This document shows, piece by piece, positions 1 to 64,000 of a DNA stretch of 64,000 nucleotides. Position 1 is the first letter of the stretch. Each line of letters begins with the position of its first letter. Source of the stretch: Streptomyces sp. NBC_00190. Lineage in GTDB: Bacteria > Actinomycetota > Actinomycetes > Streptomycetales > Streptomycetaceae. The stretch spans positions 186,001 to 250,000 of the forward strand of contig NZ_CP108131.1 of assembly GCF_036203305.1 (NCBI RefSeq). Direction: 5' to 3'. The notes beneath the pieces were generated by a model, which saw only the letters and a program-made list of their open reading frames with translations, did not search any database and was not told the DNA's origin. Both the position numbers and the translations under genes were made by a program.

Positions 1-1204
1 GCGGGCGTGCCCCGAGGGCGGTGACGGCGGCTGCCGCCAAGACGACGGCGAGCAGGGCGAACAGTGCGGGGTATCCGCCGAGGGGTCCGGCCAGGAGGGC
101 GCCGACGAAGGGGGCGAGGGCGGCTGCGGCGTGGGCTGGTGCGCCGAGGAGTCCGGAGAGTCGGCCGTAGTGGGTGGTGCCCCAGCGGTCGGTGACGGCG
201 GTGGCCTGGAGGAGCGTGAGGTTGCCGCGGATCACCCCGGCGAGGACGGATACGGCGACGAGCAGGGCGTACGGCCCGGCCACGGTTGCGAGGGCTGCGG
301 TGGCGAGGGCGCCGAGGGCGATCAGGGTGACGGTGCGGGCGGTCACGCCCAGGTGGCGGGCGAGGGTCGCGTACAGGGTCCGGCCGAGGGTCTGGCCCGC
401 GCCGCCGAGGCCGAGGGCCCATGCCGCCTGCGTGGTGGTGCAGCCGCGGTCGAGGAGGAGGGGGACGAGGCCGATGACGACGGCGTACATCGCGAACGCG
501 GACAGGGCGAAGGTGGCGGCCAGCATCCAGAACGCCCTGCTGCGCACGACTTGCTCGTGGCCGGCGGTGACGTGCGGCGTGCACGGAGGAGCCGGCGGCC
601 ACGGGGCTTTCAGGGCGAGCGCGTGGGCCGGGACGGTCAGGACGGCGAGGATGCCGGCGAGCACCGTGTAGGTGGCGCGCCAGGACATGTGGTCGGCGAG
701 GATCGCGGTCAGGGGTGCGAAGACGGTGGAGGCGAGTCCGCCGGCGAGGGTGACGATGGTGAGTGCGCGGATGTGGTCGGGGGCCCACCAGCGGGTGAGG
801 GCGGCGAAGGCGGGCTGGTAGAAGGTGGCGGCCATCGCCGCCCCCGCGAGCAGCCATCCGGCGAAGAAGACGGGCAGGTTGGGGGCTGCGGCGATCACCA
901 GCAGGCTCAGGACGCCCAGGACGGAGCCTGCGGTCATGACGGTGCGGGGGCCGCGGTGGTCCAGGACGCGGCCGACGTAGATCCCGGCGACGGCAGAGAC
1001 GACGAGGGCGGCGGAAAACGCTGCGGTGGTCGCGCCCCCGCTCCAGCCGGTGTCGGCGGTGATGGCCGCATTGAGGACGGGGAAGGCGTAGTAGACGATG
1101 CCCCAGCTGGTGATCTGGGTGAGGCAGAGGGCGGGCAGGACGGCGCGGGGCCGCGACCGGACCCCCGTCCCGGTCGCGGCCCCGCCGCTTTGAAGGTCGG
1201 TCAC
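1..1204 (-). CDS. MFS transporter (partial, runs off the left edge)
   Basis: About 401 codons are visible with no stop before the window edge. The protein has a succession of hydrophobic helices typical of a 12-helix major facilitator; an early segment reads ITSWGIVYYAFPVLNAAI and is followed by a GIYVGRVLDHRGPR loop, which fits the MFS motif-A position. The GTG start lies one base after the TGA of the upstream flavoprotein gene, so the two are probably translationally coupled. Its place in an ArsR-controlled operon suggests export of an arsenic or related thiophilic compound. It is not obviously ArsJ, since no glyceraldehyde-3-phosphate dehydrogenase partner is present. The family call is firm; the substrate is inference. 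Confidence 0.85.
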   Translation of the reverse strand, partial: MTDLQSGGAATGTGVRSRPRAVLPALCLTQITSWGIVYYAFPVLNAAITADTGWSGGATTAAFSAALVVSAVAGIYVGRVLDHRGPRTVMTAGSVLGVLSLLVIAAAPNLPVFFAGWLLAGAAMAATFYQPAFAALTRWWAPDHIRALTIVTLAGGLASTVFAPLTAILADHMSWRATYTVLAGILAVLTVPAHALALKAPWPPAPPCTPHVTAGHEQVVRSRAFWMLAATFALSAFAMYAVVIGLVPLLLDRGCTTTQAAWALGLGGAGQTLGRTLYATLARHLGVTARTVTLIALGALATAALATVAGPYALLVAVSVLAGVIRGNLTLLQATAVTDRWGTTHYGRLSGLLGAPAHAAAALAPFVGALLAGPLGGYPALFALLAVVLAAAAVTALGARP

Positions 1205-1205
1205 C

Positions 1206-2573
1206 TCAGCAGCCGCCGGAGGAGGCGGGCGCGGCGTCGATGGTGAGGGTGGCCGGGACTGCGCAGCAGCCACCACCGTCGTTCTGCTCGGAGGCTTCCG
1301 GTTCGTCGAAGAGGCCCGCGCCGCCGCAGACTCCGGTCTCGGGGAGGGTGAGTTCGACGCGTTCGGCCGCTTCGTGGTCGCCGGCGAGGTGGGCGGCGAT
1401 GGAGCGGACCTGTTCGTAGCCGGTCATGGCGAGGAAGGTGGGGGCGCGGCCGTAGGACTTCATGCCGACGAGGTAGACGTCCTTCTCCGGGTGGGAGAGC
1501 TCGTTCACGCCGTGGGGGTAGACGGTGCCGCAGGAGTGCTGGTTCGGGTCGATCAGCGGCGCCAGCGCGACCGGAGACTGGAGGCGCTCGTCGAGGCCGA
1601 GGCGGAGTTCGTCCAGGAAGCTGAGGTCGGGGCGGAAGCCCGTCAGGACGATGACCCGGTCGACCGGGTCCAGGCGGCGGCCGTCCTCACCGACGAGGAC
1701 CAGGCGGCCGTCAGCGTCGCGCTCGAAGGCGTCGGTGCGGAAGCCGGTGACGGCGTCGGCGTAGCCGCCGTCGACGGCGGCCTTCGCGGCGAGGCCGAGG
1801 GCGCCGCGGGCGGGCAGCTGGTCGGCCTCGCCGCCACCGAAGGTGGAGCCGGACATCCCGCGGCGCAGGATCCACACCGCGTGCGTGCCCTGGTCGTCCT
1901 CGGACTTGGCGAGGTCGGCGAGGTAGGCAAGGGCCGTGAAGGCCGAGGCGCCCGAGCCGATGACCGCGGTGCGCTTTCCGGCGTAGCGGGCGCGGACGGC
2001 GGGGTCCGTCAGGTCGGGGACGCGGTAGGTGATGCGGTCGGCGGCGGCCTTCTCGCCGAGGGCGGCCAGTCCGCTGCCGCCGGCGGGGCTCGGGGTGGAC
2101 CAGGTGCCGGAGGCGTCGATGACCGCGCGGGCCAGGATCCGGTGCTCGCGGCCGCTGGCACTCGCGTAATGGACGACGAAGGGCTGGGCCTCGCGGTCGG
2201 CGTCGACGATGCGGTCCCGGCCGGTACGGGAAACGCCGGTGACGGTCGCGTCGTAGCGCACCTGCTCGCTGAGGACGTCGGCCAGCGGCTGGAGGTAGTG
2301 GGTCGCCCAGTCCCCACCGGAGGGGTAGGTGTCCTCGGCGGGCTTGACCCATCCGGTCGGGGCGAGGAGCTTCTCGGCGGCCGGGTCGACGACCTCGCCC
2401 CAGCGCGAGAACAGCCGCACGTGGGCCCACTCGCGCACGGCGGCCCCCGCAACCGGGCCGGCTTCCAGGACGAGGGGTTCCAGGCCGCGGTCGACGAGGT
2501 GGGCTGCCGCCGCGAGTCCGGCGGGGCCGGCCCCGATGACGACGACGGGCAGCTCGGTGGTGGTCTCGCTCAT
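1206..2573 (-). CDS. FAD/NAD(P)-dependent oxidoreductase with Cys-rich C-terminal tail
   Basis: A 455-residue flavoprotein. Residues about 10-40 form the FAD-binding Rossmann motif GAGPAGLAAAAH, and a second nucleotide motif, GSGASAFTAL, lies near residue 206, giving the two-dinucleotide-fold layout of flavin monooxygenases and FAD-dependent oxidoreductases. The C-terminal 50 or so residues leave the catalytic fold and carry five cysteines (VCGGAG, GGGCCAVP and a terminal GGC), echoing the Cys-Cys peptide encoded just upstream. The ATG is preceded by GGAG at good spacing. It lies 51 bases after the peptide gene and one base before the MFS gene, so the three form an operon. A redox step on arsenicals or another thiophilic metalloid is inferred, not shown. 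Confidence 0.8.
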   Translation of the reverse strand: MSETTTELPVVVIGAGPAGLAAAAHLVDRGLEPLVLEAGPVAGAAVREWAHVRLFSRWGEVVDPAAEKLLAPTGWVKPAEDTYPSGGDWATHYLQPLADVLSEQVRYDATVTGVSRTGRDRIVDADREAQPFVVHYASASGREHRILARAVIDASGTWSTPSPAGGSGLAALGEKAAADRITYRVPDLTDPAVRARYAGKRTAVIGSGASAFTALAYLADLAKSEDDQGTHAVWILRRGMSGSTFGGGEADQLPARGALGLAAKAAVDGGYADAVTGFRTDAFERDADGRLVLVGEDGRRLDPVDRVIVLTGFRPDLSFLDELRLGLDERLQSPVALAPLIDPNQHSCGTVYPHGVNELSHPEKDVYLVGMKSYGRAPTFLAMTGYEQVRSIAAHLAGDHEAAERVELTLPETGVCGGAGLFDEPEASEQNDGGGCCAVPATLTIDAAPASSGGC

Positions 2574-2624
2574 GACATGTCTCCGGGTCTTCGTGCAGGC
2601 AGGGGGTGGGCGGGGCTTCGGTGC

Positions 2625-2828
2625 TCAGCAGCAGCCGGCGCCGGTGGCGACGGCTTCGCGCTCGGCCTGCGGGTCGCAGCAGGCTCCGGCTGCTTCCGCG
2701 CTCTCGCTGGTGCCACAGCACGGTGAGGACTGGGCGGGCGCCACCTCGGTGGGCTGTGTGGGGGCGGCGCCGCAACAGGAAATCGCCGCCTCGGCGCGGT
2801 TCGGGCTGGGGGTGACCGGCTCGTTCAT
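2625..2828 (-). CDS. Small peptide with four Cys-Cys pairs, probable metal(loid)-binding
   Basis: A 67-residue protein starting MNEPVTPS, with GGGAG six bases before its ATG. A longer in-frame reading from 2960 crosses the promoter and has no ribosome site. Four adjacent cysteine pairs sit at about residues 18-19, 37-38, 50-51 and 66-67; the chain ends in the last pair. The linkers are rich in Ala, Pro, Glu and Ser with almost no hydrophobic core, so it probably has no stable fold without ligand. It heads the leftward operon and lies behind ATAGAC/GTCTAT boxes shared with the arsR promoter. It resembles a metallothionein-like arsenic or heavy-metal carrier in composition only; I do not recognise a named family. 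Confidence 0.7.
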   Translation of the reverse strand: MNEPVTPSPNRAEAAISCCGAAPTQPTEVAPAQSSPCCGTSESAEAAGACCDPQAEREAVATGAGCC

Positions 2829-2854
2829 GACGACTCCCTGGTGTTTCGAAGTTT

Positions 2855-2910
2855 GTCTATGGCTTACGTGATCAGCATGGCATCTGTATCGATAGACGTC
2901 AACATAGACA
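2855..2910. promoter_or_regulatory. Divergent promoter region with probable ArsR operator boxes
   Basis: GTCTAT at 2855-2860 is inverted relative to ATAGAC at 2892-2897 and 2904-2909. The 12-mer GTCAACATAGAC (2898-2909) occurs again exactly at 3481-3492 in front of arsR. Sharing between two promoters of the same cluster suggests a common operator for the local ArsR protein. The boxes lie between the leftward Cys-Cys peptide operon and the rightward broken monooxygenase. Confidence 0.55.
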
Positions 2911-2934
2911 TTCATCAAATTCACGAAGATCGTG

Positions 2935-3452
2935 ATGGCGCACGCGGAAGCCGTCGTCATCGGAGGCGGGTAGTCGGGCCTGGCGTCCGCGCATGTCGTT
3001 CGGCGGGGATCCGGACCGCTACCCGCACCGGGACGAGGTCGTCACCTACCTGACCGCCTACGCCGCCCGACGGCGGGCCGGCATCCGTACGGGGACAGCG
3101 CGTGACCGCGGTCCGAGGGCCGCCCTCACCGCGGGCGCCCCGACCGGCGCCAGATGTTCACCGGCCTCGACAGGGAGCGGACCACCTGGGCCGACGGCAC
3201 CACGGAGCGGCTGGACGCACCGGTCCTGGCCACCAGCCACCGCCCCCACCCGCCCTACCTGGCCGGACTCGATGGCGCCCTCGACCCGCCGGAGGCCCCC
3301 GCCACCGCAACGGGGGCCTCCTCCGTCCATCCAGCCCCGGTCTCCGCCGGGCTGGAGTGGCAGCGCAGCCTGTCCTCGAACACACTGCGCGGGGTCGGGA
3401 GGGATGCCGCCCGGACGGCCCGTCGGCCTGGCTCCCCATTTGGCCCACACCT
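2935..3452 (+). pseudogene. Decayed flavin-containing monooxygenase (ArsO-like)
   Basis: The reading from ATG 2935 gives MAHAEAVVIGGG, an FAD-binding motif, and then meets TAG at 2971 where the family has a glutamine (GGGQSGLA). A second frame resumes with FGGDPDRYPHRDEVVTYLTAYA, and a third from about 3154 gives MFTGLDRERTTWADGTTERL, LATSHRPHPPYLAGLDGALD and GLEWQRSLSSNTLRGVGRDA. These are in the correct order for a group-B flavin monooxygenase, but the chain lacks about half of the usual 350-370 residues and needs several frameshifts. It sits directly behind the shared operator boxes, so it was probably once part of the arsenic cluster. Confidence 0.7.
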
Positions 3453-3470
3453 GACCCCCTGCCGCCTTAG

Positions 3471-3502
3471 TTCGACGTGTGTCAACATAGACGTATGTCG
3501 AA
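3471..3502. promoter_or_regulatory. Imperfect palindrome overlapping the arsR start, probable autoregulatory operator
   Basis: TTCGAC at 3471-3476 and GTCGAA at 3497-3502 form the ends of a 32-base imperfect palindrome that contains the shared 12-mer GTCAACATAGAC. The ATG of arsR (3495) lies inside the right half, and no ribosome site is visible upstream, so the transcript may be leaderless, with repressor binding over the start point. Confidence 0.5.
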
Positions 3503-3863
3503 TGCGAAGGTTCTGCCGTTGCTGGAGCCCCACGTCGTCGCGGCCTGCTGCCCGCCGCTGAACGAACGTCCCATGTCGGCCGAGGAGGCCGAGGTCGCGG
3601 CGAAGATGTTCAAGGCCCTCGGTGATCCCGTGCGCCTGCGCCTGTTCTCCGCCGTCGCCTCCCACGAGGGCGGGGAGGCGTGCGTGTGCGACATCTCGGA
3701 CGTCGGCGTCTCCCAGCCGACCGTCTCGCACCACCTGAAGAAGCTCAAGGAGGCTGGCCTGCTGTCCTCCGAGCGCCGGGGGACGTGGGTGTACTACCGG
3801 GTCGAGCCGTCTGTGCTGGCCGCCATGGGCGCGCTGCTGTCCGGCGCTGCGAAGGCGGCGTGA
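3495..3863 (+). CDS. arsR: ArsR/SmtB family metalloregulator
   Basis: A 122-residue winged-helix repressor. Residues about 30-45 contain the MFKALGDPVRLRLFSAVA helix, EACVCDISDVG near residue 60 matches the metal-binding box ELCVCDL of the family, and VSQPTVSHHLKKLKEAG is the recognition helix. An N-terminal Cys-Cys pair (VAACCPP) gives extra thiolate ligands, as in several As/Cd sensors. ATG 3495 is preferred over GTG 3477, which falls within the operator. The next gene starts within its stop codon (GTGA overlap), so arsR and the arsN remnant formed an operon. It probably represses both itself and the leftward Cys-Cys peptide operon. Confidence 0.9.
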   Translation: MSNAKVLPLLEPHVVAACCPPLNERPMSAEEAEVAAKMFKALGDPVRLRLFSAVASHEGGEACVCDISDVGVSQPTVSHHLKKLKEAGLLSSERRGTWVYYRVEPSVLAAMGALLSGAAKAA

Positions 3864-4129
3864 CCGGCGTGCGGATCGAGGAGCTGCTGCCCGAGCATGC
3901 CGAGCAGGTGCTGGGCATCTACCAGGCTGGGATCGACGAGGGCAACGCGACCTTCGAGACGCAGGCCGCTGAGTGGGCCGTGTTCGACAAGGCCAAGCTG
4001 CCCGGCCACCGCTTCGTCGCGGTCGACGACGGTCGGGTGCTGGGCTGGGTCGCGGCGAGCGCGATTTCGGACCGATGCGCGTACGCGGGCGTGGTCCTGT
4101 TGGAGCGTCGGAGCCCGCGGATCAGCTGA
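3860..4129 (+). pseudogene. Truncated GNAT N-acetyltransferase (ArsN-like)
   Basis: The GTG start overlaps the arsR stop. The 80 or so residues that follow are a good match to the N-terminal half of the phosphinothricin/arsinothricin acetyltransferase family (IYQAGIDEGNATFET, then HRFVAVDDGRVLGWVAAS and DRCAYAGVV). After about residue 80 the match ends abruptly, nine unrelated residues follow and a stop is reached. The acetyl-CoA-binding R/Q-x-x-G-x-G/A loop and the rest of the fold, normally to about 165 residues, are gone. The break lies next to the stop of the convergent DinB gene, which suggests a deletion or insertion joint near 4090-4125. Confidence 0.75.
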
Positions 4130-4661
4130 GCTCGCCGTTCAGGGTGAGTTGGCGGCGGTGGAAGTCGAAGTGCCGGGTCGGGTAGCGGTAGATGTCGGCA
4201 AGGGTCATGAAGTCCTGGAAGAACGGGTCCCAGCGGACGGGGAAGTGCATGCCGCGGGCCAGGTCGGCTTCGGATTCCGCAGCGAGCCGGCGGTGCAGGG
4301 AGTCGATGACCCGGTCGAATACGGCGCCCGTCCGGCGCGGCCCGAAGACCTTCACCGCACCGCCCGGGCCGACGTAGTTGACCCAGTCGAACGGCCCGGT
4401 CGCAGCGTTCAGCGCCCAGGTGAAAACCTTGCCGGCGCTGCGGGGCAGCCGCGCGAAGACCCGGGCGAGGACCAGCAGCACCCGCACGACCATGTAGCCG
4501 AAGAGCATGTGCCACAGCAGCTGCTCGTTCGTCCACCGGGTCCCGCGGGTGGGGCGGGCGAGGTCGGCTTTCGTGGCGTTGTCGAGCAGGTCGTGGAAGG
4601 TCTGCCGTGCGCGCTCGTAGTCCGCGAACACGGCCTGCCGGTCCATCGCCATCGCGTTCAT
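4122..4661 (-). CDS. DinB-fold family protein
   Basis: A 179-residue protein beginning MNAMAMDRQAVFADYERARQ. The N-terminal four-helix segment with TRGTRWTNEQLLWHMLFGYM fits the DinB/YfiT-type metal-binding fold, in which histidines near residues 45-50 and towards the C-terminus (PTRHFDFHRRQL) could form the metal site. Such proteins are often thiol-dependent transferases using mycothiol in actinobacteria, but nothing here fixes a substrate. It lies downstream of arsO with 44 bases between them and runs leftward. It may be co-transcribed with arsO, or be the flank of a joint that cut arsN. Confidence 0.7.
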   Translation of the reverse strand: MNAMAMDRQAVFADYERARQTFHDLLDNATKADLARPTRGTRWTNEQLLWHMLFGYMVVRVLLVLARVFARLPRSAGKVFTWALNAATGPFDWVNYVGPGGAVKVFGPRRTGAVFDRVIDSLHRRLAAESEADLARGMHFPVRWDPFFQDFMTLADIYRYPTRHFDFHRRQLTLNGELS

Positions 4662-4705
4662 CACCTGCGCCCGTCCACCGCGATGATTCCCGCTCCCGGG
4701 CGGTT

Positions 4706-5746
4706 TCAGGCGCCGAGGAGTTCTGCGATCTCGCGGGTGCTCTGGCGGGCTGTGCGGCCGACGCCTATGAGGGTGGCGGAGGCGGGGCCCGTCCAGTCGC
4801 CGTAGCCGAGGAGATGGATGCGCGGGTCGGCGACGGCGCGGGTGCCCTCGGTCGGAATGCGGCCGCCCTCGGTGCGCAGGCCCAGCGGGGACAGGTGCGA
4901 GAGCGTGGGGCGGAAGCCCGTGCACCAGATGATCGCGTCGCAGGGCCAGATGCTGCCGTCGGCCCAGCGGGCTCCGTCGGCCGTCAGGCTGTCGAACATC
5001 CGGTGGTCCGGGATGAGTCCGGCGTCGCGGGCGGCTCGTACGGGCGGGACGGCGACGATGTCGCCGAGGTCCGAGATGCGGGGTCCGCCGGACTGGACAC
5101 GCCTGGTGGCGAGTTCGAAGAGGGTGCTGCCGTCGATTTCGTCCGGGAGGTAGCGGGCGGGCCGCCGGGTGACCCAGCGGACGGTGGCGTGCGGGGTGAG
5201 GTCGGCTGCGATCTGGGCGCCGGAGTTGCCGCCGCCTACGACGATGATGCGCTGTCCTGCGTAGTCCCGGGGGCTGCGGTAGTCGACCGTATGGTGCTGG
5301 CGGCCCTGGAAGTGCTCACGGCCGGGGACGGCGGGCAGGAACGGACGCCACCAGGTGCCAGTGGCGCTGATCAGTGCGCGGGAGGTCCACGTTCCGCTGT
5401 CCGTGTGGACGCGGAGCAGCGGTGACTCGTCGTGGACGCCGGCGACGCGGACGCCGCGCTGGACCGGGAGCTCGTACCGCTTCGCGTAGTCGGCGAGGTA
5501 CTCCAGTACGTGGGAGACGTCCGGGAACGTCTTGCCCTCCTGGTGCGGCATGAGCCGGCCGGGCAGGGAGGAGTAGGCGGCCGGGGAGAACAGATGCAGC
5601 GAGTCCCAGGGGTGCTGCCAGGCTCCGCCCGGGGTGGCCTGGGCATCGAGGATGGTGAAGTCGATGCCCGCCCGGCGCAGGTAGTAGCCGGCGGCGAGCC
5701 CTGCTTGGCCGCCGCCGACCACCACCACATCCGCGTGCTGCGTCAT
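4706..5746 (-). CDS. arsO: ArsO-type flavin-dependent monooxygenase
   Basis: A 346-residue protein with the FAD motif VVVVGGGQAGLAAGYYLRRA at residues about 6-25 and the NADPH motif IIVVGGGNSGAQIAADL near residue 160. Between them WDSLHLFSPAAYSSLPG is characteristic of the ArsO subgroup found in arsenic operons. WCTGFRPTLSHLSPL near residue 285 is the usual monooxygenase signature close to the C-terminus. Its ATG overlaps the stop of the aquaporin gene (ATGA), so the two are translationally coupled. ArsO proteins are linked genetically to arsenic resistance; the exact reaction is not settled. Confidence 0.85.
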   Translation of the reverse strand: MTQHADVVVVGGGQAGLAAGYYLRRAGIDFTILDAQATPGGAWQHPWDSLHLFSPAAYSSLPGRLMPHQEGKTFPDVSHVLEYLADYAKRYELPVQRGVRVAGVHDESPLLRVHTDSGTWTSRALISATGTWWRPFLPAVPGREHFQGRQHHTVDYRSPRDYAGQRIIVVGGGNSGAQIAADLTPHATVRWVTRRPARYLPDEIDGSTLFELATRRVQSGGPRISDLGDIVAVPPVRAARDAGLIPDHRMFDSLTADGARWADGSIWPCDAIIWCTGFRPTLSHLSPLGLRTEGGRIPTEGTRAVADPRIHLLGYGDWTGPASATLIGVGRTARQSTREIAELLGA

Positions 5747-6537
5747 GCGGTGGGCTGCCCGCTGTTGGTCTTGCCGCGCATGAAGATGACCGCGACCAGG
5801 GCCAGGCCCACGACCGTGCCGATCAGCTGCATGCCGATAAAGCCGGCGACCGAAGCCGGGGCGATGCCGGCGAAGGTGTCGGTGAACGCACGGCCGATCG
5901 TGACCGCCGGGTTGGCGAAGGAGGTGGAGGAGGTGAACCAGTACGCGGCGCCGATGTACGAGGCGACGGCCACGGGCGCGAAGCGGAGGCGGTCGGTGCG
6001 GGCCAGGCCGAAGATCAGCAGGATCAGGCCGGTGGTGGCGACGACCTCGCCGAGGAGGAGATTCCCGGCGGAGCGGTCGTGGGTGGACCACTTGACCAGC
6101 GGTTGGCCGAACATCGCGTCCGCCAGGATCGCGCCCGCGATGGCACCGACGATCTGCGAGGGCACGTACACGGCCAGCTCGCGGGCGTTGACGCCGGCGC
6201 CACCGCGGCGGGCGGTCCACCACTCGGCCAGCGTGACGGCGGGGTTGAAGTGCGCCCCGGAGACGGGGCCGAGGAGGGCGATCAGTACAAAGAGCCCGAA
6301 CACCGTGGCGGTGGAGTTGGCCAGGAGCTGGAGCGCCACGTCCCGGGTCAGCTCGGTGGCCTGGATGCCGGAGCCGACCACGACCGCCACGAGCGCGGCC
6401 GTGCCGACCAGTTCGGAGGCGGCCCGGGCGAGGAGCGGGGTGCGGGGTGGGGTCGCGCCGGGCGCGGGCTGGGGAGCGTCGACGGCTATGACGGACTCCG
6501 CTGCGGGGGCTGTGCCGAAGGGCTCGGTGGCGGTCAA
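5743..6537 (-). CDS. MIP-family channel (AqpS-like aquaglyceroporin)
   Basis: A 264-residue membrane protein of the major intrinsic protein family. Both half-helix signatures are present: SGAHFNPAVTL near residue 95 and TSFANPAVTIGRAF near residue 205, separated by the expected three membrane spans. The first 35 residues are a Pro/Ala-rich cytosolic extension. In an ars operon without an arsenite pump, such channels (AqpS of Sinorhizobium is the studied case) let arsenite produced by ArsC leave down its gradient. No ArsB or Acr3 is seen in this window, which supports that role. It lies between arsR and arsO in a tight leftward operon. Confidence 0.88.
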   Translation of the reverse strand: MTATEPFGTAPAAESVIAVDAPQPAPGATPPRTPLLARAASELVGTAALVAVVVGSGIQATELTRDVALQLLANSTATVFGLFVLIALLGPVSGAHFNPAVTLAEWWTARRGGAGVNARELAVYVPSQIVGAIAGAILADAMFGQPLVKWSTHDRSAGNLLLGEVVATTGLILLIFGLARTDRLRFAPVAVASYIGAAYWFTSSTSFANPAVTIGRAFTDTFAGIAPASVAGFIGMQLIGTVVGLALVAVIFMRGKTNSGQPTA

Positions 6538-6577
6538 GGCGGGTTCTCCTCGGGCAGGTGAGGCAAAGCGCGGAAGG

Positions 6578-6892
6578 CTACGGGCAGGACCGCTTGAGGT
6601 TCGCTTCGGCGGTGATGCGCGCGGTCTGGGCGAGGCCGGCGAACTGACCGGCGAGCGATTCGATGACTTCCGGGCGCAGGCGGTAGTAGGTGAACCGTCC
6701 GCATGGCTCCGTCTCCACGACCCCGGCCTCGCGCAGCACCTTCAGGTGGTTCGAGAGGTTCGTCTGCTTGGCACCTGTCTCTTCCACGAGGTGGGTGGTG
6801 CAGAGCGTCTCCTTGGCCAGGAGGGTCACGATCTGGAGCCTGAGCGGGTCGGCCAGAACCCGGAGCAGATCAGTGTCGACTGACGTCATCAT
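6578..6892 (-). CDS. arsR: ArsR family regulator of the arsR-aqpS-arsO / arsC region
   Basis: A 104-residue winged-helix protein starting MMTSVDTDLLRVLADPLRLQ. The helix-turn-helix reads TNLSNHLKVLREAGVV. The DNA-binding region carries KETLCTTHLVEETG in place of the canonical ELCVCDL box, so sensing may use Cys-31, the Cys in EPCGRF near residue 64 and the Cys third from the C-terminus (RSCP), a layout closer to CmtR and corynebacterial ArsR than to E. coli ArsR. It lies 40 bases upstream of the aquaporin gene and divergent from arsC, so it probably controls both directions. It differs clearly from the arsR at 3.5 kb. Confidence 0.88.
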   Translation of the reverse strand: MMTSVDTDLLRVLADPLRLQIVTLLAKETLCTTHLVEETGAKQTNLSNHLKVLREAGVVETEPCGRFTYYRLRPEVIESLAGQFAGLAQTARITAEANLKRSCP

Positions 6893-6948
6893 GTGCTGAT
6901 ACTGTCACATCACTCGGGGCTGATACCAGTCCGGGCTGAGCCATTGGA
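6893..6948. promoter_or_regulatory. arsR/arsC divergent promoter with GCTGATAC direct repeats
   Basis: GCTGATAC occurs at 6895-6902 and again at 6919-6926, 24 bases apart, on the same strand in the short divergent space. This places both boxes on a similar helical face and makes them candidate operator half-sites for the adjacent ArsR. They are unrelated to the ATAGAC boxes of the first ars region. Confidence 0.4.
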
Positions 6949-6963
6949 TTGAAGGAAGAGACG

Positions 6964-7383
6964 ATGTCCTCCACCCCGCTCGCATCCGTGCTGTTCGTCT
7001 GCATCCACAACGCGGGCCGCTCCCAGATGGCGGCCGGGTTCCTGCGCCACCTCGCCGGCGACCGCGTCGAGGTCCGCTCCGCCGGCTCCATGCCCGGCGA
7101 GCAGATCAACCCCTCCGCTGTCGCCGCCATGGCCGAGCTGGGCATCGACATCTCCGACCAGAAGCCGAAGGTCCTCACCCCCGAGGCCGCCCAGGCGTCC
7201 GACTACATCATCACCATGGGCTGCGGCGACGCCTGCCCGTACTTCCCCGGCAAGACCTACCTCGACTGGCAGCTCGACGACCCGGCCGGGCAGGGCGTCG
7301 AGGCCGTCCGCCCCATCCGCGACGAGATCAAGGGCCTCATCGAGGGCCTGATCGCCGAGATCGACGCCAAGTCGAAGGCTTGA
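6964..7383 (+). CDS. arsC: Arsenate reductase, low-molecular-weight phosphatase type
   Basis: A 139-residue ArsC of the LMW-PTPase fold. The P-loop [18 protein letters not shown] (CX5R, Cys near residue 14) is at the N-terminus, and [15 protein letters not shown] near residue 84 supplies the two further redox cysteines used in thioredoxin-coupled arsenate reduction. A long Asp-containing loop ([11 protein letters not shown]) follows. GGAAGAG at 6954-6960 points to ATG 6964 rather than an earlier in-frame ATG. It converts arsenate to arsenite, which the aquaporin could release. The broken thioredoxin reductase starts within its stop codon. Confidence 0.93.
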
Positions 7384-7510
7384 TCATCGTCATAGGCTCC
7401 GGCCCCGCTGGATACACAGCCGCCCTCTACACCGCCCGCGCACAGCTGAACCCCCTGCTGTTCGGCAGCTCCATCTTCGTCGGCGGCTCAGTCACCACGA
7501 CCACCGAGGT
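7380..7510 (+). pseudogene. Truncated thioredoxin reductase (ArsT-like)
   Basis: The reading from TTG 7380, overlapping the arsC stop, gives [21 protein letters not shown], the exact N-terminal FAD motif of bacterial thioredoxin reductase, then [12 protein letters not shown], which corresponds to the next conserved block but is missing about ten residues. After about residue 45 the similarity ends; the CxxC active site and NADPH domain are absent. A full gene would be about 320 residues. In actinobacterial ars operons a thioredoxin reductase (arsT) commonly follows arsC, so this is a remnant of that gene. Confidence 0.8.
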
Positions 7511-7889
7511 GCTCGTGTGTCCGTCTCCGGCGTGCTGTTCAACCGGCCGAGCACCACCTGTGCGGCTCGGATCATCGTGCCTGCTCACGGCCGAACCCCA
7601 CCGCCTCGGGGTCGGTCACCCGCACCTTACCGCCGCCCACCTCTTCCTGACCGGGCAACGGAGGAGCCCAAAAGCCCCTGCCAGGGCCTGACCCTCTACC
7701 AGGCCCTGGACCTCCTCCAACACCTCATCGCCACCTGGACCGGCACCTGCCCCACCTGCCGACAACCCACCGCACAGCAACCCCACGACACCAGCTAACA
7801 AAGCACTACTAGCCCCCTCCCCGCGCCGCGGACAGACACGCAGTCGTCGGCACACGCATGACCGGGCCGTAGCGGGTTACACGCCGTCA
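7511..7889. other. No confident gene
   Basis: A reading from about 7517 to 7798 on the + strand ends with a CPTCRQ motif and a short helical stretch (LYQALDLLQHLIATW), but it has no ribosome site and I do not recognise it. The rest looks like decayed sequence between the arsT remnant and the next gene. Confidence 0.4.
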
Positions 7890-9647
7890 ATGACGAACGC
7901 GCACAACACAGGTGTGAGACCGGGCCTCCGTCTTCTGCTGCTGCCCTTGCAGGCCGCCTCCGTCGCCGGTCTGGGGCTGCTGATCACCGGACCCCTGGCA
8001 GACCGGTGGCCGTTCTCGGCGGAAGACGGCGTCAACCGCTTCGTGGCCGCGCGGCGCGACGACATCGCAACCACGTTCTCGGACTGGCTGTCACTGTTCG
8101 CCGGCACCCAGAGCGTGATAGCGCTGACGCTCGTGTGCACGGTCGCACTCCTGCTGGTGCCCCGCGTGCCCCGTCGGCGGGAGGCCGCGTTCCTCGCCGG
8201 CACCGTGGCCGCGCAGTCCGCCGTCTTCCTGCTCGTGACCCTCGTCGTGGAACGCTCCCGACCCGAGGTGCCCCACCTGGACGCGGCGCCGCCGACATCC
8301 AGCTTCCCCTCCGGGCACGTCGGGGCCTCCGTGGCGCTCTTCGGGGGGCTGGCCGTGCTCGCGGCCGGCCGGCTGCGCGGTGCCCGGCGACACCTCGTGG
8401 TGGGCGGGCTCCTGCTGATCCCCGTGGCCGTGGCCGCCTCACGGGTGTACCGAGGCATGCACCACCCCTCAGACGTGGTGGCGGGGCTGCTGAACGGCGC
8501 CTGCACGCTGCTCGTCGTCGGGTACGCGGTTCTCCTGCCGCGTCCCCGCGAGGAGACGGCCGGCGCCGCTCCCGACCGGGCCGCCCGTGGCGTCGTTCCT
8601 GCGGCCCGGGCCCGCGACGACGGCGGCCCCGCCAGCCTCGGGCCGCGCCGCGCCCGGGCCGTCGTGGTCCGTCATCCGCACGCCTGCGGTGACGGACCGG
8701 CGACCCGGGTGCGGGCCGAGCTGCGCCGCCACGGGTACGAGGACCAGGTGTGGACGCGTACGTCCGTCGGGGACCCGTGCGGCGCCCTGGCCGCGCACGT
8801 GGCGGAGGCGGACATCGATCTGGTCGTGGTCTGCGGCGGAGACGGCACGGTGCGCGCCTGCGCCGACGTCGTGGCCGGTACGGGCGTCCCGCTGGCGATC
8901 GTCCCCTGCGGCACCGGCAACCTCCTCGCCCGCAACCTCGGGCTGCCCTCCGATCCGGCCGAAGCCCTGCGGGAGGCCCTGTCCGGGGAGGCCGTCGGGC
9001 TCGACGTGGGCCGGGTCCGGGGCGACGGCCTTCCTCCGGCCCGGTTCATGGTCATGGCGGGTGCCGGGTTCGACGCCGCCATGGTCGGGGACGCCTCGGC
9101 GCGACTCAAGAAGCACCTGGGCTGGGCCGCCTACGTGATCTCCGCCCTGCGCCACCTGCGCGACCCCAGGATGCGGCTGTCGATCCGGCTCGACGGCGGT
9201 GCACCACTGGAGCGGCGGGCCCGCGTGGTCGTCATCGGCAACGTCGGCTCCCTGCAGGGCGGGCTGCCGCTGCTTCCGGACGCTCGGCCCGACAGCGGCC
9301 GGCTGGAGGTGGTACTGCTCGACCCCCACGGGGTCACCGGATGGCTCGCGGCGGCCGGTCGCCTGGTCTCCCGCGCACATACCGGCCGTCCGGCGCGCGC
9401 CTCCGGTGGGCCGGACCGGCCCGTGGCGGGCGACCCGCTGGAGTACTTCAGCGCGGCCCGGATCGACCTCAGCTTCGCGCGCCCGCAGCCGCGGGAGCTC
9501 GACGGCGACGCCTTCGCGGCCGGCATCCGGCTGATCGCCGAGGTCGAGCCGGGAGCACTGCGGGTGTGCCTGCCCGTGCCCGCGCGGGCGGGTACGCCGG
9601 ACGAGCCGGCGGCGGAGGGGGCGGCCGCCTTCTCCGCCGAGGACTGA
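7890..9647 (+). CDS. PAP2 phosphatase / diacylglycerol kinase-like fusion
   Basis: A 585-residue two-domain protein. Residues 1-215 form a multi-span PAP2 acid phosphatase with the three motif blocks ERSRPEVPH, SFPSGHVGAS and SRVYRGMHHPSDV, whose catalytic His/Arg residues face the outer side. Residues about 255-570 form a diacylglycerol/sphingosine kinase-type domain with the nucleotide motif VVVCGGDGTVRACADV and the PCGTGNLLARNLGLP loop. The union of a lipid phosphatase and a lipid kinase in one chain is known in actinobacteria and implies a role in recycling phosphatidate or undecaprenyl phosphate. It heads a rightward run with YihY and a second PAP2 protein. Confidence 0.9.
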   Translation: MTNAHNTGVRPGLRLLLLPLQAASVAGLGLLITGPLADRWPFSAEDGVNRFVAARRDDIATTFSDWLSLFAGTQSVIALTLVCTVALLLVPRVPRRREAAFLAGTVAAQSAVFLLVTLVVERSRPEVPHLDAAPPTSSFPSGHVGASVALFGGLAVLAAGRLRGARRHLVVGGLLLIPVAVAASRVYRGMHHPSDVVAGLLNGACTLLVVGYAVLLPRPREETAGAAPDRAARGVVPAARARDDGGPASLGPRRARAVVVRHPHACGDGPATRVRAELRRHGYEDQVWTRTSVGDPCGALAAHVAEADIDLVVVCGGDGTVRACADVVAGTGVPLAIVPCGTGNLLARNLGLPSDPAEALREALSGEAVGLDVGRVRGDGLPPARFMVMAGAGFDAAMVGDASARLKKHLGWAAYVISALRHLRDPRMRLSIRLDGGAPLERRARVVVIGNVGSLQGGLPLLPDARPDSGRLEVVLLDPHGVTGWLAAAGRLVSRAHTGRPARASGGPDRPVAGDPLEYFSAARIDLSFARPQPRELDGDAFAAGIRLIAEVEPGALRVCLPVPARAGTPDEPAAEGAAAFSAED

Positions 9648-9689
9648 ACTCCCGCTCCCGCGCGGGCACACAAGGAGGCCGGGTCGGAC

Positions 9690-10670
9690 ATGGGCACCGC
9701 CACACGAGTACCGCAGCGCAGCGAGGTCGAGGCCGTGGAAGCCGAGTTGCGGACGGAGGGCGCCGACCTCTCCGGCGAGGAGGCATGGGCCGCACTGTGC
9801 CGGTACGGCGGCTGGAGCCTCGTACGGGACTCTTTCATACGCTTCCGCTACGCCGACGGCTTCAGTCACTCCCGGGCCCTCGCCCTGCAGACGGTCCTGT
9901 CGATCGTCCCGTTCGCCATAGCGGTGATAGGACTGTCCCGTGCGCTGCACACCGAGGCCATCGGGCAGATCGCCGAGCTGACGATCCGGCGGATCGTCAG
10001 CGGCCCCGGCCAGGACGTCGTGGACGACGCCCTGCGGCAGAGCCACCACCGGGCGGGAGACGGCGGCCGGGCGGCGCTGTGGCTGGGGCTGCTGTTCTCG
10101 ATCGCCAACGTCACCACCGCACTGTGCCAGGTAGAGCGCGGCGCCAACCGCATCTACGGTGTGGAACGCGACCGCCCGTTCCTCCACAAGTACACCCGCG
10201 GGCTGGTGATGGCGCTGCTGGCAGGGCTTCCCCTCGGCCTCAGTTTCGCCGTCACCGTCCTCGGCGCCGACCTGAGCCTCGCCGTGACGCAGGTCTACCA
10301 CCTCGGCCCGACCTCGCACCGCGTGTGGAACCTCCTGCACTGGCCCGTCGGGATCCTGCTGGCCGTGATCGCCACCAGCGTCATCTTCCGCCGCTCCCCG
10401 CGGCGCACGCAGCCGGGCTACACGTGGCTCGCCTTCGGCGCCACCGTCCACCTGGTGCTGTGGCTCGCCGCGACGTGGGGGCTGAGCCTGTACGTCGGGG
10501 CCGGTAGCTCCTTCGCCACGGTGTACGGGCCGCTCAGCGCGCTCGTGTCGCTGCTGCTGTGGTCGTATCTCACCTCGCTCGCACTCTTCCTGGGCCTCTC
10601 CTTCGCGGCCCAGCTGGAAGCCGTACGGGCGGGGGTGGCCGACCCGATCACTGCGGACCCCGGCGTCTGA
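9690..10670 (+). CDS. YihY/BrkB family integral membrane protein
   Basis: A 326-residue protein with a soluble N-terminal 50 residues and then about six membrane spans. FSHSRALALQTVLSIVPFAIAVIGLSRALH and the later WNLLHWPVGILLAVIATSVIF and YGPLSALVSLLLWSYLTSLALFLG segments match the YihY family fold. AAGGAGG at 9671-9677 precedes the ATG. YihY proteins have been proposed as lipid transporters or former 'RNase BN'; the flanking lipid phosphatases and kinase fit a lipid-handling role. A second YihY protein lies at 27.7 kb. Confidence 0.85.
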   Translation: MGTATRVPQRSEVEAVEAELRTEGADLSGEEAWAALCRYGGWSLVRDSFIRFRYADGFSHSRALALQTVLSIVPFAIAVIGLSRALHTEAIGQIAELTIRRIVSGPGQDVVDDALRQSHHRAGDGGRAALWLGLLFSIANVTTALCQVERGANRIYGVERDRPFLHKYTRGLVMALLAGLPLGLSFAVTVLGADLSLAVTQVYHLGPTSHRVWNLLHWPVGILLAVIATSVIFRRSPRRTQPGYTWLAFGATVHLVLWLAATWGLSLYVGAGSSFATVYGPLSALVSLLLWSYLTSLALFLGLSFAAQLEAVRAGVADPITADPGV

Positions 10671-10721
10671 AGCGGTGTACCCCGCCGTCCGCTCCCCCGC
10701 AAGGAAAGGAACCCACCGACC

Positions 10722-11528
10722 ATGACAGAGCGTTCCACCCGGCCCCGGTGGCATTTCCTCGCGCGGCTCGTCTCCGGCCGCGCCGGGGCCGACGCGCGCT
10801 TCGGTGTGCGGCTGGTGACGACGTCGGCCGCCACCGCCGTGGCGGCCGTCCCCTTCTCGCTCGCGCTGGTCCTGGTGGAATCGCGGTGGGCTCCGCTGCA
10901 CCGCCTCGACCAGGGCACCGCCGAGCGGCTGCACCGTTCCGCTCTCGGTCATCCCGCCTGGGTGCGCGTGCTCGATTTCCTCACGCACGTCGTGTGGGGT
11001 CCGTTGACCATGCGCCTTCTGGTGGCCGCGGTCGTGGTGTGGCTCGTGTGGCGCCGCGCCCTGCGGCTGGCCGCCTGGGCGGCCGTCACAGCGACTGTCG
11101 GAGGGCTCGTGGGCCTGCTGGCGAAGAACGCGGTCGAGCGCGCTCGTCCGCACCTGCCCGATCCTGTCGCCCACGCGCCCGGATTCTCCTTCCCCTCCGG
11201 CCACGCCATGACGGCCACCACCTCCTGTGCCGTCCTGCTTCTGGTCCTGCTCCCCCTGGTGCCGCGGGCGTGGCGTCCGCTGCCGTGGGCCCTCGCCGCG
11301 GCCACGGTGCTCGGCGTCTGCTACACGCGGGTCGCGCTCGGTGTGCACTGGGTGAGTGACGTCGTCGGAGGGTGGCTGCTCGGCCTGGCGGTCGTCACCG
11401 GGACCACCCTCGCCTTCGAGGCGTGGCGCGGTGACATGGGCCGCCGACGCACCACGCCCGCCCAGGGCCTGGAACCCGAGATCGTGACGGCCGCTCCCGA
11501 AGCCCCCGCGGACGTACGCAGGGGGTGA
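10722..11528 (+). CDS. PAP2 family phosphatase
   Basis: A 268-residue membrane phosphatase with the three signature blocks KNAVERARPHLPD, SFPSGHAMTAT and TRVALGVHWVSDVVGGW. Six spans are predicted from the hydrophobic runs. A charged N-terminus (TERSTRPRWHFLARL) lies in the cytosol and a 35-residue polar tail follows the last span. AAGGAAAGG precedes the ATG. It is the third gene of the lipid group and converges on the SpoIIE gene with only 15 bases between stops. Likely substrates are phosphatidate, phosphatidylglycerol phosphate or undecaprenyl pyrophosphate. Confidence 0.88.
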   Translation: MTERSTRPRWHFLARLVSGRAGADARFGVRLVTTSAATAVAAVPFSLALVLVESRWAPLHRLDQGTAERLHRSALGHPAWVRVLDFLTHVVWGPLTMRLLVAAVVVWLVWRRALRLAAWAAVTATVGGLVGLLAKNAVERARPHLPDPVAHAPGFSFPSGHAMTATTSCAVLLLVLLPLVPRAWRPLPWALAAATVLGVCYTRVALGVHWVSDVVGGWLLGLAVVTGTTLAFEAWRGDMGRRRTTPAQGLEPEIVTAAPEAPADVRRG

Positions 11529-11543
11529 GCCCGTAGCGGGCAG

Positions 11544-13979
11544 TCAGCCGACCTGGATGCCGATGACACAGGTGTCGTCGTCCGTGTCGGACCGGCTTTC
11601 GGCGAGGAGGCGGTCCAGCTGCCGGTCCAGGTCCCCGACGCAGGCGGCCGCCGCGTTCACGAGGTGGCCGAGCGAATCCTGGACCGAGGAGTCCCTGCGC
11701 TCCACCAGCCCGTCCGTGAACATCAGCAGGGTGTCGTCCGGTTCGAGCCGCACCTCCCGTTCGGTGTACGTCACATCGGCAAGCGCTCCGAGGAGCAGGC
11801 CCTCGATGAGCGGGAAGGCCTCGGCCTCGCCGCCGCGGACGAGTACGGGCGGCAGGTGCCCGGCGCGTGCCCAGCGCATCACCCTGGTGCCGGGGTCGAA
11901 GAGCCCGCAGACGGCGGTGGCGGTCACGTGCTTGGCCAGATGGTGGGTGACCGTGTTGAGCCACGACAGCAGCTGGGCGGGCCCCGCTCCCGTGACGGCG
12001 AGGCCGCGCAGGGCGTTGCGCAGGACGACCATGCCGGTGGCGGCCTCGATCCCGTGTCCGGCGACGTCGCCCACGGAGAGCATGATCAGCCCGGAGGGCA
12101 GGACGACGGTGTCGTACCAGTCGCCGCCGACGAGCGACTCGGTCTCCGCCGGCCGGTAGCGGACGGCGACCCGCAGTCCCGGTGCCTCGATGGCGGGCGG
12201 GGAGGGGGGCATGATCGCGTGCTGGAGCTGCAGGGCGAGTCGGTTGCGTTCGGCTGACTCGGCTGCGGTGTGGGCGAGTTGGTCCCGCGTGGCGGCCAAG
12301 GCGACCTCGGTCCAGTGCTGGGCGGAGATGTCCTGGTAGGCGCCACGGACGGCGTGGAGCCGCTGGTCGGCGTCGAGGACGGGCTCGGCGACGACACGGA
12401 TGTGGCGGGTGATCCCGTCGGCCCTCTGGAGGCGGAAGTCGACCGAGGCGGGCCGGCGGTAGCGCAGCACCGCCCGCAGGAACCGGCCCAGGGCGGCGGA
12501 GTCGTCGGAGTGGGCGTAAGCGGGCAGCTCCCGCAGCGGTACGGGCGGGGCGGTGGCCGACAGTCCGTGCAGCGCGTACAGCTGGGCGTTCCAGGTGATC
12601 TCGCCGGTGACGAGGTTCTCCTCGAAGCCGCCGATCCGGCCCAGGCGCTGGGCGTGCTGGAGGAGGTCGGCCAGTCGAGCCGTCTCGTCCTCGACGCGCC
12701 AGATCAGCAGCACGGCCGCGCCGTGCCGACTGACGCTGATGTCCGCGACCGAGGTGAGGGGGATCTGGTCGACGAGCGCGGTCAGGCGCATGCGCTCGGC
12801 ACGGAAGGGCTCGCCCGTCGCATGGACCCGCTCGATGATGTCGAAGAGCCCGTTCTCGCCGGCGGCCGTCGGATAGGCCTCCAGCAGCAGCGCGCCATTG
12901 ACGTCGCCGCGCGGGCGTCCGGCAGGGTCCACGAACCGGCTGCTGGCGTGGCGGATGCGGAAGTCGGTGAGCCGGCCCTCGGGGTCGATCAGCGGGGTGA
13001 GGACCACGGCCGGATCGTGCAGTCCTTCGGCGAGGTCGGTCAGTTCCGCGACGTCCGGGAGAACCGCGTCGAGGACGGCGGGATCGCCCGTGGGCGAGGC
13101 GTCCATGGTGCGGGCGCAGAGTTCCGCGAGGGCCTCGATCTGACGCTCGATCTGCGGGGGCTGCGGTGCCAGCGGCCGCGGCCAGCAGATCTCGAGGACA
13201 CCGTGTATCCGTCCGCCGGTCCCGGCGGGTACGGCCATCCGTCCGCCGTCGGGCCACTGGAGGTGGCCGATCGAGGGAAGTCCGTCGCGCTTGAGGCGGG
13301 CGATGCCGACCAGGCGCCGCTCCCGCAGCGCGAGGCGGGCGACGGTCGAGACGCCCGGCGGTACGTGGCGCCAGCGCGCGGCCTCCCCGGGCGGGAAACC
13401 GGCGTGGCCCGCGAGTGCCAGGGAGCCGTCCGGCGCGGCGGTCCACACGGCGACGGCGATCGCCCCCAGGGGTTCGAGGGCGTTCGTCAGGAGGGACCCG
13501 GCCACCGCCTGGGTGTCGTCGGCGGCCAGTACCCCGCTCTCGGCGGTGCGCAGCCGTACCGCCACCGTGGTGGACTGCTCGGACGGCGGGGAGCGCCGGG
13601 ACGGTCCGAGCGTGCCGGTGCGCTCGACGAATTCTGCGGCGACCTCGCTGACGTGGTCGCGGGCCGCCTGGTTGACGATGTCGGCGGCGAGTTCGAGCGG
13701 GGTCATCCCGGCCTCGCGGCACAGCTCGTCGAGCTGGCGTGCCGCCGCGGCGGGGGTGCAGCTCAGCTGTCCGATCAGGATGCCTTTGGCCAGTTCGACC
13801 AGGGCCCTGCCGTCGGCGGCCGCGTGTGCTTCCCGTACTTCGCGGCGCAGCCGTTCGACGGTGGCGACCAGGCGTCCCAGCGGCGTCGGCGCCTGGTGCG
13901 GGATCGCGTTCCGGGCGGGCTCCTCGACGCCCGTTCCCGGCGTGCGCGCGTCGCCGTGCTGTGTGTCGCGGGTACCCAC
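11544..13979 (-). CDS. SpoIIE-type phosphatase with ANTAR-like, GAF and PAS sensor domains
   Basis: An 811-residue protein if GTG 13979 is used; AGGAAGGAG lies 11 bases before it, while the longer reading to 14045 has a Pro/Arg-rich N-terminus with no ribosome site. Residues about 25-80 carry an ANTAR-like helical segment (VELAKGILIGQLSCTPAAAARQLDEL). Residues about 130-270 look like GAF, followed by two PAS-like regions, one with FRLQRADGITRHIRVVAEP. The C-terminal 220 residues are a PP2C SpoIIE phosphatase with GDWYDTVVLPSG, VGDVAGHGIEAA and DTLLMFTDGLVERR. Such proteins dephosphorylate anti-anti-sigma (STAS) factors; two STAS genes lie nearby. Confidence 0.88.
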   Translation of the reverse strand: MGTRDTQHGDARTPGTGVEEPARNAIPHQAPTPLGRLVATVERLRREVREAHAAADGRALVELAKGILIGQLSCTPAAAARQLDELCREAGMTPLELAADIVNQAARDHVSEVAAEFVERTGTLGPSRRSPPSEQSTTVAVRLRTAESGVLAADDTQAVAGSLLTNALEPLGAIAVAVWTAAPDGSLALAGHAGFPPGEAARWRHVPPGVSTVARLALRERRLVGIARLKRDGLPSIGHLQWPDGGRMAVPAGTGGRIHGVLEICWPRPLAPQPPQIERQIEALAELCARTMDASPTGDPAVLDAVLPDVAELTDLAEGLHDPAVVLTPLIDPEGRLTDFRIRHASSRFVDPAGRPRGDVNGALLLEAYPTAAGENGLFDIIERVHATGEPFRAERMRLTALVDQIPLTSVADISVSRHGAAVLLIWRVEDETARLADLLQHAQRLGRIGGFEENLVTGEITWNAQLYALHGLSATAPPVPLRELPAYAHSDDSAALGRFLRAVLRYRRPASVDFRLQRADGITRHIRVVAEPVLDADQRLHAVRGAYQDISAQHWTEVALAATRDQLAHTAAESAERNRLALQLQHAIMPPSPPAIEAPGLRVAVRYRPAETESLVGGDWYDTVVLPSGLIMLSVGDVAGHGIEAATGMVVLRNALRGLAVTGAGPAQLLSWLNTVTHHLAKHVTATAVCGLFDPGTRVMRWARAGHLPPVLVRGGEAEAFPLIEGLLLGALADVTYTEREVRLEPDDTLLMFTDGLVERRDSSVQDSLGHLVNAAAACVGDLDRQLDRLLAESRSDTDDDTCVIGIQVG

Positions 13980-14072
13980 GGTGCTACCGGCTCCTTCCTG
14001 GGGCGGTCTTGGCCTCGGCCAGGACGACCGGGACGGGCGGGGCATCCGCGGACAGTGCCCGCGGGGCGGCGG

Positions 14073-17546
<3,474 letters not shown>

Positions 17547-17749
17547 CCCGCCAACCTCACTCCAGGACCGTGCGGAAGCTCCGCCGGCCCACGCCACCAT
17601 TCGCTGAAGGCTAACGCCGCCGAAAGGACCGTAGAGCACAGCCGATCAGTCCGAGGCGGCGCTCGCGCACACCGCCTGGAACACCACGGGTGCCTGCCCG
17701 GGCAGCGGGTAGACGAATCCGTGGTGAACGCCACAACCGATGGAGTGAG

Positions 17750-18193
17750 GTGAGGACGTTGGCGGTCAAGGCAGTCGGCTGGGCCAGCTCGTTCCCCGTT
17801 TCGAAGGGAGTACGGGCGGCACGGCAGTGGACTTCCGGGCATCTGGCGTCGCTCCCCTGGAACAACTCGGCCGCGGACACGGTGCACTCCGTGCTCCTCA
17901 GCGTGTCCGAGCTCGTCACGAACGCCCACCTGCACGCGGCGGGAACCGCCCACCTCGTGCTGACATGGGACGGCTGCTGCCTCCATGTGAGCGTCGCCGA
18001 CTCCGACCCTCGTCTGCCCGAGCCACGCGAGGCCGACGCCCAGCGCGATGCCGGCGCCACGTCCGGCCGGGGACTGGGAATCGTCACCACCCTCGCCGAC
18101 TCCTGGGACATCCACGCGTTCCACGGCGGCAAGGCGATCACGGCGTGCTTCCGCCCCCCTGGGCGGCCGGCCTCCCCCACCGGCCGGGAGTAG
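17750..18193 (+). CDS. HATPase anti-sigma/serine kinase family protein
   Basis: A protein of about 147 residues with the Bergerat ATP-binding fold of RsbW-type kinases: LLSVSELVTNAHLHAAG is the N-box and GRGLGIVTTLADSW the G2 region. GTG 17750 is chosen because an AGG-rich site lies close; TTG 17759 with GAGGTGAGG ahead of it is also possible. It converges on a STAS gene (4 bases between stops) and is divergent from the hybrid kinase. Such short HATPases are abundant in Streptomyces and usually bind a STAS partner or sigma factor. Confidence 0.82.
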   Translation: MRTLAVKAVGWASSFPVSKGVRAARQWTSGHLASLPWNNSAADTVHSVLLSVSELVTNAHLHAAGTAHLVLTWDGCCLHVSVADSDPRLPEPREADAQRDAGATSGRGLGIVTTLADSWDIHAFHGGKAITACFRPPGRPASPTGRE

Positions 18194-18197
18194 GCCG

Positions 18198-18545
18198 TCA
18201 CGACGCCCGGACGGCGTCCTCGACGCTCGGGTGCAGGGAGAGCACCGTGTCCGCGCCCGTCAGCGCGAAGAGGCGGCGGAGCTGCTCACCAGGAGCGGCG
18301 ATGCGCAGGGTGGTGAGATGGTGCAGCCGCAGCAGCAGATTCAGGAACGATGAGTCGCCGAAGGTGATGGAGCCGGCGTCCAGCACCACCAACCGGTGCC
18401 GGTCCGCGGCGGAGGCGAGCGCCCCCTCGAGCGGAGCCAGCGTGTCCTGGTCGAGCTCGCCGTGCGCGGCCACCACCCACCCGGCCCCGGCCAGGTAGCT
18501 GTCCCCGACCACGCCTGCGTGATTCGCGTCCTTTGCTCCGGTCAT
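18198..18545 (-). CDS. STAS-domain anti-anti-sigma factor
   Basis: A 115-residue STAS protein. The central block GELDQDTLAPLEGALASAA is the first beta-alpha unit, and LVVLDAGSITFGDSSFLNLLLRL contains the phosphorylatable serine loop (GDSSFLN) of SpoIIAA/RsbV. The adjacent HATPase at 17.75 kb is a natural candidate kinase and the SpoIIE proteins in this window candidate phosphatases. It is divergent from the sigma-factor gene 220 bases away. Confidence 0.87.
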   Translation of the reverse strand: MTGAKDANHAGVVGDSYLAGAGWVVAAHGELDQDTLAPLEGALASAADRHRLVVLDAGSITFGDSSFLNLLLRLHHLTTLRIAAPGEQLRRLFALTGADTVLSLHPSVEDAVRAS

Positions 18546-18765
18546 CTCCGCCTCCCCGGATCGTCACCTGTACGGCTTCCGCAAGGGAGTATGCCTGCTC
18601 ATCGGCGAGCGAGGCCGCCAAGGCCGCGGTACACGGGCGGAGATGGCCGACACCGCATGCCCGGCGCAGGACAGACGGAGAAGTTTCACCGAGAACGGTG
18701 TAACACCCACAAGTGCGGGCAGGAGCGCCCGAGTAGCCGTCAGTCAATCGGGAGGGAACGGCCAC

Positions 18766-19686
18766 ATGTCTCGCTCGGCCATCGCCGTAAGCCCCATTCG
18801 TGCAACAGACGCGCAGGTCACGCCCGCTGTGCCCGAAGCAGCCGTGGGAGCCCCGACGAAGGACATGGCACTCCCCGAGGTGAAGAACGCCCGGGAAATG
18901 GCGCCTGCCGACGCACGCGAACTCTCGCGGCTCTTCTTCGGGAGGCTCCGCACCCTGGAAGAGGGCACGCGCGAGTACCAGTACGCCCGCAACACCCTGA
19001 TCGAGATGAACCTCTCCCTCGTGCAGTTCGCCGCGCGGCGTTTCCGCGCCCGCGTGCTGGGCGGGGGGCTGGACATGGACGACGTCATCCAGGTGGGGAT
19101 CATCGGGCTCATCAAGGCCATCGACCGCTACGACCCGGAGCGCGAGGTCGAGTTCTCCACGCTCGCCCTCCCCTACATCACCGGTGAGATCAAGCGCTAC
19201 TTCCGCGACACCACCTGGGCCGTGCACGTCCCGCGCCGACTGCAGGAGCTGCGTACGGAACTGGCCAAGGCCCAGGAGGCGCTGACCGACGTCCTGGGGC
19301 GGGCTCCGACCGTCAAGGAGGTGGCCCAGCACCTCGAACTGACCGAGGAACAGGTCATCGACGGGCTGGTCGCCGCGAACGGCTACACGAGTGGTTCCCT
19401 GGACGCCGCCGACAGCGACGAGCCGACGACGAGCCGGGCGACACGGCCGCTGGCGGACCGGCTCGGTGAGGTCGACCCCGCCATGGAACTCTTCGAGGAC
19501 TTCCACACCCTCGCACCCCTGCTGGAAAGGCTGGACGAACGCGACCGGCTGATCCTGCGGCTGCGCTTCGGCGAGGAGTGGACCCAGGCCGAGATCGGTG
19601 CCGAACTCGGCATCTCGCAGATGCAGGTCTCGCGTCTGCTCTCCCGAACCCTCACCCGGTTGCGCGCCGGAATGCTCTCGGGGTAG
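18766..19686 (+). CDS. RNA polymerase sigma factor, SigB/SigF/SigG subfamily
   Basis: A 306-residue sigma factor using ATG 18766 with GGAGGGA at 18751-18757; an in-frame ATG at 18643 lacks a site. Region 2 reads NTLIEMNLSLVQFAARRFR and DMDDVIQVGIIGLIKAIDRYDPEREVEF. Region 3 includes DTTWAVHVPRRLQELRTELA, a hallmark of the SigB/F/G group, and region 4 ends in RLRFGEEWTQAEIGAELGISQMQVSRLLSRTL. In Streptomyces this group controls osmotic and oxidative stress and sporulation, and its activity is set by HATPase/STAS partner switching, which the neighbours provide. Confidence 0.93.
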   Translation: MSRSAIAVSPIRATDAQVTPAVPEAAVGAPTKDMALPEVKNAREMAPADARELSRLFFGRLRTLEEGTREYQYARNTLIEMNLSLVQFAARRFRARVLGGGLDMDDVIQVGIIGLIKAIDRYDPEREVEFSTLALPYITGEIKRYFRDTTWAVHVPRRLQELRTELAKAQEALTDVLGRAPTVKEVAQHLELTEEQVIDGLVAANGYTSGSLDAADSDEPTTSRATRPLADRLGEVDPAMELFEDFHTLAPLLERLDERDRLILRLRFGEEWTQAEIGAELGISQMQVSRLLSRTLTRLRAGMLSG

Positions 19687-19695
19687 GCACAGAGC

Positions 19696-20130
19696 ATGCC
19701 ATCACCCCACCGGCTCGACGGGTCCGTCCCGCCCAACGGCGCGCAGGCGCTCTACGACGACGTGGTGTGGGCGGACGCGGTCGTGCGGTGCGCGGACGCG
19801 GGTACGCATACGGGTACGGCTCCGGCGCTGACCGCCCGGCCGTTGCCCGACCGTCCGGGCGCCCTCCTGAGCGGCAGCTGCGACCTCGACACCCAGCCGA
19901 TCCTGCGCGCGACGCTCGGCGTCGTCACCCGGATCCCCGGCCGCGTCGTCCATCTCGATCTCGCCGCCGTGGCCTTCCTCGACACGGCCTCGGTCGCCGC
20001 CCTGGTGCAGGCGGCCGCCACCGTCACGGGACAGGGGCGTCGTCTGCTGCTCCACCACCCGCCATACTCGCTCCGCAAGGTAGTGGAGATGTTCCCGGAC
20101 GAATGTGCCGCGCTGGAGGTCGCAGCATGA
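19696..20130 (+). CDS. STAS-domain protein with N-terminal extension
   Basis: A 144-residue protein. The first 55 residues are variable; residues about 56-140 form a STAS fold (GSCDLDTQPILRATLG, VHLDLAAVAFLDTASVAALV). At the usual serine position the loop reads FLDTASV, so a threonine could be the phosphorylation site. The stop overlaps the ATG of the MEDS gene (ATGA), showing translational coupling. It begins nine bases after the sigma-factor stop, so sigma, STAS and MEDS-HATPase are probably one transcript. Confidence 0.83.
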   Translation: MPSPHRLDGSVPPNGAQALYDDVVWADAVVRCADAGTHTGTAPALTARPLPDRPGALLSGSCDLDTQPILRATLGVVTRIPGRVVHLDLAAVAFLDTASVAALVQAAATVTGQGRRLLLHHPPYSLRKVVEMFPDECAALEVAA

Positions 20131-21074
20131 TCAACCTTCCTGCGTCCACCACCCCCGGGGCCTTCGTCCACCCCGCCCTCTTCTACGAGGGTCAGGCGGA
20201 GTACCTGGCGGGAGTGGGAGGGTTCGTCACGGCCGCCCTGGAAGCGGACGAGCCGGTGCTCGTGGCGGTACCGGGGCCGCGGCTGGACGTGCTGCGCGAG
20301 AGCCTCGACGAGGCCGCGGCCGAGGTCGCCTGGACGGACATGACGCGGTTGGGCCGCAATCCCGGCCGCATCCTGGCCGCCTTGCAGGATTTCGCCGACC
20401 GCCACGCGGACCGTGCGGCGCGAATCGTGGGCGAGCCGATCTGGCCCGGCCGCTCGCGGGCCGAGGTGCTGGAGGCCACGCGTCACGAAGCCCTCATCAA
20501 CACCGCCTTCGCGGGGCGCCCGGCCACCGTCCTGTGCCCGTACGACGTCCCGGGTCTGCCGGCCGCGGTGGTGTCCGATGCCCGGCGCACCCATCCCACC
20601 GTGATCGAGAAGGGCGCGGAGCTGCTCAGCCCGGCCTACACCGACGCCCCGTCGGTCTGCGCCGACTGCGATCATCCCCTGCCCGAACCCGACGGCGGTA
20701 CGCCCCGGCGCGAGTACGCCCACGGGCAGCTGGGCGGCGTACGCGAGTACGCCGAGGCCTGGGCCCGCGGCACGGCCCTGAGCGCGGCGCGGCGCGGCGA
20801 TCTCATCCTCGCGATCAGCGAGGCCGCCGCCAACTCCCTCTCCCACGGGGGCGGGAGCGGGGCGCTCCGGCTGTGGAGCACCGGTACCGGGGTCGTGGCC
20901 GAGATCCGCGACGTCGGGCACCTGACGGACCCGCTGGCGGGGCGCCGCCGTCCCGCGCTGGCGTCTGCCAACGGAGGCCGCGGCCTGTGGATGATCCATC
21001 AGCTGTGCGACCTGGTCGAGATCCGCGCCTGCGCCGACGGCCTCACTTTGAGACTGCACATGGCGACCGCGTGA
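20127..21074 (+). CDS. MEDS-domain anti-sigma regulatory factor (HATPase)
   Basis: A 315-residue protein. Residues about 10-170 are a MEDS domain (HPALFYEGQAEYLAGVGGFV, then MTRLGRNPGRILAALQDF and GEPIWPGRSRAEVLEATRHE), a sensory module found in methanogen and actinobacterial regulators. Residues about 215-310 form an RsbW-like HATPase with LAISEAAANSLSHGGG and NGGRGLWMIHQLCDLVEI. A CADCDHPLP motif sits between the domains and could bind a metal. Coupled to the STAS gene upstream; together they look like a sensor-switch pair for the sigma factor. Confidence 0.87.
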   Translation: MINLPASTTPGAFVHPALFYEGQAEYLAGVGGFVTAALEADEPVLVAVPGPRLDVLRESLDEAAAEVAWTDMTRLGRNPGRILAALQDFADRHADRAARIVGEPIWPGRSRAEVLEATRHEALINTAFAGRPATVLCPYDVPGLPAAVVSDARRTHPTVIEKGAELLSPAYTDAPSVCADCDHPLPEPDGGTPRREYAHGQLGGVREYAEAWARGTALSAARRGDLILAISEAAANSLSHGGGSGALRLWSTGTGVVAEIRDVGHLTDPLAGRRRPALASANGGRGLWMIHQLCDLVEIRACADGLTLRLHMATA

Positions 21075-21230
21075 GAGCGGCGGTCGCCTAGAGTGTCAGC
21101 GTGCTCGGGTGTCCTCGGCCGAGGGGGCGTACGCGAGGTCCGGAGCACCGGGACGGTGAAGTGGCCGACGGGGCCGTCAGGGTTTCCGTGAGCACAGACC
21201 AGTGTCGACGGTGGGGGGTGAGAGACCACG

Positions 21231-21695
21231 GTGGAAACGATCGGGCCGGAAACCGGCGATCCGCTGCGCGCCGGGCCTTCCGGCGCGGGGCAGCGGCGTC
21301 GACTCGCCCTGTCCGGCGTCCGCGGCCACGTGGGCAAGGGCCGCGACTTCACGCACCGGGCCTTGGTGGACTGGGGCTGGGAGGGGAACGAGACCGCCGA
21401 CGACGTCCTGCTCCTCGTCTCCGAACTGCTGACCAATGCGTCGCTGCACGCGGGTGGTTGCCTCGAACTGGTGCTCACGGGCGGTGAGGTCCTGCGGATC
21501 GAGGTCTTCGACGGTACGACTACGCCGCCCAAGCCCCACCCGTCCCCGCAGCGGGGCGTGCCGGGCGGGCACGGGCTCTACATCGTGGAGCGGCTGTCCG
21601 ATCGCTGGGGCACCCGTGTCCATGAGCGCGGCAAGGCCGTCTGGGCCGAGGTCGACGCGTCCCGGCTGACCTCGGGCAGGTCCACGGGCCGGTGA
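21231..21695 (+). CDS. HATPase anti-sigma family protein
   Basis: A 154-residue RsbW-like ATP-binding protein. VLLLVSELLTNASLHAGG is the N-box and RGVPGGHGLYIVERLSDRWG the G-box region. The GTG start at 21231 has a GGGGGTGAGAG tract ahead of it. It is the third such HATPase in four kilobases and stands alone, 156 bases after the MEDS gene. Confidence 0.8.
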   Translation: METIGPETGDPLRAGPSGAGQRRRLALSGVRGHVGKGRDFTHRALVDWGWEGNETADDVLLLVSELLTNASLHAGGCLELVLTGGEVLRIEVFDGTTTPPKPHPSPQRGVPGGHGLYIVERLSDRWGTRVHERGKAVWAEVDASRLTSGRSTGR

Positions 21696-21807
21696 CCGGC
21701 CGGGCCCGTCCCCCGGGCCGCGTCGTACCGCGGGCCGGGTCGCGCCGTTCCGCGCCAACGTCCCCGTACGGGAGCGTCATTGTGGCATCCGGGGGCAGGC
21801 GCGCGGT

Positions 21808-21930
21808 ATGACATCGCATCCGTTCGTCTCCCTCGCCCTGTCCCCGGCGCCCGGCCCCGCCTGGCTCCACCTGGCCGTCATCGCCTTCGCCCTCCTCGTC
21901 CTCGTCCATTCCCTGGCCCGGCACCGGTAG
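21808..21930 (+). CDS. Small single-span membrane protein (40 residues)
   Basis: ATG 21808 to TAG 21930 encodes 40 residues. Residues 1-17 are polar and Pro-rich, residues about 18-34 form one hydrophobic helix (WLHLAVIAFALLVLVHSL), and it ends in basic RHR, the usual inside anchor. There is no strong ribosome site, so the call is tentative. It lies 69 bases ahead of the NADH dehydrogenase-like gene and may be a leader or a small partner. Confidence 0.4.
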   Translation: MTSHPFVSLALSPAPGPAWLHLAVIAFALLVLVHSLARHR

Positions 21931-21998
21931 GAATTCCCCCTCCGGGGCAGACGCGCAGGGGTCAGTGGACCCAGCAGGCCCGGGAAGGGAGCAACACC

Positions 21999-23384
21999 AT
22001 GACAGCCGTGGCAGCCGTCGCACGTCCGAGGATCCTCGTGGTGGGCGCCGGATTCGCCGGAGTGGAGTGCGTACGCCGCCTGGAGCGGCGCCTCTCCCCC
22101 ACCGAGGCGGAGATCACCCTCGTCACCCCGTCCTCCTACCAGCTCTACCTGCCGCTGCTGCCGCAGGTGGCCGCCGGGGTCCTGACCCCGCAGTCGATCG
22201 CCGTGTCCCTGCGCCGCAGCCGTCGGCACCGTACGCGCATCGTTCCCGGCGGCGCCGTGGGCGTGGACACACGGGCGAAGGTGTGCGTCGTACGGAAGAT
22301 CTCGGGCGAGTTGACCTCACTGGCCTACGACCACCTGGTCCTGGCCCCTGGAAGCGTCACCCGCTCCTTCGACATCCCCGGACTCGCCGAGCACGCCCGC
22401 GGCATGAAGACCCTCGCCGAGGCCGCCCACCTGCGCGATCACGTCATCGCCCAGCTCGATCTCGCCGACGCCTGCGAGGACGAGGCGGAGACGGCGGCGC
22501 GGCTCTGCTTCGTCGTCGTGGGCGGTGGCTACGCCGGCACCGAGACGGCGGCCTGCCTACAGCGGCTCACCCATCACGCGGTCCGGCGCTACCCGCGCCT
22601 GGATCCGCGCCAGATCCGCTGGCACCTCCTGGACGTCGCACCGACGCTGATGCCCGAGCTCGGCGAGGCGCTGGGCGCATCGGCCCTGGACATGCTGCAC
22701 CGGCGGGGTATCGATGTGTCGCTCGGCGTGTCCGTCGCCAAGGCCGGGCCGGACGAGGTGACGCTCACCGACGGCCGTGTCCTGCGCACTCACACGCTCA
22801 TCTGGACCGCCGGCGTGGCCGCCAGCCCGCTGATCGCCACGCTGGAGGCCGAGACCGATCGCGGGCGGCTCGTGGTCGCCCCCGACCTGACGGTGCCCGG
22901 CCTGCCGGGAGTCCTTGCCCTCGGCGACGCGGCCGCGGTGCCCGACCTCGCCGCGGGCACGGAGGGGGCGGTCTGCCCGCCCACCGCCCAGCACGCCCAG
23001 CGGCAGGGGCGCACGGCCGCCGACAACCTCATCGCGACCCTGCGGCACCGGCCGCTCGTGCCCTACCGGCACAAGGACCTGGGGCTGGTGGTGGACCTGG
23101 GGGGACGCGACGGTGTCGCCAGGCCCCTCGGCATCGAGCTGAGGGGCTTGCCCGCGCAGGCGGTGGCCCGGGGATACCACTGGGCGGCGCTGCGCACCAG
23201 CGTGGCCCGGACGAGGGTCCTGACGAACTGGATGCTCAACGCGGTGGCGGGTGACGATTTCGTACGGACGGGCTTCCAGGCGTGGCGGCCGCCGACGCTG
23301 AGGGAGTTCGAGCACACCGACGCGTACCTGACGCCCGAGCAGGTCCGCGAGCACGCCGCACTGCGCGCGGGACATCTCCCGTAA
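21999..23384 (+). CDS. Type II NADH dehydrogenase-like FAD oxidoreductase
   Basis: A 461-residue pyridine nucleotide-disulfide family enzyme. ILVVGAGFAGVECVRRLERR binds FAD at the N-terminus, FVVVGGGYAGTETAACLQRL near residue 175 binds NAD(P)H, and GVLALGDAAAVPD near residue 305 is the second FAD contact. PPTAQHAQRQGRTAADNL is typical of NDH-2 enzymes, and the C-terminal 90 residues carry the amphipathic membrane-docking region. GGGAAGGGA precedes the ATG. It would pass electrons from NADH to menaquinone without proton pumping, a common stress or low-oxygen adaptation. Confidence 0.85.
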   Translation: MTAVAAVARPRILVVGAGFAGVECVRRLERRLSPTEAEITLVTPSSYQLYLPLLPQVAAGVLTPQSIAVSLRRSRRHRTRIVPGGAVGVDTRAKVCVVRKISGELTSLAYDHLVLAPGSVTRSFDIPGLAEHARGMKTLAEAAHLRDHVIAQLDLADACEDEAETAARLCFVVVGGGYAGTETAACLQRLTHHAVRRYPRLDPRQIRWHLLDVAPTLMPELGEALGASALDMLHRRGIDVSLGVSVAKAGPDEVTLTDGRVLRTHTLIWTAGVAASPLIATLEAETDRGRLVVAPDLTVPGLPGVLALGDAAAVPDLAAGTEGAVCPPTAQHAQRQGRTAADNLIATLRHRPLVPYRHKDLGLVVDLGGRDGVARPLGIELRGLPAQAVARGYHWAALRTSVARTRVLTNWMLNAVAGDDFVRTGFQAWRPPTLREFEHTDAYLTPEQVREHAALRAGHLP

Positions 23385-23471
23385 AGGGGGCCTTGTCGTT
23401 CGACGCCTCGGTATCCGAGGTATAGGGAGCTCTCTTCGGATCGGCCGGGCGGCCGACTCCGCCCGTGATGG

Positions 23472-23915
23472 GGGCGGACCGCCGTCGGCCTGGCGGCGTT
23501 GGTGGTGCTGGTCGTGCTGTTGGGGCGCTTCAGCCTGGTTCCGGGGTTCGGCGGCCTGTTCGGTGAGGAGACGCGGGACCGCTCCGGCCCCACGCTGCTC
23601 AAATCGCGCCAGGACATGAACCGTTACGAGGCGGCTGCACCGGCTGCCCTGCCCTGTGCTCGACGAGGCCGCGCTGGACCCGAACCGCTCGCACGCGGTG
23701 TCGAAACAGCGCGGCCTGCTGGACCGGCTCGGCGACCTCTTCTCCGACAACCCGGTAGCTGAGCAGGCCGTGCAGAAGCTGGCCGGGCGGCACGTCGAGG
23801 AAGCGGCCCGCGACAGGGGGCTCGCGGAGCGCGCCGAGAAGAACACGACGGCGATGCCGGAGGGGTTGTCGTTGCACTCCCTGGGTTCCGCACGGTGCAC
23901 GTGCACTACGGGTGA
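23472..23915 (+). pseudogene. Decayed DUF4230 family protein
   Basis: Three frames together resemble a DUF4230 protein. RTAVGLAALVVLVVLLGRFS is the N-terminal anchor, followed by FGEETRDRSGPTLLKSRQD and NRYEAAA. The central beta region, about 60 residues, is missing. AVSKQRGLLDRLGDLFSDNP and EQAVQKLAGRHVEEAARD then resume in another frame, and the C-terminus GFRTVHVHYG reaches TGA 23913 only after one more frameshift. The normal start codon is also lost. This is a gene broken by at least one deletion and two frameshifts. Confidence 0.7.
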
Positions 23916-23934
23916 GGGGGCGCGGGGCCTCTCG

Positions 23935-24186
23935 CTCCGGGGCTTGCGACGCGGAGTCCTCCTGGATCGCGGCGAGGACGACCCCGTGGTCCGCCGGGTC
24001 GGCGTAGCGGCGCAGGGCGGACCGGCTGCCCGGCCCGTTTCCGTCACCTCCGCCGACACCGGGCGAGCCCCGAGCGCCACGGCCTCGCGCTCGCCCTCGT
24101 CGAGGCGGTGCGCCGCCACGCAGGTCGGCGCAGAACCGTGCCAGGAGCCCGGACTCGGCACTGCCCAGGACGAGAACGGTTGTCTC
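23935..24186 (-). pseudogene. Decayed VOC/glyoxalase-like gene, paralogue of 34.8 kb
   Basis: The minus-strand sequence is similar along its length to the intact VOC gene at 34843-35328: LRRYADPADHGVVLAAIQED near the C-terminal end and EGEREAVALGARPV in the middle, with a near-identical 5' end at 24120-24185. About 130 bases corresponding to 35110-35240 are missing and the frames no longer connect. It is a partial duplicate of the intact gene. Confidence 0.75.
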
Positions 24187-24306
24187 TCGTGCCGTGCAGC
24201 TCGGTGCGGAGCCTGGTACCCGGAGCCTGGAGACCCGCCCGCGGAACAGGCGTCTCCACGCTCACCCAGCCGGTGGCGCCACGCGTCATTTGCCTCGCGG
24301 GAGCTG

Positions 24307-25401
24307 TCAAACCCGGCCTTCCTCCGGTCCGCGGACCACTGTCGCGCCGAAGGGCGCGGCACCCGCCTCCGGTACCGGCGCGAGCACCACGCGGGGCAGG
24401 GCCTCCGGGTGCTTCTCCGAGAGCCAGCCGATCAGCTGTTCCCGTACCGCGCAGCGCACGGTCCACAGGTCGTCCGCGTCCTCGGCGGTGACGATCACGC
24501 GCACGACCATGGTGGACGGGGTCGTCTCGGTGACGGCGACGTCCCATGCTCGGCCGTCCCACTCCCGGCAGTGGTGCAGGATCTCGTGGACCTTCTCGCG
24601 CATGAGGTCCACGGGGGCCCGGTGGTCGCAGTGGAGGAAGACGGTTCCGGTCATCTGGACGCCGCCGCGGGACCAGTTCTCGAAGGGGCGGGTGGTGAAG
24701 TACGAGACGGGCATGGTGATCCGGCGCTCGTCCCAGGTCCGTACGGCGAGGAACGTGAGGGTGATGTCCTCCACCACTCCCCACTCACCGGCGACGACGA
24801 CGGTGTCGCCGATGCGCACCATGTCGCCGAAGGCGATCTGGAACCCGGCGAAGAGGTTGCCCAGCGTCGACTGGGCGGCGATGCCCGCGACGATGCCGAT
24901 GATCCCGGCGGAGGCGAGCATGGAGGTGCCGAGTGCGCGGAAGCTCGGGAAGGTGAGGAGCATCGCAGCGGCCGCGACGACGGCGACGACAGCGGTCACG
25001 ACTCGCATGATCAGCGTCACCTGGGTGCGGACCCTGCGGACCCGGGCCGGGTCGCGGGTGCCGGTCGCATAGCGGGCGTAGCCGGACTCGACGACGGCGG
25101 AGGCCACACCGACGATGAGCCAGGCGCCGGCGCCGATCAGGGCGAGCGAGAGGATCCGGCCGATGACGGCCTCGTTCTCCTGCAGCGGGCGCCAGGCGGT
25201 CTGCCGGTAGGCCCCCCTGAGCAGTGCGGCGAGCAGCACGATCTGCAGGGCCGGGCGGCAGCGGCGCAGCGAGTTCCACAGGGGCGTTTCGGGGTGGCGT
25301 GCGTCGGCCCGGCGCAGCAGCCGATCGACAGCCCATCCGGCCGCGACGGTGAGCAGGAGCGAGCACCCCAGGACGGTCAGCAAGCGAAGAGCGGTGTTCA
25401 T
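24307..25401 (-). CDS. MscS-family mechanosensitive channel
   Basis: A 364-residue protein. Four hydrophobic segments occupy residues about 5-160; the pore-lining helix reads LASAGIIGIVAGIAAQSTLGNLFAG, with the glycine/alanine packing of MscS TM3. The beta domain follows (DMVRIGDTVVVAGEWGVVEDITL) and the ITMPVSYFTTRPFENWSR segment is typical of the YbdG/MSL-type subgroup. The C-terminal 100 residues form the cytosolic cage. It releases solutes on sudden osmotic downshift, in keeping with the stress genes around it. Confidence 0.87.
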   Translation of the reverse strand: MNTALRLLTVLGCSLLLTVAAGWAVDRLLRRADARHPETPLWNSLRRCRPALQIVLLAALLRGAYRQTAWRPLQENEAVIGRILSLALIGAGAWLIVGVASAVVESGYARYATGTRDPARVRRVRTQVTLIMRVVTAVVAVVAAAAMLLTFPSFRALGTSMLASAGIIGIVAGIAAQSTLGNLFAGFQIAFGDMVRIGDTVVVAGEWGVVEDITLTFLAVRTWDERRITMPVSYFTTRPFENWSRGGVQMTGTVFLHCDHRAPVDLMREKVHEILHHCREWDGRAWDVAVTETTPSTMVVRVIVTAEDADDLWTVRCAVREQLIGWLSEKHPEALPRVVLAPVPEAGAAPFGATVVRGPEEGRV

Positions 25402-25483
25402 ATCTCCTCAGCGGATGTAGGCGGCATGGACTTCCACGCGCCTGCCCAGAGAAGAATCGGCGACACCAGGAGTCACGCCGGGA

Positions 25484-25945
25484 ACAGGATGCGGCCCCGC
25501 GACGCCGAGGCGCCGGGGGCCGCGTCCTGGTCACCCGCGAGTACGGAAGGCTCGCGGGGACGGTCAGGTCCTGTCGCGCTTGTCGCGCAGGGAGTCCTGG
25601 ATGCCGCGGGCTCGTCCCTCGGTCTCGCTCATCGCTTCCTTCGCCTTGCCCTCGGCCTGGTCCATCTTTCCCTTGTCAGCCATGGTGAACTCCTTGATGT
25701 GGGGAACCCCGATGGGGGCAAGCTGGATGAAGTCGGACCGACGTGCGCGGCGAGCCGCCGACCGCCTCGCGCTAGGCGGAGGACTCCGGCCGGGGCACCG
25801 AAGTTTTCCGGCTTTCCTGTTTAAGCGTTCGGTTCGGGACCATACGCGTGAATGACGGCGGGTCGCCGTTCGAGCGGGGCAGCGACCCGCCGAGATCGGT
25901 GGCCGCACGCTGGTGTCCCGTCCCCCCGGGCACCGCGTGCGGCCG
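25484..25945. repeat. Dispersed duplication, copy 1 (CsbD segment)
   Basis: This stretch is closely similar to 36086-36640: both start with the same GAACAGGATGCGGCCCCGCG block, carry the CsbD gene on the minus strand, and end with the palindromic block at 25856-25892. In this copy the right arm of that hairpin has one mismatch (CAGCGACCCGCCG). Traces of the same duplication extend upstream: 24238-24308 resembles 35908-35970. Confidence 0.8.
25564..25683 (-). CDS. CsbD family stress protein, shortened copy
   Basis: A 39-residue protein, MADKGKMDQAEGKAKEAM then SETEGRARGIQDSLRDKRDRT. Compared with the 65-residue paralogue at 36.2 kb it lacks the 26 residues between two copies of the MDQAKGKAKEA repeat, as expected if recombination between the internal repeats removed one unit. 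A ribosome site (AAGGAG) precedes the ATG, so it may still be expressed, but it carries only one CsbD repeat. CsbD proteins are general-stress proteins of unknown biochemical role. Confidence 0.65.
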   Translation of the reverse strand: MADKGKMDQAEGKAKEAMSETEGRARGIQDSLRDKRDRT

Positions 25946-26015
25946 CCGTCCTGTGAAGGGTTCCCGATCCCCGGCAGCGGCCGTTGCCGGGCGCGATCCG
26001 GGGTAGGCGCCGCAT

Positions 26016-26245
26016 CATGAACCTCGCATCTGCGCTTGCCGCCGAAGGAACCCGTCCCTGCTGCTGATCCTCGTCGGCGTTGTCGTCGCCGCCCTGCTGG
26101 TCGCCGCCTACTGATGGGGCAGCCGTCGCGCCGCCCGCCGCCGGGCCACGGTCGGTACGGCGGCCCCCCAGCCGCGCAGCCGCTCCTGGCAGGCCCCCCA
26201 GGAGTACCCGGACCAGGGACAGCCGCACGCGTTACATCGCACGCA
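26016..26245 (+). pseudogene. Decayed DUF6479-like small membrane protein
   Basis: ATG 26016 gives MNLASALAAEG, then a frameshift is needed to continue as RNPSLLLILVGVVVAALLVAAY. A TGA then stands where the family has a tryptophan, followed by WGSRRAARRRATVG and a Pro/Gln-rich tail (SRSWQAPQEYPDQGQP). One hydrophobic span followed by an Arg-rich stop-transfer and a polar tail is the layout of the DUF6479 family common in Streptomyces. Two lesions make it a pseudogene; family assignment is from memory. Confidence 0.5.
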
Positions 26246-26288
26246 TGACACCGGATGCTCGACACCGCACGCCCGGCCGCTTGAACGT

Positions 26289-26330
26289 GCCGCCGGCCGC
26301 GCCCCGGGCAGTGGGGGCGCGGCCGGCGGC
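26289..26330. terminator. Bidirectional terminator, 17-bp perfect stem
   Basis: GCCGCCGGCCGCGCCCC at 26289-26305 is perfectly complementary to 26314-26330, with an eight-base loop. It lies between the rightward DUF6479-like remnant and the stop of the leftward hemerythrin gene (26353). Confidence 0.75.
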
Positions 26331-26352
26331 GGCTTCCGGTTTCGGCCGGGGC

Positions 26353-26907
26353 CTACTCGCCGCGCCCTGTAACGAAGTCGCGCGCGCGGTCGACCAGTCC
26401 GGTACCGGCGGACAGCAGCCGGCTGTGCGGCTGCGAGGCCAGGACGCCGGGGTGGGGCCGGGTCGGCGCGAACCTCTTGGCCCGGCGCACCTTGTCACCC
26501 ATCCTGACCAGGTCCTCCGCGGAGCACGCCTGACGGAGCCGTGGAAAGAGGTGCTCCTCCTCGTCGTGCACGTGAGCGGCGACCTCCGCCTTCAGCGCGG
26601 CGATCATCCGGTCGAAATCAGATCCCCCCGCGTCCAGTCCTTCGAGGTCCTTCAGCAGTTTCTCGACACGGGCGTGGTCGGCCAGTTCCTTGTCCGCGAT
26701 GATGTCGCCGTCCGGGAAGTGCTCCCGGACCGCCGGGTAGAGGTGTTCCTCCTCCGCCACCGAATGCCGGACCAGTTCGATGGTCAGCCGCTCGGCCGCC
26801 TTCTGCCGCTCTCCAGCCGGGGCGGTGTGCTCGATCCTGTCGAACAACACTGCCACCTCACGGTGGTCGATGGTCAGTTCGGCGATGATGTCCGCTGCGT
26901 GTCCCAT
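26353..26907 (-). CDS. Hemerythrin-like HHE domain protein
   Basis: A 184-residue protein. Residues about 8-140 form an HHE cation-binding four-helix bundle: AELTIDHREVAVLFDRIE, VRHSVAEEEHLYPAVREHF, LADHARVEKLLKDLE and AAHVHDEEEHLFPRLRQAC supply the His/Glu ligands for a di-iron site. The last 40 residues are basic and Pro-rich. Bacterial HHE proteins bind oxygen or nitric oxide or respond to oxidative stress. It stands as a single leftward gene. Confidence 0.87.
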   Translation of the reverse strand: MGHAADIIAELTIDHREVAVLFDRIEHTAPAGERQKAAERLTIELVRHSVAEEEHLYPAVREHFPDGDIIADKELADHARVEKLLKDLEGLDAGGSDFDRMIAALKAEVAAHVHDEEEHLFPRLRQACSAEDLVRMGDKVRRAKRFAPTRPHPGVLASQPHSRLLSAGTGLVDRARDFVTGRGE

Positions 26908-26982
26908 GCCGTGCTCCTTCCCGATCGGCCTCTACCGGCGTCGCAAGCCGGTCGTCGCGCGCGTACCCCGGACGACGCACCG

Positions 26983-27600
26983 CTAACGGGACGCCCGGTC
27001 GGCGCGGGGCCCGCGGTCCTCGCGCCTTGTCCAGCGGTGCCACCAGTGCCTGCGGCGGGGATGGACGGCGCGCCCCAGCCGCCGGCCGATCAACAGGTAT
27101 CCGAGAAGCGCCCCTGCCGTGTTGAGGAGGACGTCGTCGATGTCGAATACGCGTCCGTCGACCAGGGCTCCCTGGAGGAGCTCCACCAGGGTCATCAGGC
27201 AGACCGTCACGACGGCCACGCGCAACAGCCCCCTGGCCACTGGCAGCAGGACGGGCAGGAGCACACCGAAGGGCAGGCCGAGCAGCAGGTTACCCCCCAG
27301 CTGGCGCACGGCCTCCGCGGTCGAACCCCCGTTCAAATAGGCGCTGATCGAACGGCCGGGACGCACGTTGCTGTGCACCAACGGCACCGAGGCGGCTGAG
27401 GGTTCCAGCGTCAGCCGGGCCAGGGCCAGACTGAACAGGACGGTCCCGGCGAAGGCGGCCAGCATGGCCAGTGCCCGGACGGCCGGGCGTACGGGGTCCC
27501 GCCGCCGCGCCGCGAGCGGCTCACGGCTCGCCCTCCCCGGGGTGGGCCCGCCCGCCTTCACCGAGTCCCCGTCGCGCCACCACGCGCACCTCTGTGTCAT
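26983..27600 (-). CDS. VanZ-like family membrane protein
   Basis: A 205-residue protein starting MTQRCAWWRDGDSV. Hydrophobic segments at about residues 45-65, 95-125, 130-145 and 160-180 and the signature NLLLGLPFGVLLPVLLP ... VELLQGALVDGRVFDIDDVLLNTAGALLGYL match the VanZ family, with its conserved Asp-x-x-Asp-Asp-Val-x-x-Asn loop. The C-terminus is strongly basic and His/Trp-rich. VanZ proteins are associated with low-level teicoplanin resistance; in Streptomyces they are mostly of unknown role. Divergent from the YihY gene by 102 bases. Confidence 0.82.
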   Translation of the reverse strand: MTQRCAWWRDGDSVKAGGPTPGRASREPLAARRRDPVRPAVRALAMLAAFAGTVLFSLALARLTLEPSAASVPLVHSNVRPGRSISAYLNGGSTAEAVRQLGGNLLLGLPFGVLLPVLLPVARGLLRVAVVTVCLMTLVELLQGALVDGRVFDIDDVLLNTAGALLGYLLIGRRLGRAVHPRRRHWWHRWTRREDRGPRADRASR

Positions 27601-27702
27601 GCGGGCGCGTCTACCCCGTGGACCGCCCGGAACGCGCGCACCCGCGCCGGGCCTGACCGGCACGCAGCGCATGGGCACGGGCCCGTCGGGCACGCGCGTT
27701 CC

Positions 27703-28629
27703 GTGACCGACATTCCCCGCACCGCATCGCGTCGAGAGCGCCGTCCCTCCCGCGCCGTCGCGGCGCGCGCCCGGGCCGCGCTGCTGCGCACGGCCGTCCG
27801 TGTCTGGAACGACAACATCGCTGACCACGCGGCCGCCCTGACCTACTACGCCGTCCTGGCGCTCCTGCCCGCGCTCGTCATCGCGGTCTCCCTCGTGGGA
27901 CTGCTGGGCGACGTAACGAGGAGTCGCCTGATCACCGAGCTCACCTCGTACGCGCCGCCCCAGTCGGCGCAGGCCCTGCGCGAGGCGCTCGACGGCCTGA
28001 CGGCGACGCACACGTCGATATGGGTCCTGCAGATCAGCGGTGTCGTCAGCGCCCTCTGGTCGGCGTGCAGTTACCTCGCGGTGTTCCGCCGCGCACTGCA
28101 CGCCATGCACCGGGTACCCGACACCCGGCCGCCGCTCCGGGCGGCGCACACACTGGTCATCACCGCCACGCTGCTGCTGATCCTGCTCGTGGCGGGCGCC
28201 GCCGGGCTGGTCGCGTCCGGGCCCGTGGCCCGCCGGGCCGTACAGGCCGCCGGTGGCGGCAGCGCGCAGAGCGTCGCGCTCCTGCGCTGGCCCCTCCAGC
28301 TCGTGGTCGTCACCCTGCTGGTCCTGATCCTCTTCCGGACCGGCCCAACCCAGAGCCGCGGGGCACGCCGGGGCCTGCCCGGCGGCGTACTGGCGGCCCT
28401 GCTCTGGCTCGCCGCCACGGGGCTCTTCACGCTCTACACCGAACTGGATACGTACGGGCGGCTCTACGGCTCGCTGGCCGGGATCGTGGTCTTCGTCGTC
28501 TGGCTCTGGTTCGCCAACCTCGCCCTGCTCACCGGCGCCCAGTTCAACGCGGAGCGCGCCCGCGACCGGGACGCTCCAGGACGTGCGCCCGGGGGCAAGG
28601 TGTCGGGCGCGGAGGGGCGACTCCGCTGA
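27703..28629 (+). CDS. YihY/BrkB family integral membrane protein
   Basis: A 308-residue paralogue of the protein at 9.7 kb. DNIADHAAALTYYAVLALLPALVIAVSLVG is the first conserved segment, followed by LTATHTSIWVLQISGVVSALWSACSY. The last spans read GRLYGSLAGIVVFVVWLWFANLALLTGAQFNAERAR, the family C-terminal signature. About six membrane spans. The basic N-terminus (RRERRPSRAVAARARAALLR) would lie inside. Confidence 0.88.
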   Translation: MTDIPRTASRRERRPSRAVAARARAALLRTAVRVWNDNIADHAAALTYYAVLALLPALVIAVSLVGLLGDVTRSRLITELTSYAPPQSAQALREALDGLTATHTSIWVLQISGVVSALWSACSYLAVFRRALHAMHRVPDTRPPLRAAHTLVITATLLLILLVAGAAGLVASGPVARRAVQAAGGGSAQSVALLRWPLQLVVVTLLVLILFRTGPTQSRGARRGLPGGVLAALLWLAATGLFTLYTELDTYGRLYGSLAGIVVFVVWLWFANLALLTGAQFNAERARDRDAPGRAPGGKVSGAEGRLR

Positions 28630-28649
28630 TCAGCGCGGATCTACGTTCG

Positions 28650-29085
28650 GGAAGTGGCCTGGCCGCGAGACGCGGCGGGCCCTCGATTCCCTTTCGCTCT
28701 TACGCCTGTTGGCGTACCGCACTGTCCGGGAGTTCGCCCCGGACTCCCCCGCCCTGCTCACGTCCCTCGCCGACCACGCCGCCCTCGCCATCGCCATCGA
28801 TAGCGCGAGGAGGCGCATGCCACGCTCCTGGAACTCAACACGGCGACGGAGACGGCCCGCGGGCACAGCCGCTGTGCCGCGCCGCCGAGGCCCATGACCG
28901 TCCCACCGATCTCGTCCTGCGCGGCGGCGATGTGACGGCGTGGCACAGGAGATCGCTGCCGTCCTCGAAGGAGAATTGGTGGTGCACGACGCCGACGGCA
29001 CCGAACTGGCCCGGGTGTCCGCCGAACCGCTCGCCCGACCCGCCCAGAGGCGTGGCCGCCTCGCAAGCCGGCGGCCGGGCCGTCC
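28650..29085 (+). pseudogene. Decayed GAF-domain regulator (PucR/CdaR-like)
   Basis: Fragments in several frames line up with a GAF-containing regulator: LRLLAYRTVREFAPDSPALL and TSLADHAALAIAIDSARRR in one frame, ELNTATETARGHSR in a second, then AEAHDRPTDLVLRGGDV, and VVHDADGTELARV with ASQAGGRAVPR in later frames. The N-terminal portion and the C-terminal helix-turn-helix are missing. The end abuts the glutamate synthase remnant at about 29090, as though a deletion had joined two unrelated genes. Confidence 0.65.
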
Positions 29086-29091
29086 CGAGAC

Positions 29092-29574
29092 GTTCAGCAG
29101 GGCCATGCCGTAGGGACGGGTGCAGTGGGGGCCGCCGGTCCGGACCCGGGGCGGATCGGTCCGCACCGGCCGCGGGGCCATGGAGGGGGCGAGGTATTCG
29201 CTTCCGACCCGGTAGAGATCGAGTTCGGTGCCGAACGGATGCTCGGCGTCGGTGCCCTGGGCGCGCTCGTAGACGATGCTGCGGGTGTCACGGCTGCGGG
29301 TGTCACGGTCGTAGGGAGGGCCGTCGAAGTTCCGCTCGATACAGTACTGCTGCAGCTCCGGCCTCAACGCCTCCAGAGCGAACCTCAGGTGTCCCAGCAG
29401 CGGGTAGTTCCACAGTATGGAATGGCGGCGCTGCACGAGGTCGTCGAGGGCCACCGTCGCCAGCAGGAGCAGCGGCGCCGCCGCCGGCCACGACCAGGGT
29501 GACACCAGGACGGAGGCGGCGGCCGCGCCCGTGGCGATGGACCCGAACAGCACTACCAGAAGTATCCTCAGCAC
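29092..29574 (-). pseudogene. N-terminal fragment of an FMN-binding glutamate synthase family protein
   Basis: From GTG 29574 the reading gives ILLVVLFGSIATGAAAASVL as an N-terminal hydrophobic segment, then RRHSILWNYPLLGHLRFALE, ALRPELQQYCIERNFDGPPY and TDAEHPFGTELDLYRVGSEYL, the recognisable N-terminal block of the family. It ends at GPHCTRPYGMALLNVS, where the FMN barrel should begin. A 12-base tandem duplication (DTRSRDTRS) is also present. About 160 of 500 or more residues remain, so it is non-functional. Confidence 0.78.
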
Positions 29575-29686
29575 ACCGCGCTCGCTTGTGTCCCAGAGTC
29601 CGCCCCTCAATCCGTACCGCGGTCCAGCGGGACGAGGCGGCGCGCGCCCCTCCTCAGGGGTCACGCCACGCCTTCCGGACCGGCCC

Positions 29687-29983
29687 TCACTTCCGCGCCC
29701 GGCTGCGACGTACCAGCAGCAGAATGGCCGTTGCCGCACCGACCGCGAGCAGCGGGGCGCGGTTCGCCCTGGCAACAGCCATGGCCTGGGACGCCTTTGC
29801 CAGAACTGGCTCGGGGGTCTTCTCCGTAGCCAGCCGAACCGCGTGGACCGCAGCCCGGCGCGCCTGCCGCGAGGCCTCGGCGGCCTCGTCCAGGACAGGG
29901 TCGGGGGTCTTGTCCTTCACCAGCCGGACGGCCTGCTGGGCCGTCTCACGGATCTGGTCGTTGACCTGGAGAGTCTTCTTCAC
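29687..29983 (-). CDS. Small tail-anchored-like protein with internal repeat
   Basis: A 98-residue protein from GTG 29983, which has GGAGGAG ahead of it. The helical N-terminus contains two related units: VKDKTPDPVLDEAAEASRQAR and ATEKTPEPVLAKASQAMAVAR. A C-terminal hydrophobic helix (APLLAVGAATAILLLV) is followed by basic RRSRARK. Topologically it resembles the small stress-induced membrane proteins near CsbD and DUF883-type genes. The function is unknown. Confidence 0.65.
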   Translation of the reverse strand: MKKTLQVNDQIRETAQQAVRLVKDKTPDPVLDEAAEASRQARRAAVHAVRLATEKTPEPVLAKASQAMAVARANRAPLLAVGAATAILLLVRRSRARK

Positions 29984-30260
29984 GGTCTCCTCCTTCGCTT
30001 CTGCTGCTTCGCCCGGACCGTCCGCTCCCGGGACGACTCGCGGGTCAGGCGGACCGGCCTCCCTACGGCGCCGGTGCCGTCGTAGATGGCCGGGCCTCGT
30101 GTACGCCGCAGTGAACGCGTTCCGCCTGAACCGCGCTTGCCCCACCCCCGGCGGCTCATTCGCTCAGCGCTGCATCCCCGTACGGCCGACCGCCGGAGCG
30201 GGGTCCGAATGGCCGCTCGCCCTCCACGGCCGTTGGGCGGACTCCTCGTACGCTGGGGTG

Positions 30261-31628
30261 ATGCGCCATCACGATCTGATTGTCATCGGTGCGGGTTCCG
30301 GCAACGCCGTGATCGACGACTCCTTCTCGGACCTCGATGTGGCTGTGGTCGAGGAGAGGTGGTTCGGCGGGACCTGCCTGAACGCCGGATGCATTCCGAG
30401 CAAGATGCTGGCCTACACCGCCCAGGTGGCGGCCACCGTCCGCGGCGCGGGCGCCTACGGCGTGGACGCCCGGCTGGGCGCCGTGCGGTGGCGGGAGATC
30501 CGCGACCGGGTGTTCGGCCTGCTGGACGCGGAACGGGCGGAGGGCCGGCGGGGGCGGCTGGACGAGGATCACGTCACGGTGTACGAGGGCACGGCCCGCT
30601 TCACCGGCCCCCGGGAGCTCCTGATCGACGCAGGGGATGAGGAGGTGCGGATCGGCGCCGACCGGATCGTCATCGCGGCCGGCGGCGGGCCGGCGGTGCC
30701 GCCCGTGGTGGCCGCGTCGGGAGTCCCGTACCAGACCTCGGACACGATCATGCGGATCGACTCGCCGCCCCGGCGGCTCGCCGTCCTGGGCGGCGGTTAC
30801 ATCGCCGCCGAACTCGCCGAGGTGTTCCATGAGGCGGGGAGCGACATCATCGTCGTGGAGGCGGAAGCGCGGCTGCTCGACGGACAGGACGAGACCGTGG
30901 CGAAGGCGTTCACCGACCTGGCCCGGAACCGCTATGACCTGCGGCTGGGCCGTCAGCTCACGGCGCTGCGGGAGGAACCCGGCGCCCTGGTCCTGACGCT
31001 CGACGACGGTTCGACGGTGCGGGCGGACCTGCTGCTGGTGGCCACGGGGCGCGTTCCCCAGGCCGACCGTCTGGACCTCACCGCGGCCGGCATCCGTACG
31101 CACGAAGACGGCCGGATCGTGGTCGACTCCCATCAACGCACCGACGTATCAGGGGTGTACGCCCTGGGCGACATCTGCTCACCGGTCCCGCTGAAGCACG
31201 TGGCCAATCGCGAGGCCGAGGTCGTCGCGCACAACCTCCTCCACCCGGACGACCTCATCAGCGCCGACCACGCCCTGGTGCCGGCGGCCGTTTTCACCCG
31301 ACCCGAGATCGCGTCCGTCGGCCTCACCGAGCAGGACTGCCGCGACCGCGAGGAGGACTACCTGGTCGGCACGGCCCGCTACGCGGACGTGGCGTACGGA
31401 TGGGCCATGCGGGACACCACCGGCTTCTGCAAGGTCCTGGCCGAGCGCCGCACCGGGCGGCTGCTCGGGGCGCACGTCATGGGCCCGCAGGCCGCCGTCC
31501 TGATCCAGTCCCTCGTGCTGGCCATGACTCGGGAGATCGACGCGGTGTCGCTCGCCAAGGAGCTGTACTGGATCCACCCGGCACTCGGCGAGGTCGTGAA
31601 GAACGCCCTCCTCGATCTCGCCCTCTGA
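30261..31628 (+). CDS. mtr: Mycothione reductase
   Basis: A 455-residue class I disulfide reductase. The redox motif GGTCLNAGCIPSKMLAYTAQ near residue 40 has the Cys-x4-Cys pair, LAVLGGGYIAAELAEVFHEAG near residue 175 binds NADPH, and VYALGDICSPVPLKHVANRE near residue 300 is the second FAD contact. LYWIHPALGEVVKNALLDL supplies the C-terminal His-Glu pair (HPALGE). SPVPLKHVANREA and the short C-terminus fit mycothione reductase better than dihydrolipoyl dehydrogenase. It keeps mycothiol reduced, which links to thiol-dependent arsenate and oxidative stress defence. Confidence 0.85.
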   Translation: MRHHDLIVIGAGSGNAVIDDSFSDLDVAVVEERWFGGTCLNAGCIPSKMLAYTAQVAATVRGAGAYGVDARLGAVRWREIRDRVFGLLDAERAEGRRGRLDEDHVTVYEGTARFTGPRELLIDAGDEEVRIGADRIVIAAGGGPAVPPVVAASGVPYQTSDTIMRIDSPPRRLAVLGGGYIAAELAEVFHEAGSDIIVVEAEARLLDGQDETVAKAFTDLARNRYDLRLGRQLTALREEPGALVLTLDDGSTVRADLLLVATGRVPQADRLDLTAAGIRTHEDGRIVVDSHQRTDVSGVYALGDICSPVPLKHVANREAEVVAHNLLHPDDLISADHALVPAAVFTRPEIASVGLTEQDCRDREEDYLVGTARYADVAYGWAMRDTTGFCKVLAERRTGRLLGAHVMGPQAAVLIQSLVLAMTREIDAVSLAKELYWIHPALGEVVKNALLDLAL

Positions 31629-31714
31629 CCTGTACGTGTGACGGCCCGTACGCCGCTTTCCTACCGCGAAGCGGGGCATACGCGCGGAAGACCCCACAAG
31701 TGAAAGGGACTTCT

Positions 31715-31939
31715 GTGATTCTCACCGCGTTCCTCATTCCGCCGCTGATCCTGTGCGCCGTGCTCGCGCTCGGCCGCTACGAGGAGGCCCTGCTGGACCC
31801 ACACAGTGAGCCCGCCCCGGGAGCGAACCGCCCGCCCGGTAGGCACCTGCGGGCCGTCCCCGCCCCCGAGGCTCACGGCGCTCCGGCCGGACCGAAGCAC
31901 GCCCACCACCGGCGTCCCGGCCGGCGTCACGCTGCCTGA
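31715..31939 (+). CDS. Small membrane protein (74 residues)
   Basis: From GTG 31715 with AAAGGGAC upstream. Residues about 2-20 are one hydrophobic helix (ILTAFLIPPLILCAVLALG), followed by RYEEALLDP and a Pro/His/Arg-rich tail that ends RRPGRRHAA. The layout is of a single-span protein with a cytosolic tail. It lies 86 bases after mycothione reductase and may be in the same transcript. No function can be assigned. Confidence 0.55.
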   Translation: MILTAFLIPPLILCAVLALGRYEEALLDPHSEPAPGANRPPGRHLRAVPAPEAHGAPAGPKHAHHRRPGRRHAA

Positions 31940-31959
31940 ACGACTCCCTGACGGACCCT

Positions 31960-32180
31960 CACCCGGAGCCCCGACGTCCTCGGCGCCGGCGGCGAAGGCT
32001 CCCCCCTCCTCCAGGGCCTCACAGACCGGGTCGGGTGCGGGTTTGCCCTGCTCGACGTCGTCGGAGGTGGCGGTGTCGGCGTCGGCGTCGTCCGCGCCAC
32101 CTCGCCGGGCAGGCCGATCGCCCGGTGGACGGCGTGCATGGGGACGTGGTGTCCCGCCTGGCGCGGGCCTGCCCATCACG
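31960..32180 (-). pseudogene. Possible HAD-hydrolase remnant
   Basis: One minus-strand frame gives RQAGHHVPMHAVHRAIGLPGE, which resembles the cap-domain start of HAD-IA hydrolases, and a second frame directly downstream gives TSDDVEQGKPAPDPVCEALEE, which resembles the conserved GKPxPD lysine motif. About 100 residues that should lie between are absent, as are the N-terminal DxDxT motif and the acidic C-terminal motif. The order is correct but the match is by memory, so the call is tentative. Confidence 0.4.
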
Positions 32181-32402
32181 AGGTGACGTGGGGGTGGCTG
32201 GTGTCCGTGAGTGTGCCTCGCCGTGCCGCGCAGCACGGCTCGCCATGATCGTCTCGTCAAGTCGGGGGGCCGGTCGGGGCGCGCTCGCGGAATCGTCCGG
32301 ACCGGCGCCGGCGTCCACGCCTGTGTCCGGAGGCTCGTCCTGCGCGCCACGGTCCGACTGCGAGATGGGCTTCACGCCCTGCGGCTTCCGTGTGGGCGGC
32401 AC

Positions 32403-33566
32403 TCATGTCCGTGCGTCGGGAACGACCCGTAGGTTGTCGGCGCCGCCGGCGGTGATCCGCGCGCAGTGCCGGACGACGTTGGCGAAGTCCCCCTCCGACC
32501 GCAGCAGAGCCCTCTGGATGCGCGCGCCGTTGCCGCGCTCCAGGAGCCCGGCGATACCCGCCCGGACACGGCCGTCGTCACCGCAGTCGGCCAGCGCGTC
32601 CCCGACATGTCGGTACAGCGCCTCCACGGCGTCCTCGGGGGATGTCCGGCGCATCGTCTCGGGGTGCAGCAGCGGTCCGTCGAGCCCGGAGCGGCCCGCC
32701 TGCCAGGACGCCAGCCTGAGCAGGCCGGTACTGGTCCCCGGGGGCGGACCGCCCGCCCGCCAGGACCGCGCGGCGGTCTCCACCAGCCCCCGTACGAGGG
32801 CGGCCAGGAGGACGGGGGTCGACGCGTCGAGACACACATCCGCCACCCTGACCTCCACCGTGGGGTAGGAGGCGGACAGGCGGGCATCGAAGTACACCAT
32901 CGCCTCGTCGCGCAACACGCCCGACCCGACCATGGCCCGTACCTCCGCGTGGTAGCGGTCGGCGGAGCCGTAGACGCCCGTGGGCCCGGCGGAGGGAAGC
33001 CGATTCCACACACGGCTGCGGTAAGTGGCGTACCGGGTGTCCTCACCCTGCCAGAACGGCGAGTTCGCGCTCATGGCGGTCAGCACGGGAAGCCAGGGCC
33101 GTATGCGGTCCAGCACCGCGACACCTTCGTCGTCCGACTCGACCGACACGTGGACGTGGCAGCCGCACGTCAGCTGCTCCTGCGCGGTCAGGCCGAACTG
33201 GCGCGCGGCCCACTCGTAGCGGCGGCCGGGGGTGAGCGACGGCCGGACCGGAAGCGGGGAGGTGGCGGTCGCCACCACCAGCGCACCGGCCGTCGCCGCG
33301 TGGCGTGCCGCTTCGGCACGCCACAGGACGATCTCCTCCTGGAGCCCGTCCATCTCCGTGACCGGCTTCGTGGCGAACTCGACCTGTTCTTCCTGGAGCT
33401 CCGCCTCGAACGTATGGCCCGGCGCGTCCCGGTCCCCCTCGGCGGACGCCCGGGCGCGGTCCGCCGAGCGGTCGGCAGCCGCGAGCACGTCGCCGCACAC
33501 GGCCAGTGCCTCCCCGGTTTCCGCGTCCGTCAGCAATAGTTCCTCTTCGACTCCGACACTGCGCAT
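32403..33566 (-). CDS. YbdK-type carboxylate-amine ligase (glutamate-cysteine ligase 2 family)
   Basis: A 387-residue enzyme of the GCS2 family. SVGVEEELLLTDAETGE starts the fold; EAELQEEQVEFATKPVTEMD, TCGCHVHVSVESDDEGVAVL and MSANSPFWQGEDTRYATYRS are its conserved blocks, with acidic Mg-ATP ligands. TVEVRVADVCLDASTPVLLAAL follows. ATG 33566 has GAGG nine bases ahead; GTG 33581 is less likely. These enzymes ligate an amine to a carboxylate with weak glutamate-cysteine ligase activity; the true substrate is unknown. A C-terminal relic of a related gene lies at 62.3 kb. Confidence 0.88.
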   Translation of the reverse strand: MRSVGVEEELLLTDAETGEALAVCGDVLAAADRSADRARASAEGDRDAPGHTFEAELQEEQVEFATKPVTEMDGLQEEIVLWRAEAARHAATAGALVVATATSPLPVRPSLTPGRRYEWAARQFGLTAQEQLTCGCHVHVSVESDDEGVAVLDRIRPWLPVLTAMSANSPFWQGEDTRYATYRSRVWNRLPSAGPTGVYGSADRYHAEVRAMVGSGVLRDEAMVYFDARLSASYPTVEVRVADVCLDASTPVLLAALVRGLVETAARSWRAGGPPPGTSTGLLRLASWQAGRSGLDGPLLHPETMRRTSPEDAVEALYRHVGDALADCGDDGRVRAGIAGLLERGNGARIQRALLRSEGDFANVVRHCARITAGGADNLRVVPDART

Positions 33567-33667
33567 ACGGTCATTCCTCACCTCGACTCCGCAGGTGCTC
33601 TGCGCCTGCCCCTGCCGGTCCCGGGTATGCAGGACCGCGCAGGGCGAGCAGCCGCTACGGTGGACGC

Positions 33668-34171
33668 GTGAGGCTGCTGCTGACCTCGGACACGCACGTA
33701 CCGACGCGGGCCGAGCGCCTGCCGGAGGCGCTGCTGACGGCTGTCGACGAGGCCGACGTGGTCATCCACGCCGGTGACTGGACCGACGAAGCCACCCTCG
33801 ACCTGCTGGAGTCGAGGTCGCGGCGCCTTATCGCCGTGTACGGCAACAACGACGGACCCGTCCTGCGCCGCAGACTGCCCGAGATCGCCCGCGCCGCACT
33901 CGGCGGTCTGCGCTTCGCGGTCGTCCACGAGACCGGCCCGGCCACCGGGCGCGAACGGCGCTGCGCCGCGCGCTTCCCCGACGCGGACGTCCTGGTGTTC
34001 GGCCACAGCCACATCCCGTGGGACTCCACGGCCCCGGGCGGGCTGCGCCTGCTCAACCCCGGCTCTCCCACTGACCGTCGGCGGCAGCCCCACCCCACCT
34101 TCCTGACCCTCACCGTCGTGGACGGCGCGTTGCGCGACCCCGCCCTCCACCGGCTGCCCGCGCGGCCCTGA
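33668..34171 (+). CDS. YfcE/MJ0936-type metallophosphoesterase
   Basis: A 167-residue phosphodiesterase with the calcineurin-like metal-binding series: LLLTSDTHVPTRAERLPEAL (D-x-H), VIHAGDWTDEATLDLL (G-D), VYGNNDGPVLRRRLP (G-N-N-D), VVHETGP (H) and VFGHSHIPWDS (G-H-S-H). It has the usual short length of the YfcE family and probably hydrolyses phosphodiesters with a Mn or Mg pair. It is divergent from the YbdK gene by about 100 bases. Confidence 0.88.
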   Translation: MRLLLTSDTHVPTRAERLPEALLTAVDEADVVIHAGDWTDEATLDLLESRSRRLIAVYGNNDGPVLRRRLPEIARAALGGLRFAVVHETGPATGRERRCAARFPDADVLVFGHSHIPWDSTAPGGLRLLNPGSPTDRRRQPHPTFLTLTVVDGALRDPALHRLPARP

Positions 34172-34240
34172 GGGGCCGCGGCACGGTCTGCGCAGCCGGC
34201 ACCCGGCACGGCCTTACCGGAGCTGCTTCGACGGCAGGAC

Positions 34241-34672
34241 CTAGCGGTCCGCGAGGAGTCCTCCGAGGAACTCCCAGTCCAGGCAGTCCGCCTCAGCACC
34301 GGCCGGAACCACCGCCCAGGTCTCCTCCAGCCAGGAGTGCAGCTCGGCCCTGTCCAGCGTGAAGAGGGCGATCGGCGGCTTGGCCCCCAGCCGCAGCAGA
34401 ACCTGCCCCGCACGCCCTGGGCCGGCCGTGGGCTGGATCCGTACGTCTCCCTCTCCCGCCAGGGTGCGGATGCCCCGGGAGAGGAGGTCCCGGCCGAGCA
34501 CCCAGGTCACGTCGGACCCGCCCACCGGGTGGAAGGTGAGCTCGACGTCCAGGGGGGCGTCGGGGCGCCATCGGAACGTCGCCCGGAGAGGGAACCGCAG
34601 CCGGGTCCGGATTTGATGAATCTCGATCGTCCGGATCAGCTCGTGCTCGGCAACCGGGCTCCGGAAGGCCAT
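34241..34672 (-). CDS. SsgA-like sporulation/cell-division regulator
   Basis: A 143-residue SsgA/B-like protein (SALP), a family restricted to sporulating actinomycetes. RFPLRATFRWRPDAPLDVELTFHP and DVTWVLGRDLLSRGIRTLAGEGDVRI are the conserved central blocks, followed by LLRLGAKPPIALFTLDRAELHSWLEETWAVVPAGAE. ATG 34672 starts MAFRSPVAEHEL and gives the usual length. SALPs steer septum placement, chromosome segregation and spore-wall processing; which subgroup this belongs to cannot be told by eye. Its presence is the best taxonomic marker in the window. Confidence 0.88.
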   Translation of the reverse strand: MAFRSPVAEHELIRTIEIHQIRTRLRFPLRATFRWRPDAPLDVELTFHPVGGSDVTWVLGRDLLSRGIRTLAGEGDVRIQPTAGPGRAGQVLLRLGAKPPIALFTLDRAELHSWLEETWAVVPAGAEADCLDWEFLGGLLADR

Positions 34673-34842
34673 GATGACTCGTTTCTGCGGGAGGGCGGAC
34701 CGGCGGCCGGGCAGAGCCGGGGATCCAGTCCTCTGCCCGGAGCGGCACCAGGAAGCACCGGTGCCGCTCCTCCCGTCTGTTCGCTCTCGCGCATCCCAAA
34801 CGACGCCACCCATCCGCCTGCCGCCATCGGTCCAGCGGGTGC

Positions 34843-35328
34843 TCACGCTCCCTCGCTCTCCGTGCGGTGAACGTCGGCTACGGACGAGGGGGGTGTGAGC
34901 GTTTCCTCCGTGGAGCTCGCGGGGGCGAGGTCTTCCCGGAGTGCGGCAAGGACGAACCCGTGGCCCGCAGGGTCGGCGTAGCGGCGCAGGGTGGTCCGGC
35001 TGCCCGGCAGGGTGCCGCCGTCCTCCGCGGCCACCGGGCGGGCTCCGAGTGCCACAGCCTCACGCTCGGCCTCGTCGAGGCCCTGTGCCGCTACGAGGAT
35101 GCGTAGATGGGCCTGTTGGGAGCCCTCGGGGAGGGGCCAGCTCGGCGGGGCGTGGGCCGGGTCGCGGCGGATGCCGACCACCACGCCGGTGCGACCGGTG
35201 ACGAGGAGGAGGTCCCCGTCGCCCGGGGCCGGCCCAGCCGTGCCATCGAGCAGTTCGGCGTAGAACCGTGCCAGCAGCTCGGGCTCGGCACTGTCCAGGA
35301 CGAGAACGGTTGTCTTGGGTACGGTCAT
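34843..35328 (-). CDS. VOC/glyoxalase-like domain protein
   Basis: A 161-residue VOC-superfamily protein. VLVLDSAEPELLARFYAELL opens the first beta-alpha-beta-beta-beta unit, LLVTGRTGVVVGIRRDP and AHLRILVAAQGLDEAEREAV continue it, and LRRYADPAGHGFVLAALRED is the family C-terminal motif. The last 30 residues are polar and Ser/Thr-rich. Substrate is unknown; similar proteins in Streptomyces include glyoxalase-like and antibiotic-resistance members. A decayed duplicate lies at 23.9-24.2 kb. Confidence 0.83.
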   Translation of the reverse strand: MTVPKTTVLVLDSAEPELLARFYAELLDGTAGPAPGDGDLLLVTGRTGVVVGIRRDPAHAPPSWPLPEGSQQAHLRILVAAQGLDEAEREAVALGARPVAAEDGGTLPGSRTTLRRYADPAGHGFVLAALREDLAPASSTEETLTPPSSVADVHRTESEGA

Positions 35329-35388
35329 GCACGCCGTCTGCCCAGCGTCAGCGCCCGTACACGGGGAGTTCCCATGGCGCGGGGCCGG

Positions 35389-35436
35389 GGCCGTGCGGGC
35401 CGGGCCGGGCCGTGCGGGCAGCCGGGCCGTGCGGGC
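35389..35436. repeat. Three direct copies of GGCCGTGCGGGC
   Basis: The 12-mer occurs at 35389-35400, 35408-35419 and 35425-35436, separated by 7 and 5 bases of related GC-rich sequence. It lies in the promoter region of the VOC gene and beyond the stop of the next leftward gene. It could be a slippage-prone microrepeat or a binding cluster. Confidence 0.6.
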
Positions 35437-35457
35437 CGGGCCGCCGCCCTCGGCCGG

Positions 35458-35871
35458 TCAGGAGCGGATGCGTAGTCCGATCTCCTTCTCCTGGTCTCCC
35501 GATACGGTTCCTGTGTCCTCGACCGTGAAGTGCCCGGCGAGGGCGGCATGCATGCGCTCCACCGCGCGGGGTCCTCCCTGGAGGGTGACGCTGACGGTGT
35601 CCTTCAGCCGAACGGGGGTCGTCCGCCACTCCGCCGGTTCCGCCGACCTCGCCGCGTCGAGAGTCGCAGTCCATACGGTCGCGACCTGGACGCCCTCCCC
35701 GGTGCGACCCGACGCACCCACCGCTCCTGCCGCGCCCGCCTCCGCCTCCGCCTCCGCGGGGAAGAACTCCTCAAGCAGGTCGAGGACGGTGCGTGCGTCC
35801 TCGAGGGAACAGTCAGCGACCGCCACCACCACCATTTCGGCCGCCCGGTCGTCCTTGTCCTGGCTGTCCAT
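35458..35871 (-). CDS. Hypothetical protein, 137 residues
   Basis: ATG 35871 starts MDSQDKDDRAAEMVVVAVAD. Residues about 13-45 (VADCSLEDARTVLDLLEEFF) suggest a beta-alpha unit, residues about 46-65 are Glu/Ala/Gly-rich, and residues about 70-137 look like a beta-rich domain (VATVWTATLDA, TPVRLKDTVSVTLQGGPRAVERMHAALAGHFTVED). There are no cysteines and no membrane span. Soluble cytosolic protein; I do not recognise a family. Confidence 0.55.
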   Translation of the reverse strand: MDSQDKDDRAAEMVVVAVADCSLEDARTVLDLLEEFFPAEAEAEAGAAGAVGASGRTGEGVQVATVWTATLDAARSAEPAEWRTTPVRLKDTVSVTLQGGPRAVERMHAALAGHFTVEDTGTVSGDQEKEIGLRIRS

Positions 35872-36168
35872 CGGGTGCCACCTCCCTCACACAGGTCGGG
35901 GGTCGCCCCCGCGGAACAGGCATCTCCACGCTCACACAGCATGTCGCACCGCGCATCATTTGCTCACGGAGCGTTCCGAGCCCGCACGGCGCGGCGCCCG
36001 CCTCCGGCGCGCATTCCACACACCTGCCCCGTGGAGCAGCGCCGACACCGGAAGCCACGCAGGTCGCGAGGGCCGCGCCGGAAACAGGATGCGGCCCCGC
36101 GACGCCGAGGCGCCGGGGGCCGCATCCTGAATCACCCGCGAGTCCCGAGGGGGGACTCGCCGGGGCGG

Positions 36169-36366
36169 TCAGGTCCTGTCGCGCTTGTCACGCAGGGAGT
36201 CCTGAATGCCGCGGGCACGCTCCTCGGTCTCGCTCACCGCTTCCTTCGCCTTGCCCTTGGCCTGGTCCATCTCGCCCTCGGCCTTCATCCGGTCGTTGCC
36301 GGTGACCTTGCCGACGGCCTCCTTGGCCTTGCCCTTGGCCTGGTCCATCTTTCCCTTGTCAGCCAT
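36169..36366 (-). CDS. CsbD family stress protein
   Basis: A 65-residue, highly charged, helical protein with two related units, KMDQAKGKAKEAVGK and EMDQAKGKAKEAVSE, around VTGNDRMKAEG, as in the CsbD family. AAGGAG precedes the ATG. CsbD proteins are induced by the general stress sigma factor in Bacillus and are very abundant in stressed Streptomyces; their activity is unknown. It is the full-length version of the shortened copy at 25.6 kb. Confidence 0.85.
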   Translation of the reverse strand: MADKGKMDQAKGKAKEAVGKVTGNDRMKAEGEMDQAKGKAKEAVSETEERARGIQDSLRDKRDRT

Positions 36367-36548
36367 GGTGAACTCCTTTGTGTGGGATCCCTGACGGGCT
36401 CAAATTAGGCGAAATTAGACTATTTCGCTCGGCGGGGCGGCGGTTGCCGCGCAGAACGTGCATGGCGCCGGCACCGTCGGCCCCGGCAGCGAGACTTTTT
36501 CCGGTGTCCTTGCTTGAGCCCTCGGTTCGGGGCCATACGCGTGAATGT

Positions 36549-36585
36549 CGGCGGGTCGCCGTTCGAGCGGGGCGGCGACCCGCCG
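36549..36585. terminator. 13-bp perfect hairpin in the duplicated segment
   Basis: CGGCGGGTCGCCG at 36549-36561 pairs exactly with 36573-36585 with an 11-base loop. The same hairpin with one mismatch lies at 25856-25892. It is upstream of csbD, so it may be a terminator for another transcript or a structured leader. Confidence 0.45.
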
Positions 36586-36640
36586 AGATCGGCGGCCGTG
36601 CGCCGCATTCCGTCCCCCTCGGGCACCGCGTGCGGCAGCC

Positions 36641-37002
36641 GACCGACCACGGCCACCTGAAGTCCGGTCTTCGAATCCCCCGTTCCCGCGGCGGCCAGGT
36701 CAGCTCCCGTCGGCCCGGCCGCCGCTGCGGTCCGCCGGGCAAGGGCCGGCTGAGGAGGCGTGCTGGGATGCGCCGAGCAGTGCGGCCTGGGTCGCGTTGG
36801 CCCCCGGGGCTCCGTGGACCACTTCGCGGTATGGGCTCCCGCGGAGGCGAGGTGAGGAACTGCGCCGCTCCGGCCTGCGGGACCGGGGTGGCCGCCGAGC
36901 CGTTCACCGGAAGTACGGAAACGGCGCCATTCCGGGCACGGCAAAGGGGCCCGCCCGCCCTCCTCGAGAACGGACCCGTCACCTCCGGGTGCCGGCCTCG
37001 CA
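36641..37002. other. No confident gene
   Basis: Both strands have long open frames here because of base composition, but none has a ribosome site, a hydrophobic segment pattern or a motif I recognise. Confidence 0.5.
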
Positions 37003-37164
37003 CTACCAGCGGTACCAGCGCCCGCCGCCTCCCTTCGGACGGGCCACAAACCCGAGCAGCCAGATGACGAGGAGGGCGATTGCGACCCACCACAGGATCT
37101 TGACCGCGAAACCGGCGCCGAAGAGAATCAGCGCGAGCAGAAGGACGAGAGGCAGGGGAACCAT
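37003..37164 (-). CDS. Small hydrophobic membrane protein (53 residues)
   Basis: ATG 37164 to TAG 37003, with GGAGG eight bases ahead of the start. Two hydrophobic helices (PLPLVLLLALILFGAGF and ILWWVAIALLVIWLLGFV) are followed by basic ARPK and a Gly-rich, aromatic tail ending GGGGRWYRW. This is the widespread actinobacterial 'hydrophobic protein' of about 50-55 residues; it is usually near stress genes. It is too short to be found by length filters. Confidence 0.78.
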   Translation of the reverse strand: MVPLPLVLLLALILFGAGFAVKILWWVAIALLVIWLLGFVARPKGGGGRWYRW

Positions 37165-37221
37165 GGTTATCAACCTCCGGAACGCCGTGCGTCCGGACTA
37201 CCGTTCGATACACGTGGTGCC

Positions 37222-37689
37222 TTGACCGGGCGTCGGGTGAGGGCTTTGGCGATGGGCGCACTGCTGGTGCTCACCGGGTGCGGTGGCGGCGGCGACGAGG
37301 CGCCCGTCTCCTGGAAACGCCCCTGCGACATGCTGCCCAAGGCCGTAGTGGAGAAGTCGGTCGGCGTCCCGCTCGTGGCGGCGGGCTCGCAAGGACCGTA
37401 CGGGTTCCAGTGCCTCTACCGGCCGCCGAAGACCGCCGAGGACTTCTGGACGGTCTCCTTCAGGTCGGACACCGCCGGGACACAATGCCCCGATCCGAAA
37501 TCGCAGCCCGCACCGGAGATCGACGCCGACGCGTACAAGATCGACGACAACGGACGTGTGGTCGTCGGGGGTCCGTACCACGGCCACTGCCTGCGCATCG
37601 CGGGCTACAGCAGCTGGGTCGACGGATCGCAGGTCACTGTCGCCTCTGCCGCCGATCTCCTCCGCACGGCCAAGGGCCGCATGGAGTGA
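37222..37689 (+). CDS. Secreted lipoprotein (DUF3558-like)
   Basis: A protein of about 155 residues with a basic N-terminus, hydrophobic ALAMGALLVL and the lipobox LTGCGGGGDE, so it is probably lipid-anchored outside the membrane after cleavage before Cys-20. The mature part has PCDMLPKAVVEKSVGVPL, and further cysteines near residues 68, 89 and 115 in a layout similar to DUF3558. The start is uncertain (TTG 37222, GTG 37237 or ATG 37249); none has a clear ribosome site. Confidence 0.65.
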   Translation: MTGRRVRALAMGALLVLTGCGGGGDEAPVSWKRPCDMLPKAVVEKSVGVPLVAAGSQGPYGFQCLYRPPKTAEDFWTVSFRSDTAGTQCPDPKSQPAPEIDADAYKIDDNGRVVVGGPYHGHCLRIAGYSSWVDGSQVTVASAADLLRTAKGRME

Positions 37690-37784
37690 CGGGGCGCTGC
37701 CGTGTCGGACCCGGCCCCGCCACGATCCGGTCTCCGGACCACGCGCCGGTCCGGCCATCCCGAAGACCCTGTGCGGTCGGCGGT

Positions 37785-38690
37785 TTGAAACCCCGGGGTA
37801 GCGGCGGGCGTCGGTCAACCTCGTGGCCGGCCGGTAGGAGCCCGTGAACGAACGGTCGCTGTCGCCGCACGTCACCGTGGTCTGCCCTTCCACGACCCGC
37901 ACCGGCACGGTGCCGATGACGGACAGGTAGGCGCCGTCTGCGAGCTGGGTCAGGACCGGGGTGCGACGGTTGGCGCGCAGGCGGCCCAGGAACTGTCCGC
38001 CGGTGTCGGCGATGGCGGCGAGGAAGGCGTTGGCGTCGAAGCCCTTGTCCCACAGCACGAGCATGCCGCGATCCAGGTGGTACAGCGCTGCCTGGCGGTG
38101 GCGGTCTCGCCGTCGCTGGTGGGACCGAACACGGCGCCGATCAGGGCCCGGGTACCGGTTTCCACCAACGTCATCAGCTCCATCATCGGGTATCCGCCCC
38201 GGTTGCCGGGCCCAGACCCCTCCACGTTTCGGTCGCTGTCGGGGAGCTTGATCGAGCTGTAGCCGTCGAAGGAGACTGTCCGAAACGGCCCGAGCCGCAC
38301 CCCGGGAGCCGTCGGCTGGCCAGCAGCCCGGCCAGGATCTCGAACAAGCTCTGTATCGGTGCGGAACCGACCCGTCGGCGCAGGTCACGCCGGGCTTTCG
38401 CGGTCGGCAAGGCGACCTCGAGCCCAGCACCCGTCAGTGCCGCGGCCAGCTTGTGCCAGAGCAGCCGGTAGCCGACCTCCGGGAACAGTCACATCGCGAG
38501 CACGAAGTAGACCCCGACCCGCGAGGGCAGTTCCCCTAACCGGCGCTGCATACGCCGGGTTTCATCCAGGATGGCGTCGACGAGGTCGAACGGTATGACC
38601 TGCGTCAACTCGCCCAGATGACCGGGCGCGAAAGGACCCACGGCCACGGTGAACTCGCGGGAGACCGTCGTCGGACCGGGCGGCAGGGCA
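37785..38690 (-). mobile_element. Decayed IS4-family transposase gene
   Basis: Minus-strand pieces in several frames read FAPGHLGELTQVIPFDLVDA, DETRRMQRRLGELPSRVGVY, then a TGA at 38489-38491 where the family reads LAMCLFPEVGY, then LLWHKLAAALTGAGLEV, FRTVSFDGYSSIKLPDSDRN and GYPMMELMTLVETGTRALIG, and later LYHLDRGMLVLWDKGFDANAF. Order and motifs fit an IS4 transposase of the Streptomyces type. The C-terminal third after TRLTDARRYPG is missing, so the element is dead. Confidence 0.75.
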
Positions 38691-38871
38691 CACTGACGTG
38701 TGGGCGAACGGGGCTCCTCGGCGATCAGAAGTCTTGGCGGACTACCTGACCGACGCGGCCCCGTGGCGTACCGATCCGGCGCCGGAACCCCTTGCCACCA
38801 GCGCATGGGCGAGCCGAACCCTGTCGCAGTCGACAGGACACCGGTGAGTAGGCGGGGCCCTTGTCCGGGTC

Positions 38872-39705
38872 CTATTCGGCCAGTCCCCGGAGCAGGCCCT
38901 CCAGATCGCGCTCGCCGTCGCGGGTCTGGGCACCGTGGGCCAGTCCGCCGCGGATCAACCGCTCGGCCGCGGGGCGAACAACCTGTCCCGCCCAGGCGTC
39001 GTGCTCCCGCAGAAGACCCTCGGCCAGGTCCTCGGGGACGATGGCGCGCTTGGCCGCCGCGATCACGCCCTCGGGCAAGGCTGCGATGTTGCGGGCGAGG
39101 CGGTCAACGATGTCGTCGAGTTCGTCAGCAGGGACGGCCCGGTTCACCCAGCCGTAGCGCTCTGCGGTTTCGGCGTCGTACAGATCGGCACCCAGCACCG
39201 CCTCCAGGGCGCGATTGCGGCCGACCCGACCGGCGAGGTACTGCGTGCCTCCTCCACCAGGGACGATGCCCATGAGAGCTTCAATCTGGCCGATCCCGGC
39301 GCGACCGATCGCCGCGAACGCCATGTCCGCGGCCGTGACGAACTCCGCCCCTCCTCCGCGCGCCATCCCGGCGAGCTTGACGATGGTCACCTGGGGCTGG
39401 TGCCGAAGCAGCTCCCCCAGAGCCTGGAAGACGTTGACGCCGTCCGGAAGGTCAGACGCGAGCTTGTCGAAGGCGTCTGGCGTGTCGACGAGCGACATGT
39501 CGACGTGGGCTATGAAGAACTCCGGATTGGCGCTGTCGAACACGATCACCCGAACCGAGTCGTCGTCCCTCAGCGCGGTCAGCACGTGCCGGAGGTCGGC
39601 CATCAGAGTGACGTCCAGGACGTTGACGGGCGGGCTGTCGAGGGTGACGCGGGCGATGCCGTCCTCGCGGCTCAGCCGCAGGGTCGCGTAGGCGTCGTGG
39701 TTCAT
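38872..39705 (-). CDS. Enoyl-CoA hydratase/isomerase family protein
   Basis: A 277-residue crotonase-fold protein. LTLDSPPVNVLD-type start (VTLDSPPVNVLDVTLMADL), MARGGGAEFVTAADMAFAA for the oxyanion hole and IGQIEALMGIVPGGGGTQYL with the active-site loop are in order. AVPADELDDIVDRLARNIAAL lies near the C-terminus. The usual first catalytic Glu region reads EALMGIVPG, compatible with hydratase or isomerase activity. ATG 39705 has GGAG six bases ahead. It is divergent from an HxlR regulator, which probably controls it. Confidence 0.85.
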   Translation of the reverse strand: MNHDAYATLRLSREDGIARVTLDSPPVNVLDVTLMADLRHVLTALRDDDSVRVIVFDSANPEFFIAHVDMSLVDTPDAFDKLASDLPDGVNVFQALGELLRHQPQVTIVKLAGMARGGGAEFVTAADMAFAAIGRAGIGQIEALMGIVPGGGGTQYLAGRVGRNRALEAVLGADLYDAETAERYGWVNRAVPADELDDIVDRLARNIAALPEGVIAAAKRAIVPEDLAEGLLREHDAWAGQVVRPAAERLIRGGLAHGAQTRDGERDLEGLLRGLAE

Positions 39706-39719
39706 GGAGATCTCCGATC

Positions 39720-39754
39720 GGTACCTGATACGCATCTAGGTTCCTGATGCATAC
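39720..39754. promoter_or_regulatory. Tandem operator repeats between the hydratase and HxlR genes
   Basis: GGTACCTGATACGCAT at 39720-39735 and GGTTCCTGATGCATAC at 39739-39754 are direct repeats 19 bases apart in the divergent promoter space. Their location next to an HxlR gene suggests that they are the operator for this dimeric winged-helix repressor or activator. Confidence 0.55.
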
Positions 39755-39827
39755 TTAGACTGCGATGGTGGGCGACCGACGTCAATAACGCACTTTCGGC
39801 ATCGCAAGGATCGCGAAGGATACCGAC

Positions 39828-40247
39828 ATGGCCACTTCTGCAACCGGCGCCGACCCTGGCACCGACATCGTCTACCGGTCCGACTGCCCCAGCCGCCCGA
39901 TCCTCGACCAGATCGCTGACAAGTGGTCGATGATGGTGATGGCAGTCCTTGACAAGCCCACTCGATTCAACGAAATCAAGCGCCGCCTTGAGGGCGTGAC
40001 CCAGCGGGTCTTGACCCAGACCCTGCGCCGCCTGGAGCGCAACGGGATGGTCGTGCGCCGCGTGCTGCCAACCTCGCCGGTCGGGGTCGAGTACTCCCTC
40101 ACCCCGCTCGGCGCATCCCTGCGGGAGCCATTCGGCCGGTTGTACGACTGGACGGTCAACAACGCGGACGAGATCCGGGCGCACCAAATGGACTACGACC
40201 GACGCCTTCAGAGCCGAGAAGGCGTGCCCGAGACCCCATCGTCCTGA
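39828..40247 (+). CDS. HxlR family winged-helix regulator
   Basis: A 139-residue MarR-like HxlR protein. SDCPSRPILDQIADKWSMMV opens with the usual conserved Cys, followed by LDKPTRFNEIKRRLEGVTQR and VLTQTLRRLERNGMVVRRVL (recognition helix) and the wing VGVEYSLTPLGASLREPFGRL. HxlR regulators often sense aldehydes, redox state or disulfide stress via this cysteine. It is divergent from the enoyl-CoA hydratase gene. Confidence 0.87.
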   Translation: MATSATGADPGTDIVYRSDCPSRPILDQIADKWSMMVMAVLDKPTRFNEIKRRLEGVTQRVLTQTLRRLERNGMVVRRVLPTSPVGVEYSLTPLGASLREPFGRLYDWTVNNADEIRAHQMDYDRRLQSREGVPETPSS

Positions 40248-40439
40248 GCTGACTCGCTCCGGGCACCGTTTCGGCGTCCGGTCCCCCAAACCTGCGGTCC
40301 GATGCTGGCATCTCACGCTACAGTCGGCGCTTTCCCCCCGGGCCTCGAACCCGATGCCCAGGTGCGGGTCGAATGCGTCTGGCCGAACCGTCAGTTCCGC
40401 AGGGGCGTAGATGCCGGGAAGCAGCCGGCAGTGCCATCA

Positions 40440-41150
40440 CTTCTCGATTCTGGCACAGATCTTGGGGAGCGGTCGCGGAGGGTTACAGCGGTATTCGAAT
40501 GCGCTCGTTGATTGGCTACCCACGCGCTGCGGCTGGGCCGGGCTCCCTCGACGGTCAGCCGGGAAATCAACCGGCATGGAGGCAGAGGTGCCTATCGGGC
40601 GGCCAGGGCGGAGGAACGGGCGGGGGACAGAGCCCAGCGCCCGCAGAGGTGCTTGCTCGCGATGAACGAGAGGCTTCGGGACCTCGTGCAGGCGAGGCTC
40701 GAGGAGCACTGGTCACCCGAGCAGATCTCCGGCTGGCTCAGGGCTGCCCATCCCGACGATGAGGGTCTGCGGATATCGCCGGAGACGATCCACCGAAGCC
40801 TGTTTGTCCAGTCCCGGCAGGTGCTGGCTCAGGAGTTGATCGGCCGGTTGCGGTCCGGACGCGCGACGCGTCGTTCCAAGAGGCGAGAACATCTGGGCAG
40901 GGACGTGGCGGACACCGATGCGGTCCCGGTCGCCGACGGCCGGTCGAGGTGGCAAGCCGGGGGGGTGCCCGGGCACTGGGCAGGCGACCTGATAGTCGGC
41001 AGCAGGAACACGCACGTCGCCATGCTCGTGGAGCGGCATTCGCCCAGGTGGCCGACAAGGACACCGACGGCGTCGCGTCGGCGCTCATCGAACAGCTCGG
41101 CAGGCTTCCATCGGCCCTGCGGAGCACGCTCACCTGGGAACGCAGGATGG
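40440..41150 (+). mobile_element. Decayed IS30-family transposase gene
   Basis: LGRAPSTVSREINRHGGRGAY (HTH), LVQARLEEHWSPEQISGWLR, ISPETIHRSLFVQSRQVLAQEL and VPGHWAGDLIVGSRNTHVAMLVERHS (first catalytic Asp block) are in the order of an IS30 transposase. A frameshift near 41045 then moves ADKDTDGVASALIEQLGRLP and STLTWERRMEIEAS to another frame. The sequence ends at about 41150, before the second and third catalytic residues. Confidence 0.75.
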
Positions 41151-41783
41151 AAATCGAGGCTTCCGCCGTCGGCGAGTCTTGCGCTTGCGGAGGCCATGGC
41201 AGGTGAGTCCGAAGGAACGCGGCCTTGATCGAGATGACCGCCTCCCGGTCGTGATACGGCCGGCCAGGCCCGCGAGGCAGACAGCCGCAACGCCTCACTG
41301 ATGCGGGTGGGCTGCTGACGGCGGCAGACGACGGTGACGCCGCGGGCGGGTCGGCTCGCCGCCAGGGCCTGCCCAGCGGAACTTGCCGGGCCGCCGCGCC
41401 CAATGCGGATGAGGCAGCACCCGACGGGATCCCGCTGGCGAACGACATGAACGGGGCCGCCTGCCCGAGGGTGAAGTAGCCGCCCGCGCTGTACTCGCGG
41501 ACGACCGGCGCGTAGGGCCGGAACGGCTCGCGAAACGTCACCTAGGCGTCAAGGCGGTGCACTGCGTCCGGGCTCAGCGGCGACGCAAGGATCGAACGGT
41601 TGCCCAGCGCGCGGTCCGGCCTCCAACGAGCGTCGGGCTCGGCCTCGATCGGCCGCACGATCTCCCCGTGAACGCCCCCTGTCGCCAGGGGGCATGGGAT
41701 TGAATGGCCTCAACAAGCTTGTCCATGCGCCGAGTTCGTCAGAGCACTGGACGCGAATTCGTCATGAAGAGAAGGAGCAGTCG
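41151..41783. other. No confident gene; transposon scar
   Basis: Open frames on both strands here do not resemble known genes. The hairpin at 41674-41693 is the only clear structure. Confidence 0.5.
41674..41693. terminator. 8-bp hairpin, terminator-like
   Basis: GCCCCCTG at 41674-41681 pairs with CAGGGGGC at 41686-41693 with a TCGC loop, about 90 bases ahead of the next gene. Confidence 0.4.
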
Positions 41784-42506
41784 ATGAGCGGAGAATCCCC
41801 GACCCCGTCGGGATCCGGAATGCCTCCCGTGGCACCTCCTCCACCCGGCCAACCTCCGACGACGTCTCCCGATCCCAGCAGGCCCGACGGGGGTCCGCGA
41901 CCTGGTCCGTCAGGTCGCCGCATTGCCGAGTGGGCGGCGCTCATCTCCGCAGTGACCGGAGTTCTCGGACTGCTGCTGGGGTTCTTCGGCCTGCCCACGA
42001 TCGTGAGCTCCCCCACCGCCAAGACCGTCCGGGAGACCGCCCCCGTCACCGCGACACCTCCGCCCGCGAGTCCCGGGCCGACCGCGGGCCCGACCGACAA
42101 GCAATCACCGGCGGCCCCCCTCGAACCCATTCGCAAGACGAACATTCATATGACCATCCGGTATTACCTGTCCTTCTCCCTGGACCCCGTCACACCCCGT
42201 GAAGGGGAGGGGGACTTCAACTTCTTCGCCCTCGGGGACGGAGAGATCAACTCGACCGGAGGCACAGTGGTGCGGCTGGACCCGGGCCAACAGGGCTCTC
42301 TGGACGTCTGCATCTCCGACACCCGCTACGTCAGACGGCTTGAGGTCGCAGAGCTGACTCCGGGGACCCAACTCTGTGTCGTCAACAAGGCCAATGTCGG
42401 ACTCATCGAGATCCGGGCGCTCCCCGACCCGAAGGCTTCCAGCTCCTACCTCACCTTCGACGCCACTATCTGGCGTCAGGCGGTCCGCCCCGAAGGGACC
42501 CATTGA
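41784..42506 (+). CDS. Proline-rich single-span membrane protein
   Basis: A 240-residue protein from ATG 41784 with GAAGGAG seven bases ahead. Residues 1-50 are Pro/Ser/Gly-rich (cytosolic), residues about 52-80 form one membrane helix (WAALISAVTGVLGLLLGFFG), followed by a Thr/Pro-rich stalk and an extracellular domain from about residue 112. That domain has beta-type sequence (MTIRYYLSFSLDPVTPREG, FNFFALGDGEINSTGG, SLDVCISDTRYVRRLEVAEL) with two cysteines about 20 residues apart that could form a disulfide. Family not recognised. Confidence 0.68.
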   Translation: MSGESPTPSGSGMPPVAPPPPGQPPTTSPDPSRPDGGPRPGPSGRRIAEWAALISAVTGVLGLLLGFFGLPTIVSSPTAKTVRETAPVTATPPPASPGPTAGPTDKQSPAAPLEPIRKTNIHMTIRYYLSFSLDPVTPREGEGDFNFFALGDGEINSTGGTVVRLDPGQQGSLDVCISDTRYVRRLEVAELTPGTQLCVVNKANVGLIEIRALPDPKASSSYLTFDATIWRQAVRPEGTH

Positions 42507-42522
42507 AGTGACGTGACCCCCG

Positions 42523-43643
42523 GGTGTGGACACAGGGGTTCATGCTGCGAGTGAGGGTTTAGCTGTCTTGTGGTGCTGCGCTTCGAACTCGATCGGGAAG
42601 AGGTAGCCCAGCGCGCTGTGGCGTAGGCGGGCGTTGTAGTAGGTGAGCCACTGGAAGATCTCCAGCCTCGTCTGACGGAACGTCGAGAACAGCTTCCCGT
42701 GCATCACTTCTCGTTTCAGTCCCTGCCAGAAACTCGCGGCCAGGGCGTTGTCGTAGCTCGAGCCGACCCTGCCCATGCTCCTGCGGGTGCCGTACCGGTT
42801 GCAGACCTGGGCGAACCGGGCCGAGGTGTATTTGCGATCCGCGGTCCGCGTGGAAGATCACTGTGGTGGCGTAGCCGCCACGGGTCGCTACCGCGGCTGG
42901 GAGTGCACCGATGACGAGCTCGGCCCGCATGTGCAGGGCCCATCGACCATGCGAATACCCGGCGGGAGCGGATGTCGATGACACAGGAGAGGTAGAGCCA
43001 CGCGGCTCCGACCTGTACGTATGTGATGTCGTCGCACCCCTTCTCGTCCAGCGTAGGGGCGGTGAAGTCCCGCTGAACCAGGTCTGGCGCCGGCGGCGCA
43101 AGGCGGTCCGGGGTCGTAGTGCGCTTCTTCTTCCGCAGGTGACGGCCGGAGACTACGTGCTTGCGCATCAGCCTGGCCACCCGCTTGCGGGTGACCGTGT
43201 GACCCGAACCCGCGCAGCTCGGCATGGACTCGAAGTGCGCCGTAGTTCCCGTGGTGTTCGGCATGGATCTCACGGATCTCCTCGACCAGGGCGTCCTCCT
43301 CGAGCTGCCGCTCCGCCCGTGCTTCGGCGCCGGCGATCCACCGGTAGTAGCCCGAGCGGGAAGCCGCCAGTACCTGGCATATCAGTCTGATGCCGAACAT
43401 CTCGGCGTGGGCGGAGACGAAGTCCCAAGCGGCGGTCTTCACTTCATCTTCCGGGCAAAATAGGCCGCTGCCCGACGCAGGACTTCCCGCTCGAGCTGCC
43501 ATTCCTTCTCCGCGTTGGCCAGCCGGGCGTTCTCCGACCGCGGCCGACCAACTCGGCCGCTCCGCAGTGCACTTCGAGGGCCGTGTCACGTGGATCTACA
43601 CCTTCCAGGATCAACAAGATCCATTGTCAGGTGTGTCCACACC
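42523..43643 (-). mobile_element. IS3-family insertion sequence, inactivated
   Basis: The ends carry an 11-base inverted repeat, GGTGTGGACAC at 42523-42533 and GTGTCCACACC at 43633-43643. Inside lies a leftward IS3-type transposase. I see no clear flanking target duplication, so the element may be old or have suffered a flanking deletion. Confidence 0.8.
42540..43589 (-). pseudogene. IS3-family transposase (orfA remnant plus frameshifted orfB)
   Basis: The 5' end preserves only the tail of orfA (LANAEKEWQLEREVLRRAAA, ending FARKMK). orfB starts VKTAAWDFVSAHAEMFGIRL and QVLAASRSGYYRWIAGAE, then frameshifts to MRKHVVSGRHLRKKKRTTTP and DEKGCDDITYVQVGAAWLYL (first DDE Asp in an FTAPTLDEKGCDDITYV context). 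It frameshifts again around FHADRGSQ and ends in GRVGSSYDNALAASFWQGLK ... LEIFQWLTYYNARLRHSALG. Several frameshifts and loss of orfA make it inactive. Confidence 0.8.
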
Positions 43644-43994
43644 ACTGGGATCACCTCACCGCGGGCGACAGCGCGAGGCGGGGCATCCGCGGTGTGTCGC
43701 CCGAGCGCGCCGAGCACGTCCTGCCCGACTGAAGAACTGGAAGATCTGCGGGGCTGCCGGCCCAGGGACAACGGCCTCGACCAAGCCACGGTCGGCGGCG
43801 TCCGACTTCACAGCTTTGCATCCCTGGGTGCCGCCCGCCCCAAACGGAACAGCCTTTGGCTGCACGATGAGACGACAAGTAATCAGTAGGGTTGAATCAA
43901 TGCACATCCCCTATGTCTTCGGCATGCTGCGCTGTCATATTCGTGCCAGATCGCCCCGCTCATCTCGTTGCACCCATCAGGGGAAGGCAGGAAC
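43644..43994. other. No confident gene
   Basis: Sequence to the right of the IS3 end. A short + strand frame reads TEELEDLRGCRPRDNGLDQA but has no start site or family resemblance I know. The last 60 bases probably hold the promoter of the secreted protease gene. Confidence 0.45.
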
Positions 43995-44555
43995 ATGGGC
44001 AAATTCAGGTATGGAGCCGCGGCGTCGGTCGTGCTGGCCGCCTTGGGATCGCTCGCGGCCGCGGGAGGCACGGCTCACGCGGAAGCAGGTCAGGACACCA
44101 TCAGCATGCTGAAGCAGGAGAAGACTCAGTGGTGCTGGGTCGCCTCCGGGCTGACCATCGCCAAGTTCCAGGGCTTCGGCTCCACACAGACGGACTTCTG
44201 CAACCGGGCCCAGCCCTACTACGGCTGTAACAACCAGCCCGCCACGCTGGACGACATGGCCAGGGGCTGGAGCAGCCTCGGCATGGCCCACACCGGCTCG
44301 GGCCTGAGCAGCGCGGCCACGTTCAGCCAGGTGTACACCGACGTCAAGGCGGCCCGACCGATCGGTGCCCGCATCGGGTGGACGTCCGGCGGCGGCCACA
44401 TGAACGTGGTCTACGGCTTCGACACGTCGAACAACACGATCGCCGTGGCCGACCCGTGGCCGGACACCACCACGTACACGTGGTGGAACTACAACGACTA
44501 CGTGAGCAACAGCTCGTCCAAGTGGACCCACTCCCGCATCGGTATCTCCCGCTAA
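43995..44555 (+). CDS. Secreted papain-like cysteine protease (C39/C70-type fold)
   Basis: A 186-residue exported protein. Residues 1-29 are a signal peptide ending AAGGTAHAEA. KTQWCWVASGLTIAKFQG supplies the catalytic cysteine near residue 48 in the typical Q-x-C-W-x-A-x order, with Gln-46 for the oxyanion hole. IGWTSGGGHMNVVYGFDT near residue 132 supplies the His, and TIAVADPWPDTTTYTWWNYN the Asp/Asn. Two further cysteines (FCNRA, YGCNN) could pair. GGAAGGCAGG precedes the ATG. It is followed by a membrane-anchored gene 10 bases downstream and probably acts outside the cell. Confidence 0.78.
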   Translation: MGKFRYGAAASVVLAALGSLAAAGGTAHAEAGQDTISMLKQEKTQWCWVASGLTIAKFQGFGSTQTDFCNRAQPYYGCNNQPATLDDMARGWSSLGMAHTGSGLSSAATFSQVYTDVKAARPIGARIGWTSGGGHMNVVYGFDTSNNTIAVADPWPDTTTYTWWNYNDYVSNSSSKWTHSRIGISR

Positions 44556-44565
44556 GGCAGGCGAC

Positions 44566-45435
44566 ATGCGCGACACCAAAATGTCCAGCAAGCGGGCGGA
44601 CTCTCGCATCTCCCGCCTGTCCATCGTCATCGCACTGAGTGCATCCGCACTGTTGTCCGTCGCCGGTCCGGCTCATGCGGCCCCGGCCAAGGACCCTCTC
44701 CCCGCCGACATCCCCGACTATCATGCCGCCCTCAATGCAGTGAAGTCCTCCGACGTCCGCAACGCCGTCTGCCGTTTCCTGCGCACTCCGGTGCCTACCG
44801 GCGGCGCCGACGGGCCGGTGCAGACGATCCCCGAAACGACCGAGCCGTGCCAGGACCTCCCGGTCTTCACGATCAAGGACCCGGTGGCACGGAACGAGAT
44901 CACCCCCGAGTTCGTCGCGGGCACCGCCAAGCCACTTCCCACCGAGGCGATCAAGCTGACGCAGCTGGTCTCCTCGCTGAGCACCACCGTCAACGGCCGC
45001 AACGCGACCGTCATGCTCGCCCCCACTCAGGGCGGCGGCTGGCACCTGGCGGCCATCCGCGACGGCGACAGCGACGCCACATACGCCAGCAAGGCCACCC
45101 TGGGCACGCTGGTCTTCACCGAGCCGCAGATCCGCGGCTGGTACCAACTCAAGCTCACCACCGTTGAGCCACTCAACGACGAGGCCCGGCAAGGCATGGG
45201 CGGCCAGACGGCGGTGTCGCTCAGCGACTACCAGAAACTGGTCAAGGCCCGCTACGCCGACAAGCTGCCGGGCTCGGAGTACGACACCAACGGCTACTCC
45301 AGCGGCTACAGCCCCCAGCGCAGGGTGGACGACGCCTCGTCCTCCGCCCTGCTACTTGCCAGCGGTTCCAGCGCGGCACTCGCCCTCGCGGGCGGAGCCG
45401 CCGTCCTCCGCCGACGGCGCACAAGCACAGGTTGA
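44566..45435 (+). CDS. Secreted, C-terminally anchored protein partnered with the protease
   Basis: A 289-residue protein. Residues about 18-38 form a signal peptide (SRLSIVIALSASALLSVAGPAHA). The mature domain has two cysteines (NAVCRFLRTP and EPCQDLPV) and a region that starts KDPVARNEITPEFVAGTAKPL; no known motif is seen. The C-terminus is a hydrophobic segment (ALLLASGSSAALALAGGAAVL) followed by RRRRTSTG, so it probably stays in the membrane. There is no LPxTG. The ten-base gap to the protease implies one operon; it could be its substrate, inhibitor or receptor. Confidence 0.72.
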   Translation: MRDTKMSSKRADSRISRLSIVIALSASALLSVAGPAHAAPAKDPLPADIPDYHAALNAVKSSDVRNAVCRFLRTPVPTGGADGPVQTIPETTEPCQDLPVFTIKDPVARNEITPEFVAGTAKPLPTEAIKLTQLVSSLSTTVNGRNATVMLAPTQGGGWHLAAIRDGDSDATYASKATLGTLVFTEPQIRGWYQLKLTTVEPLNDEARQGMGGQTAVSLSDYQKLVKARYADKLPGSEYDTNGYSSGYSPQRRVDDASSSALLLASGSSAALALAGGAAVLRRRRTSTG

Positions 45436-45809
45436 ACCCCACCCCGTACGCCCCCTCGCTCCGTCTCGGCCTGGGCAGCCAGCCGGGACGGAGGGAATCC
45501 CGGCCCGGCCGAACCACCACTCCGGCCGCCATGTCCTGCGCCGTCCAGGAAGCCTAGGACAGCGACTTTCAACCGCTCTGCGCGTTCGTTTTGACCCGGG
45601 CCGGCGGGACTTTCAGCGGGCGGCGGGCCGACTCCGCCAGGACCACATCCGGAGCAGGCAGCCGAAGGAGGCGCTGACAAAAGGAGGGGCACCTCCGGCG
45701 CCCCTGTGCGCCGACGCCGCTGAACCCTCAGACGGGGAGCGTCCGCCGGAGGCCGCCCCCGCGTCCGAGGCGCGCGACCGGCTCGAAGTATCAGATTCCT
45801 GATGAAGCA
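45436..45809. other. No confident gene
   Basis: Sequence downstream of the protease operon. Frames on both strands show no ribosome sites or motifs that I recognise. Confidence 0.5.
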
Positions 45810-46190
45810 TGGGAGAAGACGACCCCCTGGACTTCGGCCGGCCACCCGAGCGCTACCTGCGCGACATCATGGACGCGATCTTGTATGTGGACCGCACCGT
45901 CCCCAGTGGCGCTACATTCCGCACGACTGCCCCCACTCGAACACGGTCTCCGGATAATTCGCGAAGTGGGCGGAGGAGGGCGTGTTCGCCCAGCGGGGCG
46001 GCCTGCTCAGGCAGCTCTACGTCAGAAGGAAGGACGGGGCGCCGAACCGTCGGCCTGCGTGATCGACGCCCAGAGCGTCAAGAGGTCCACCAGCGTCCCC
46101 GTCTCCAGCCAGGGTATCGATGCCGGGAAGAACGGTGTCGGGAGGAAGCCGAGCATCGTGATCGACACGACCGGTCTCCTCCTCGCGGTC
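45810..46190 (+). mobile_element. IS5-family transposase fragment
   Basis: GRPPERYLRDIMDAILYVDRT, a frameshift, then KEGRGAEPSACVIDAQSVKR, STSVPVSSQGIDAGKNGVGR and KPSIVIDTTGLLLAV in another frame are the N-terminal half of an IS5-type (ISL2/IS1031-like) transposase, including the first catalytic Asp (VIDAQSV). The sequence ends after LLLAV, so the rest of the catalytic domain is missing. Confidence 0.75.
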
Positions 46191-46939
46191 CCTGGTCACC
46201 GCGAGCTGGCGGCCCGGCTGCGGCCAGTCGGCTCCCGACATCACGTCGCTGAGCACCCCGGCGTCCAGAACGGGGCGCAGCCTGGCCTCGGCCCAGCCCG
46301 GAGTGATCTTGACGAACGTCCTCGCCACGTTCTTCCTCCTTGCCCAGCCTGTCCTTCTGGGCCGCGGCGTCCGGCGTCGGTGAGGGTCAGGAGCAGGCAC
46401 ATCGCCATCGCGGCCGACTGCGCGGCCTCGGCGACGGCTTCGGAGAACGGCTCGCCCACGGGCAAGGGGGCGGGGGTGGCAACAGGTAGTACTCCTCGTA
46501 CTCGGTCAGCGGACCGGGACGGGCCCGGACGGTCCGGACCGAGCGGCGTGTACGGGACCACACCGCCAACGCGCCCGGACGGCGCCGGGCCGCGGCCCGA
46601 CACGGCGTACGCGAAGGCGTGCCACGGCCACCGCGCGAGGCCGAGGCGCCCGCCGCCGTGGCCGCCTGACGCAGCAGCACCCCAGCCTCGGCCGCACCCC
46701 CTGGAACGCCGCGCCCGAATGGATGTACCGGCTCCAGACCCTCTACGCGGACACCCTCGACTGAACCGCCCGGCAATCCGGAGGGCCCTCCTCCCTCCCG
46801 CCCGGCCGGGCGGTGTGCGCGGCACGGCGAGCGGCGGATGCGGGAGGGAATCCGGACAGGGCCGTCGCCTTGTGATGGACGTAGTCAATCTCACCCTGTT
46901 GCCTGTGCTCGCCGAGAGCATGGGGGGGGCGGAACAGAG
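46191..46939. other. Decayed sequence of unknown origin
   Basis: Minus-strand frames give KNVARTFVKITPGWAEARLRPV and, in another frame, EPFSEAVAEAAQSAAMAMCLLL; a + strand frame near 46700 ends EWMYRLQTLYADTLD. These look like pieces of real but broken genes; I do not recognise them. No intact gene is supported. Confidence 0.4.
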
Positions 46940-48928
46940 ATGGCGAAGACAGGACGTCCACAGGGGGCTCCTAGGGGTCGCTCGCAGGCGGCCAACGAGT
47001 TGGCCGGGCTGCTGCGGGACGTGACACGGGGCATGACGGTGAGGGAACTCGCCCAGCGCTTCGGGGGCGGCAAGACGGCCTGGAGTGAATACCGGTCAGG
47101 CGCCCAGGTGATCCCGCTGGGGCGCCTCGGCATCGTGGTCGAGGACCGCGTCCGTGAACCCCGCCGCAGGCGGGAGCTCCTGGCCCGGGTCCGGCGGCTG
47201 CACGGTCAGGCGCTCACGGCGGAGGCCGAGGCGGCGGCCACGGTGCCGCCCGGGCTTGAGGACGCGCTGCGCCGGGCGCAGGACGACCTCGCCGCATCGG
47301 GGCAACTCGTAGAGGGGCTGCTGGTGCTGATGACGATGCTCCAGGAACAAGCCAAAGTCGCCCCGCCGGACCGGCCGGAGGGCGACGGTGCGGAGCCCGC
47401 CCGTACAGACTCCGACGCTGCGGCCTCTGGGCCCTTGCAGCTCCGGCCGGACCAGGCGCTCGACCAGCTGATCGCTGCCCGGGAGGCCAGAGAATCCGTA
47501 CGGCAGGCGGTCGCCGAGGCCTGCTCCCAGGGCGATGCCGCCCGTCGGGGCCCCCGGCTCCCGGCGCTGGCGGCTCCGGACCAGCCGCCGCGGACCGACG
47601 GCCGGGGCGATGCCCTGCCCGCCGCCACGGCGGGCCGGCCCCTGTCCGTCGAACTGGCCCGGCTGCACAGCCTCGTGGAGCAGCAACGCGAGGACGCGCA
47701 CTGGCTCTGGGAACGCACGCGGGCTGGCCGGGAGCACTCCGGTACCGTCCAGGGAGTTGTCCTCGAACGACTCGACAGCCTTCCCGCGGTCGCGGCCCGG
47801 GCCCCGCTCCGCGTCCCGCCACCGCGCCCGCGGACCGGCAGGTCCCTGCTCGCGGCGCTGGCGACCTGCACCGTCCTCGCCGTCGTCGCGGCGGCGGCCC
47901 TTGCCGGGGTCCTCGTCGGACGGCAGCGCACGGTGTCCGCGAACGGTGCGACGCAGGCGCCGCGGCCCCACTCCCGCCCCGTAGCCCCGCGCGCTGCCGC
48001 GACGCCGTCCGCGTCCCCCACGCCGTCCCCGACACCGAGCGGCACCGCCTCGCCCAAACCGTCGGGCCCGCCTTCACCGGCGCCGCCTTCGCGCTCCACG
48101 GCGGGCCCCGCCCCGGGTCCCACCGCACCTCCGTCCCCGCCCGCGCAGCAGTCCCCGGGCAGTGCCTACGCTGTCTCGCCGGACCACCGCAGCGTCCTGC
48201 GGTGGACCGCCCACGACGGCGCATGGAAGGCGATCGGCCCCGCGGCCGAGCAGGTCTACGCCGGGCCCGCCGGGGTCTTCACCACCAGCCCCGGTGACGG
48301 CCGCATCTTCAAGCACGACGAGGCTTCCCACTCCTGGTCCCAGATCGGAGGCCCCGGCGAGCAGTTCGTCGTGGCGGGCGAGGACCTCTACGCGATCACC
48401 GAGCAGCGGAATGCGGTGATGCGGTGGACCCGCCTGGGAGTGGAGTGGGTCCCTATCGGCGGCCCGGCCGCCCGGCTGTACGCGGGTGGCGCCGGGCTCT
48501 TCGCGACCAACCCGGAGACGGGCGCCCTGTTCCGCTACGCCGGGTACGGCTACACCTGGCTGGAGGCGGGCGGACCCGGCGCCGATTTCGCCGTCGGCCC
48601 GGACTACGTCGCCCGGATATCCCCCGATGGCAAGGAGATCTGGCAGGCCGGCGCCAAGGGCAGCAACTGGCGCCCGATCGGCGGTCCGGCGCGGAACCTG
48701 TACGCGGGCGACGCCGGGCTCTTCGCCGTCGACGCCACCGGGCAGATCCTCAAGTACGACGGGGCGCCGGGTTCGTGGAGCCCCATCGGTACTGCGGGCG
48801 TCAGCCTCGCCGTGGGCTCCTCCGTCTACCGCGTCGACAGCCGGCTTGAGGTCTCCCGCTGGACGGGCAGCGGTACGCAATGGACATCACTGGGCCTCTC
48901 GGCCGGCTCCATCGCCGCGTCAGGCTGA
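46940..48928 (+). CDS. HTH - transmembrane - tectonin-like propeller protein
   Basis: A 662-residue protein from ATG 46940 with a purine-rich GGGGGGGGCGG tract upstream. Residues about 10-70 carry a helix-turn-helix-like segment (GLLRDVTRGMTVRELAQRFG then KTAWSEYRSGAQVIPLGRLG). Residues about 75-320 are helical and charged. A single membrane helix (LLAALATCTVLAVVAAAALA) lies near residue 320, followed by a Pro/Ser/Thr-rich stalk of about 80 residues. The outer C-terminal 260 residues contain five repeats of the type W-x-x-I-G-G-P-A-x-x-L-Y-A-G-x-A-G-L-F-A, matching tectonin/tachylectin beta-propeller blades. It looks like a one-component receptor that ties an external ligand to a cytosolic DNA- or protein-binding domain. 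Confidence 0.75.
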   Translation: MAKTGRPQGAPRGRSQAANELAGLLRDVTRGMTVRELAQRFGGGKTAWSEYRSGAQVIPLGRLGIVVEDRVREPRRRRELLARVRRLHGQALTAEAEAAATVPPGLEDALRRAQDDLAASGQLVEGLLVLMTMLQEQAKVAPPDRPEGDGAEPARTDSDAAASGPLQLRPDQALDQLIAAREARESVRQAVAEACSQGDAARRGPRLPALAAPDQPPRTDGRGDALPAATAGRPLSVELARLHSLVEQQREDAHWLWERTRAGREHSGTVQGVVLERLDSLPAVAARAPLRVPPPRPRTGRSLLAALATCTVLAVVAAAALAGVLVGRQRTVSANGATQAPRPHSRPVAPRAAATPSASPTPSPTPSGTASPKPSGPPSPAPPSRSTAGPAPGPTAPPSPPAQQSPGSAYAVSPDHRSVLRWTAHDGAWKAIGPAAEQVYAGPAGVFTTSPGDGRIFKHDEASHSWSQIGGPGEQFVVAGEDLYAITEQRNAVMRWTRLGVEWVPIGGPAARLYAGGAGLFATNPETGALFRYAGYGYTWLEAGGPGADFAVGPDYVARISPDGKEIWQAGAKGSNWRPIGGPARNLYAGDAGLFAVDATGQILKYDGAPGSWSPIGTAGVSLAVGSSVYRVDSRLEVSRWTGSGTQWTSLGLSAGSIAASG

Positions 48929-49140
48929 GCGCGTTGTCCGGCGGACAACCCCGTTGTCCGCCGACCGCACCGCATGCGAACTGCGCGAACGCCATCAGGC
49001 CCTGGCGGCCAAACCGCGCCCGGCGTGAGTCTTCGTAGCGAGAGCGGTGCCGACAGGGCCCCGCCTCCCGAGTCGGCCCGATCCGTACGGAAGCACCGCA
49101 TGGACCGGACCGGCTCGCCCCGACGACGATGGGAGACTTC

Positions 49141-49737
49141 GTGTCCTCGTTTCGCACACGCCTGACGGCGGTGGGTATGGCGCTCCTCGGCGCAATGGCC
49201 CTCGCTGGCCCGGCAGACGCGAGCATCCGCTCCGCCGCCCCTGCTTCCGCCACGAGCGGCCGCGAACACGCCGACTTCTCGGCACAGGCCCGGGCCGCGG
49301 GTCTGGACGACGGCCGGGCGGCGGAACTCCAGCGCCAGATCGACACCGAACTGGCCACCACCGGCGGTCGGCAGGTGGCCGCGAACAAGATCGACCTCGA
49401 CGGGAAGGGCGTCCTGATCCTGCCCCTCCCTGGCGAGAAGCGCGCCCGGGACTTGAACGCCCAGGGTGCCACGGGGGCGTTCGCCGATCCCTGCGCGCGG
49501 GGCTGGGTCTGCCTGTACCCCCAGCCCGACTACTTAGGCAAGATGTGGGGGCTGTACGACTGCTATAAGGTCGCCACTGGGTACACCGGCACCGGCTCCT
49601 GGTACAACAACCAACCCTCCAACTATCACGTGAAGTTCTACGGCCACGACGGCAACCTCGGCTGGACCTCCCCCGGCGGCCCCGTCGGTGATCCGAACGC
49701 GTCCTGGGACTGGGTCGGCTACGTGAAGCCCTGCTGA
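49141..49737 (+). CDS. Secreted peptidase-inhibitor I36 / crystallin-like protein
   Basis: A 198-residue exported protein. GTG 49141 is preferred because GGGAG lies five bases ahead; ATG 49129 has no site. Residues about 4-30 form a signal peptide (LTAVGMALLGAMALAGPADA). The C-terminal domain, from FADPCARGWVCLYPQPDYLG to DYVGYVKPC-like end (DWVGYVKPC), has four cysteines and the CLYxxPxYxG motif of the I36 (Streptomyces metalloproteinase inhibitor) and beta/gamma-crystallin fold. It probably acts outside the cell as an inhibitor or structural protein. It lies 212 bases after the propeller receptor. Confidence 0.75.
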   Translation: MSSFRTRLTAVGMALLGAMALAGPADASIRSAAPASATSGREHADFSAQARAAGLDDGRAAELQRQIDTELATTGGRQVAANKIDLDGKGVLILPLPGEKRARDLNAQGATGAFADPCARGWVCLYPQPDYLGKMWGLYDCYKVATGYTGTGSWYNNQPSNYHVKFYGHDGNLGWTSPGGPVGDPNASWDWVGYVKPC

Positions 49738-49854
49738 CGGCGAGTGCACGTATCAACGGACGCGCCTGAGGCGTAGAGGGCTCTCCGGCTCGGTGGGGAC
49801 CACCCGATCCCTCCCCACCAAGACCGGAGGGCCCGTCTCCGGCCCCGTGCCTGG

Positions 49855-49945
49855 GCCGGAACGCGACCGGCGACGATCAGCTGTTCGCACTCGCCGCCGA
49901 CCACAGCGCCGTCTATCGCTGGAGCGGGCAAGGGGTCCGAGCGGC
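49855..49945 (+). pseudogene. Single tectonin-repeat remnant
   Basis: One frame gives GDDQLFALAADHSAVYRWSGQ, which matches one blade of a tectonin/tachylectin propeller such as that at 48.2-48.9 kb. No start, neighbouring blades or stop are associated, so this is a fragment of a lost second propeller gene. Confidence 0.55.
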
Positions 49946-49961
49946 CATACGGGCTCTGTAA

Positions 49962-50125
49962 GAAGGAAGGCTGAGGCGAAGGGCGAGCAGGCCAAGGGCA
50001 AGCTCAAGGAGACCGCTGGCCGCCTGACGGGCAATGAGCGGATGACCGCCGAGGGCCGCGCGGAGCAGGCCATGGGCGATGCGCTTGAGGCCACGGAGAA
50101 GATCCGGGTCGTCTTCATGCACTGA
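49962..50125 (+). pseudogene. CsbD-like gene lacking its own start
   Basis: KAEAKGEQAKGKLKETAGRL and TGNERMTAEGRAEQAMGDAL then EATEKIRVVFMH form a nearly complete CsbD protein. The family start (ATG plus three to six residues) is missing; the sequence ahead is the tectonin remnant, and the only in-frame ATG lies at 49793 within unrelated sequence. It could be read as a fusion but is more likely a pseudogene joined by a deletion. Confidence 0.6.
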
Positions 50126-50139
50126 CCTTCACGCCACGG

Positions 50140-50166
50140 GGCCGGGACCGCGGAGCGGCCCCGGCC
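50140..50166. terminator. Convergent terminator, 12-bp stem
   Basis: GGCCGGGACCGC at 50140-50151 and GCGGCCCCGGCC at 50155-50166 form a stem with one mismatch and a GGA loop between the rightward CsbD-like gene and the leftward DUF2267 gene. Confidence 0.7.
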
Positions 50167-50193
50167 ACGCATGTCGGCGTGCAGCCGGTTCGG

Positions 50194-50640
50194 TCAGGCG
50201 GCGGGCTGAGGTTGGCGCAGTTCTGCCTGGCCGAAGAGGAGGGCGTATCCGCCCGGAAGCTGGCGCAGGATCTTGGCGACGAGGTCGGGGCCTGCCAGGC
50301 GCATGACGGCGGCGAGTACGGCGCCCGTGTCCCAGCGGGCGGTGGCCGGGGTGGCGCCGGTGCGGGCGGCCAGGTCTTTGACGAAGCCCCAGCCGGTGAG
50401 GTGTTCGATGGAAGGGATCTGGGCGGTCAGGGTGAGGGCGGCTTCGACGGGCAGGCGCTGGGCGAGGTCGACGCGTTCGTCGCCGGTGAGCTGGCGGCCG
50501 AAGGCGGCCAGGACGTGGTGGACGGCTTCGGCGGCGCGTTCGCGGGTGGGGTAGGCGCCCTCGTAGCGCACGCGTTCCAGCATCTGGTCGAACGTCATGA
50601 CGGGCTGGGACGGGTTCGCTCGACGAGGCTGGTCGTACAT
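50194..50640 (-). CDS. DUF2267 family protein
   Basis: A 148-residue soluble helical protein. MTFDQMLERVRYEGAYPTRE, AAEAVHHVLAAFGRQLTGDE and RVDLAQRLPVEAALTLTAQI match the repeat core of DUF2267. A conserved Trp-Gly-Phe segment (HLTGWGFVKDLAARTG) follows. The start may be ATG 50640 or ATG 50598. The function of DUF2267 is not established; genes of this family often lie near small heat-shock genes in Streptomyces. Confidence 0.82.
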   Translation of the reverse strand: MYDQPRRANPSQPVMTFDQMLERVRYEGAYPTRERAAEAVHHVLAAFGRQLTGDERVDLAQRLPVEAALTLTAQIPSIEHLTGWGFVKDLAARTGATPATARWDTGAVLAAVMRLAGPDLVAKILRQLPGGYALLFGQAELRQPQPAA

Positions 50641-50691
50641 GGATGTGGTTGCCTTTCTCTGCGGAGGGAACCGGCCTGCGGCCGGTGGTGG

Positions 50692-51087
50692 TCAGGTGGG
50701 TTGGGGGTGGCCGAAGAGGAGGTCGCAGCCGGGCGGGAGCTGGAGCATGACGTCGCGGGTGAGGACGTCTCCCGCGGCGGCGGCCGCGGTGGACAGGACC
50801 GCGCCGATGTCCCACAGGGCCGTCTTCTCGGTAGAGCCCTCGATCCAGGCCGCGGTCGCACGAACGAACCGGTCCGGCGAGAGCGGCTCTGCGGCCTGCA
50901 GCGGGTTCAGGAGGATCAGGGCGTAGCTTTCGGGGAGCCGGGCGGCGAGCTCGGCCCGCACGCTGCCGACCAGGTGCGCGCCCAAAAGGGCCAGGACGAC
51001 GCGGGCAGCGCGGTCGGCCTCTTCGGCCGTTTCGTACTCGCCGCGTTCCTGGACATGGGCCAGGAACGATTCCCTGCGCATCGACAT
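50692..51087 (-). CDS. DUF2267 family protein (second copy)
   Basis: A 131-residue paralogue of the next gene. MSMRRESFLAHVQERGEYET, AEEADRAARVVLALLGAHLV and VRAELAARLPESYALILLNP are the matching blocks. GGAGG lies eight bases ahead of ATG 51087; two earlier in-frame ATGs are too close to it. It lies 51 bases upstream of the other DUF2267 gene, so both are probably co-transcribed after a tandem duplication. Confidence 0.82.
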   Translation of the reverse strand: MSMRRESFLAHVQERGEYETAEEADRAARVVLALLGAHLVGSVRAELAARLPESYALILLNPLQAAEPLSPDRFVRATAAWIEGSTEKTALWDIGAVLSTAAAAAGDVLTRDVMLQLPPGCDLLFGHPQPT

Positions 51088-51199
51088 CAACATCACCTCC
51101 GGGAAGGGGTGAAGAAGGTCAAAGAGGGGTGGCGGAGGGCGGGTGCCGGAGGGGGATCGGCTCATCCCCGCCCTCCGCGGCCGGCTGGTGCGGGAGGCT

Positions 51200-51284
51200 T
51201 CAGCCGGAGATCTGCTTGCGGCCCGTTTCGCCGCCGATGCTGATCTTGCGGGGCTTGGCGCGCTCGGCGATCGGGATCCGCCGA
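51200..51284 (-). pseudogene. C-terminal remnant of an Hsp18/Hsp20 small heat-shock protein
   Basis: The minus strand reads RIPIAERAKPRKISIGGETG then RKQISG and TGA (51200-51202). This is the C-terminal end of the Streptomyces Hsp18 family, with the RIPIAERAKPR anchor. The preceding alpha-crystallin domain is absent, and the reading upstream is unrelated from about 51285. Only about 28 of 140-150 residues survive. Confidence 0.75.
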
Positions 51285-51692
51285 CCTCGCAGGCTCCCTC
51301 GGGGTAGCCAGCCGGCAGGCCGCCGAACGCCGCTACCTGCGGCTGCGCCCGGCATAGCCGGGAGCACCGGCGAGGAACGCGTCCAGGCCACCCGCGACAC
51401 CCGCGCCGCCGACCGCACCGTGACCGCCTGGGCCCGCGAGAACGCCGCCGACCTCCGACGGCTCGCCGGACAGATCACCGCCATCACCGACCTCCCCGCC
51501 AGCGCCTCGGCAGCCGTCGGCGACCTGAACCTGGCCCTCGCCGACAACGACGCCGCCCTCCTCGTGCGCCCCCTGACCGCCACGCGGGCCCGTCTGCGGC
51601 CCCAGGACGCCGGCCTGGCCGCCCGCATCGACGCCCTGACCCGGCACACCGAACAGCTCCGCCAGGACACCCACGACCAGCGAAGCCTGTGA
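51285..51692 (+). pseudogene. Truncated HTH-type gene normally next to hsp18
   Basis: One frame gives SLGVASRQAAERRYLRLRP and stops at TAG 51354-51356; the next frame continues STGEERVQATRDTRAADRTV and AWARENAADLRRLAGQITAI, then LADNDAALLVRPLTATRARL. The N-terminal HTH region is missing and a frameshift splits the rest. I recall a regulator of this type beside hsp18 genes in Streptomyces. It is joined head-to-head with the hsp18 remnant at about 51285, so one deletion removed both 5' ends and their promoters. Confidence 0.65.
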
Positions 51693-51815
51693 ACCGCATC
51701 CGTCACGCGCCGTCGCATTCCTCGTCCCGCGAGCCGACCAACACATCACCGGACAGGAGACGGATCCCGAGCTCAGGCGTCCGTCCCTACTCAAAGAAGC
51801 ATGGTCCCGAGTCGA

Positions 51816-52688
51816 TCAATTCGCGGCTCCGCAAGGCCCCCGCAACCGCGGCCACTGCTGCGTGCCGACGGTGGACAGGAGGTCGAGCTGGGCAGCCGTT
51901 CGGGTTCCCGCCGGGGCGGTGAGGACGGCGATGCGCAGGTCGTTGCCGGGGATGGTGAGGGTGTCGCAGTCGACGGTGACGGGCCCGAGGTCGGGGTGGT
52001 GGACGGTCTTGCTGTCAGTGGTGTGGAAGCCGACGGTGTGGGAGTCCCACACCTCGTCGAAGCGGTTGCTGGCGCGGCGAAGGTCGGTGATCAGTGATCT
52101 GAGCGGCTTGTCCTTGGGGTAGCGGGCGGTGGAGGAGCGCAGGTCGGAGACGACCGCGGTCTCGAAGCGCATCTGCTGGTCGGGAGTGTGGGTGGTGCGG
52201 GTGGGCCGGTCGGTGAAGTGCCGCCAGGCGATGTTGGCCTCACGGCCGCGCCATGGGGAGGGGTCGCCGACGAGGGCGGCCCACAGCGGGTTCCAGGAGA
52301 TGAGGTTCCAGGCGGCGTCGTGGACGCTGAGCGGGGTGGCGCGCAGCTGGTCGAGGAGGCGCTGGACGCTGGGCGGGATGTGGGCGGAGATCTGGCCGGT
52401 GGTGGTCGGAGCCTGGCCGGCGAGCAGATAGAGGTGGTCGCGTTCGGTGCCGGTCAGGCGCAAGGCGCGGGCGAGGGCGGCCAGCACCTGGGGGGAGGGT
52501 GAGGTGGCGCGGCCTCGTTCGAGGCGGGTCACGTAGTCGACGGAGAGGCCGGCGAGCTGGGCGAGTTCTTCGCGCCGCAGCCCAGGTGCGCGGCGGACAC
52601 CGCCGAGTGGGAGGCCGAGGTCCTGGGGGCTGGTGCGGTCGCGCCAGTGGCGCAGGGCCTGGCCTAGGGCTGCGGGGTCGTCGTTCAC
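51816..52688 (-). CDS. XRE-family regulator with MmyB-like C-terminal domain
   Basis: A 290-residue protein from GTG 52688. Residues about 30-85 form the HTH (RRAPGLRREELAQLAGLSVD and YVTRLERGRATSPSPQVLAA). Residues about 105-275 are an MmyB-like ligand-binding domain of PAS type (LRATPLSVHDAAWNLISWNP, WRHFTDRPTRT, DSHTVGFHTTDSKTVHHPDL). Proteins of this layout in Streptomyces usually repress a divergent short-chain dehydrogenase, exactly the arrangement here (104 bases between starts). Confidence 0.88.
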   Translation of the reverse strand: MNDDPAALGQALRHWRDRTSPQDLGLPLGGVRRAPGLRREELAQLAGLSVDYVTRLERGRATSPSPQVLAALARALRLTGTERDHLYLLAGQAPTTTGQISAHIPPSVQRLLDQLRATPLSVHDAAWNLISWNPLWAALVGDPSPWRGREANIAWRHFTDRPTRTTHTPDQQMRFETAVVSDLRSSTARYPKDKPLRSLITDLRRASNRFDEVWDSHTVGFHTTDSKTVHHPDLGPVTVDCDTLTIPGNDLRIAVLTAPAGTRTAAQLDLLSTVGTQQWPRLRGPCGAAN

Positions 52689-52791
52689 GCATCCATTGTC
52701 CGCCGGGTGGGCGGGAACAGCCTGGTACTGGCCGACCCCCCGCTGAGGAGGGCTCTCCCTGGGTGCTTCCGTGGCGTGCAGGCTGAGTGCC

Positions 52792-53502
52792 ATGACAACA
52801 GTCACTGTGATCACCGGGGCCAACAAGGGCCTCGGGTACGAAACGGCCCGCCGTCTGATCGAGCAGGGTCACACCGTCTATGCCGGCGCCCGTGACGCCC
52901 ACCGCTGCGAGCAGGCCGCCAAGGCCCTCGGAGCCCGGCCGCTGCTGATCGACATCACCGACGACGCGTCCGTGGCCGCTGCCGCTGCCCTGGTCCGGGC
53001 CGAGGCCGGGCGGGTGGACCTGCTGGTCAACAACGCGGGCATCGCCGGACCGCCCGCGCCCGTCGGCGAGCTGACCGCGGCCGACCTGCAGCGGGTGTTC
53101 GACACCAACGTCTTCGGCGCGGTGCGCACCACGCGCGCGTTCCTGCCCCTGTTGCAGGAGGCTGCCCGGCCCGCGATCGTGAACGTCTCCAGCAGCCTGG
53201 GCTCACTGGCGGTCAATGCCGACCCGGCCGCCCACACCGGCATCCTCAACGCGTGGGCGCCACTGCTGGCCTACAACTCCTCCAAGGCCGCGCTGAACAT
53301 GCTGACGGTCGTCTACGCGCAGGCGTTCCCGCAGATCAGCGTCACCTCCGTCGACCCCGGCTTCACCGCGACCGACCTCAACGGCCACCAGGGCACCCAG
53401 AGCGTAGAGGAAGGCGCCGCCGTGATCGTCACGGCCGCCACAGCCGGCTCTGGCGCGCCGAGCCCCGCCTTCACCGGCGCCAGCGGCCCCGTGCCCTGGT
53501 GA
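52792..53502 (+). CDS. Short-chain dehydrogenase/reductase
   Basis: A 236-residue classical SDR. TVITGANKGLGYETARRLIE binds NAD(P) (TGxxxGxG), LLVNNAGIAGP is the NNAG motif, IVNVSSSLGSLA supplies the catalytic Ser, and LLAYNSSKAALNMLTVVYAQ gives Tyr-x-x-x-Lys (as YNSSK). VDPGFTATDLNGHQG is the usual segment after the active site. Divergent from the XRE-MmyB regulator, which probably controls it. The substrate is not known. Confidence 0.9.
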   Translation: MTTVTVITGANKGLGYETARRLIEQGHTVYAGARDAHRCEQAAKALGARPLLIDITDDASVAAAAALVRAEAGRVDLLVNNAGIAGPPAPVGELTAADLQRVFDTNVFGAVRTTRAFLPLLQEAARPAIVNVSSSLGSLAVNADPAAHTGILNAWAPLLAYNSSKAALNMLTVVYAQAFPQISVTSVDPGFTATDLNGHQGTQSVEEGAAVIVTAATAGSGAPSPAFTGASGPVPW

Positions 53503-53559
53503 CCCGTCCGGCTTCCTGCCCCCGGCCGCCCCGCGGACGTGCGGCACCACCCAGAAATC

Positions 53560-53838
53560 ATGATCACGAACAGCGTTCACCAGAAGTCCCCCCACACCGC
53601 CGGGCGTTCAACACCGCATCCGGGGAGAGCGACCCGGGCCACCGTGGCCGAGCCGCTCTCCCCGGAAGCGACGTTCGTCATCCCGCTTGGCATCGCGGGC
53701 ACCCCGGAGCCGTGGCACGTCCGTATCGTCCTCGCTGACGGACACGTCGTGAAGGTGTGGGAGGTCGCCGACCGCGCCGCGTACGCCAACCTCGGCTTTG
53801 CCGGCTCTGAGGCCGAGGTGGCAGCTCTGGGCCGCTGA
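53560..53838 (+). CDS. Hypothetical protein, 92 residues
   Basis: From ATG 53560. The first 35 residues are Ser/Thr/Pro/His-rich and the rest looks like a small beta-rich domain (TFVIPLGIAGTPEPWHVRIV, LADGHVVKVWEVADRAAYAN). No family is recognised. It may also be the tail of a larger, truncated gene, since no ribosome site is clear. Confidence 0.35.
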   Translation: MITNSVHQKSPHTAGRSTPHPGRATRATVAEPLSPEATFVIPLGIAGTPEPWHVRIVLADGHVVKVWEVADRAAYANLGFAGSEAEVAALGR

Positions 53839-53944
53839 CCCGAGGCGGCACACCGGAACTCCCCCTGCCCGCGTCCATTCCCTGCGGCCCAGGGCGCTGC
53901 CCTGGGTCGGCCGCAGGCGCTCTGCGGTCGGCCGGTCGGTCGGT

Positions 53945-54136
53945 CGCCGAATGCTTCGGCCAATGGCGTCGAGGTCGGCTGACCGGCCTGCTCGGCGACC
54001 TGGGCTGGCAGCCCGCATGGATCGAGGACCTCGGCGGCAGCACCACAGCCCGCGCCACCGAGGCCATGACCTTCTGGTTCCCCACATCCTGCGGCGACAC
54101 GGCTTCAAGCCCTTCGCCGTCTCCCTCGCCCGCTGA
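53945..54136 (+). pseudogene. C-terminal remnant of an F420/NADP oxidoreductase-like protein
   Basis: One frame gives GLLGDLGWQPAWIEDLGGST and TARATEAM, then another continues PHILRRHGFKPFAVSLAR to TGA 54134-54136. These match the C-terminal region (LGW-P-DLGG-x-x-AR-E and GFKPFAVS-AR) of NADPH-dependent F420 reductase-like proteins of about 210 residues. The N-terminal NADP-binding domain is absent and a frameshift is needed. Confidence 0.6.
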
Positions 54137-54305
54137 CCCGTCAAGACCGGGTTCAGACCAAACCAGTAGCGGGCTCGTGCGAGGCGGCTGGGCGCTGGCA
54201 AGGGCAACGCCCGCTGAGCTTCAAGTGACGCCTGAACTCAGTTTCTGGCTCAGGTTTGTGGTGCGTGGCTGCGAGTTACCGGCCAGAGCTCCTATTCGGA
54301 TGAGT

Positions 54306-54566
54306 TCACAGCGAACCGAGGAACCTGCTGAAAGCTGCGGCGAAGTCCGCTGGGACCGTCTCGTGGACGGTGTGCCCGGCCGAGAGTTCAACAAGCCAGG
54401 TATGGGGGCGTCGTGCCGCCATGTCCTGCGCGTGCTCGGCGCTGAGCACCGTGCTGCGGCTGCCGCGGAGGAGCAAGGCTGGGCAGTCGCTGGCGAGCCA
54501 GTCGTTCCAGTGTTCCCCGTTGAGGTGCCGCCCTGCGCCCTTTCCGCGGCCCGTCAGTAACGCCAA
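54306..54566 (-). pseudogene. C-terminal fragment of an alpha/beta hydrolase
   Basis: The minus-strand reading has WLASDCPALLLRGSRSTVLS (strand with the acid turn), ARRPHTWLVELSAGHTVHETV (the catalytic-His region GHTVH) and FAAAFSRFLGSL as the C-terminal helix of an alpha/beta hydrolase. The nucleophile elbow and the first two-thirds of the fold are missing, and there is no ribosome site for an independent start. Confidence 0.6.
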
Positions 54567-54997
54567 CCACCCCGATACACCGTTCGATTGCCCGACGGAC
54601 AGCCCCGCGGCTGGACTTCACGCACCCCCGCATCGTCGCAGCACCGCCTGCATGGCGGGGACGCTGCTGCTTGCCCACCGAAGGGGATCACCGGCCTCGT
54701 CGGCCGTGCGGGATCAGGCGATGTCTGCGTACCAGATCCGGCTCGGCGGGCGCCCGTCGTCGGAGCCGAAGCGCTTGGGCATCCCCGGCCTCCGAATGCG
54801 TCGAGGTGAGTCTGTGGGACAGCAACCTCACCCCCGCCCGCGATCCTGCCGCCCGACCCCTGCGGAATCGGGCGGCACCGCCTGGAGATCATCATCGCTC
54901 GCCGTGCCAAGACTTCCATATCTACCAGGAGACCGTTGGCAGGCGGATATCCGCGAGCGCTTTACTTTTCGACGGCGTTACCCGCTCCGCGCCGTGG
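54567..54997. other. No confident gene
   Basis: Several open frames on both strands have no motif or start site that I can support. The stretch is probably decayed sequence between the hydrolase remnant and the decarboxylase stop. Confidence 0.5.
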
Positions 54998-56464
54998 TCA
55001 CTCTTCTCGGAACACCCGAACGCTCGTGGCCTCCGTGTCGACCGCGTCCGGCACGACCATGCCGGCCTCCACCCCGGTCCGCAGGTAACGCAGGACATCC
55101 TTGGTGAGGCGCTCGCCGGGCAGGGCCGCCGGGATACCCGGCGGGTACGGGGTCAGCATTTCGGCCGCGATCCGGCCGTCCGCCTCCTGCCAGGGAACCT
55201 GCTCCGTTCGACCGAAGAAGGCGTCACGGGGCAGCGCCGCCTGCTCCAACCTCAACCTCGACGGCGGCGGGACCTCCACGGGCTGCCCCGTCCGAAGCTC
55301 CGCTGCATGCGCGGCCAGGTCGTTCAGGGCCGTCAGGAGCACCTCGGCCGTGTCGCTGTCGTCGGCGTGGGTGAGCTGTGCGCTGATGCGGCGGTGGTCG
55401 GCGATGTGGAGGTTGATGCGGTGCTTCTCCCGCAGCCAGTCGGCAGCGCGGTAGCCGGTGACCTCCCACGCGCCAATGTCGATGATGATCTGGAGGGGGT
55501 CCATGTCCGCCGCCCGGCCGGGTCCGCAGAAGTCGTCGCGGCCGTGCACATGCATGCCGCCGATGCGGGAGATGCGGTCGCGGGTCTTCTGAGCGAGGGC
55601 GAGTGCCTGGTCATAGAGGGCCTCGCCGTGTTCGACCATCTGCCGGCGCCAGCCGTCCAGTGCGGCATATACGAGCGACGAGGGGCTGGTGGTCCCCAGC
55701 AGGTCCTCACGGCTCTTGAGCACCTCGGGTTTGACCAGGTCGCCCTGAAGGTGGAACACGGAACTCTGCTCCAGGCCGGAGCCCATCTTGTGCACCGAGG
55801 TGACGCACACGTCGGCTCCGGCGTCCATGGCCCAGGTCGGAAGGTCCGGGTGGAAGGGCAGGTGGGCGCCCCATGCCTCGTCGACGATCAAGGGGCGATC
55901 CCGGCGGTGGCAGACCTCGGCAATGGCAGCCAGATCCGAGCAGGTGCCGTAGGGGGTCGGTGTGGTCACCAGCGCGCCGCAGGCGTCGGGGTGCTCGGCG
56001 AACGCCGCCTCGAAGGCCTCGGCGGACGGCGGATGGGCGAGGTGGCGCTCGGCATCCCACTGCGGCTCCACCCAGACGGGTTTGATGCCTGAGAGGATCA
56101 GCCCCGACACGACGGATTTGTGGGCGTCCCGGCCGACCAGCAGCATCTCGTGCGGTCCGGCGACGGACAGCATGGCCGACTTCACCGACAGGGAGCTGCC
56201 GCAGGTGGAGAAGAACGCGTGGTCCGCGCCGACGGCATCGGCCATGAGCGCTTGCGCTTCCTCCAGGACGCCTTGGGACGACGTACGGTCGTCCAGGCCG
56301 CTGGTGGCGAGGACGTCGGACCGGAACACCGCTTCGCCGAGCACGGCCCGCACCCTGGGGTCGGCGCCCCGTCCCTGTTTGTGGCCCGGGGGCGTGAACG
56401 GGGTCTGACCGCTTTCGTGGTAGGCGGCCAACGCATCGAGTACTGGTGCCTTCGACTGGTCCAT
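54998..56464 (-). CDS. Orn/Lys/Arg decarboxylase-family PLP enzyme
   Basis: A 488-residue fold-type I enzyme from ATG 56464. TPFTPPGHKQGRGADPRVRA is the family opening, ADHAFFSTCGSSLSVKSAML binds the cofactor phosphate, PLIVDEAWGAHLPFHPDLPT carries the Asp and His that contact PLP, and ADVCVTSVHKMGSGLEQSSV holds the Schiff-base lysine (SVHK). The C-terminal part (LTPYPPGIPAALPGERL) is the usual hallmark. It probably decarboxylates lysine, ornithine or arginine to a polyamine. The small size fits the actinobacterial and Gram-positive SpeA/Cad-type group. Confidence 0.88.
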   Translation of the reverse strand: MDQSKAPVLDALAAYHESGQTPFTPPGHKQGRGADPRVRAVLGEAVFRSDVLATSGLDDRTSSQGVLEEAQALMADAVGADHAFFSTCGSSLSVKSAMLSVAGPHEMLLVGRDAHKSVVSGLILSGIKPVWVEPQWDAERHLAHPPSAEAFEAAFAEHPDACGALVTTPTPYGTCSDLAAIAEVCHRRDRPLIVDEAWGAHLPFHPDLPTWAMDAGADVCVTSVHKMGSGLEQSSVFHLQGDLVKPEVLKSREDLLGTTSPSSLVYAALDGWRRQMVEHGEALYDQALALAQKTRDRISRIGGMHVHGRDDFCGPGRAADMDPLQIIIDIGAWEVTGYRAADWLREKHRINLHIADHRRISAQLTHADDSDTAEVLLTALNDLAAHAAELRTGQPVEVPPPSRLRLEQAALPRDAFFGRTEQVPWQEADGRIAAEMLTPYPPGIPAALPGERLTKDVLRYLRTGVEAGMVVPDAVDTEATSVRVFREE

Positions 56465-56554
56465 GCCCCGCGCCTGCCCCGTGGCCGTCGGAGAAAACGG
56501 ACATCCGGCGGTGAGCGCGCCGCAGCACATGGCGCTCGCTCCTGGCGGACCTGG

Positions 56555-57085
56555 TCACCGGGCTGGACCGAGATGCTGCTCCAGCCAGTGCGCGGCAGCG
56601 CGCCGGTAGAGCCTCCGGTTGTCCGCCCGCAGGAATTCGTGCCCGTCGTTGCGCAACATCAGCTGCCATGCCGGCACGCCGCGGTCGCGCCGCGCGGACG
56701 AACTGCTCGGACTCCGTCGACGGCACGTTCGTATCGTGTTCGCCGTGGACGGCCAGCACAGGGGCGCTGAGCTGATCGATGCGGCTCATCGGGGACAGGG
56801 CGGGCAGCGGTTCCCGGTCGTGTTCGGGGTGCCCGTGCTTGGCTGCTGCGGACTGCGCGATCCACGCCTCCGTACCGGCGAAGGACGTGGCGAAGCCCGA
56901 CATCCCCGCAGACCGCGAGACCCGGCCCGGAAGAGGTCCGGATGCCACACGAGGGAGGCCATGGTGAGGTAGCCGCGTAGCCGCCGTACGAGCGGCCCAT
57001 CACCCCCAGCCTCAGGGGTCCGCGTACCCGAGCGAAACCACAATGTGCGGCGCAGTCGGCGACGTCGACGATCGCCGCGAGCCGG
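56555..57085 (-). pseudogene. Decayed S9-family peptidase (C-terminal domain)
   Basis: Pieces in several frames carry the full catalytic triad order of a prolyl-oligopeptidase-type peptidase: LRLGVMGRSYGGY (nucleophile Ser), a shifted MSGFATSFAGTEAWIAQS, then SAPVLAVHGEHDTNVPSTES (Asp) and LMLRNDGHEFLRADNRRLYR (His), ending at TGA 56555-56557. At least three frameshifts are needed, and the N-terminal propeller is absent. Its 5' end runs directly into an asparagine synthase fragment at about 57085. Confidence 0.75.
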
Positions 57086-57089
57086 CCGG

Positions 57090-57460
57090 CGCCGAGGTCG
57101 GCGTCCCACGCCCCGATCAGGCTGGAGTCCAGCCCGCCGGACAGGAGCACGCCCACGGGGACGTCCGCGACCGTGCGCCGCCGCACCGCCGTGCGCAGCG
57201 CGTCGTGCACCGCCGCCTCAGCCCGCCAACAGGGCGGGCAGGGAGAGCGCGAAGCGCCGGTCGGTGTCCTGAGTGACGCTGGGCGCCGCGCCCGGAAAGG
57301 TCGATGATCTTCAAGCGACGATGCCCCAGCGCCTCAGCGCCCTGCGACCATGACCCTCTGCCACCCGCGGAGAAGTCCGGTCGCCGGCCGTCGTACGCCA
57401 TCACCCCATTCCTGTGCCACTTCGACCAACGATGGGCGGGCCGGCTCGAACAGGCCATCG
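57090..57460 (-). pseudogene. Asparagine synthase remnant fused to the S9 remnant
   Basis: One frame gives GHRRLKIIDLSG (glutaminase-domain hallmark), and a second gives HDALRTAVRRRTVADVPVGV and LLSGGLDSSLIGAW, the PP-loop of the synthetase domain. Most of both domains is missing. It then continues in frame into S9-peptidase sequence (DVADCAAHCGFARVRG), so a deletion has fused two unrelated genes. Confidence 0.72.
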
Positions 57461-57564
57461 ACGTATGAGGCGTCTGCTCACCCGAGCGCCCCTGAAGCGG
57501 TCGCCCTTCCTCGCCGCCCCAGGGTCCGCACTGCCGATGCCGGAGTCGGCGCGGGCCGGATGCG

Positions 57565-58269
57565 TCAGCCCTCGACGCCGGTCGACGTGTGGGCGGAGCC
57601 CACCGGCTTGGATTCGGGTGAGCCGCGCTGGCGGAGGTAGACGGAGAGGATGACCATGGCGGCGACCGCCAGGAGCTCGGACTGCCAGTTCTGCAGGGTG
57701 CGGCTCCAGAAGTCCGGGAGGGTCAGGTACGTGCCCCAGCCCACGGGAGGCTCGAGCTGCCGCAGCCGCTGCTCGTCGTACGCCGACGTGCCCGCGATCG
57801 ACTGCGCGGACCAGGATGCAAGGAAAAGGCACCCCATCACGACACCCAGCGAGCGCGAGTACAGCCGCTGGCGCCAGTCCTTCGTGCCCGCCCAACGGGG
57901 CGAGTCCTTCTTGGCGTGGTCGCCCAGGTGTTGCTGCTCGTCCGACTCGGTACCGATCTTGTGGAGTTCCTTGGACTCGGGTGAGCCCCGCTGGACCAGC
58001 CACACGGTGCCGAAGATGTAGAGGAAGAACTGCAGGAACTCCGACTGCCAGTTCTCGGAGACGTCCACGGCGAAATCGGAGGTCGTCACGTACTCGCCCA
58101 GGCTGATCGGCTGCAGGCCGTCGACGGTCAACTGGTCATTGAATTCGGCGTGTCCGGCGACGGCCTGCCCCACCAGGACCAGCAGGAACGCGATCCCGAA
58201 CGCCAGGGTGAGGCTGTTGTCCCGCCAGAACCCGCTCCGTCGGGGTTTCCCGTGCATGTCGTCACTCAT
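57565..58269 (-). CDS. DUF6766-like membrane protein with internal duplication
   Basis: A 234-residue protein with hydrophobic segments near residues 20-40, 80-98, 140-165 and 200-218. Two similar units, WQSEFLQFFLYIFGTVWLVQ-RGSPESK and WQSELLAVAAMVILSVYLRQ-RGSPESK, each follow an aromatic loop, so the protein appears to be an internal duplication. The ATG overlaps the stop of the 27-residue gene upstream (ATGA). The family assignment to DUF6766 is from memory. No function is known. Confidence 0.72.
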   Translation of the reverse strand: MSDDMHGKPRRSGFWRDNSLTLAFGIAFLLVLVGQAVAGHAEFNDQLTVDGLQPISLGEYVTTSDFAVDVSENWQSEFLQFFLYIFGTVWLVQRGSPESKELHKIGTESDEQQHLGDHAKKDSPRWAGTKDWRQRLYSRSLGVVMGCLFLASWSAQSIAGTSAYDEQRLRQLEPPVGWGTYLTLPDFWSRTLQNWQSELLAVAAMVILSVYLRQRGSPESKPVGSAHTSTGVEG

Positions 58270-58349
58270 CGCTGCATCGCCCCGATCGCGATGAAGTAGC
58301 CGAGCCCGCCCACCACCACCACGAGACAGGTCACGAAGAGGAAGCGCAC
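58266..58349 (-). CDS. Tiny membrane protein (27 residues)
   Basis: GTG 58349 to TGA 58266 encodes 27 residues: a start MRFLF, then one hydrophobic helix (VTCLVVVVGGLGYFIAIG) and AMQR. It starts two bases after the stop of the lipoprotein gene and overlaps the start of the DUF6766 gene by four bases (ATGA), so it is locked between two translationally coupled genes. That makes it likely to be a real protein, perhaps a small subunit of a membrane complex. Confidence 0.6.
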   Translation of the reverse strand: MRFLFVTCLVVVVGGLGYFIAIGAMQR

Positions 58350-58351
58350 AC

Positions 58352-58825
58352 TCAGCCGCCCTTCAGCACACACCGGTAGGGCTGCTGCTCCCCCTGCGGG
58401 GTGCAGCCGGCCGCAACGACCTTCCATCCACCGCTGAACTGTGACAGGAACAGCGTGTCGCCGACGAGTCTCAGCATGGCTTGACGCCCGTACACCTCGG
58501 TCGTGCGGACCGCCCCCGCCATCGGCAGCTCCTCCGCCCCCACCGCCTCTCGGCACGTCTTTCCTTCGTCCTGCTCCAGCTGCCCGCTCGTCTCGGGTGC
58601 CAGCAGCCGGCAGGCCGCCTCGTGGTTTCCGGATGCCAGAGCTCGCTCGAACCGTTCACCTGCGGCCCGTGCCCCGTCCACCCGGGCCGCGGATGCCCCG
58701 CACCCGCCGGCGAACACACCGACGGCACCTGCGCACACGACGGCGCGAGCGGCCCTTGCCATCGCCGGTCTCACCAGCACACCCGCTCCGGACAGGAGGA
58801 TCGGCTTCACGCGACTTCTCCTCAC
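58352..58825 (-). CDS. Lipoprotein, first gene of a three-gene operon
   Basis: A 157-residue protein. A basic, hydrophobic N-terminal region ends in the lipobox FAGGC (Cys near residue 42), which is long for a signal peptide; an internal ATG (MARAARAVV, about residue 22) may be the true start and would give the usual length. The mature part has RFERALASGNHEAACRLLAP and EGKTCREAVGAEELPMAG with TTEVYGRQAMLRLVGDTLFL, resembling small lipoproteins with a conserved Cys pair. It is coupled to the 27-residue gene and the DUF6766 gene downstream. Confidence 0.65.
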   Translation of the reverse strand: MRRSRVKPILLSGAGVLVRPAMARAARAVVCAGAVGVFAGGCGASAARVDGARAAGERFERALASGNHEAACRLLAPETSGQLEQDEGKTCREAVGAEELPMAGAVRTTEVYGRQAMLRLVGDTLFLSQFSGGWKVVAAGCTPQGEQQPYRCVLKGG

Positions 58826-58842
58826 GCAAGAACCACGGCTCC

Positions 58843-59043
58843 CTACGTATGCCCGCGCATCCGTCCCGTTCCCCGCACACCACTCGACCGGCCCCCGGTC
58901 GCCAGATGCGCCGGGCCTCGACGGGAGGACGGACCCACAGGCACTCCGACAGCGCTGTGTATGTCGCGCTGAGCCGTGCGGACGGCGAGGGCGCTGAACA
59001 ACGTGGTCACGGCCAGGAGTGTGGCCGTCTGCGTACCGTCCAT
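58843..59043 (-). CDS. Possible small membrane protein (66 residues)
   Basis: From ATG 59043, MDGTQTATLLAVTTLFSALAVR is a signal-anchor-like helix followed by a polar, Arg/Gly-rich tail. The start has GAGGG too close for an ideal ribosome site. It may be a small membrane protein of the ubiquitous Streptomyces type, or chance. Confidence 0.3.
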   Translation of the reverse strand: MDGTQTATLLAVTTLFSALAVRTAQRDIHSAVGVPVGPSSRRGPAHLATGGRSSGVRGTGRMRGHT

Positions 59044-59389
59044 TCCCTCACCGCGGTGCGCGGGCGTCTGGCCGACCCTGTACATGCCGGTCGTACACTC
59101 CGTACGCGCCGCAGGCGGCGTACGGGGCGTCTTCCCCGGCCCTGACGGTCCGTGCGATCGCCACGGCTCCGGCCCCCGGTCGGCCGGGACACGGCACCCG
59201 CAGCGCGGTTCGTGTGACAGCCGTGTGGCCCCCGACGTAGCTCCACACGGCTGCCCGAACGGGCAGGGACCCCAGCAGAGCCGACCTGGCCTGCCCGGCG
59301 CGGAAGCCTGATCGCCAGGGCCTGACCAGCACCGAGGTAAGTCCCCCGCGAGCAGCCCAACCGGCCTTTCCGAAGGCTCCCTTGCCGCT

Positions 59390-59530
59390 CTGCAGCACAA
59401 GAGGGAGCAACGGGAGATCAACACGGCAACCCTTCGCTACGCGGGCGTCCCGGGTGTGGCGAATGGCGTTGGCGACCAGGAGTACGGCGTCGTGGTTCCC
59501 GGGTTCGGCGGGTGGCCGTATGCGCGCGGC
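59390..59530 (-). pseudogene. HATPase (RsbW-like) remnant
   Basis: The minus-strand reading has HDAVLLVANAIRHTRDARVA and GCRVDLPLLPLVLQ, which resembles the N-box region (LLVSELVTNAIRH) and next strand of a partner-switch kinase with a short deletion. It lies just downstream of the GAF-SpoIIE phosphatase gene, where a HATPase is often found. The rest of the domain is absent. Confidence 0.45.
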
Positions 59531-59721
59531 GTGGTGAAGGAAGGCTCGGGTGGCATCGCGTGCTGGCGCTGTGGGCTGCCCGCTGCCGGGCAGGGGCCGA
59601 TCAAGTGCGGGTACATCCTTACCTCCTCCTTCCGCCAGGGTTCTCCAGGGCACCTTGCCTGATCCGAGGAGGAGAAATCCGGCAAACGCCCCACGGTGGT
59701 ACTGCCGTGCCAGGCGTCGGC

Positions 59722-60915
59722 TCAGGTGCTCGCGCGGCGGCTTCCGGATGGGGAGCCGTACCAGTCCAGGCACAGGACGGTGGCATCGTCTCTCGGCGGT
59801 CGGCCGTCGTAGGCGTCGCTGACCGCGGCGACCAGAGTGCGCACGACCTCGCGCGCATGCTCGGTCGCCGTCTTACGGATGAGGCCGGGCAGGTCGACTG
59901 CTTCGGCTTCGCGTTCCTGCACGCCATCGGTGTAGAGCACGAGGCGGTCACCGGGGCGCAGGTCGAGGTCTTGGACCTGGTAGGGGCCTTGGTGGGGCAT
60001 ACCGAAGGGCATGTTCACAGCCAGGTGCAGCTCATCGACTGCGCCGTCGCGCAGCCGCACGGGCCAGGGGTGGCCGGCGTTGACGAGCTGGGCGCTGGTG
60101 CCGTCCAGGGCAATGCGCAGCAGCTGGCCGGTGGCGAAGGTGTGCCGACCGTGGTCGAGGAGGGCTTGGTGCGTCTGGCGGGCCTGTTCGGCACGGTCCG
60201 TTCCCGCGCGGCGCGCGCCTCGGGAGGCGTTGACCAGAAGGGTGGCCATGAGCGAGGCATTCACGTCGTGCCCCATGGCGTCGGTGATGGACAAGTGCAG
60301 GGTGTCGTTGTCGAGGCTGTAGTCGTAGGTGTCACCTGCGATGTCGGAGGCCGGGACCAGGGCGCCGGCGAGAGCGAACTCGGCGGCATCGCAGGAGGGC
60401 GCCGAAGGCAGGAGCTGGCGCTGGATTTCCGCGGCCAGGCTGACCGAGGTGGTGCGATTGCCCCAGTGGTAGAGGTCGGTGAAGCGGCGGTCGGTGACGA
60501 TGATGTACGCCAGCGCGTGCGCAGCCTCTTCGACCTGCTTCTGCACATCCGGCGCGACCTGGGTGAGGAACAGTTCCAGGACGCCGATGGTGTCGCCTCG
60601 GTTGGCGACAGGAACGAGCAACCGCTGCCCCTGCTCGCCCTCCGGTGCCAACACCGGCTTCTGGGTCCGCAGGACCTCGTCGTATGCGCTGCTGCTGGCG
60701 AGGGAAACCTGCGCGGCGCGCTCCTCCTGATGCCTGGCCGCCGTGTCGTGGACGCGCAGGAGACGTCGGCCGACGACGTCGACGTACAGGAACGACACAT
60801 ACCGCGCACCGAACCGGTCACGCAGATTGCGCGCGACGACGTCAAGGGAGCCCACCGGCGCGGCATCCTCTGCCGCCGCCAGCACCTCAGCCAGTCCGAT
60901 CCGATCACGCGCCAC
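59722..60915 (-). CDS. GAF-SpoIIE phosphatase
   Basis: A 397-residue protein from GTG 60915, which has GGAGG five bases ahead; in-frame codons farther upstream lack a site. Residues about 10-155 form a GAF sensor ([39 protein letters not shown]). Residues about 175-395 form the PP2C/SpoIIE phosphatase: [36 protein letters not shown], and [20 protein letters not shown] with [10 protein letters not shown] at the end. It probably dephosphorylates a STAS protein in response to a small ligand. Confidence 0.88.
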
Positions 60916-61200
60916 ATCAACCTCCGCATCCACTGCCCCAGGACAAACCGCGCCCTTTCGCTCCTTCAAGTCCACCTCAGGCAGGGCAGAGCTGCATCGG
61001 CAGGCGCGTCGGCGGGTGGGCGACCGTGGACGCGCGGGTGCGGCAGGGCGTCTTTCGGACATTTTGCGCTCGATGTGCGCGCAGACGCACGTGTGCGGCT
61101 TTTGCGGGCAGGCGAAGGCCGACCACAGCCATGCGCCGCCTCCGGCCGGGCGTCGGCCGAACGACCGACCAGGCGGTGTTCTCTTCAAGGAGGTCTCACC

Positions 61201-61467
61201 ATGCTGATCACCGTCACACGCACCGGCGGGTTCGCGGGCGGGGAGCGGACTGCTTCCCTGGAAACGGAGTGCCGCGCCGACGGGCCCGAGCTGGAACGGC
61301 TGGCCGAGCTCGTGCTCAGTGGTGAGGGCCCCGCGGGGCAGGCCCCCGTTCCGGACGGCTTTCGCTACGTCATCCGCATCGACAGCAAGCTGGTGGAATT
61401 ACAGGATCCGTACCTCACCGAGGACCAGCGGCAGCTGATCGACGCTGTTCTGGCCGCTGCCGCCTGA
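61201..61467 (+). CDS. Emfourin-like protease inhibitor (orphan)
   Basis: An 88-residue protein from ATG 61201 with AAGGAGG eight bases ahead. [60 protein letters not shown] and [17 protein letters not shown] match the emfourin family, small inhibitors of thermolysin-like (M4) metalloproteases such as protealysin. The cognate protease usually lies next to it; none is seen in this window. It is probably cytosolic because there is no signal peptide. Confidence 0.8.
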
Positions 61468-61499
61468 GCGGCCAGAACACCCGGCCATCAGCCGGGCGG

Positions 61500-61532
61500 T
61501 GCCGTACCGGCCCGACCGGGACCGGTACGGCA
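61500..61532. terminator. Bidirectional terminator, 11-bp perfect stem
   Basis: TGCCGTACCGG at 61500-61510 pairs exactly with CCGGTACGGCA at 61522-61532, with an 11-base loop, between the convergent emfourin and DUF5133 genes. Confidence 0.75.
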
Positions 61533-61539
61533 GTGCGGA

Positions 61540-61806
61540 CTATCCCGCCGTACCACGCACGGTCCGACCGTCCTGGGCCGCCGCCACCACGTCACCCGGT
61601 TCACCGAGCCATGCGGTACGCAGCCGCTCCCGCGCCGCGGCCAGCGCGGCGTCGATGTCACGGGTCCCGGTCGACACGCACAGCGTGTAGACCACGTCCT
61701 CCATCCGCTGCCGCACCTGTTCGTCAGGGCCTGCGGCCTGGAGCTCCGACCCCATCTCGTACTCCTCCACCAGACGTGCCAGCACCGCGGGGTGAGTCAT
61801 CATCAC
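61540..61806 (-). CDS. DUF5133 family protein
   Basis: An 88-residue soluble helical protein starting MMMTHPAVLARLVEEYEMGS, with EQVRQRMEDVVYTLCVSTGT and RDIDAALAAARERLRTAW. This is the short DUF5133 family of Streptomyces, which frequently occurs in many copies. GAAGGAG lies before GTG 61806. The single Cys in the conserved VYTLCVSTGT block could be functional. The role is unknown. Confidence 0.8.
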   Translation of the reverse strand: MMMTHPAVLARLVEEYEMGSELQAAGPDEQVRQRMEDVVYTLCVSTGTRDIDAALAAARERLRTAWLGEPGDVVAAAQDGRTVRGTAG

Positions 61807-61944
61807 GATCTCGCTCCTTCACACACGTCACAGTCACAGGCGGCCTGCCGCCCCCGACGCGTCGCCTGCCCCGGCCCGGGGGTCCCATGCGCCACAGGCG
61901 TGGTCGCGAAACCTTCCCGCACCTCCCAGGCGGTCACCGGGAGG

Positions 61945-62316
61945 TCAGCTGACCGGCAGTTCCATGCGGGGTCGTCGGCTTGCGGCGGGATCGGTCGGAG
62001 GAAGGCCGGCCAGGGCTGCCGCCCGCCCGGTCGGCTGTGGGACGGGACCGAGCCATTCGCCGAACAGGACGGTGGCGCCGTCCTGGAGGTGGCCGTCGTC
62101 GTGTTCGAGAACGGCGTGGATGAGGCGGCGCAGGGTTTCGGGGACGGGCAGGCCAGCGGCGTGGTGGTGGATGAGGAAGTCGGTCAAGCGGGCCAGGCCG
62201 AATTCCTCGTTGCCGGCCCGGCGGGCTTCGGCGATGCCGTCCGTGTAGAACACCAGCCGGTCACTGGGTTCCAGCTGGTCCCCGCAGCCAAGGTCCTGCC
62301 CGCGTCGACGCGGCAC
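61945..62316 (-). pseudogene. C-terminal fragment of a SpoIIE-type phosphatase
   Basis: A reading of about 123 codons has LEPSDRLVFYTDGIAEARRA (motif with Asp), GLARLTDFLIHHHAAG, LRRLIHAVLEHDDGHLQDGA and TVLFGEWLG, the C-terminal third of a SpoIIE phosphatase. The metal-binding motifs ahead of DRLVFYTDG are missing, so it cannot be catalytic. It abuts the YbdK remnant at 62318. Confidence 0.75.
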
Positions 62317-62317
62317 C

Positions 62318-62440
62318 TCACGGCTTGATCGTCATCTCCGCACATCGGGTGACGAGGGACGCAAGAGTCCGCCCGTCGGCGTGCAGTCGGCGCTGTGTGC
62401 GGGCGCCGTTCCCGCGTTCGTGGAGGTGCGCTATGGCTTC
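62318..62440 (-). pseudogene. C-terminal tip of a YbdK/GCS2-family gene
   Basis: AIAHLHERGNGARTQRRLHA and DGRTLASLVTRCAEMTIKP resemble the last 40 residues of the intact enzyme at 32.4 kb (LLERGNGARIQRALLRSEGD, FANVVRHCARI). The rest is gone. Confidence 0.6.
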
Positions 62441-62479
62441 GCGGACCCGCTCGTCATCGCCGTGGTGGCCGCCGGGCTG

Positions 62480-62565
62480 AAGCGGTATGAGGCCGAGCAC
62501 GACTGGCTCACCGCCGTCCGCCTGCCGCCGTATGCGCCCGACCTGAACCCCTCAGCGCCCCGTAC
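62480..62565 (+). mobile_element. IS630-family transposase fragment
   Basis: The + strand reads DWLTAVRLPPYAPDLNPSAP, the signature just before the third catalytic residue of IS630/Tc1-type transposases (LPPYAPDLNPxE). The Glu itself and the rest are missing. Confidence 0.65.
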
Positions 62566-62689
62566 CAGTCGGCCGCTGACGACCGCATGATCGGCGGACT
62601 GGTATGCCCCGGGGAGTTCGGCAACGGGACCGTGGCGCCATTCCACAGGCGCCCTCGCCGAGGCGCAGGCCCCCGGGCCGTACCGACGA

Positions 62690-62775
62690 TCGTCGACGTC
62701 TCGGGGGTCGCCTGCGCCGACTCCGGTCTGCTCCGGTTCTTGGAGCTCAGCGGAGCGGCGGGGACCCTACGCATC
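62690..62775 (+). pseudogene. STAS-domain remnant
   Basis: One frame reads IVDVSGVACADSGLLRFLEL then GAAGTLRIT, resembling the phosphorylatable loop (CADSSLLxxLL) and next strand of a STAS protein. There is no N-terminal part, and the frame runs into the 3' end of the gene on the opposite strand. Confidence 0.5.
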
Positions 62776-63871
62776 ACGCCGGACGTGGAAGCGGCGCGCC
62801 GGGTCTGCGGCCGATGCGCCGCTCCGTGCTGATGGCTCCGTGCGCCGTAGTGGGCAGGGGCGTGCGCAGTGCGCTGCGTTCGTGGTCCCAGGCTTCGCGG
62901 ATGTGGCTCGCGAGACGGTCTTCGAGCAGGACGGTCGCCGCGCAGCCCAACGCGATGTCCTCTTCGAGGTCCGGTTCGTCGGCGAGGAGGCCGCCGATGA
63001 CTTCGCGGCGTACGACCTGCTCGTGGACGGCGTCGGCCTCGACGTGCTCGGCGTAGAAGTGCTCGGCTGCCGGACCGGCCCCGCAGCGTCGCATGGCCTT
63101 GGCCAGGCGGCGGGAGCCGGGTGACGAGGTGACCTCGACGCATGCGAAGTGACCGACGAGCGCTCCGCGCAGTGCCCGGTACAGCCCGAAGAGGGACATC
63201 AGGTTCACCGTGGCGAGCAGCTGCGCCGGGGCCTGCTCCAGGTAGCGGCCGTAGGCGGGATCCAGGTCGAGGTCGGTCATGAGGTCGGCGAAGAGCTGTG
63301 CGTGGATACGGTCGGCGCGGCCGGCGCCGAACTCGTCGTACTCGATGGCCACCATCGCCGCCTTCGCGCGGCCGGTGAGACGGGGGACGACCCAGAGGTG
63401 CGGGTCGGCCTCCTTGAGGTGGTAAAGGGAGCGCAGGGCGGCGTACTCGCGCAACTGCCAGAGCTCGCCTTCGGTTTCGAGGTGGTGGCTGAGGCTGTCG
63501 GAGAGGTCGACGGGTTCGACAAGCAGGGGGGCGAAGGCGTCCTCGACGTTCCGGGGCGCGTCGGACAGCTCGGTGCGCAGGGCGTGCAGGAAGCGGGCTT
63601 CCATGGCCTGGCGCAGGCGCAGCAAGTCGGGGTCCCATTCTCGTGCGTCATCCACCTCCTCGAAGCCGCGGTAATGCAGTTCGTACAGCAGGTAGAGGGC
63701 GAGCTGGAGGTCGTCCCCCCACGGGTTGGCCTTGAGTACGGCGCCAGGCGCGTATACCGGCGGGGTTCCCGTACGCAGGGCCCGCAGGACGGCGTCGGAG
63801 AGTTCGCCCCGTCCCTGGACGAGACGGGGGCCGGCGGCGGTCGCGGCGCTGGTCGGGCTGGGAGGGGTCAT
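62774..63871 (-). CDS. Iron-containing redox enzyme family (haem-oxygenase-like di-iron)
   Basis: A 365-residue helical protein from ATG 63871. LYLLYELHYRGFEEVDDARE supplies the first Glu/His pair, MVAIEYDEFGAGRADRIHAQ the second (E-x-x-D-E) and EHFYAEHVEADAVHEQVVRR the third, as in haem-oxygenase-like di-iron enzymes (HDO superfamily). MSLFGLYRALRGALVGHFAC is the conserved central helix. The ATG overlaps the stop of the CDGSH gene upstream (ATGA), so the two are coupled. HDO enzymes perform C-C or C-N bond cleavage or N-oxygenation on diverse substrates. Confidence 0.85.
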   Translation of the reverse strand: MTPPSPTSAATAAGPRLVQGRGELSDAVLRALRTGTPPVYAPGAVLKANPWGDDLQLALYLLYELHYRGFEEVDDAREWDPDLLRLRQAMEARFLHALRTELSDAPRNVEDAFAPLLVEPVDLSDSLSHHLETEGELWQLREYAALRSLYHLKEADPHLWVVPRLTGRAKAAMVAIEYDEFGAGRADRIHAQLFADLMTDLDLDPAYGRYLEQAPAQLLATVNLMSLFGLYRALRGALVGHFACVEVTSSPGSRRLAKAMRRCGAGPAAEHFYAEHVEADAVHEQVVRREVIGGLLADEPDLEEDIALGCAATVLLEDRLASHIREAWDHERSALRTPLPTTAHGAISTERRIGRRPGAPLPRPA

Positions 63872-64000
63872 TCGGGGTTCCTGCTCTCGGGCAGTGACGC
63901 GGCTCGTTCGCGGCGACGGTGGCTGGTGTCGCACCACGGGTACGTACGACTGCGGCGGCAGGTGCACACGGCGACCATGAAGCGGTCGGACCGGGCGACC
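63868..64000 (-). CDS. CDGSH iron-sulfur domain protein (partial, runs off the right edge)
   Basis: The 44 visible C-terminal codons end at TGA 63868-63870 and contain VAVCTCRRSRTYPWCDTSHR, which fits the C-x-C-x-x-x-(S/T)-x-x-x-P-x-C-D-x-x-H signature that binds a [2Fe-2S] cluster (Cys3-His1). The start lies beyond the window. It is translationally coupled to the di-iron enzyme, and a role as its electron donor is a reasonable inference. Confidence 0.78.
   Translation of the reverse strand, partial: VARSDRFMVAVCTCRRSRTYPWCDTSHRRRERAASLPESRNPE

Follow-up and report, generated by a model that had tools for sequence, protein, structure and literature searches.

An ArsR-linked peptide with four Cys-Cys pairs in Streptomyces, encoded with a flavoprotein and an MFS exporter, suggests a carrier in arsenic defence

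Results and Discussion

The soil-type bacterium Streptomyces sp. NBC_00190 carries a gene for a 67-aa peptide with four Cys-Cys pairs, followed by a flavoprotein gene and an MFS exporter gene, with arsR divergent upstream. The peptide is a genuine protein family, and the evidence that it is linked to ars genes is strong. In relatives, the core of the peptide occurs joined to arsenic enzymes, which suggests that bacteria use the peptide as a real, still unnamed carrier in their defence against arsenic. That the genes form an ArsR-run module, in which a thiol carrier peptide serves the flavoprotein and the MFS protein exports the product, is in our judgement narrowly probable.

Organization of the Locus

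The window analysed here is a stretch of 64,000 nt (NZ_CP108131.1, positions 186,001–250,000 of the forward strand; GCF_036203305.1), and all coordinates below refer to it. The operon lies on the minus strand. Its first gene encodes the peptide (2625..2828), the second the 455-aa, ars-linked flavoprotein of the PF13738/PF07992 type (1206..2573), and the third the ArsK-related MFS exporter (1..1204; GTG start), which is cut by the left window edge. The stop codon of the flavoprotein and the start codon of the MFS gene are separated by one base (TGA-G-GTG). Within the flavoprotein gene, 1209..1328 (minus strand) encodes the Cys tail (C416, C436-C437, C455), and Cys348, which belongs to the HSCG motif of the core, is encoded at 1530..1532 (minus strand). 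The leader of the operon contains the 12-mer box GTCAACATAGAC (2898..2909). The same box is seen in a 32-bp element with palindromic flanks, TTCGAC..GTCAACATAGAC..GTCGAA (3471..3502), which overlaps the start codon of arsR (3495..3863, plus strand; ATG at 3495). This repressor has an N-terminal CC (residues 18 and 19) and a CVC (63 and 65). The peptide, the Cys-rich tail, the one-base coupling and the common 12-mer had all been pointed out in the first-pass annotation and are indeed present. No sigma-70-like promoter site was found in a promoter scan.

Several further features were seen beside these. A truncated gene for an ArsN1-like N-acetyltransferase (3860..4129, plus strand) begins with a GTG overlapping the arsR stop codon. 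It is not a complete ArsN1 of family A (NF040503, 38.8 bits against a cut-off of 170), and its relative at locus L209 (138 bits) is likewise below that cut-off. A second ArsO-like flavin gene has decayed to a remnant at about 2935..3426 (plus strand), where tblastn of the L013 protein gives 64% identity over 98 aa (E 2e-36), 51% over 70 aa and 63% over 30 aa; the relatives L012, L013 and L016 have open frames of 352–364 aa at this place. The ars island continues to about 7.4 kb with an ArsO flavin monooxygenase (4706..5722, minus strand; NF040505, 507.9 bits, cut-off 425), a MIP-family channel (5743..6537, minus strand; PF00230, 79.2 bits), a second ArsR-type regulator (6578..6892, minus strand; NF033788, 83.1 bits, cut-off 55) and an ArsC-like arsenate reductase of the LMWPc type (6949..7383, plus strand; TIGR02689 94.2 bits and TIGR02691 84.7 bits, both below cut-off). 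No arsM adjoining the module was recognised within the window.

The Peptide Family

The Cys-Cys pairs are at residues 18/19, 37/38, 50/51 and 66/67. The core has the fixed spacing CCGT-x9-CC-x14-CC, with conserved non-Cys residues. A homologue search gives 47 matches, including the query itself, and none of the 24 sequences compared has lost any of the eight Cys. In 66 pairs from 12 Streptomyces sequences, the median pN/pS is 0.60 in frame, versus 0.94 and 1.64 in the other frames; when 12 sequences from two other genera are added (276 pairs), the values are 0.73 versus 1.00 and 1.40. The homologues, the frame-specific pN/pS and the kept Cys rule out a chance reading frame in GC-rich DNA.

The peptide has no match to ArsD in Pfam or NCBIfam, where it hits no family, and ArsD is also missing among the matches of the 47 relatives; membership in ArsD is rejected. 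A known metallothionein is rejected as well, since no such domain is seen among the Pfam matches of the 47 relatives. The relatives have only weak Pfam matches: 18 of them match Galaxin_repeat (best E 0.0015), three match Inovirus_G7P_1 and one matches DUF2028. In the available passages of PMC12672707, PMC5312570, PMC6205960, PMC6514093, PMC11719878, PMC9144182, PMC10080717 and PMC12607644, the peptide is not described and the flavoprotein is not named.

Among 27 distinct Streptomycetaceae loci with a confident peptide match and visible context, one of them an ArsM fusion, arsR is divergent upstream in all 27 and the flavoprotein is directly downstream in 26. Homologues apart from arsR or the flavoprotein had been named in the first-pass annotation as evidence against its model, and the linkage survives this comparison. 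An MFS match lies downstream in 7 of 15 peptide loci outside Streptomyces. ArsN1-like matches are found in 21 of the 24 peptide loci given out of 27, counting the truncated copy in the window.

A strong peptide match is seen in at least nine of 392 Streptomyces genomes, versus 220 of the 392 for the flavoprotein (E ≤ 1e-60); at most the best 15 to 30 peptide candidates per genome were scored, so that misses are possible. Since most sampled flavoprotein-bearing Streptomyces are without the peptide, it is accessory and dispensable for the core function. On the flavoprotein tree it was gained or lost several times, with at least four changes forced and six in the most parsimonious case. Among the best candidates per genome, only the own genome gives a match among 203 genomes of the phylum, and only the own genome a strong match among 394 of the class. 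Plasmid searches with the peptide and one relative as queries returned nothing at E ≤ 0.01. Weak matches in three genomes plus one second match (E 9e-5 to 9e-4), and in ten genomes of the class-wide search (E 7e-4 to 8e-3), were dropped as chance and are counted neither in the nine genomes nor in the 27 loci; their flanks (L025–L028, L087–L096) contain no flavoprotein or arsR match. The own genome has eight further weak matches (E 0.01 to 7.4).

Fusions of the Peptide Core

Three partial database sequences without genomic context (P0106, P0108 and P0109) have the peptide core N-terminal to the start of a flavoprotein. In P0106, the one compared by alignment, the flavoprotein part is 70% identical to that of the window over 56 aa. 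In one genome, the core is the C-terminus of a full-length arsenite methyltransferase ArsM (NF008823, 290.6 bits, cut-off 263), encoded directly upstream of the flavoprotein gene. A carrier role fits these fusions of the core to the flavoprotein and to ArsM. Among the 80 loci from other genera, nine encode a flavoprotein with an in-frame N-terminal extension that contains Cys pairs; three of these extensions have several pairs and six have a single one. Such extensions are also seen in five Firmicutes plasmid loci and one Roseomonas plasmid locus. Proteobacterial C-terminal tails, from 8 of 21 plasmid loci picked by eye for the motif, resemble the core weakly, with an hhalign probability of 44%. 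Five of the 21 tails outscore all 200 of their own shuffles, and the remainder do not.

The peptide could alternatively be a plain metallothionein-like sink for thiophilic ions, with no hand-over to the flavoprotein. Eight Cys in 67 residues, an accessory gene with repeated gain and loss, and a length varying freely from 59 to 83 aa among relatives would all suit a sink. The placement directly before the flavoprotein, the fusions and the fixed core with its conserved residues are needless for one, and this explanation is therefore disfavoured and considered unlikely.

The Flavoprotein and Its Distribution

The flavoprotein is found at E ≤ 1e-60 in 121 of 394 genomes of the class, and also in Proteobacteria and Firmicutes. 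Its annotations in the records examined are generic names. It is not ArsO (NF040505, 55.6 bits versus the cut-off of 425), and none of the matches listed reaches a curated NCBIfam cut-off. An ArsV model is seen neither among the 25 listed of its 32 NCBIfam matches nor, at E ≤ 1e-8, for four proteobacterial relatives. In 122 aligned relatives (from 124 loci given), four Cys are near-invariant: Cys348, the one invariant Cys of the core, and C416 are Cys in 122/122, C436 in 120/122 and C437 in 121/122. C455 is conserved in 44/122.

Of the 80 loci from other genera, 77 have an arsR-like match, 78 the GVC..CC tail and 49 an ArsN1-like match. The gene order arsR–flavoprotein–annotated arsK is seen in Rhizobium, and arsR–flavoprotein–MFS in Shinella, Afipia, Hydrogenophaga and Rhodococcus. 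Among the plasmid loci with annotation (all those fetched but four), an annotated ArsN1 adjoins or is near the flavoprotein in Firmicutes and Pseudomonas. The nearest regulator outside Actinobacteria is not always ArsR; it is of the MarR type in Pseudomonas, Cytobacillus, Lysinibacillus and Paenibacillus, and of the PadR type in Roseomonas.

By sequence, the closest solved structure is 7a76, a deposited thioredoxin reductase (36 bits). The flavoprotein might thus be a thiol-disulfide reductase, with the peptide acting like thioredoxin, as a dithiol substrate that carries electrons for the reduction of arsenate; vicinal Cys pairs are able to cycle as disulfides, and arsC is present both in this island and at 41 of the 80 other loci. 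However, there is no arsC match in the remaining 39, the core has the single Cys348, no CxxC or CxxxxC pair occurs among residues conserved above 98%, and in other phyla the flavoprotein is accompanied by exporters and ArsN1. These facts make a reductase improbable.

The MFS Exporter, ArsR and the 12-mer Box

The best NCBIfam match of the edge-cut MFS protein is ArsK, at 149.5 bits, below the 400-bit cut-off of NF033733, so it is not assigned to that family. The MFS partners in Shinella and Afipia score 204 and 200 bits against ArsK. In Streptomyces, 22 of 30 flavoprotein loci have an MFS match, in some cases partial, no more than 900 bp downstream. As the MFS gene follows in only 7/15 of the peptide loci above and 23/80 of the flavoprotein loci from other genera, the exporter is optional.

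The box GTCAACATAGAC begins at 2898 and at 3481, and a third copy is absent from the 8.9-Mb genome; the reversed 12-mer has no copies there. Of 30 Streptomyces flavoprotein loci, counting that of the window, 29 contain the box, as do 21 of 23 further Streptomyces loci, with zero for the reversed control in both sets. The exact 12-mer is seen in only 10 of 15 peptide loci outside Streptomyces and in only 3 of 80 flavoprotein loci of other genera, and it is absent from the ArsM-fusion locus. The 32-bp element is similar in relatives. The repressor is a member of the ArsR family (NF033788, 93.2 bits, cut-off 55), and its four Cys (CC and CVC) are kept in 22/22, 14–15/15 and 32–33/33 sequences of three ArsR groups (at least 45% identity).

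Binding of Cu(I) and Hg is a general property of Cys-pair peptides, and the peptide might serve another thiophilic metal (Cu(I), Hg or Cd) with only incidental control by arsenic. The Cys of ArsR, whose nearest solved structure is 6j0e ('Arsenic responsive repressor ArsR'), and neighbours such as arsC, arsO, ArsN1-like, ArsK-like and ArsM genes make this very unlikely. That the peptide is processed into a modified natural product for secretion is hardly credible: it is short with a conserved C-terminal core beside an oxidoreductase and an exporter, and the database entry P0011 (also P0076) is named 'ACGX-repeat peptide', but no maturase or protease gene was recognised among the neighbours examined and the core also ends a full-length ArsM.

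Comparison with Known Arsenic Systems

The plasmid record pSSFR1 of Streptomyces sp. FR-008 has a flavoprotein–MFS module beside trxB, arsC, arsR, arsB and arsO. These genes are taken here to be the arsRBOCT cluster of FR-008, and the flavoprotein–MFS pair is assumed to be outside its five named genes. The window also contains ArsO, ArsC-like and ArsR genes; the flavoprotein differs from arsRBOCT in being neither ArsO nor the adjacent trxB.

In the published pair, ArsV is a flavin monooxygenase for MAs(III) and Sb(III), and ArsW or ArsK is the exporter, according to the available passages of PMC10080717, PMC9144182, PMC11719878 and PMC12607644. The window likewise combines a flavin enzyme and an MFS exporter gene with ArsR, and the flavoprotein family is beside an annotated arsK in Rhizobium, as in ArsV-exporter systems. 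Because the flavoprotein often occurs with arsR, an ArsK-like MFS gene and an ArsN1-like acetyltransferase, it may, by gene arrangement, be the counterpart of ArsV. ArsK is the best named relative of the MFS protein, yet the score is below the family cut-off. A peptide partner is not mentioned in those passages, whereas the module has one. The first-pass annotation had matched the module to no named ars system; this holds for the peptide, which is the new part, and less so for the flavoprotein–MFS–arsR core, whose gene arrangement resembles ArsV with its exporter.

ArsD has Cys pairs at Cys12-13, 112-113 and 119-120 and passes As(III) to ArsA, as stated in the available part of PMC12607644. 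Similar to ArsD, the peptide is small, has vicinal Cys pairs and belongs to an ars operon. Its partner is a flavoprotein, unlike the ATPase of ArsD. ArsM is related in that one relative has the peptide core as its C-terminal tail, but the peptide itself is no enzyme.

Possible Mechanism

From the gene order, boxes, conservation, linkage and fusions, we infer the following course for the carrier module. Its target would be trivalent arsenic, most probably in the form of an organoarsenical, for example methylarsenite. ArsR would shut the divergent promoters via the GTCAACATAGAC box until binding of the arsenical to its Cys pairs releases it. The peptide, made first, would be a mostly unstructured thiol carrier whose core takes up the arsenical. 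It could hand the arsenical to the flavoprotein tail (C416, C436-C437), from where it would reach Cys348. With NAD(P)H and FAD, the flavoprotein would shift the oxidation state, probably from trivalent to pentavalent, and the ArsK-like MFS protein would export the product. The ArsN1-like enzyme of the arsR arm, truncated in the window, might acetylate amino-acid arsenicals where it is intact.

It can be speculated, more tentatively, that the CCGT-x9-CC-x14-CC core acts as a swinging thiol arm, a mobile domain for carrying arsenic that is found free, N-terminal to flavoproteins and C-terminal to ArsM. Such an arm would channel methylarsenite from the producing enzyme or pool to the oxidising enzyme, so that the free toxic form never accumulates. 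This is possible, though doubtful.

Implications

To our knowledge, the only established chaperone route for trivalent arsenic runs from ArsD to the ArsA pump. If the carrier reading is true, the peptide would be a second chaperone type, serving a flavin enzyme and found both free and fused, and it would show cellular control of a highly thiol-reactive toxin between enzymes. Naming the flavoprotein would close a gap in the arsenic genomics of actinobacteria, because it is present in 220 of 392 Streptomyces genomes under generic names. The peptide itself is a ready, genetically encoded candidate for a Cys-pair binder.

Organization of the Module

The window covers 186–250 kb of an 8.6-Mb contig, and the peptide relatives of this genome are Streptomyces. 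On the minus strand, the peptide gene (2625–2828, 67 residues) comes first, followed by the flavoprotein gene (1206–2573, 455 residues). The MFS gene lies 3′ of the latter on the same strand, with its GTG codon one base past the flavoprotein stop, and is cut by the window edge. The arsR gene starts at 3495 on the plus strand. The 12-mer GTCAACATAGAC starts at 2898 and at 3481, and these are its only two copies in the whole 8.9-Mb genome, where the reversed 12-mer as a control gave no matches. The copy on the arsR side sits within a 32-bp element that has palindromic flanks and overlaps the arsR start codon. The first-pass annotation had noticed the peptide, the flavoprotein, the one-base-coupled MFS gene and the 12-mer common to arsR, and all of them are present.

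The plus strand also carries apparent gene fragments. At 2935–3426, between the peptide gene and arsR, a second ArsO-like flavin gene has left a decayed remnant. In four other peptide loci (L009, L012, L013, and L016), a second flavin gene separates arsR from the peptide gene, and in L012, L013, and L016 the genes at the site of the remnant are open. A truncated ArsN1-like acetyltransferase gene (3860–4129) overlaps the arsR stop with its GTG; most relatives examined show near full-length matches. Directly after arsC, a short open frame (7380–7691) begins like thioredoxin reductase, and then the similarity, by eye, is seemingly lost. It looks like a trxB/arsT remnant.

The Peptide Family

The peptide represents a real gene family. 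The search of 5.8 billion proteins yielded 47 matches including the peptide itself, and the named ones are all from Streptomyces. A profile search found 165 proteins at E ≤ 10; the best 120 of the 165, which were listed, include proteins from Kitasatospora, Nocardiopsis, and Actinoplanes as well as numerous metagenome-type entries. Strong matches are present in 9 of 392 Streptomyces genomes, and three more contain weak matches only, without the module. In the family, 16 of 200 genomes contain the peptide: the own genome plus members of two other genera (5 and 10 genomes).

In total, 27 distinct peptide loci were collected, including three further Streptomyces loci (L013–L015) and one ArsM fusion. 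At all 27, arsR is divergent upstream, and at 26 the flavoprotein gene is directly downstream of the peptide, the exception being L111/L126. The linkage of peptide, arsR and flavoprotein in the first-pass annotation holds among these homologues. At one locus, L109 (genome G824), the match to the flavoprotein is split in two, with different frames or a gap, and damage or misassembly of this copy is possible.

The 24 copies aligned (the 27 loci without the ArsM fusion L105, L109, and L111) all retain the eight cysteines, and they range in length from 59 to 83 residues. Median pN/pS is lower in frame than in the two other frames: 0.60 versus 0.94 and 1.64 for the 12 Streptomyces peptides, and 0.73 versus 1.00 and 1.40 for the full set of 24. 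The core usually reads CCGT-x9-CC-x14-CC, its second pair preceded by AG and followed by an AK motif. Across the wider set of relatives, CGC may stand in place of the first pair, or that pair may be missing.

The Flavoprotein as the Core

The flavoprotein is the core of the module, and the peptide is accessory. Of 392 Streptomyces genomes, 220 encode the flavoprotein. Class-wide it occurs in 121 of 394 genomes, which represent 39 of 137 genera with Streptomyces counted. From the other genera, 80 flavoprotein loci, part of the places listed, were viewed with about 3 kb on each side. An arsR-like match is present in 77 of them (divergent upstream in 69) and the GVC..CC tail in 78. None of the 80 contains a peptide core bearing three CC pairs. 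Other matches in these loci are ArsN1-like (49), arsC (41), downstream MFS (23), and MIP channel (11). An alignment of 122 flavoproteins, from the 124 loci given, shows Cys348 (in the HSCG motif) and Cys416 without exception, Cys436 in 120 sequences, and Cys437 in 121. Among the matches listed from curated families, none names the flavoprotein; the best NCBIfam match is ArsO, with 55.6 bits against a cut-off of 425 bits.

The flavoprotein is also present in 130 plasmid records, from which 21 places were viewed. The order arsR–flavoprotein–MFS is seen in Shinella, Afipia, and Hydrogenophaga, and Rhodococcus has a divergent arsR followed by flavoprotein and MFS genes. In Rhizobium rhizogenes, arsR and the flavoprotein gene are followed by an annotated arsK with a four-base overlap. 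Cellulosimicrobium has arsR, flavoprotein, and GNAT genes together with no adjoining MFS gene. An annotated ArsN1 gene adjoins or is near the flavoprotein gene in Pseudomonas, Cytobacillus, Paenibacillus, and Bacillus. A MarR-type protein is the nearest regulator in Pseudomonas, Cytobacillus, Lysinibacillus, and Paenibacillus, and a PadR-type one in Roseomonas, which counts against a strict link of the flavoprotein to ArsR. In four of these five cases ars genes are nearby; none was seen in Roseomonas. Beside the flavoprotein on a Staphylococcus and a Cytobacillus plasmid there are small proteins without Cys pairs (L213 4583–4804 and L219 6275–6484; 73 and 69 aa), which look alike by eye (INHA..L...YF).

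On the tree of 59 flavoproteins, peptide presence requires 6 changes, at least 4 of which are forced by supported branches. Leaders, spanning the box to the first codons, were compared for 9 × 19 loci; two of the 30 loci had no nearby box and dropped out. The leader of the peptide shows 76% mean identity to that of the flavoprotein in peptide-less loci, versus 59% for the controls, which were shuffles and the leaders of the flavoprotein where the peptide is present. This indicates that the two kinds of operon share a promoter region and differ in whether it is followed by the peptide as first gene. The route between them could be loss, gain, or both.

Fusions of the Peptide Core

Fused forms of the core link the peptide to arsenic enzymes. 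In P0106, P0108, and P0109, all partial sequences (one a JGI entry, the other two without a stated source), the peptide core is followed by the flavoprotein start; in P0106 this part shares 70% identity with the flavoprotein of the window over 56 residues. In one genome (L105/L120; G821), an arsenite methyltransferase (290.6 bits, cut-off 263) carries the core as its C-terminus, and the fusion gene (L105:763–1656) is located between arsR and that of the flavoprotein, at the position of the peptide gene. In the remaining four positive genomes among 14 searched from this genus, the core is outside ArsM.

In-frame N-terminal extensions with Cys pairs are seen on 9 of the 80 flavoproteins from other genera (three with several pairs, six with one), and on plasmid flavoproteins from five Firmicutes and one Roseomonas. 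A C-terminal tail approximating CCGG..ACC..DA.AK..GCGC is present in 8 of the 21 plasmid loci, all from Proteobacteria. This tail resembles the peptide core no more than suggestively, with an hhalign probability of 44% (E = 2e-4), and 5 of the 21 plasmid tails beat all their own shuffles.

Relation to Known Systems and Possible Function

On the FR-008 plasmid (L208, NZ_CP009803.1, 10294–14564), the module, which carries generic annotation, directly adjoins trxB, arsC, arsR, arsB, and arsO, presumably the published arsRBOCT. The flavoprotein–exporter part is probably a known kind of system. According to reviews (PMC10080717, PMC9144182, PMC11719878, PMC12607644), ArsV oxidizes methylarsenite, ArsW extrudes methylated arsenic, and ArsK exports trivalent arsenic forms. 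The gene arrangement of the module matches that of ArsV with ArsW or ArsK, and ArsV is a candidate identity for the flavoprotein.

The CC and CVC cysteines of ArsR are conserved, and its nearest solved relative is an arsenic-responsive ArsR. ArsR would sense a trivalent arsenical and free the promoters. The Cys pairs of the peptide would then collect the arsenical and present it to the tail of the flavoprotein. The likely acceptor is Cys348, the sole invariant core cysteine. The flavoprotein step would be an oxidation, after which the ArsK-like protein would export the product. The ArsN1-like neighbors, judging from the family name, point to organoarsenicals. There are two main rivals: the peptide might be a passive thiol sink, or a dithiol carrier that is reduced by the flavoprotein. 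Delivery of the arsenical from the peptide to the flavoprotein and export by the MFS protein, as first guessed, is plausible. No description of such a paired-cysteine carrier was found in the literature searched, many subscription papers being outside that search. The new element of these arsenic modules is a putative paired-cysteine carrier, which occurs both free and fused.
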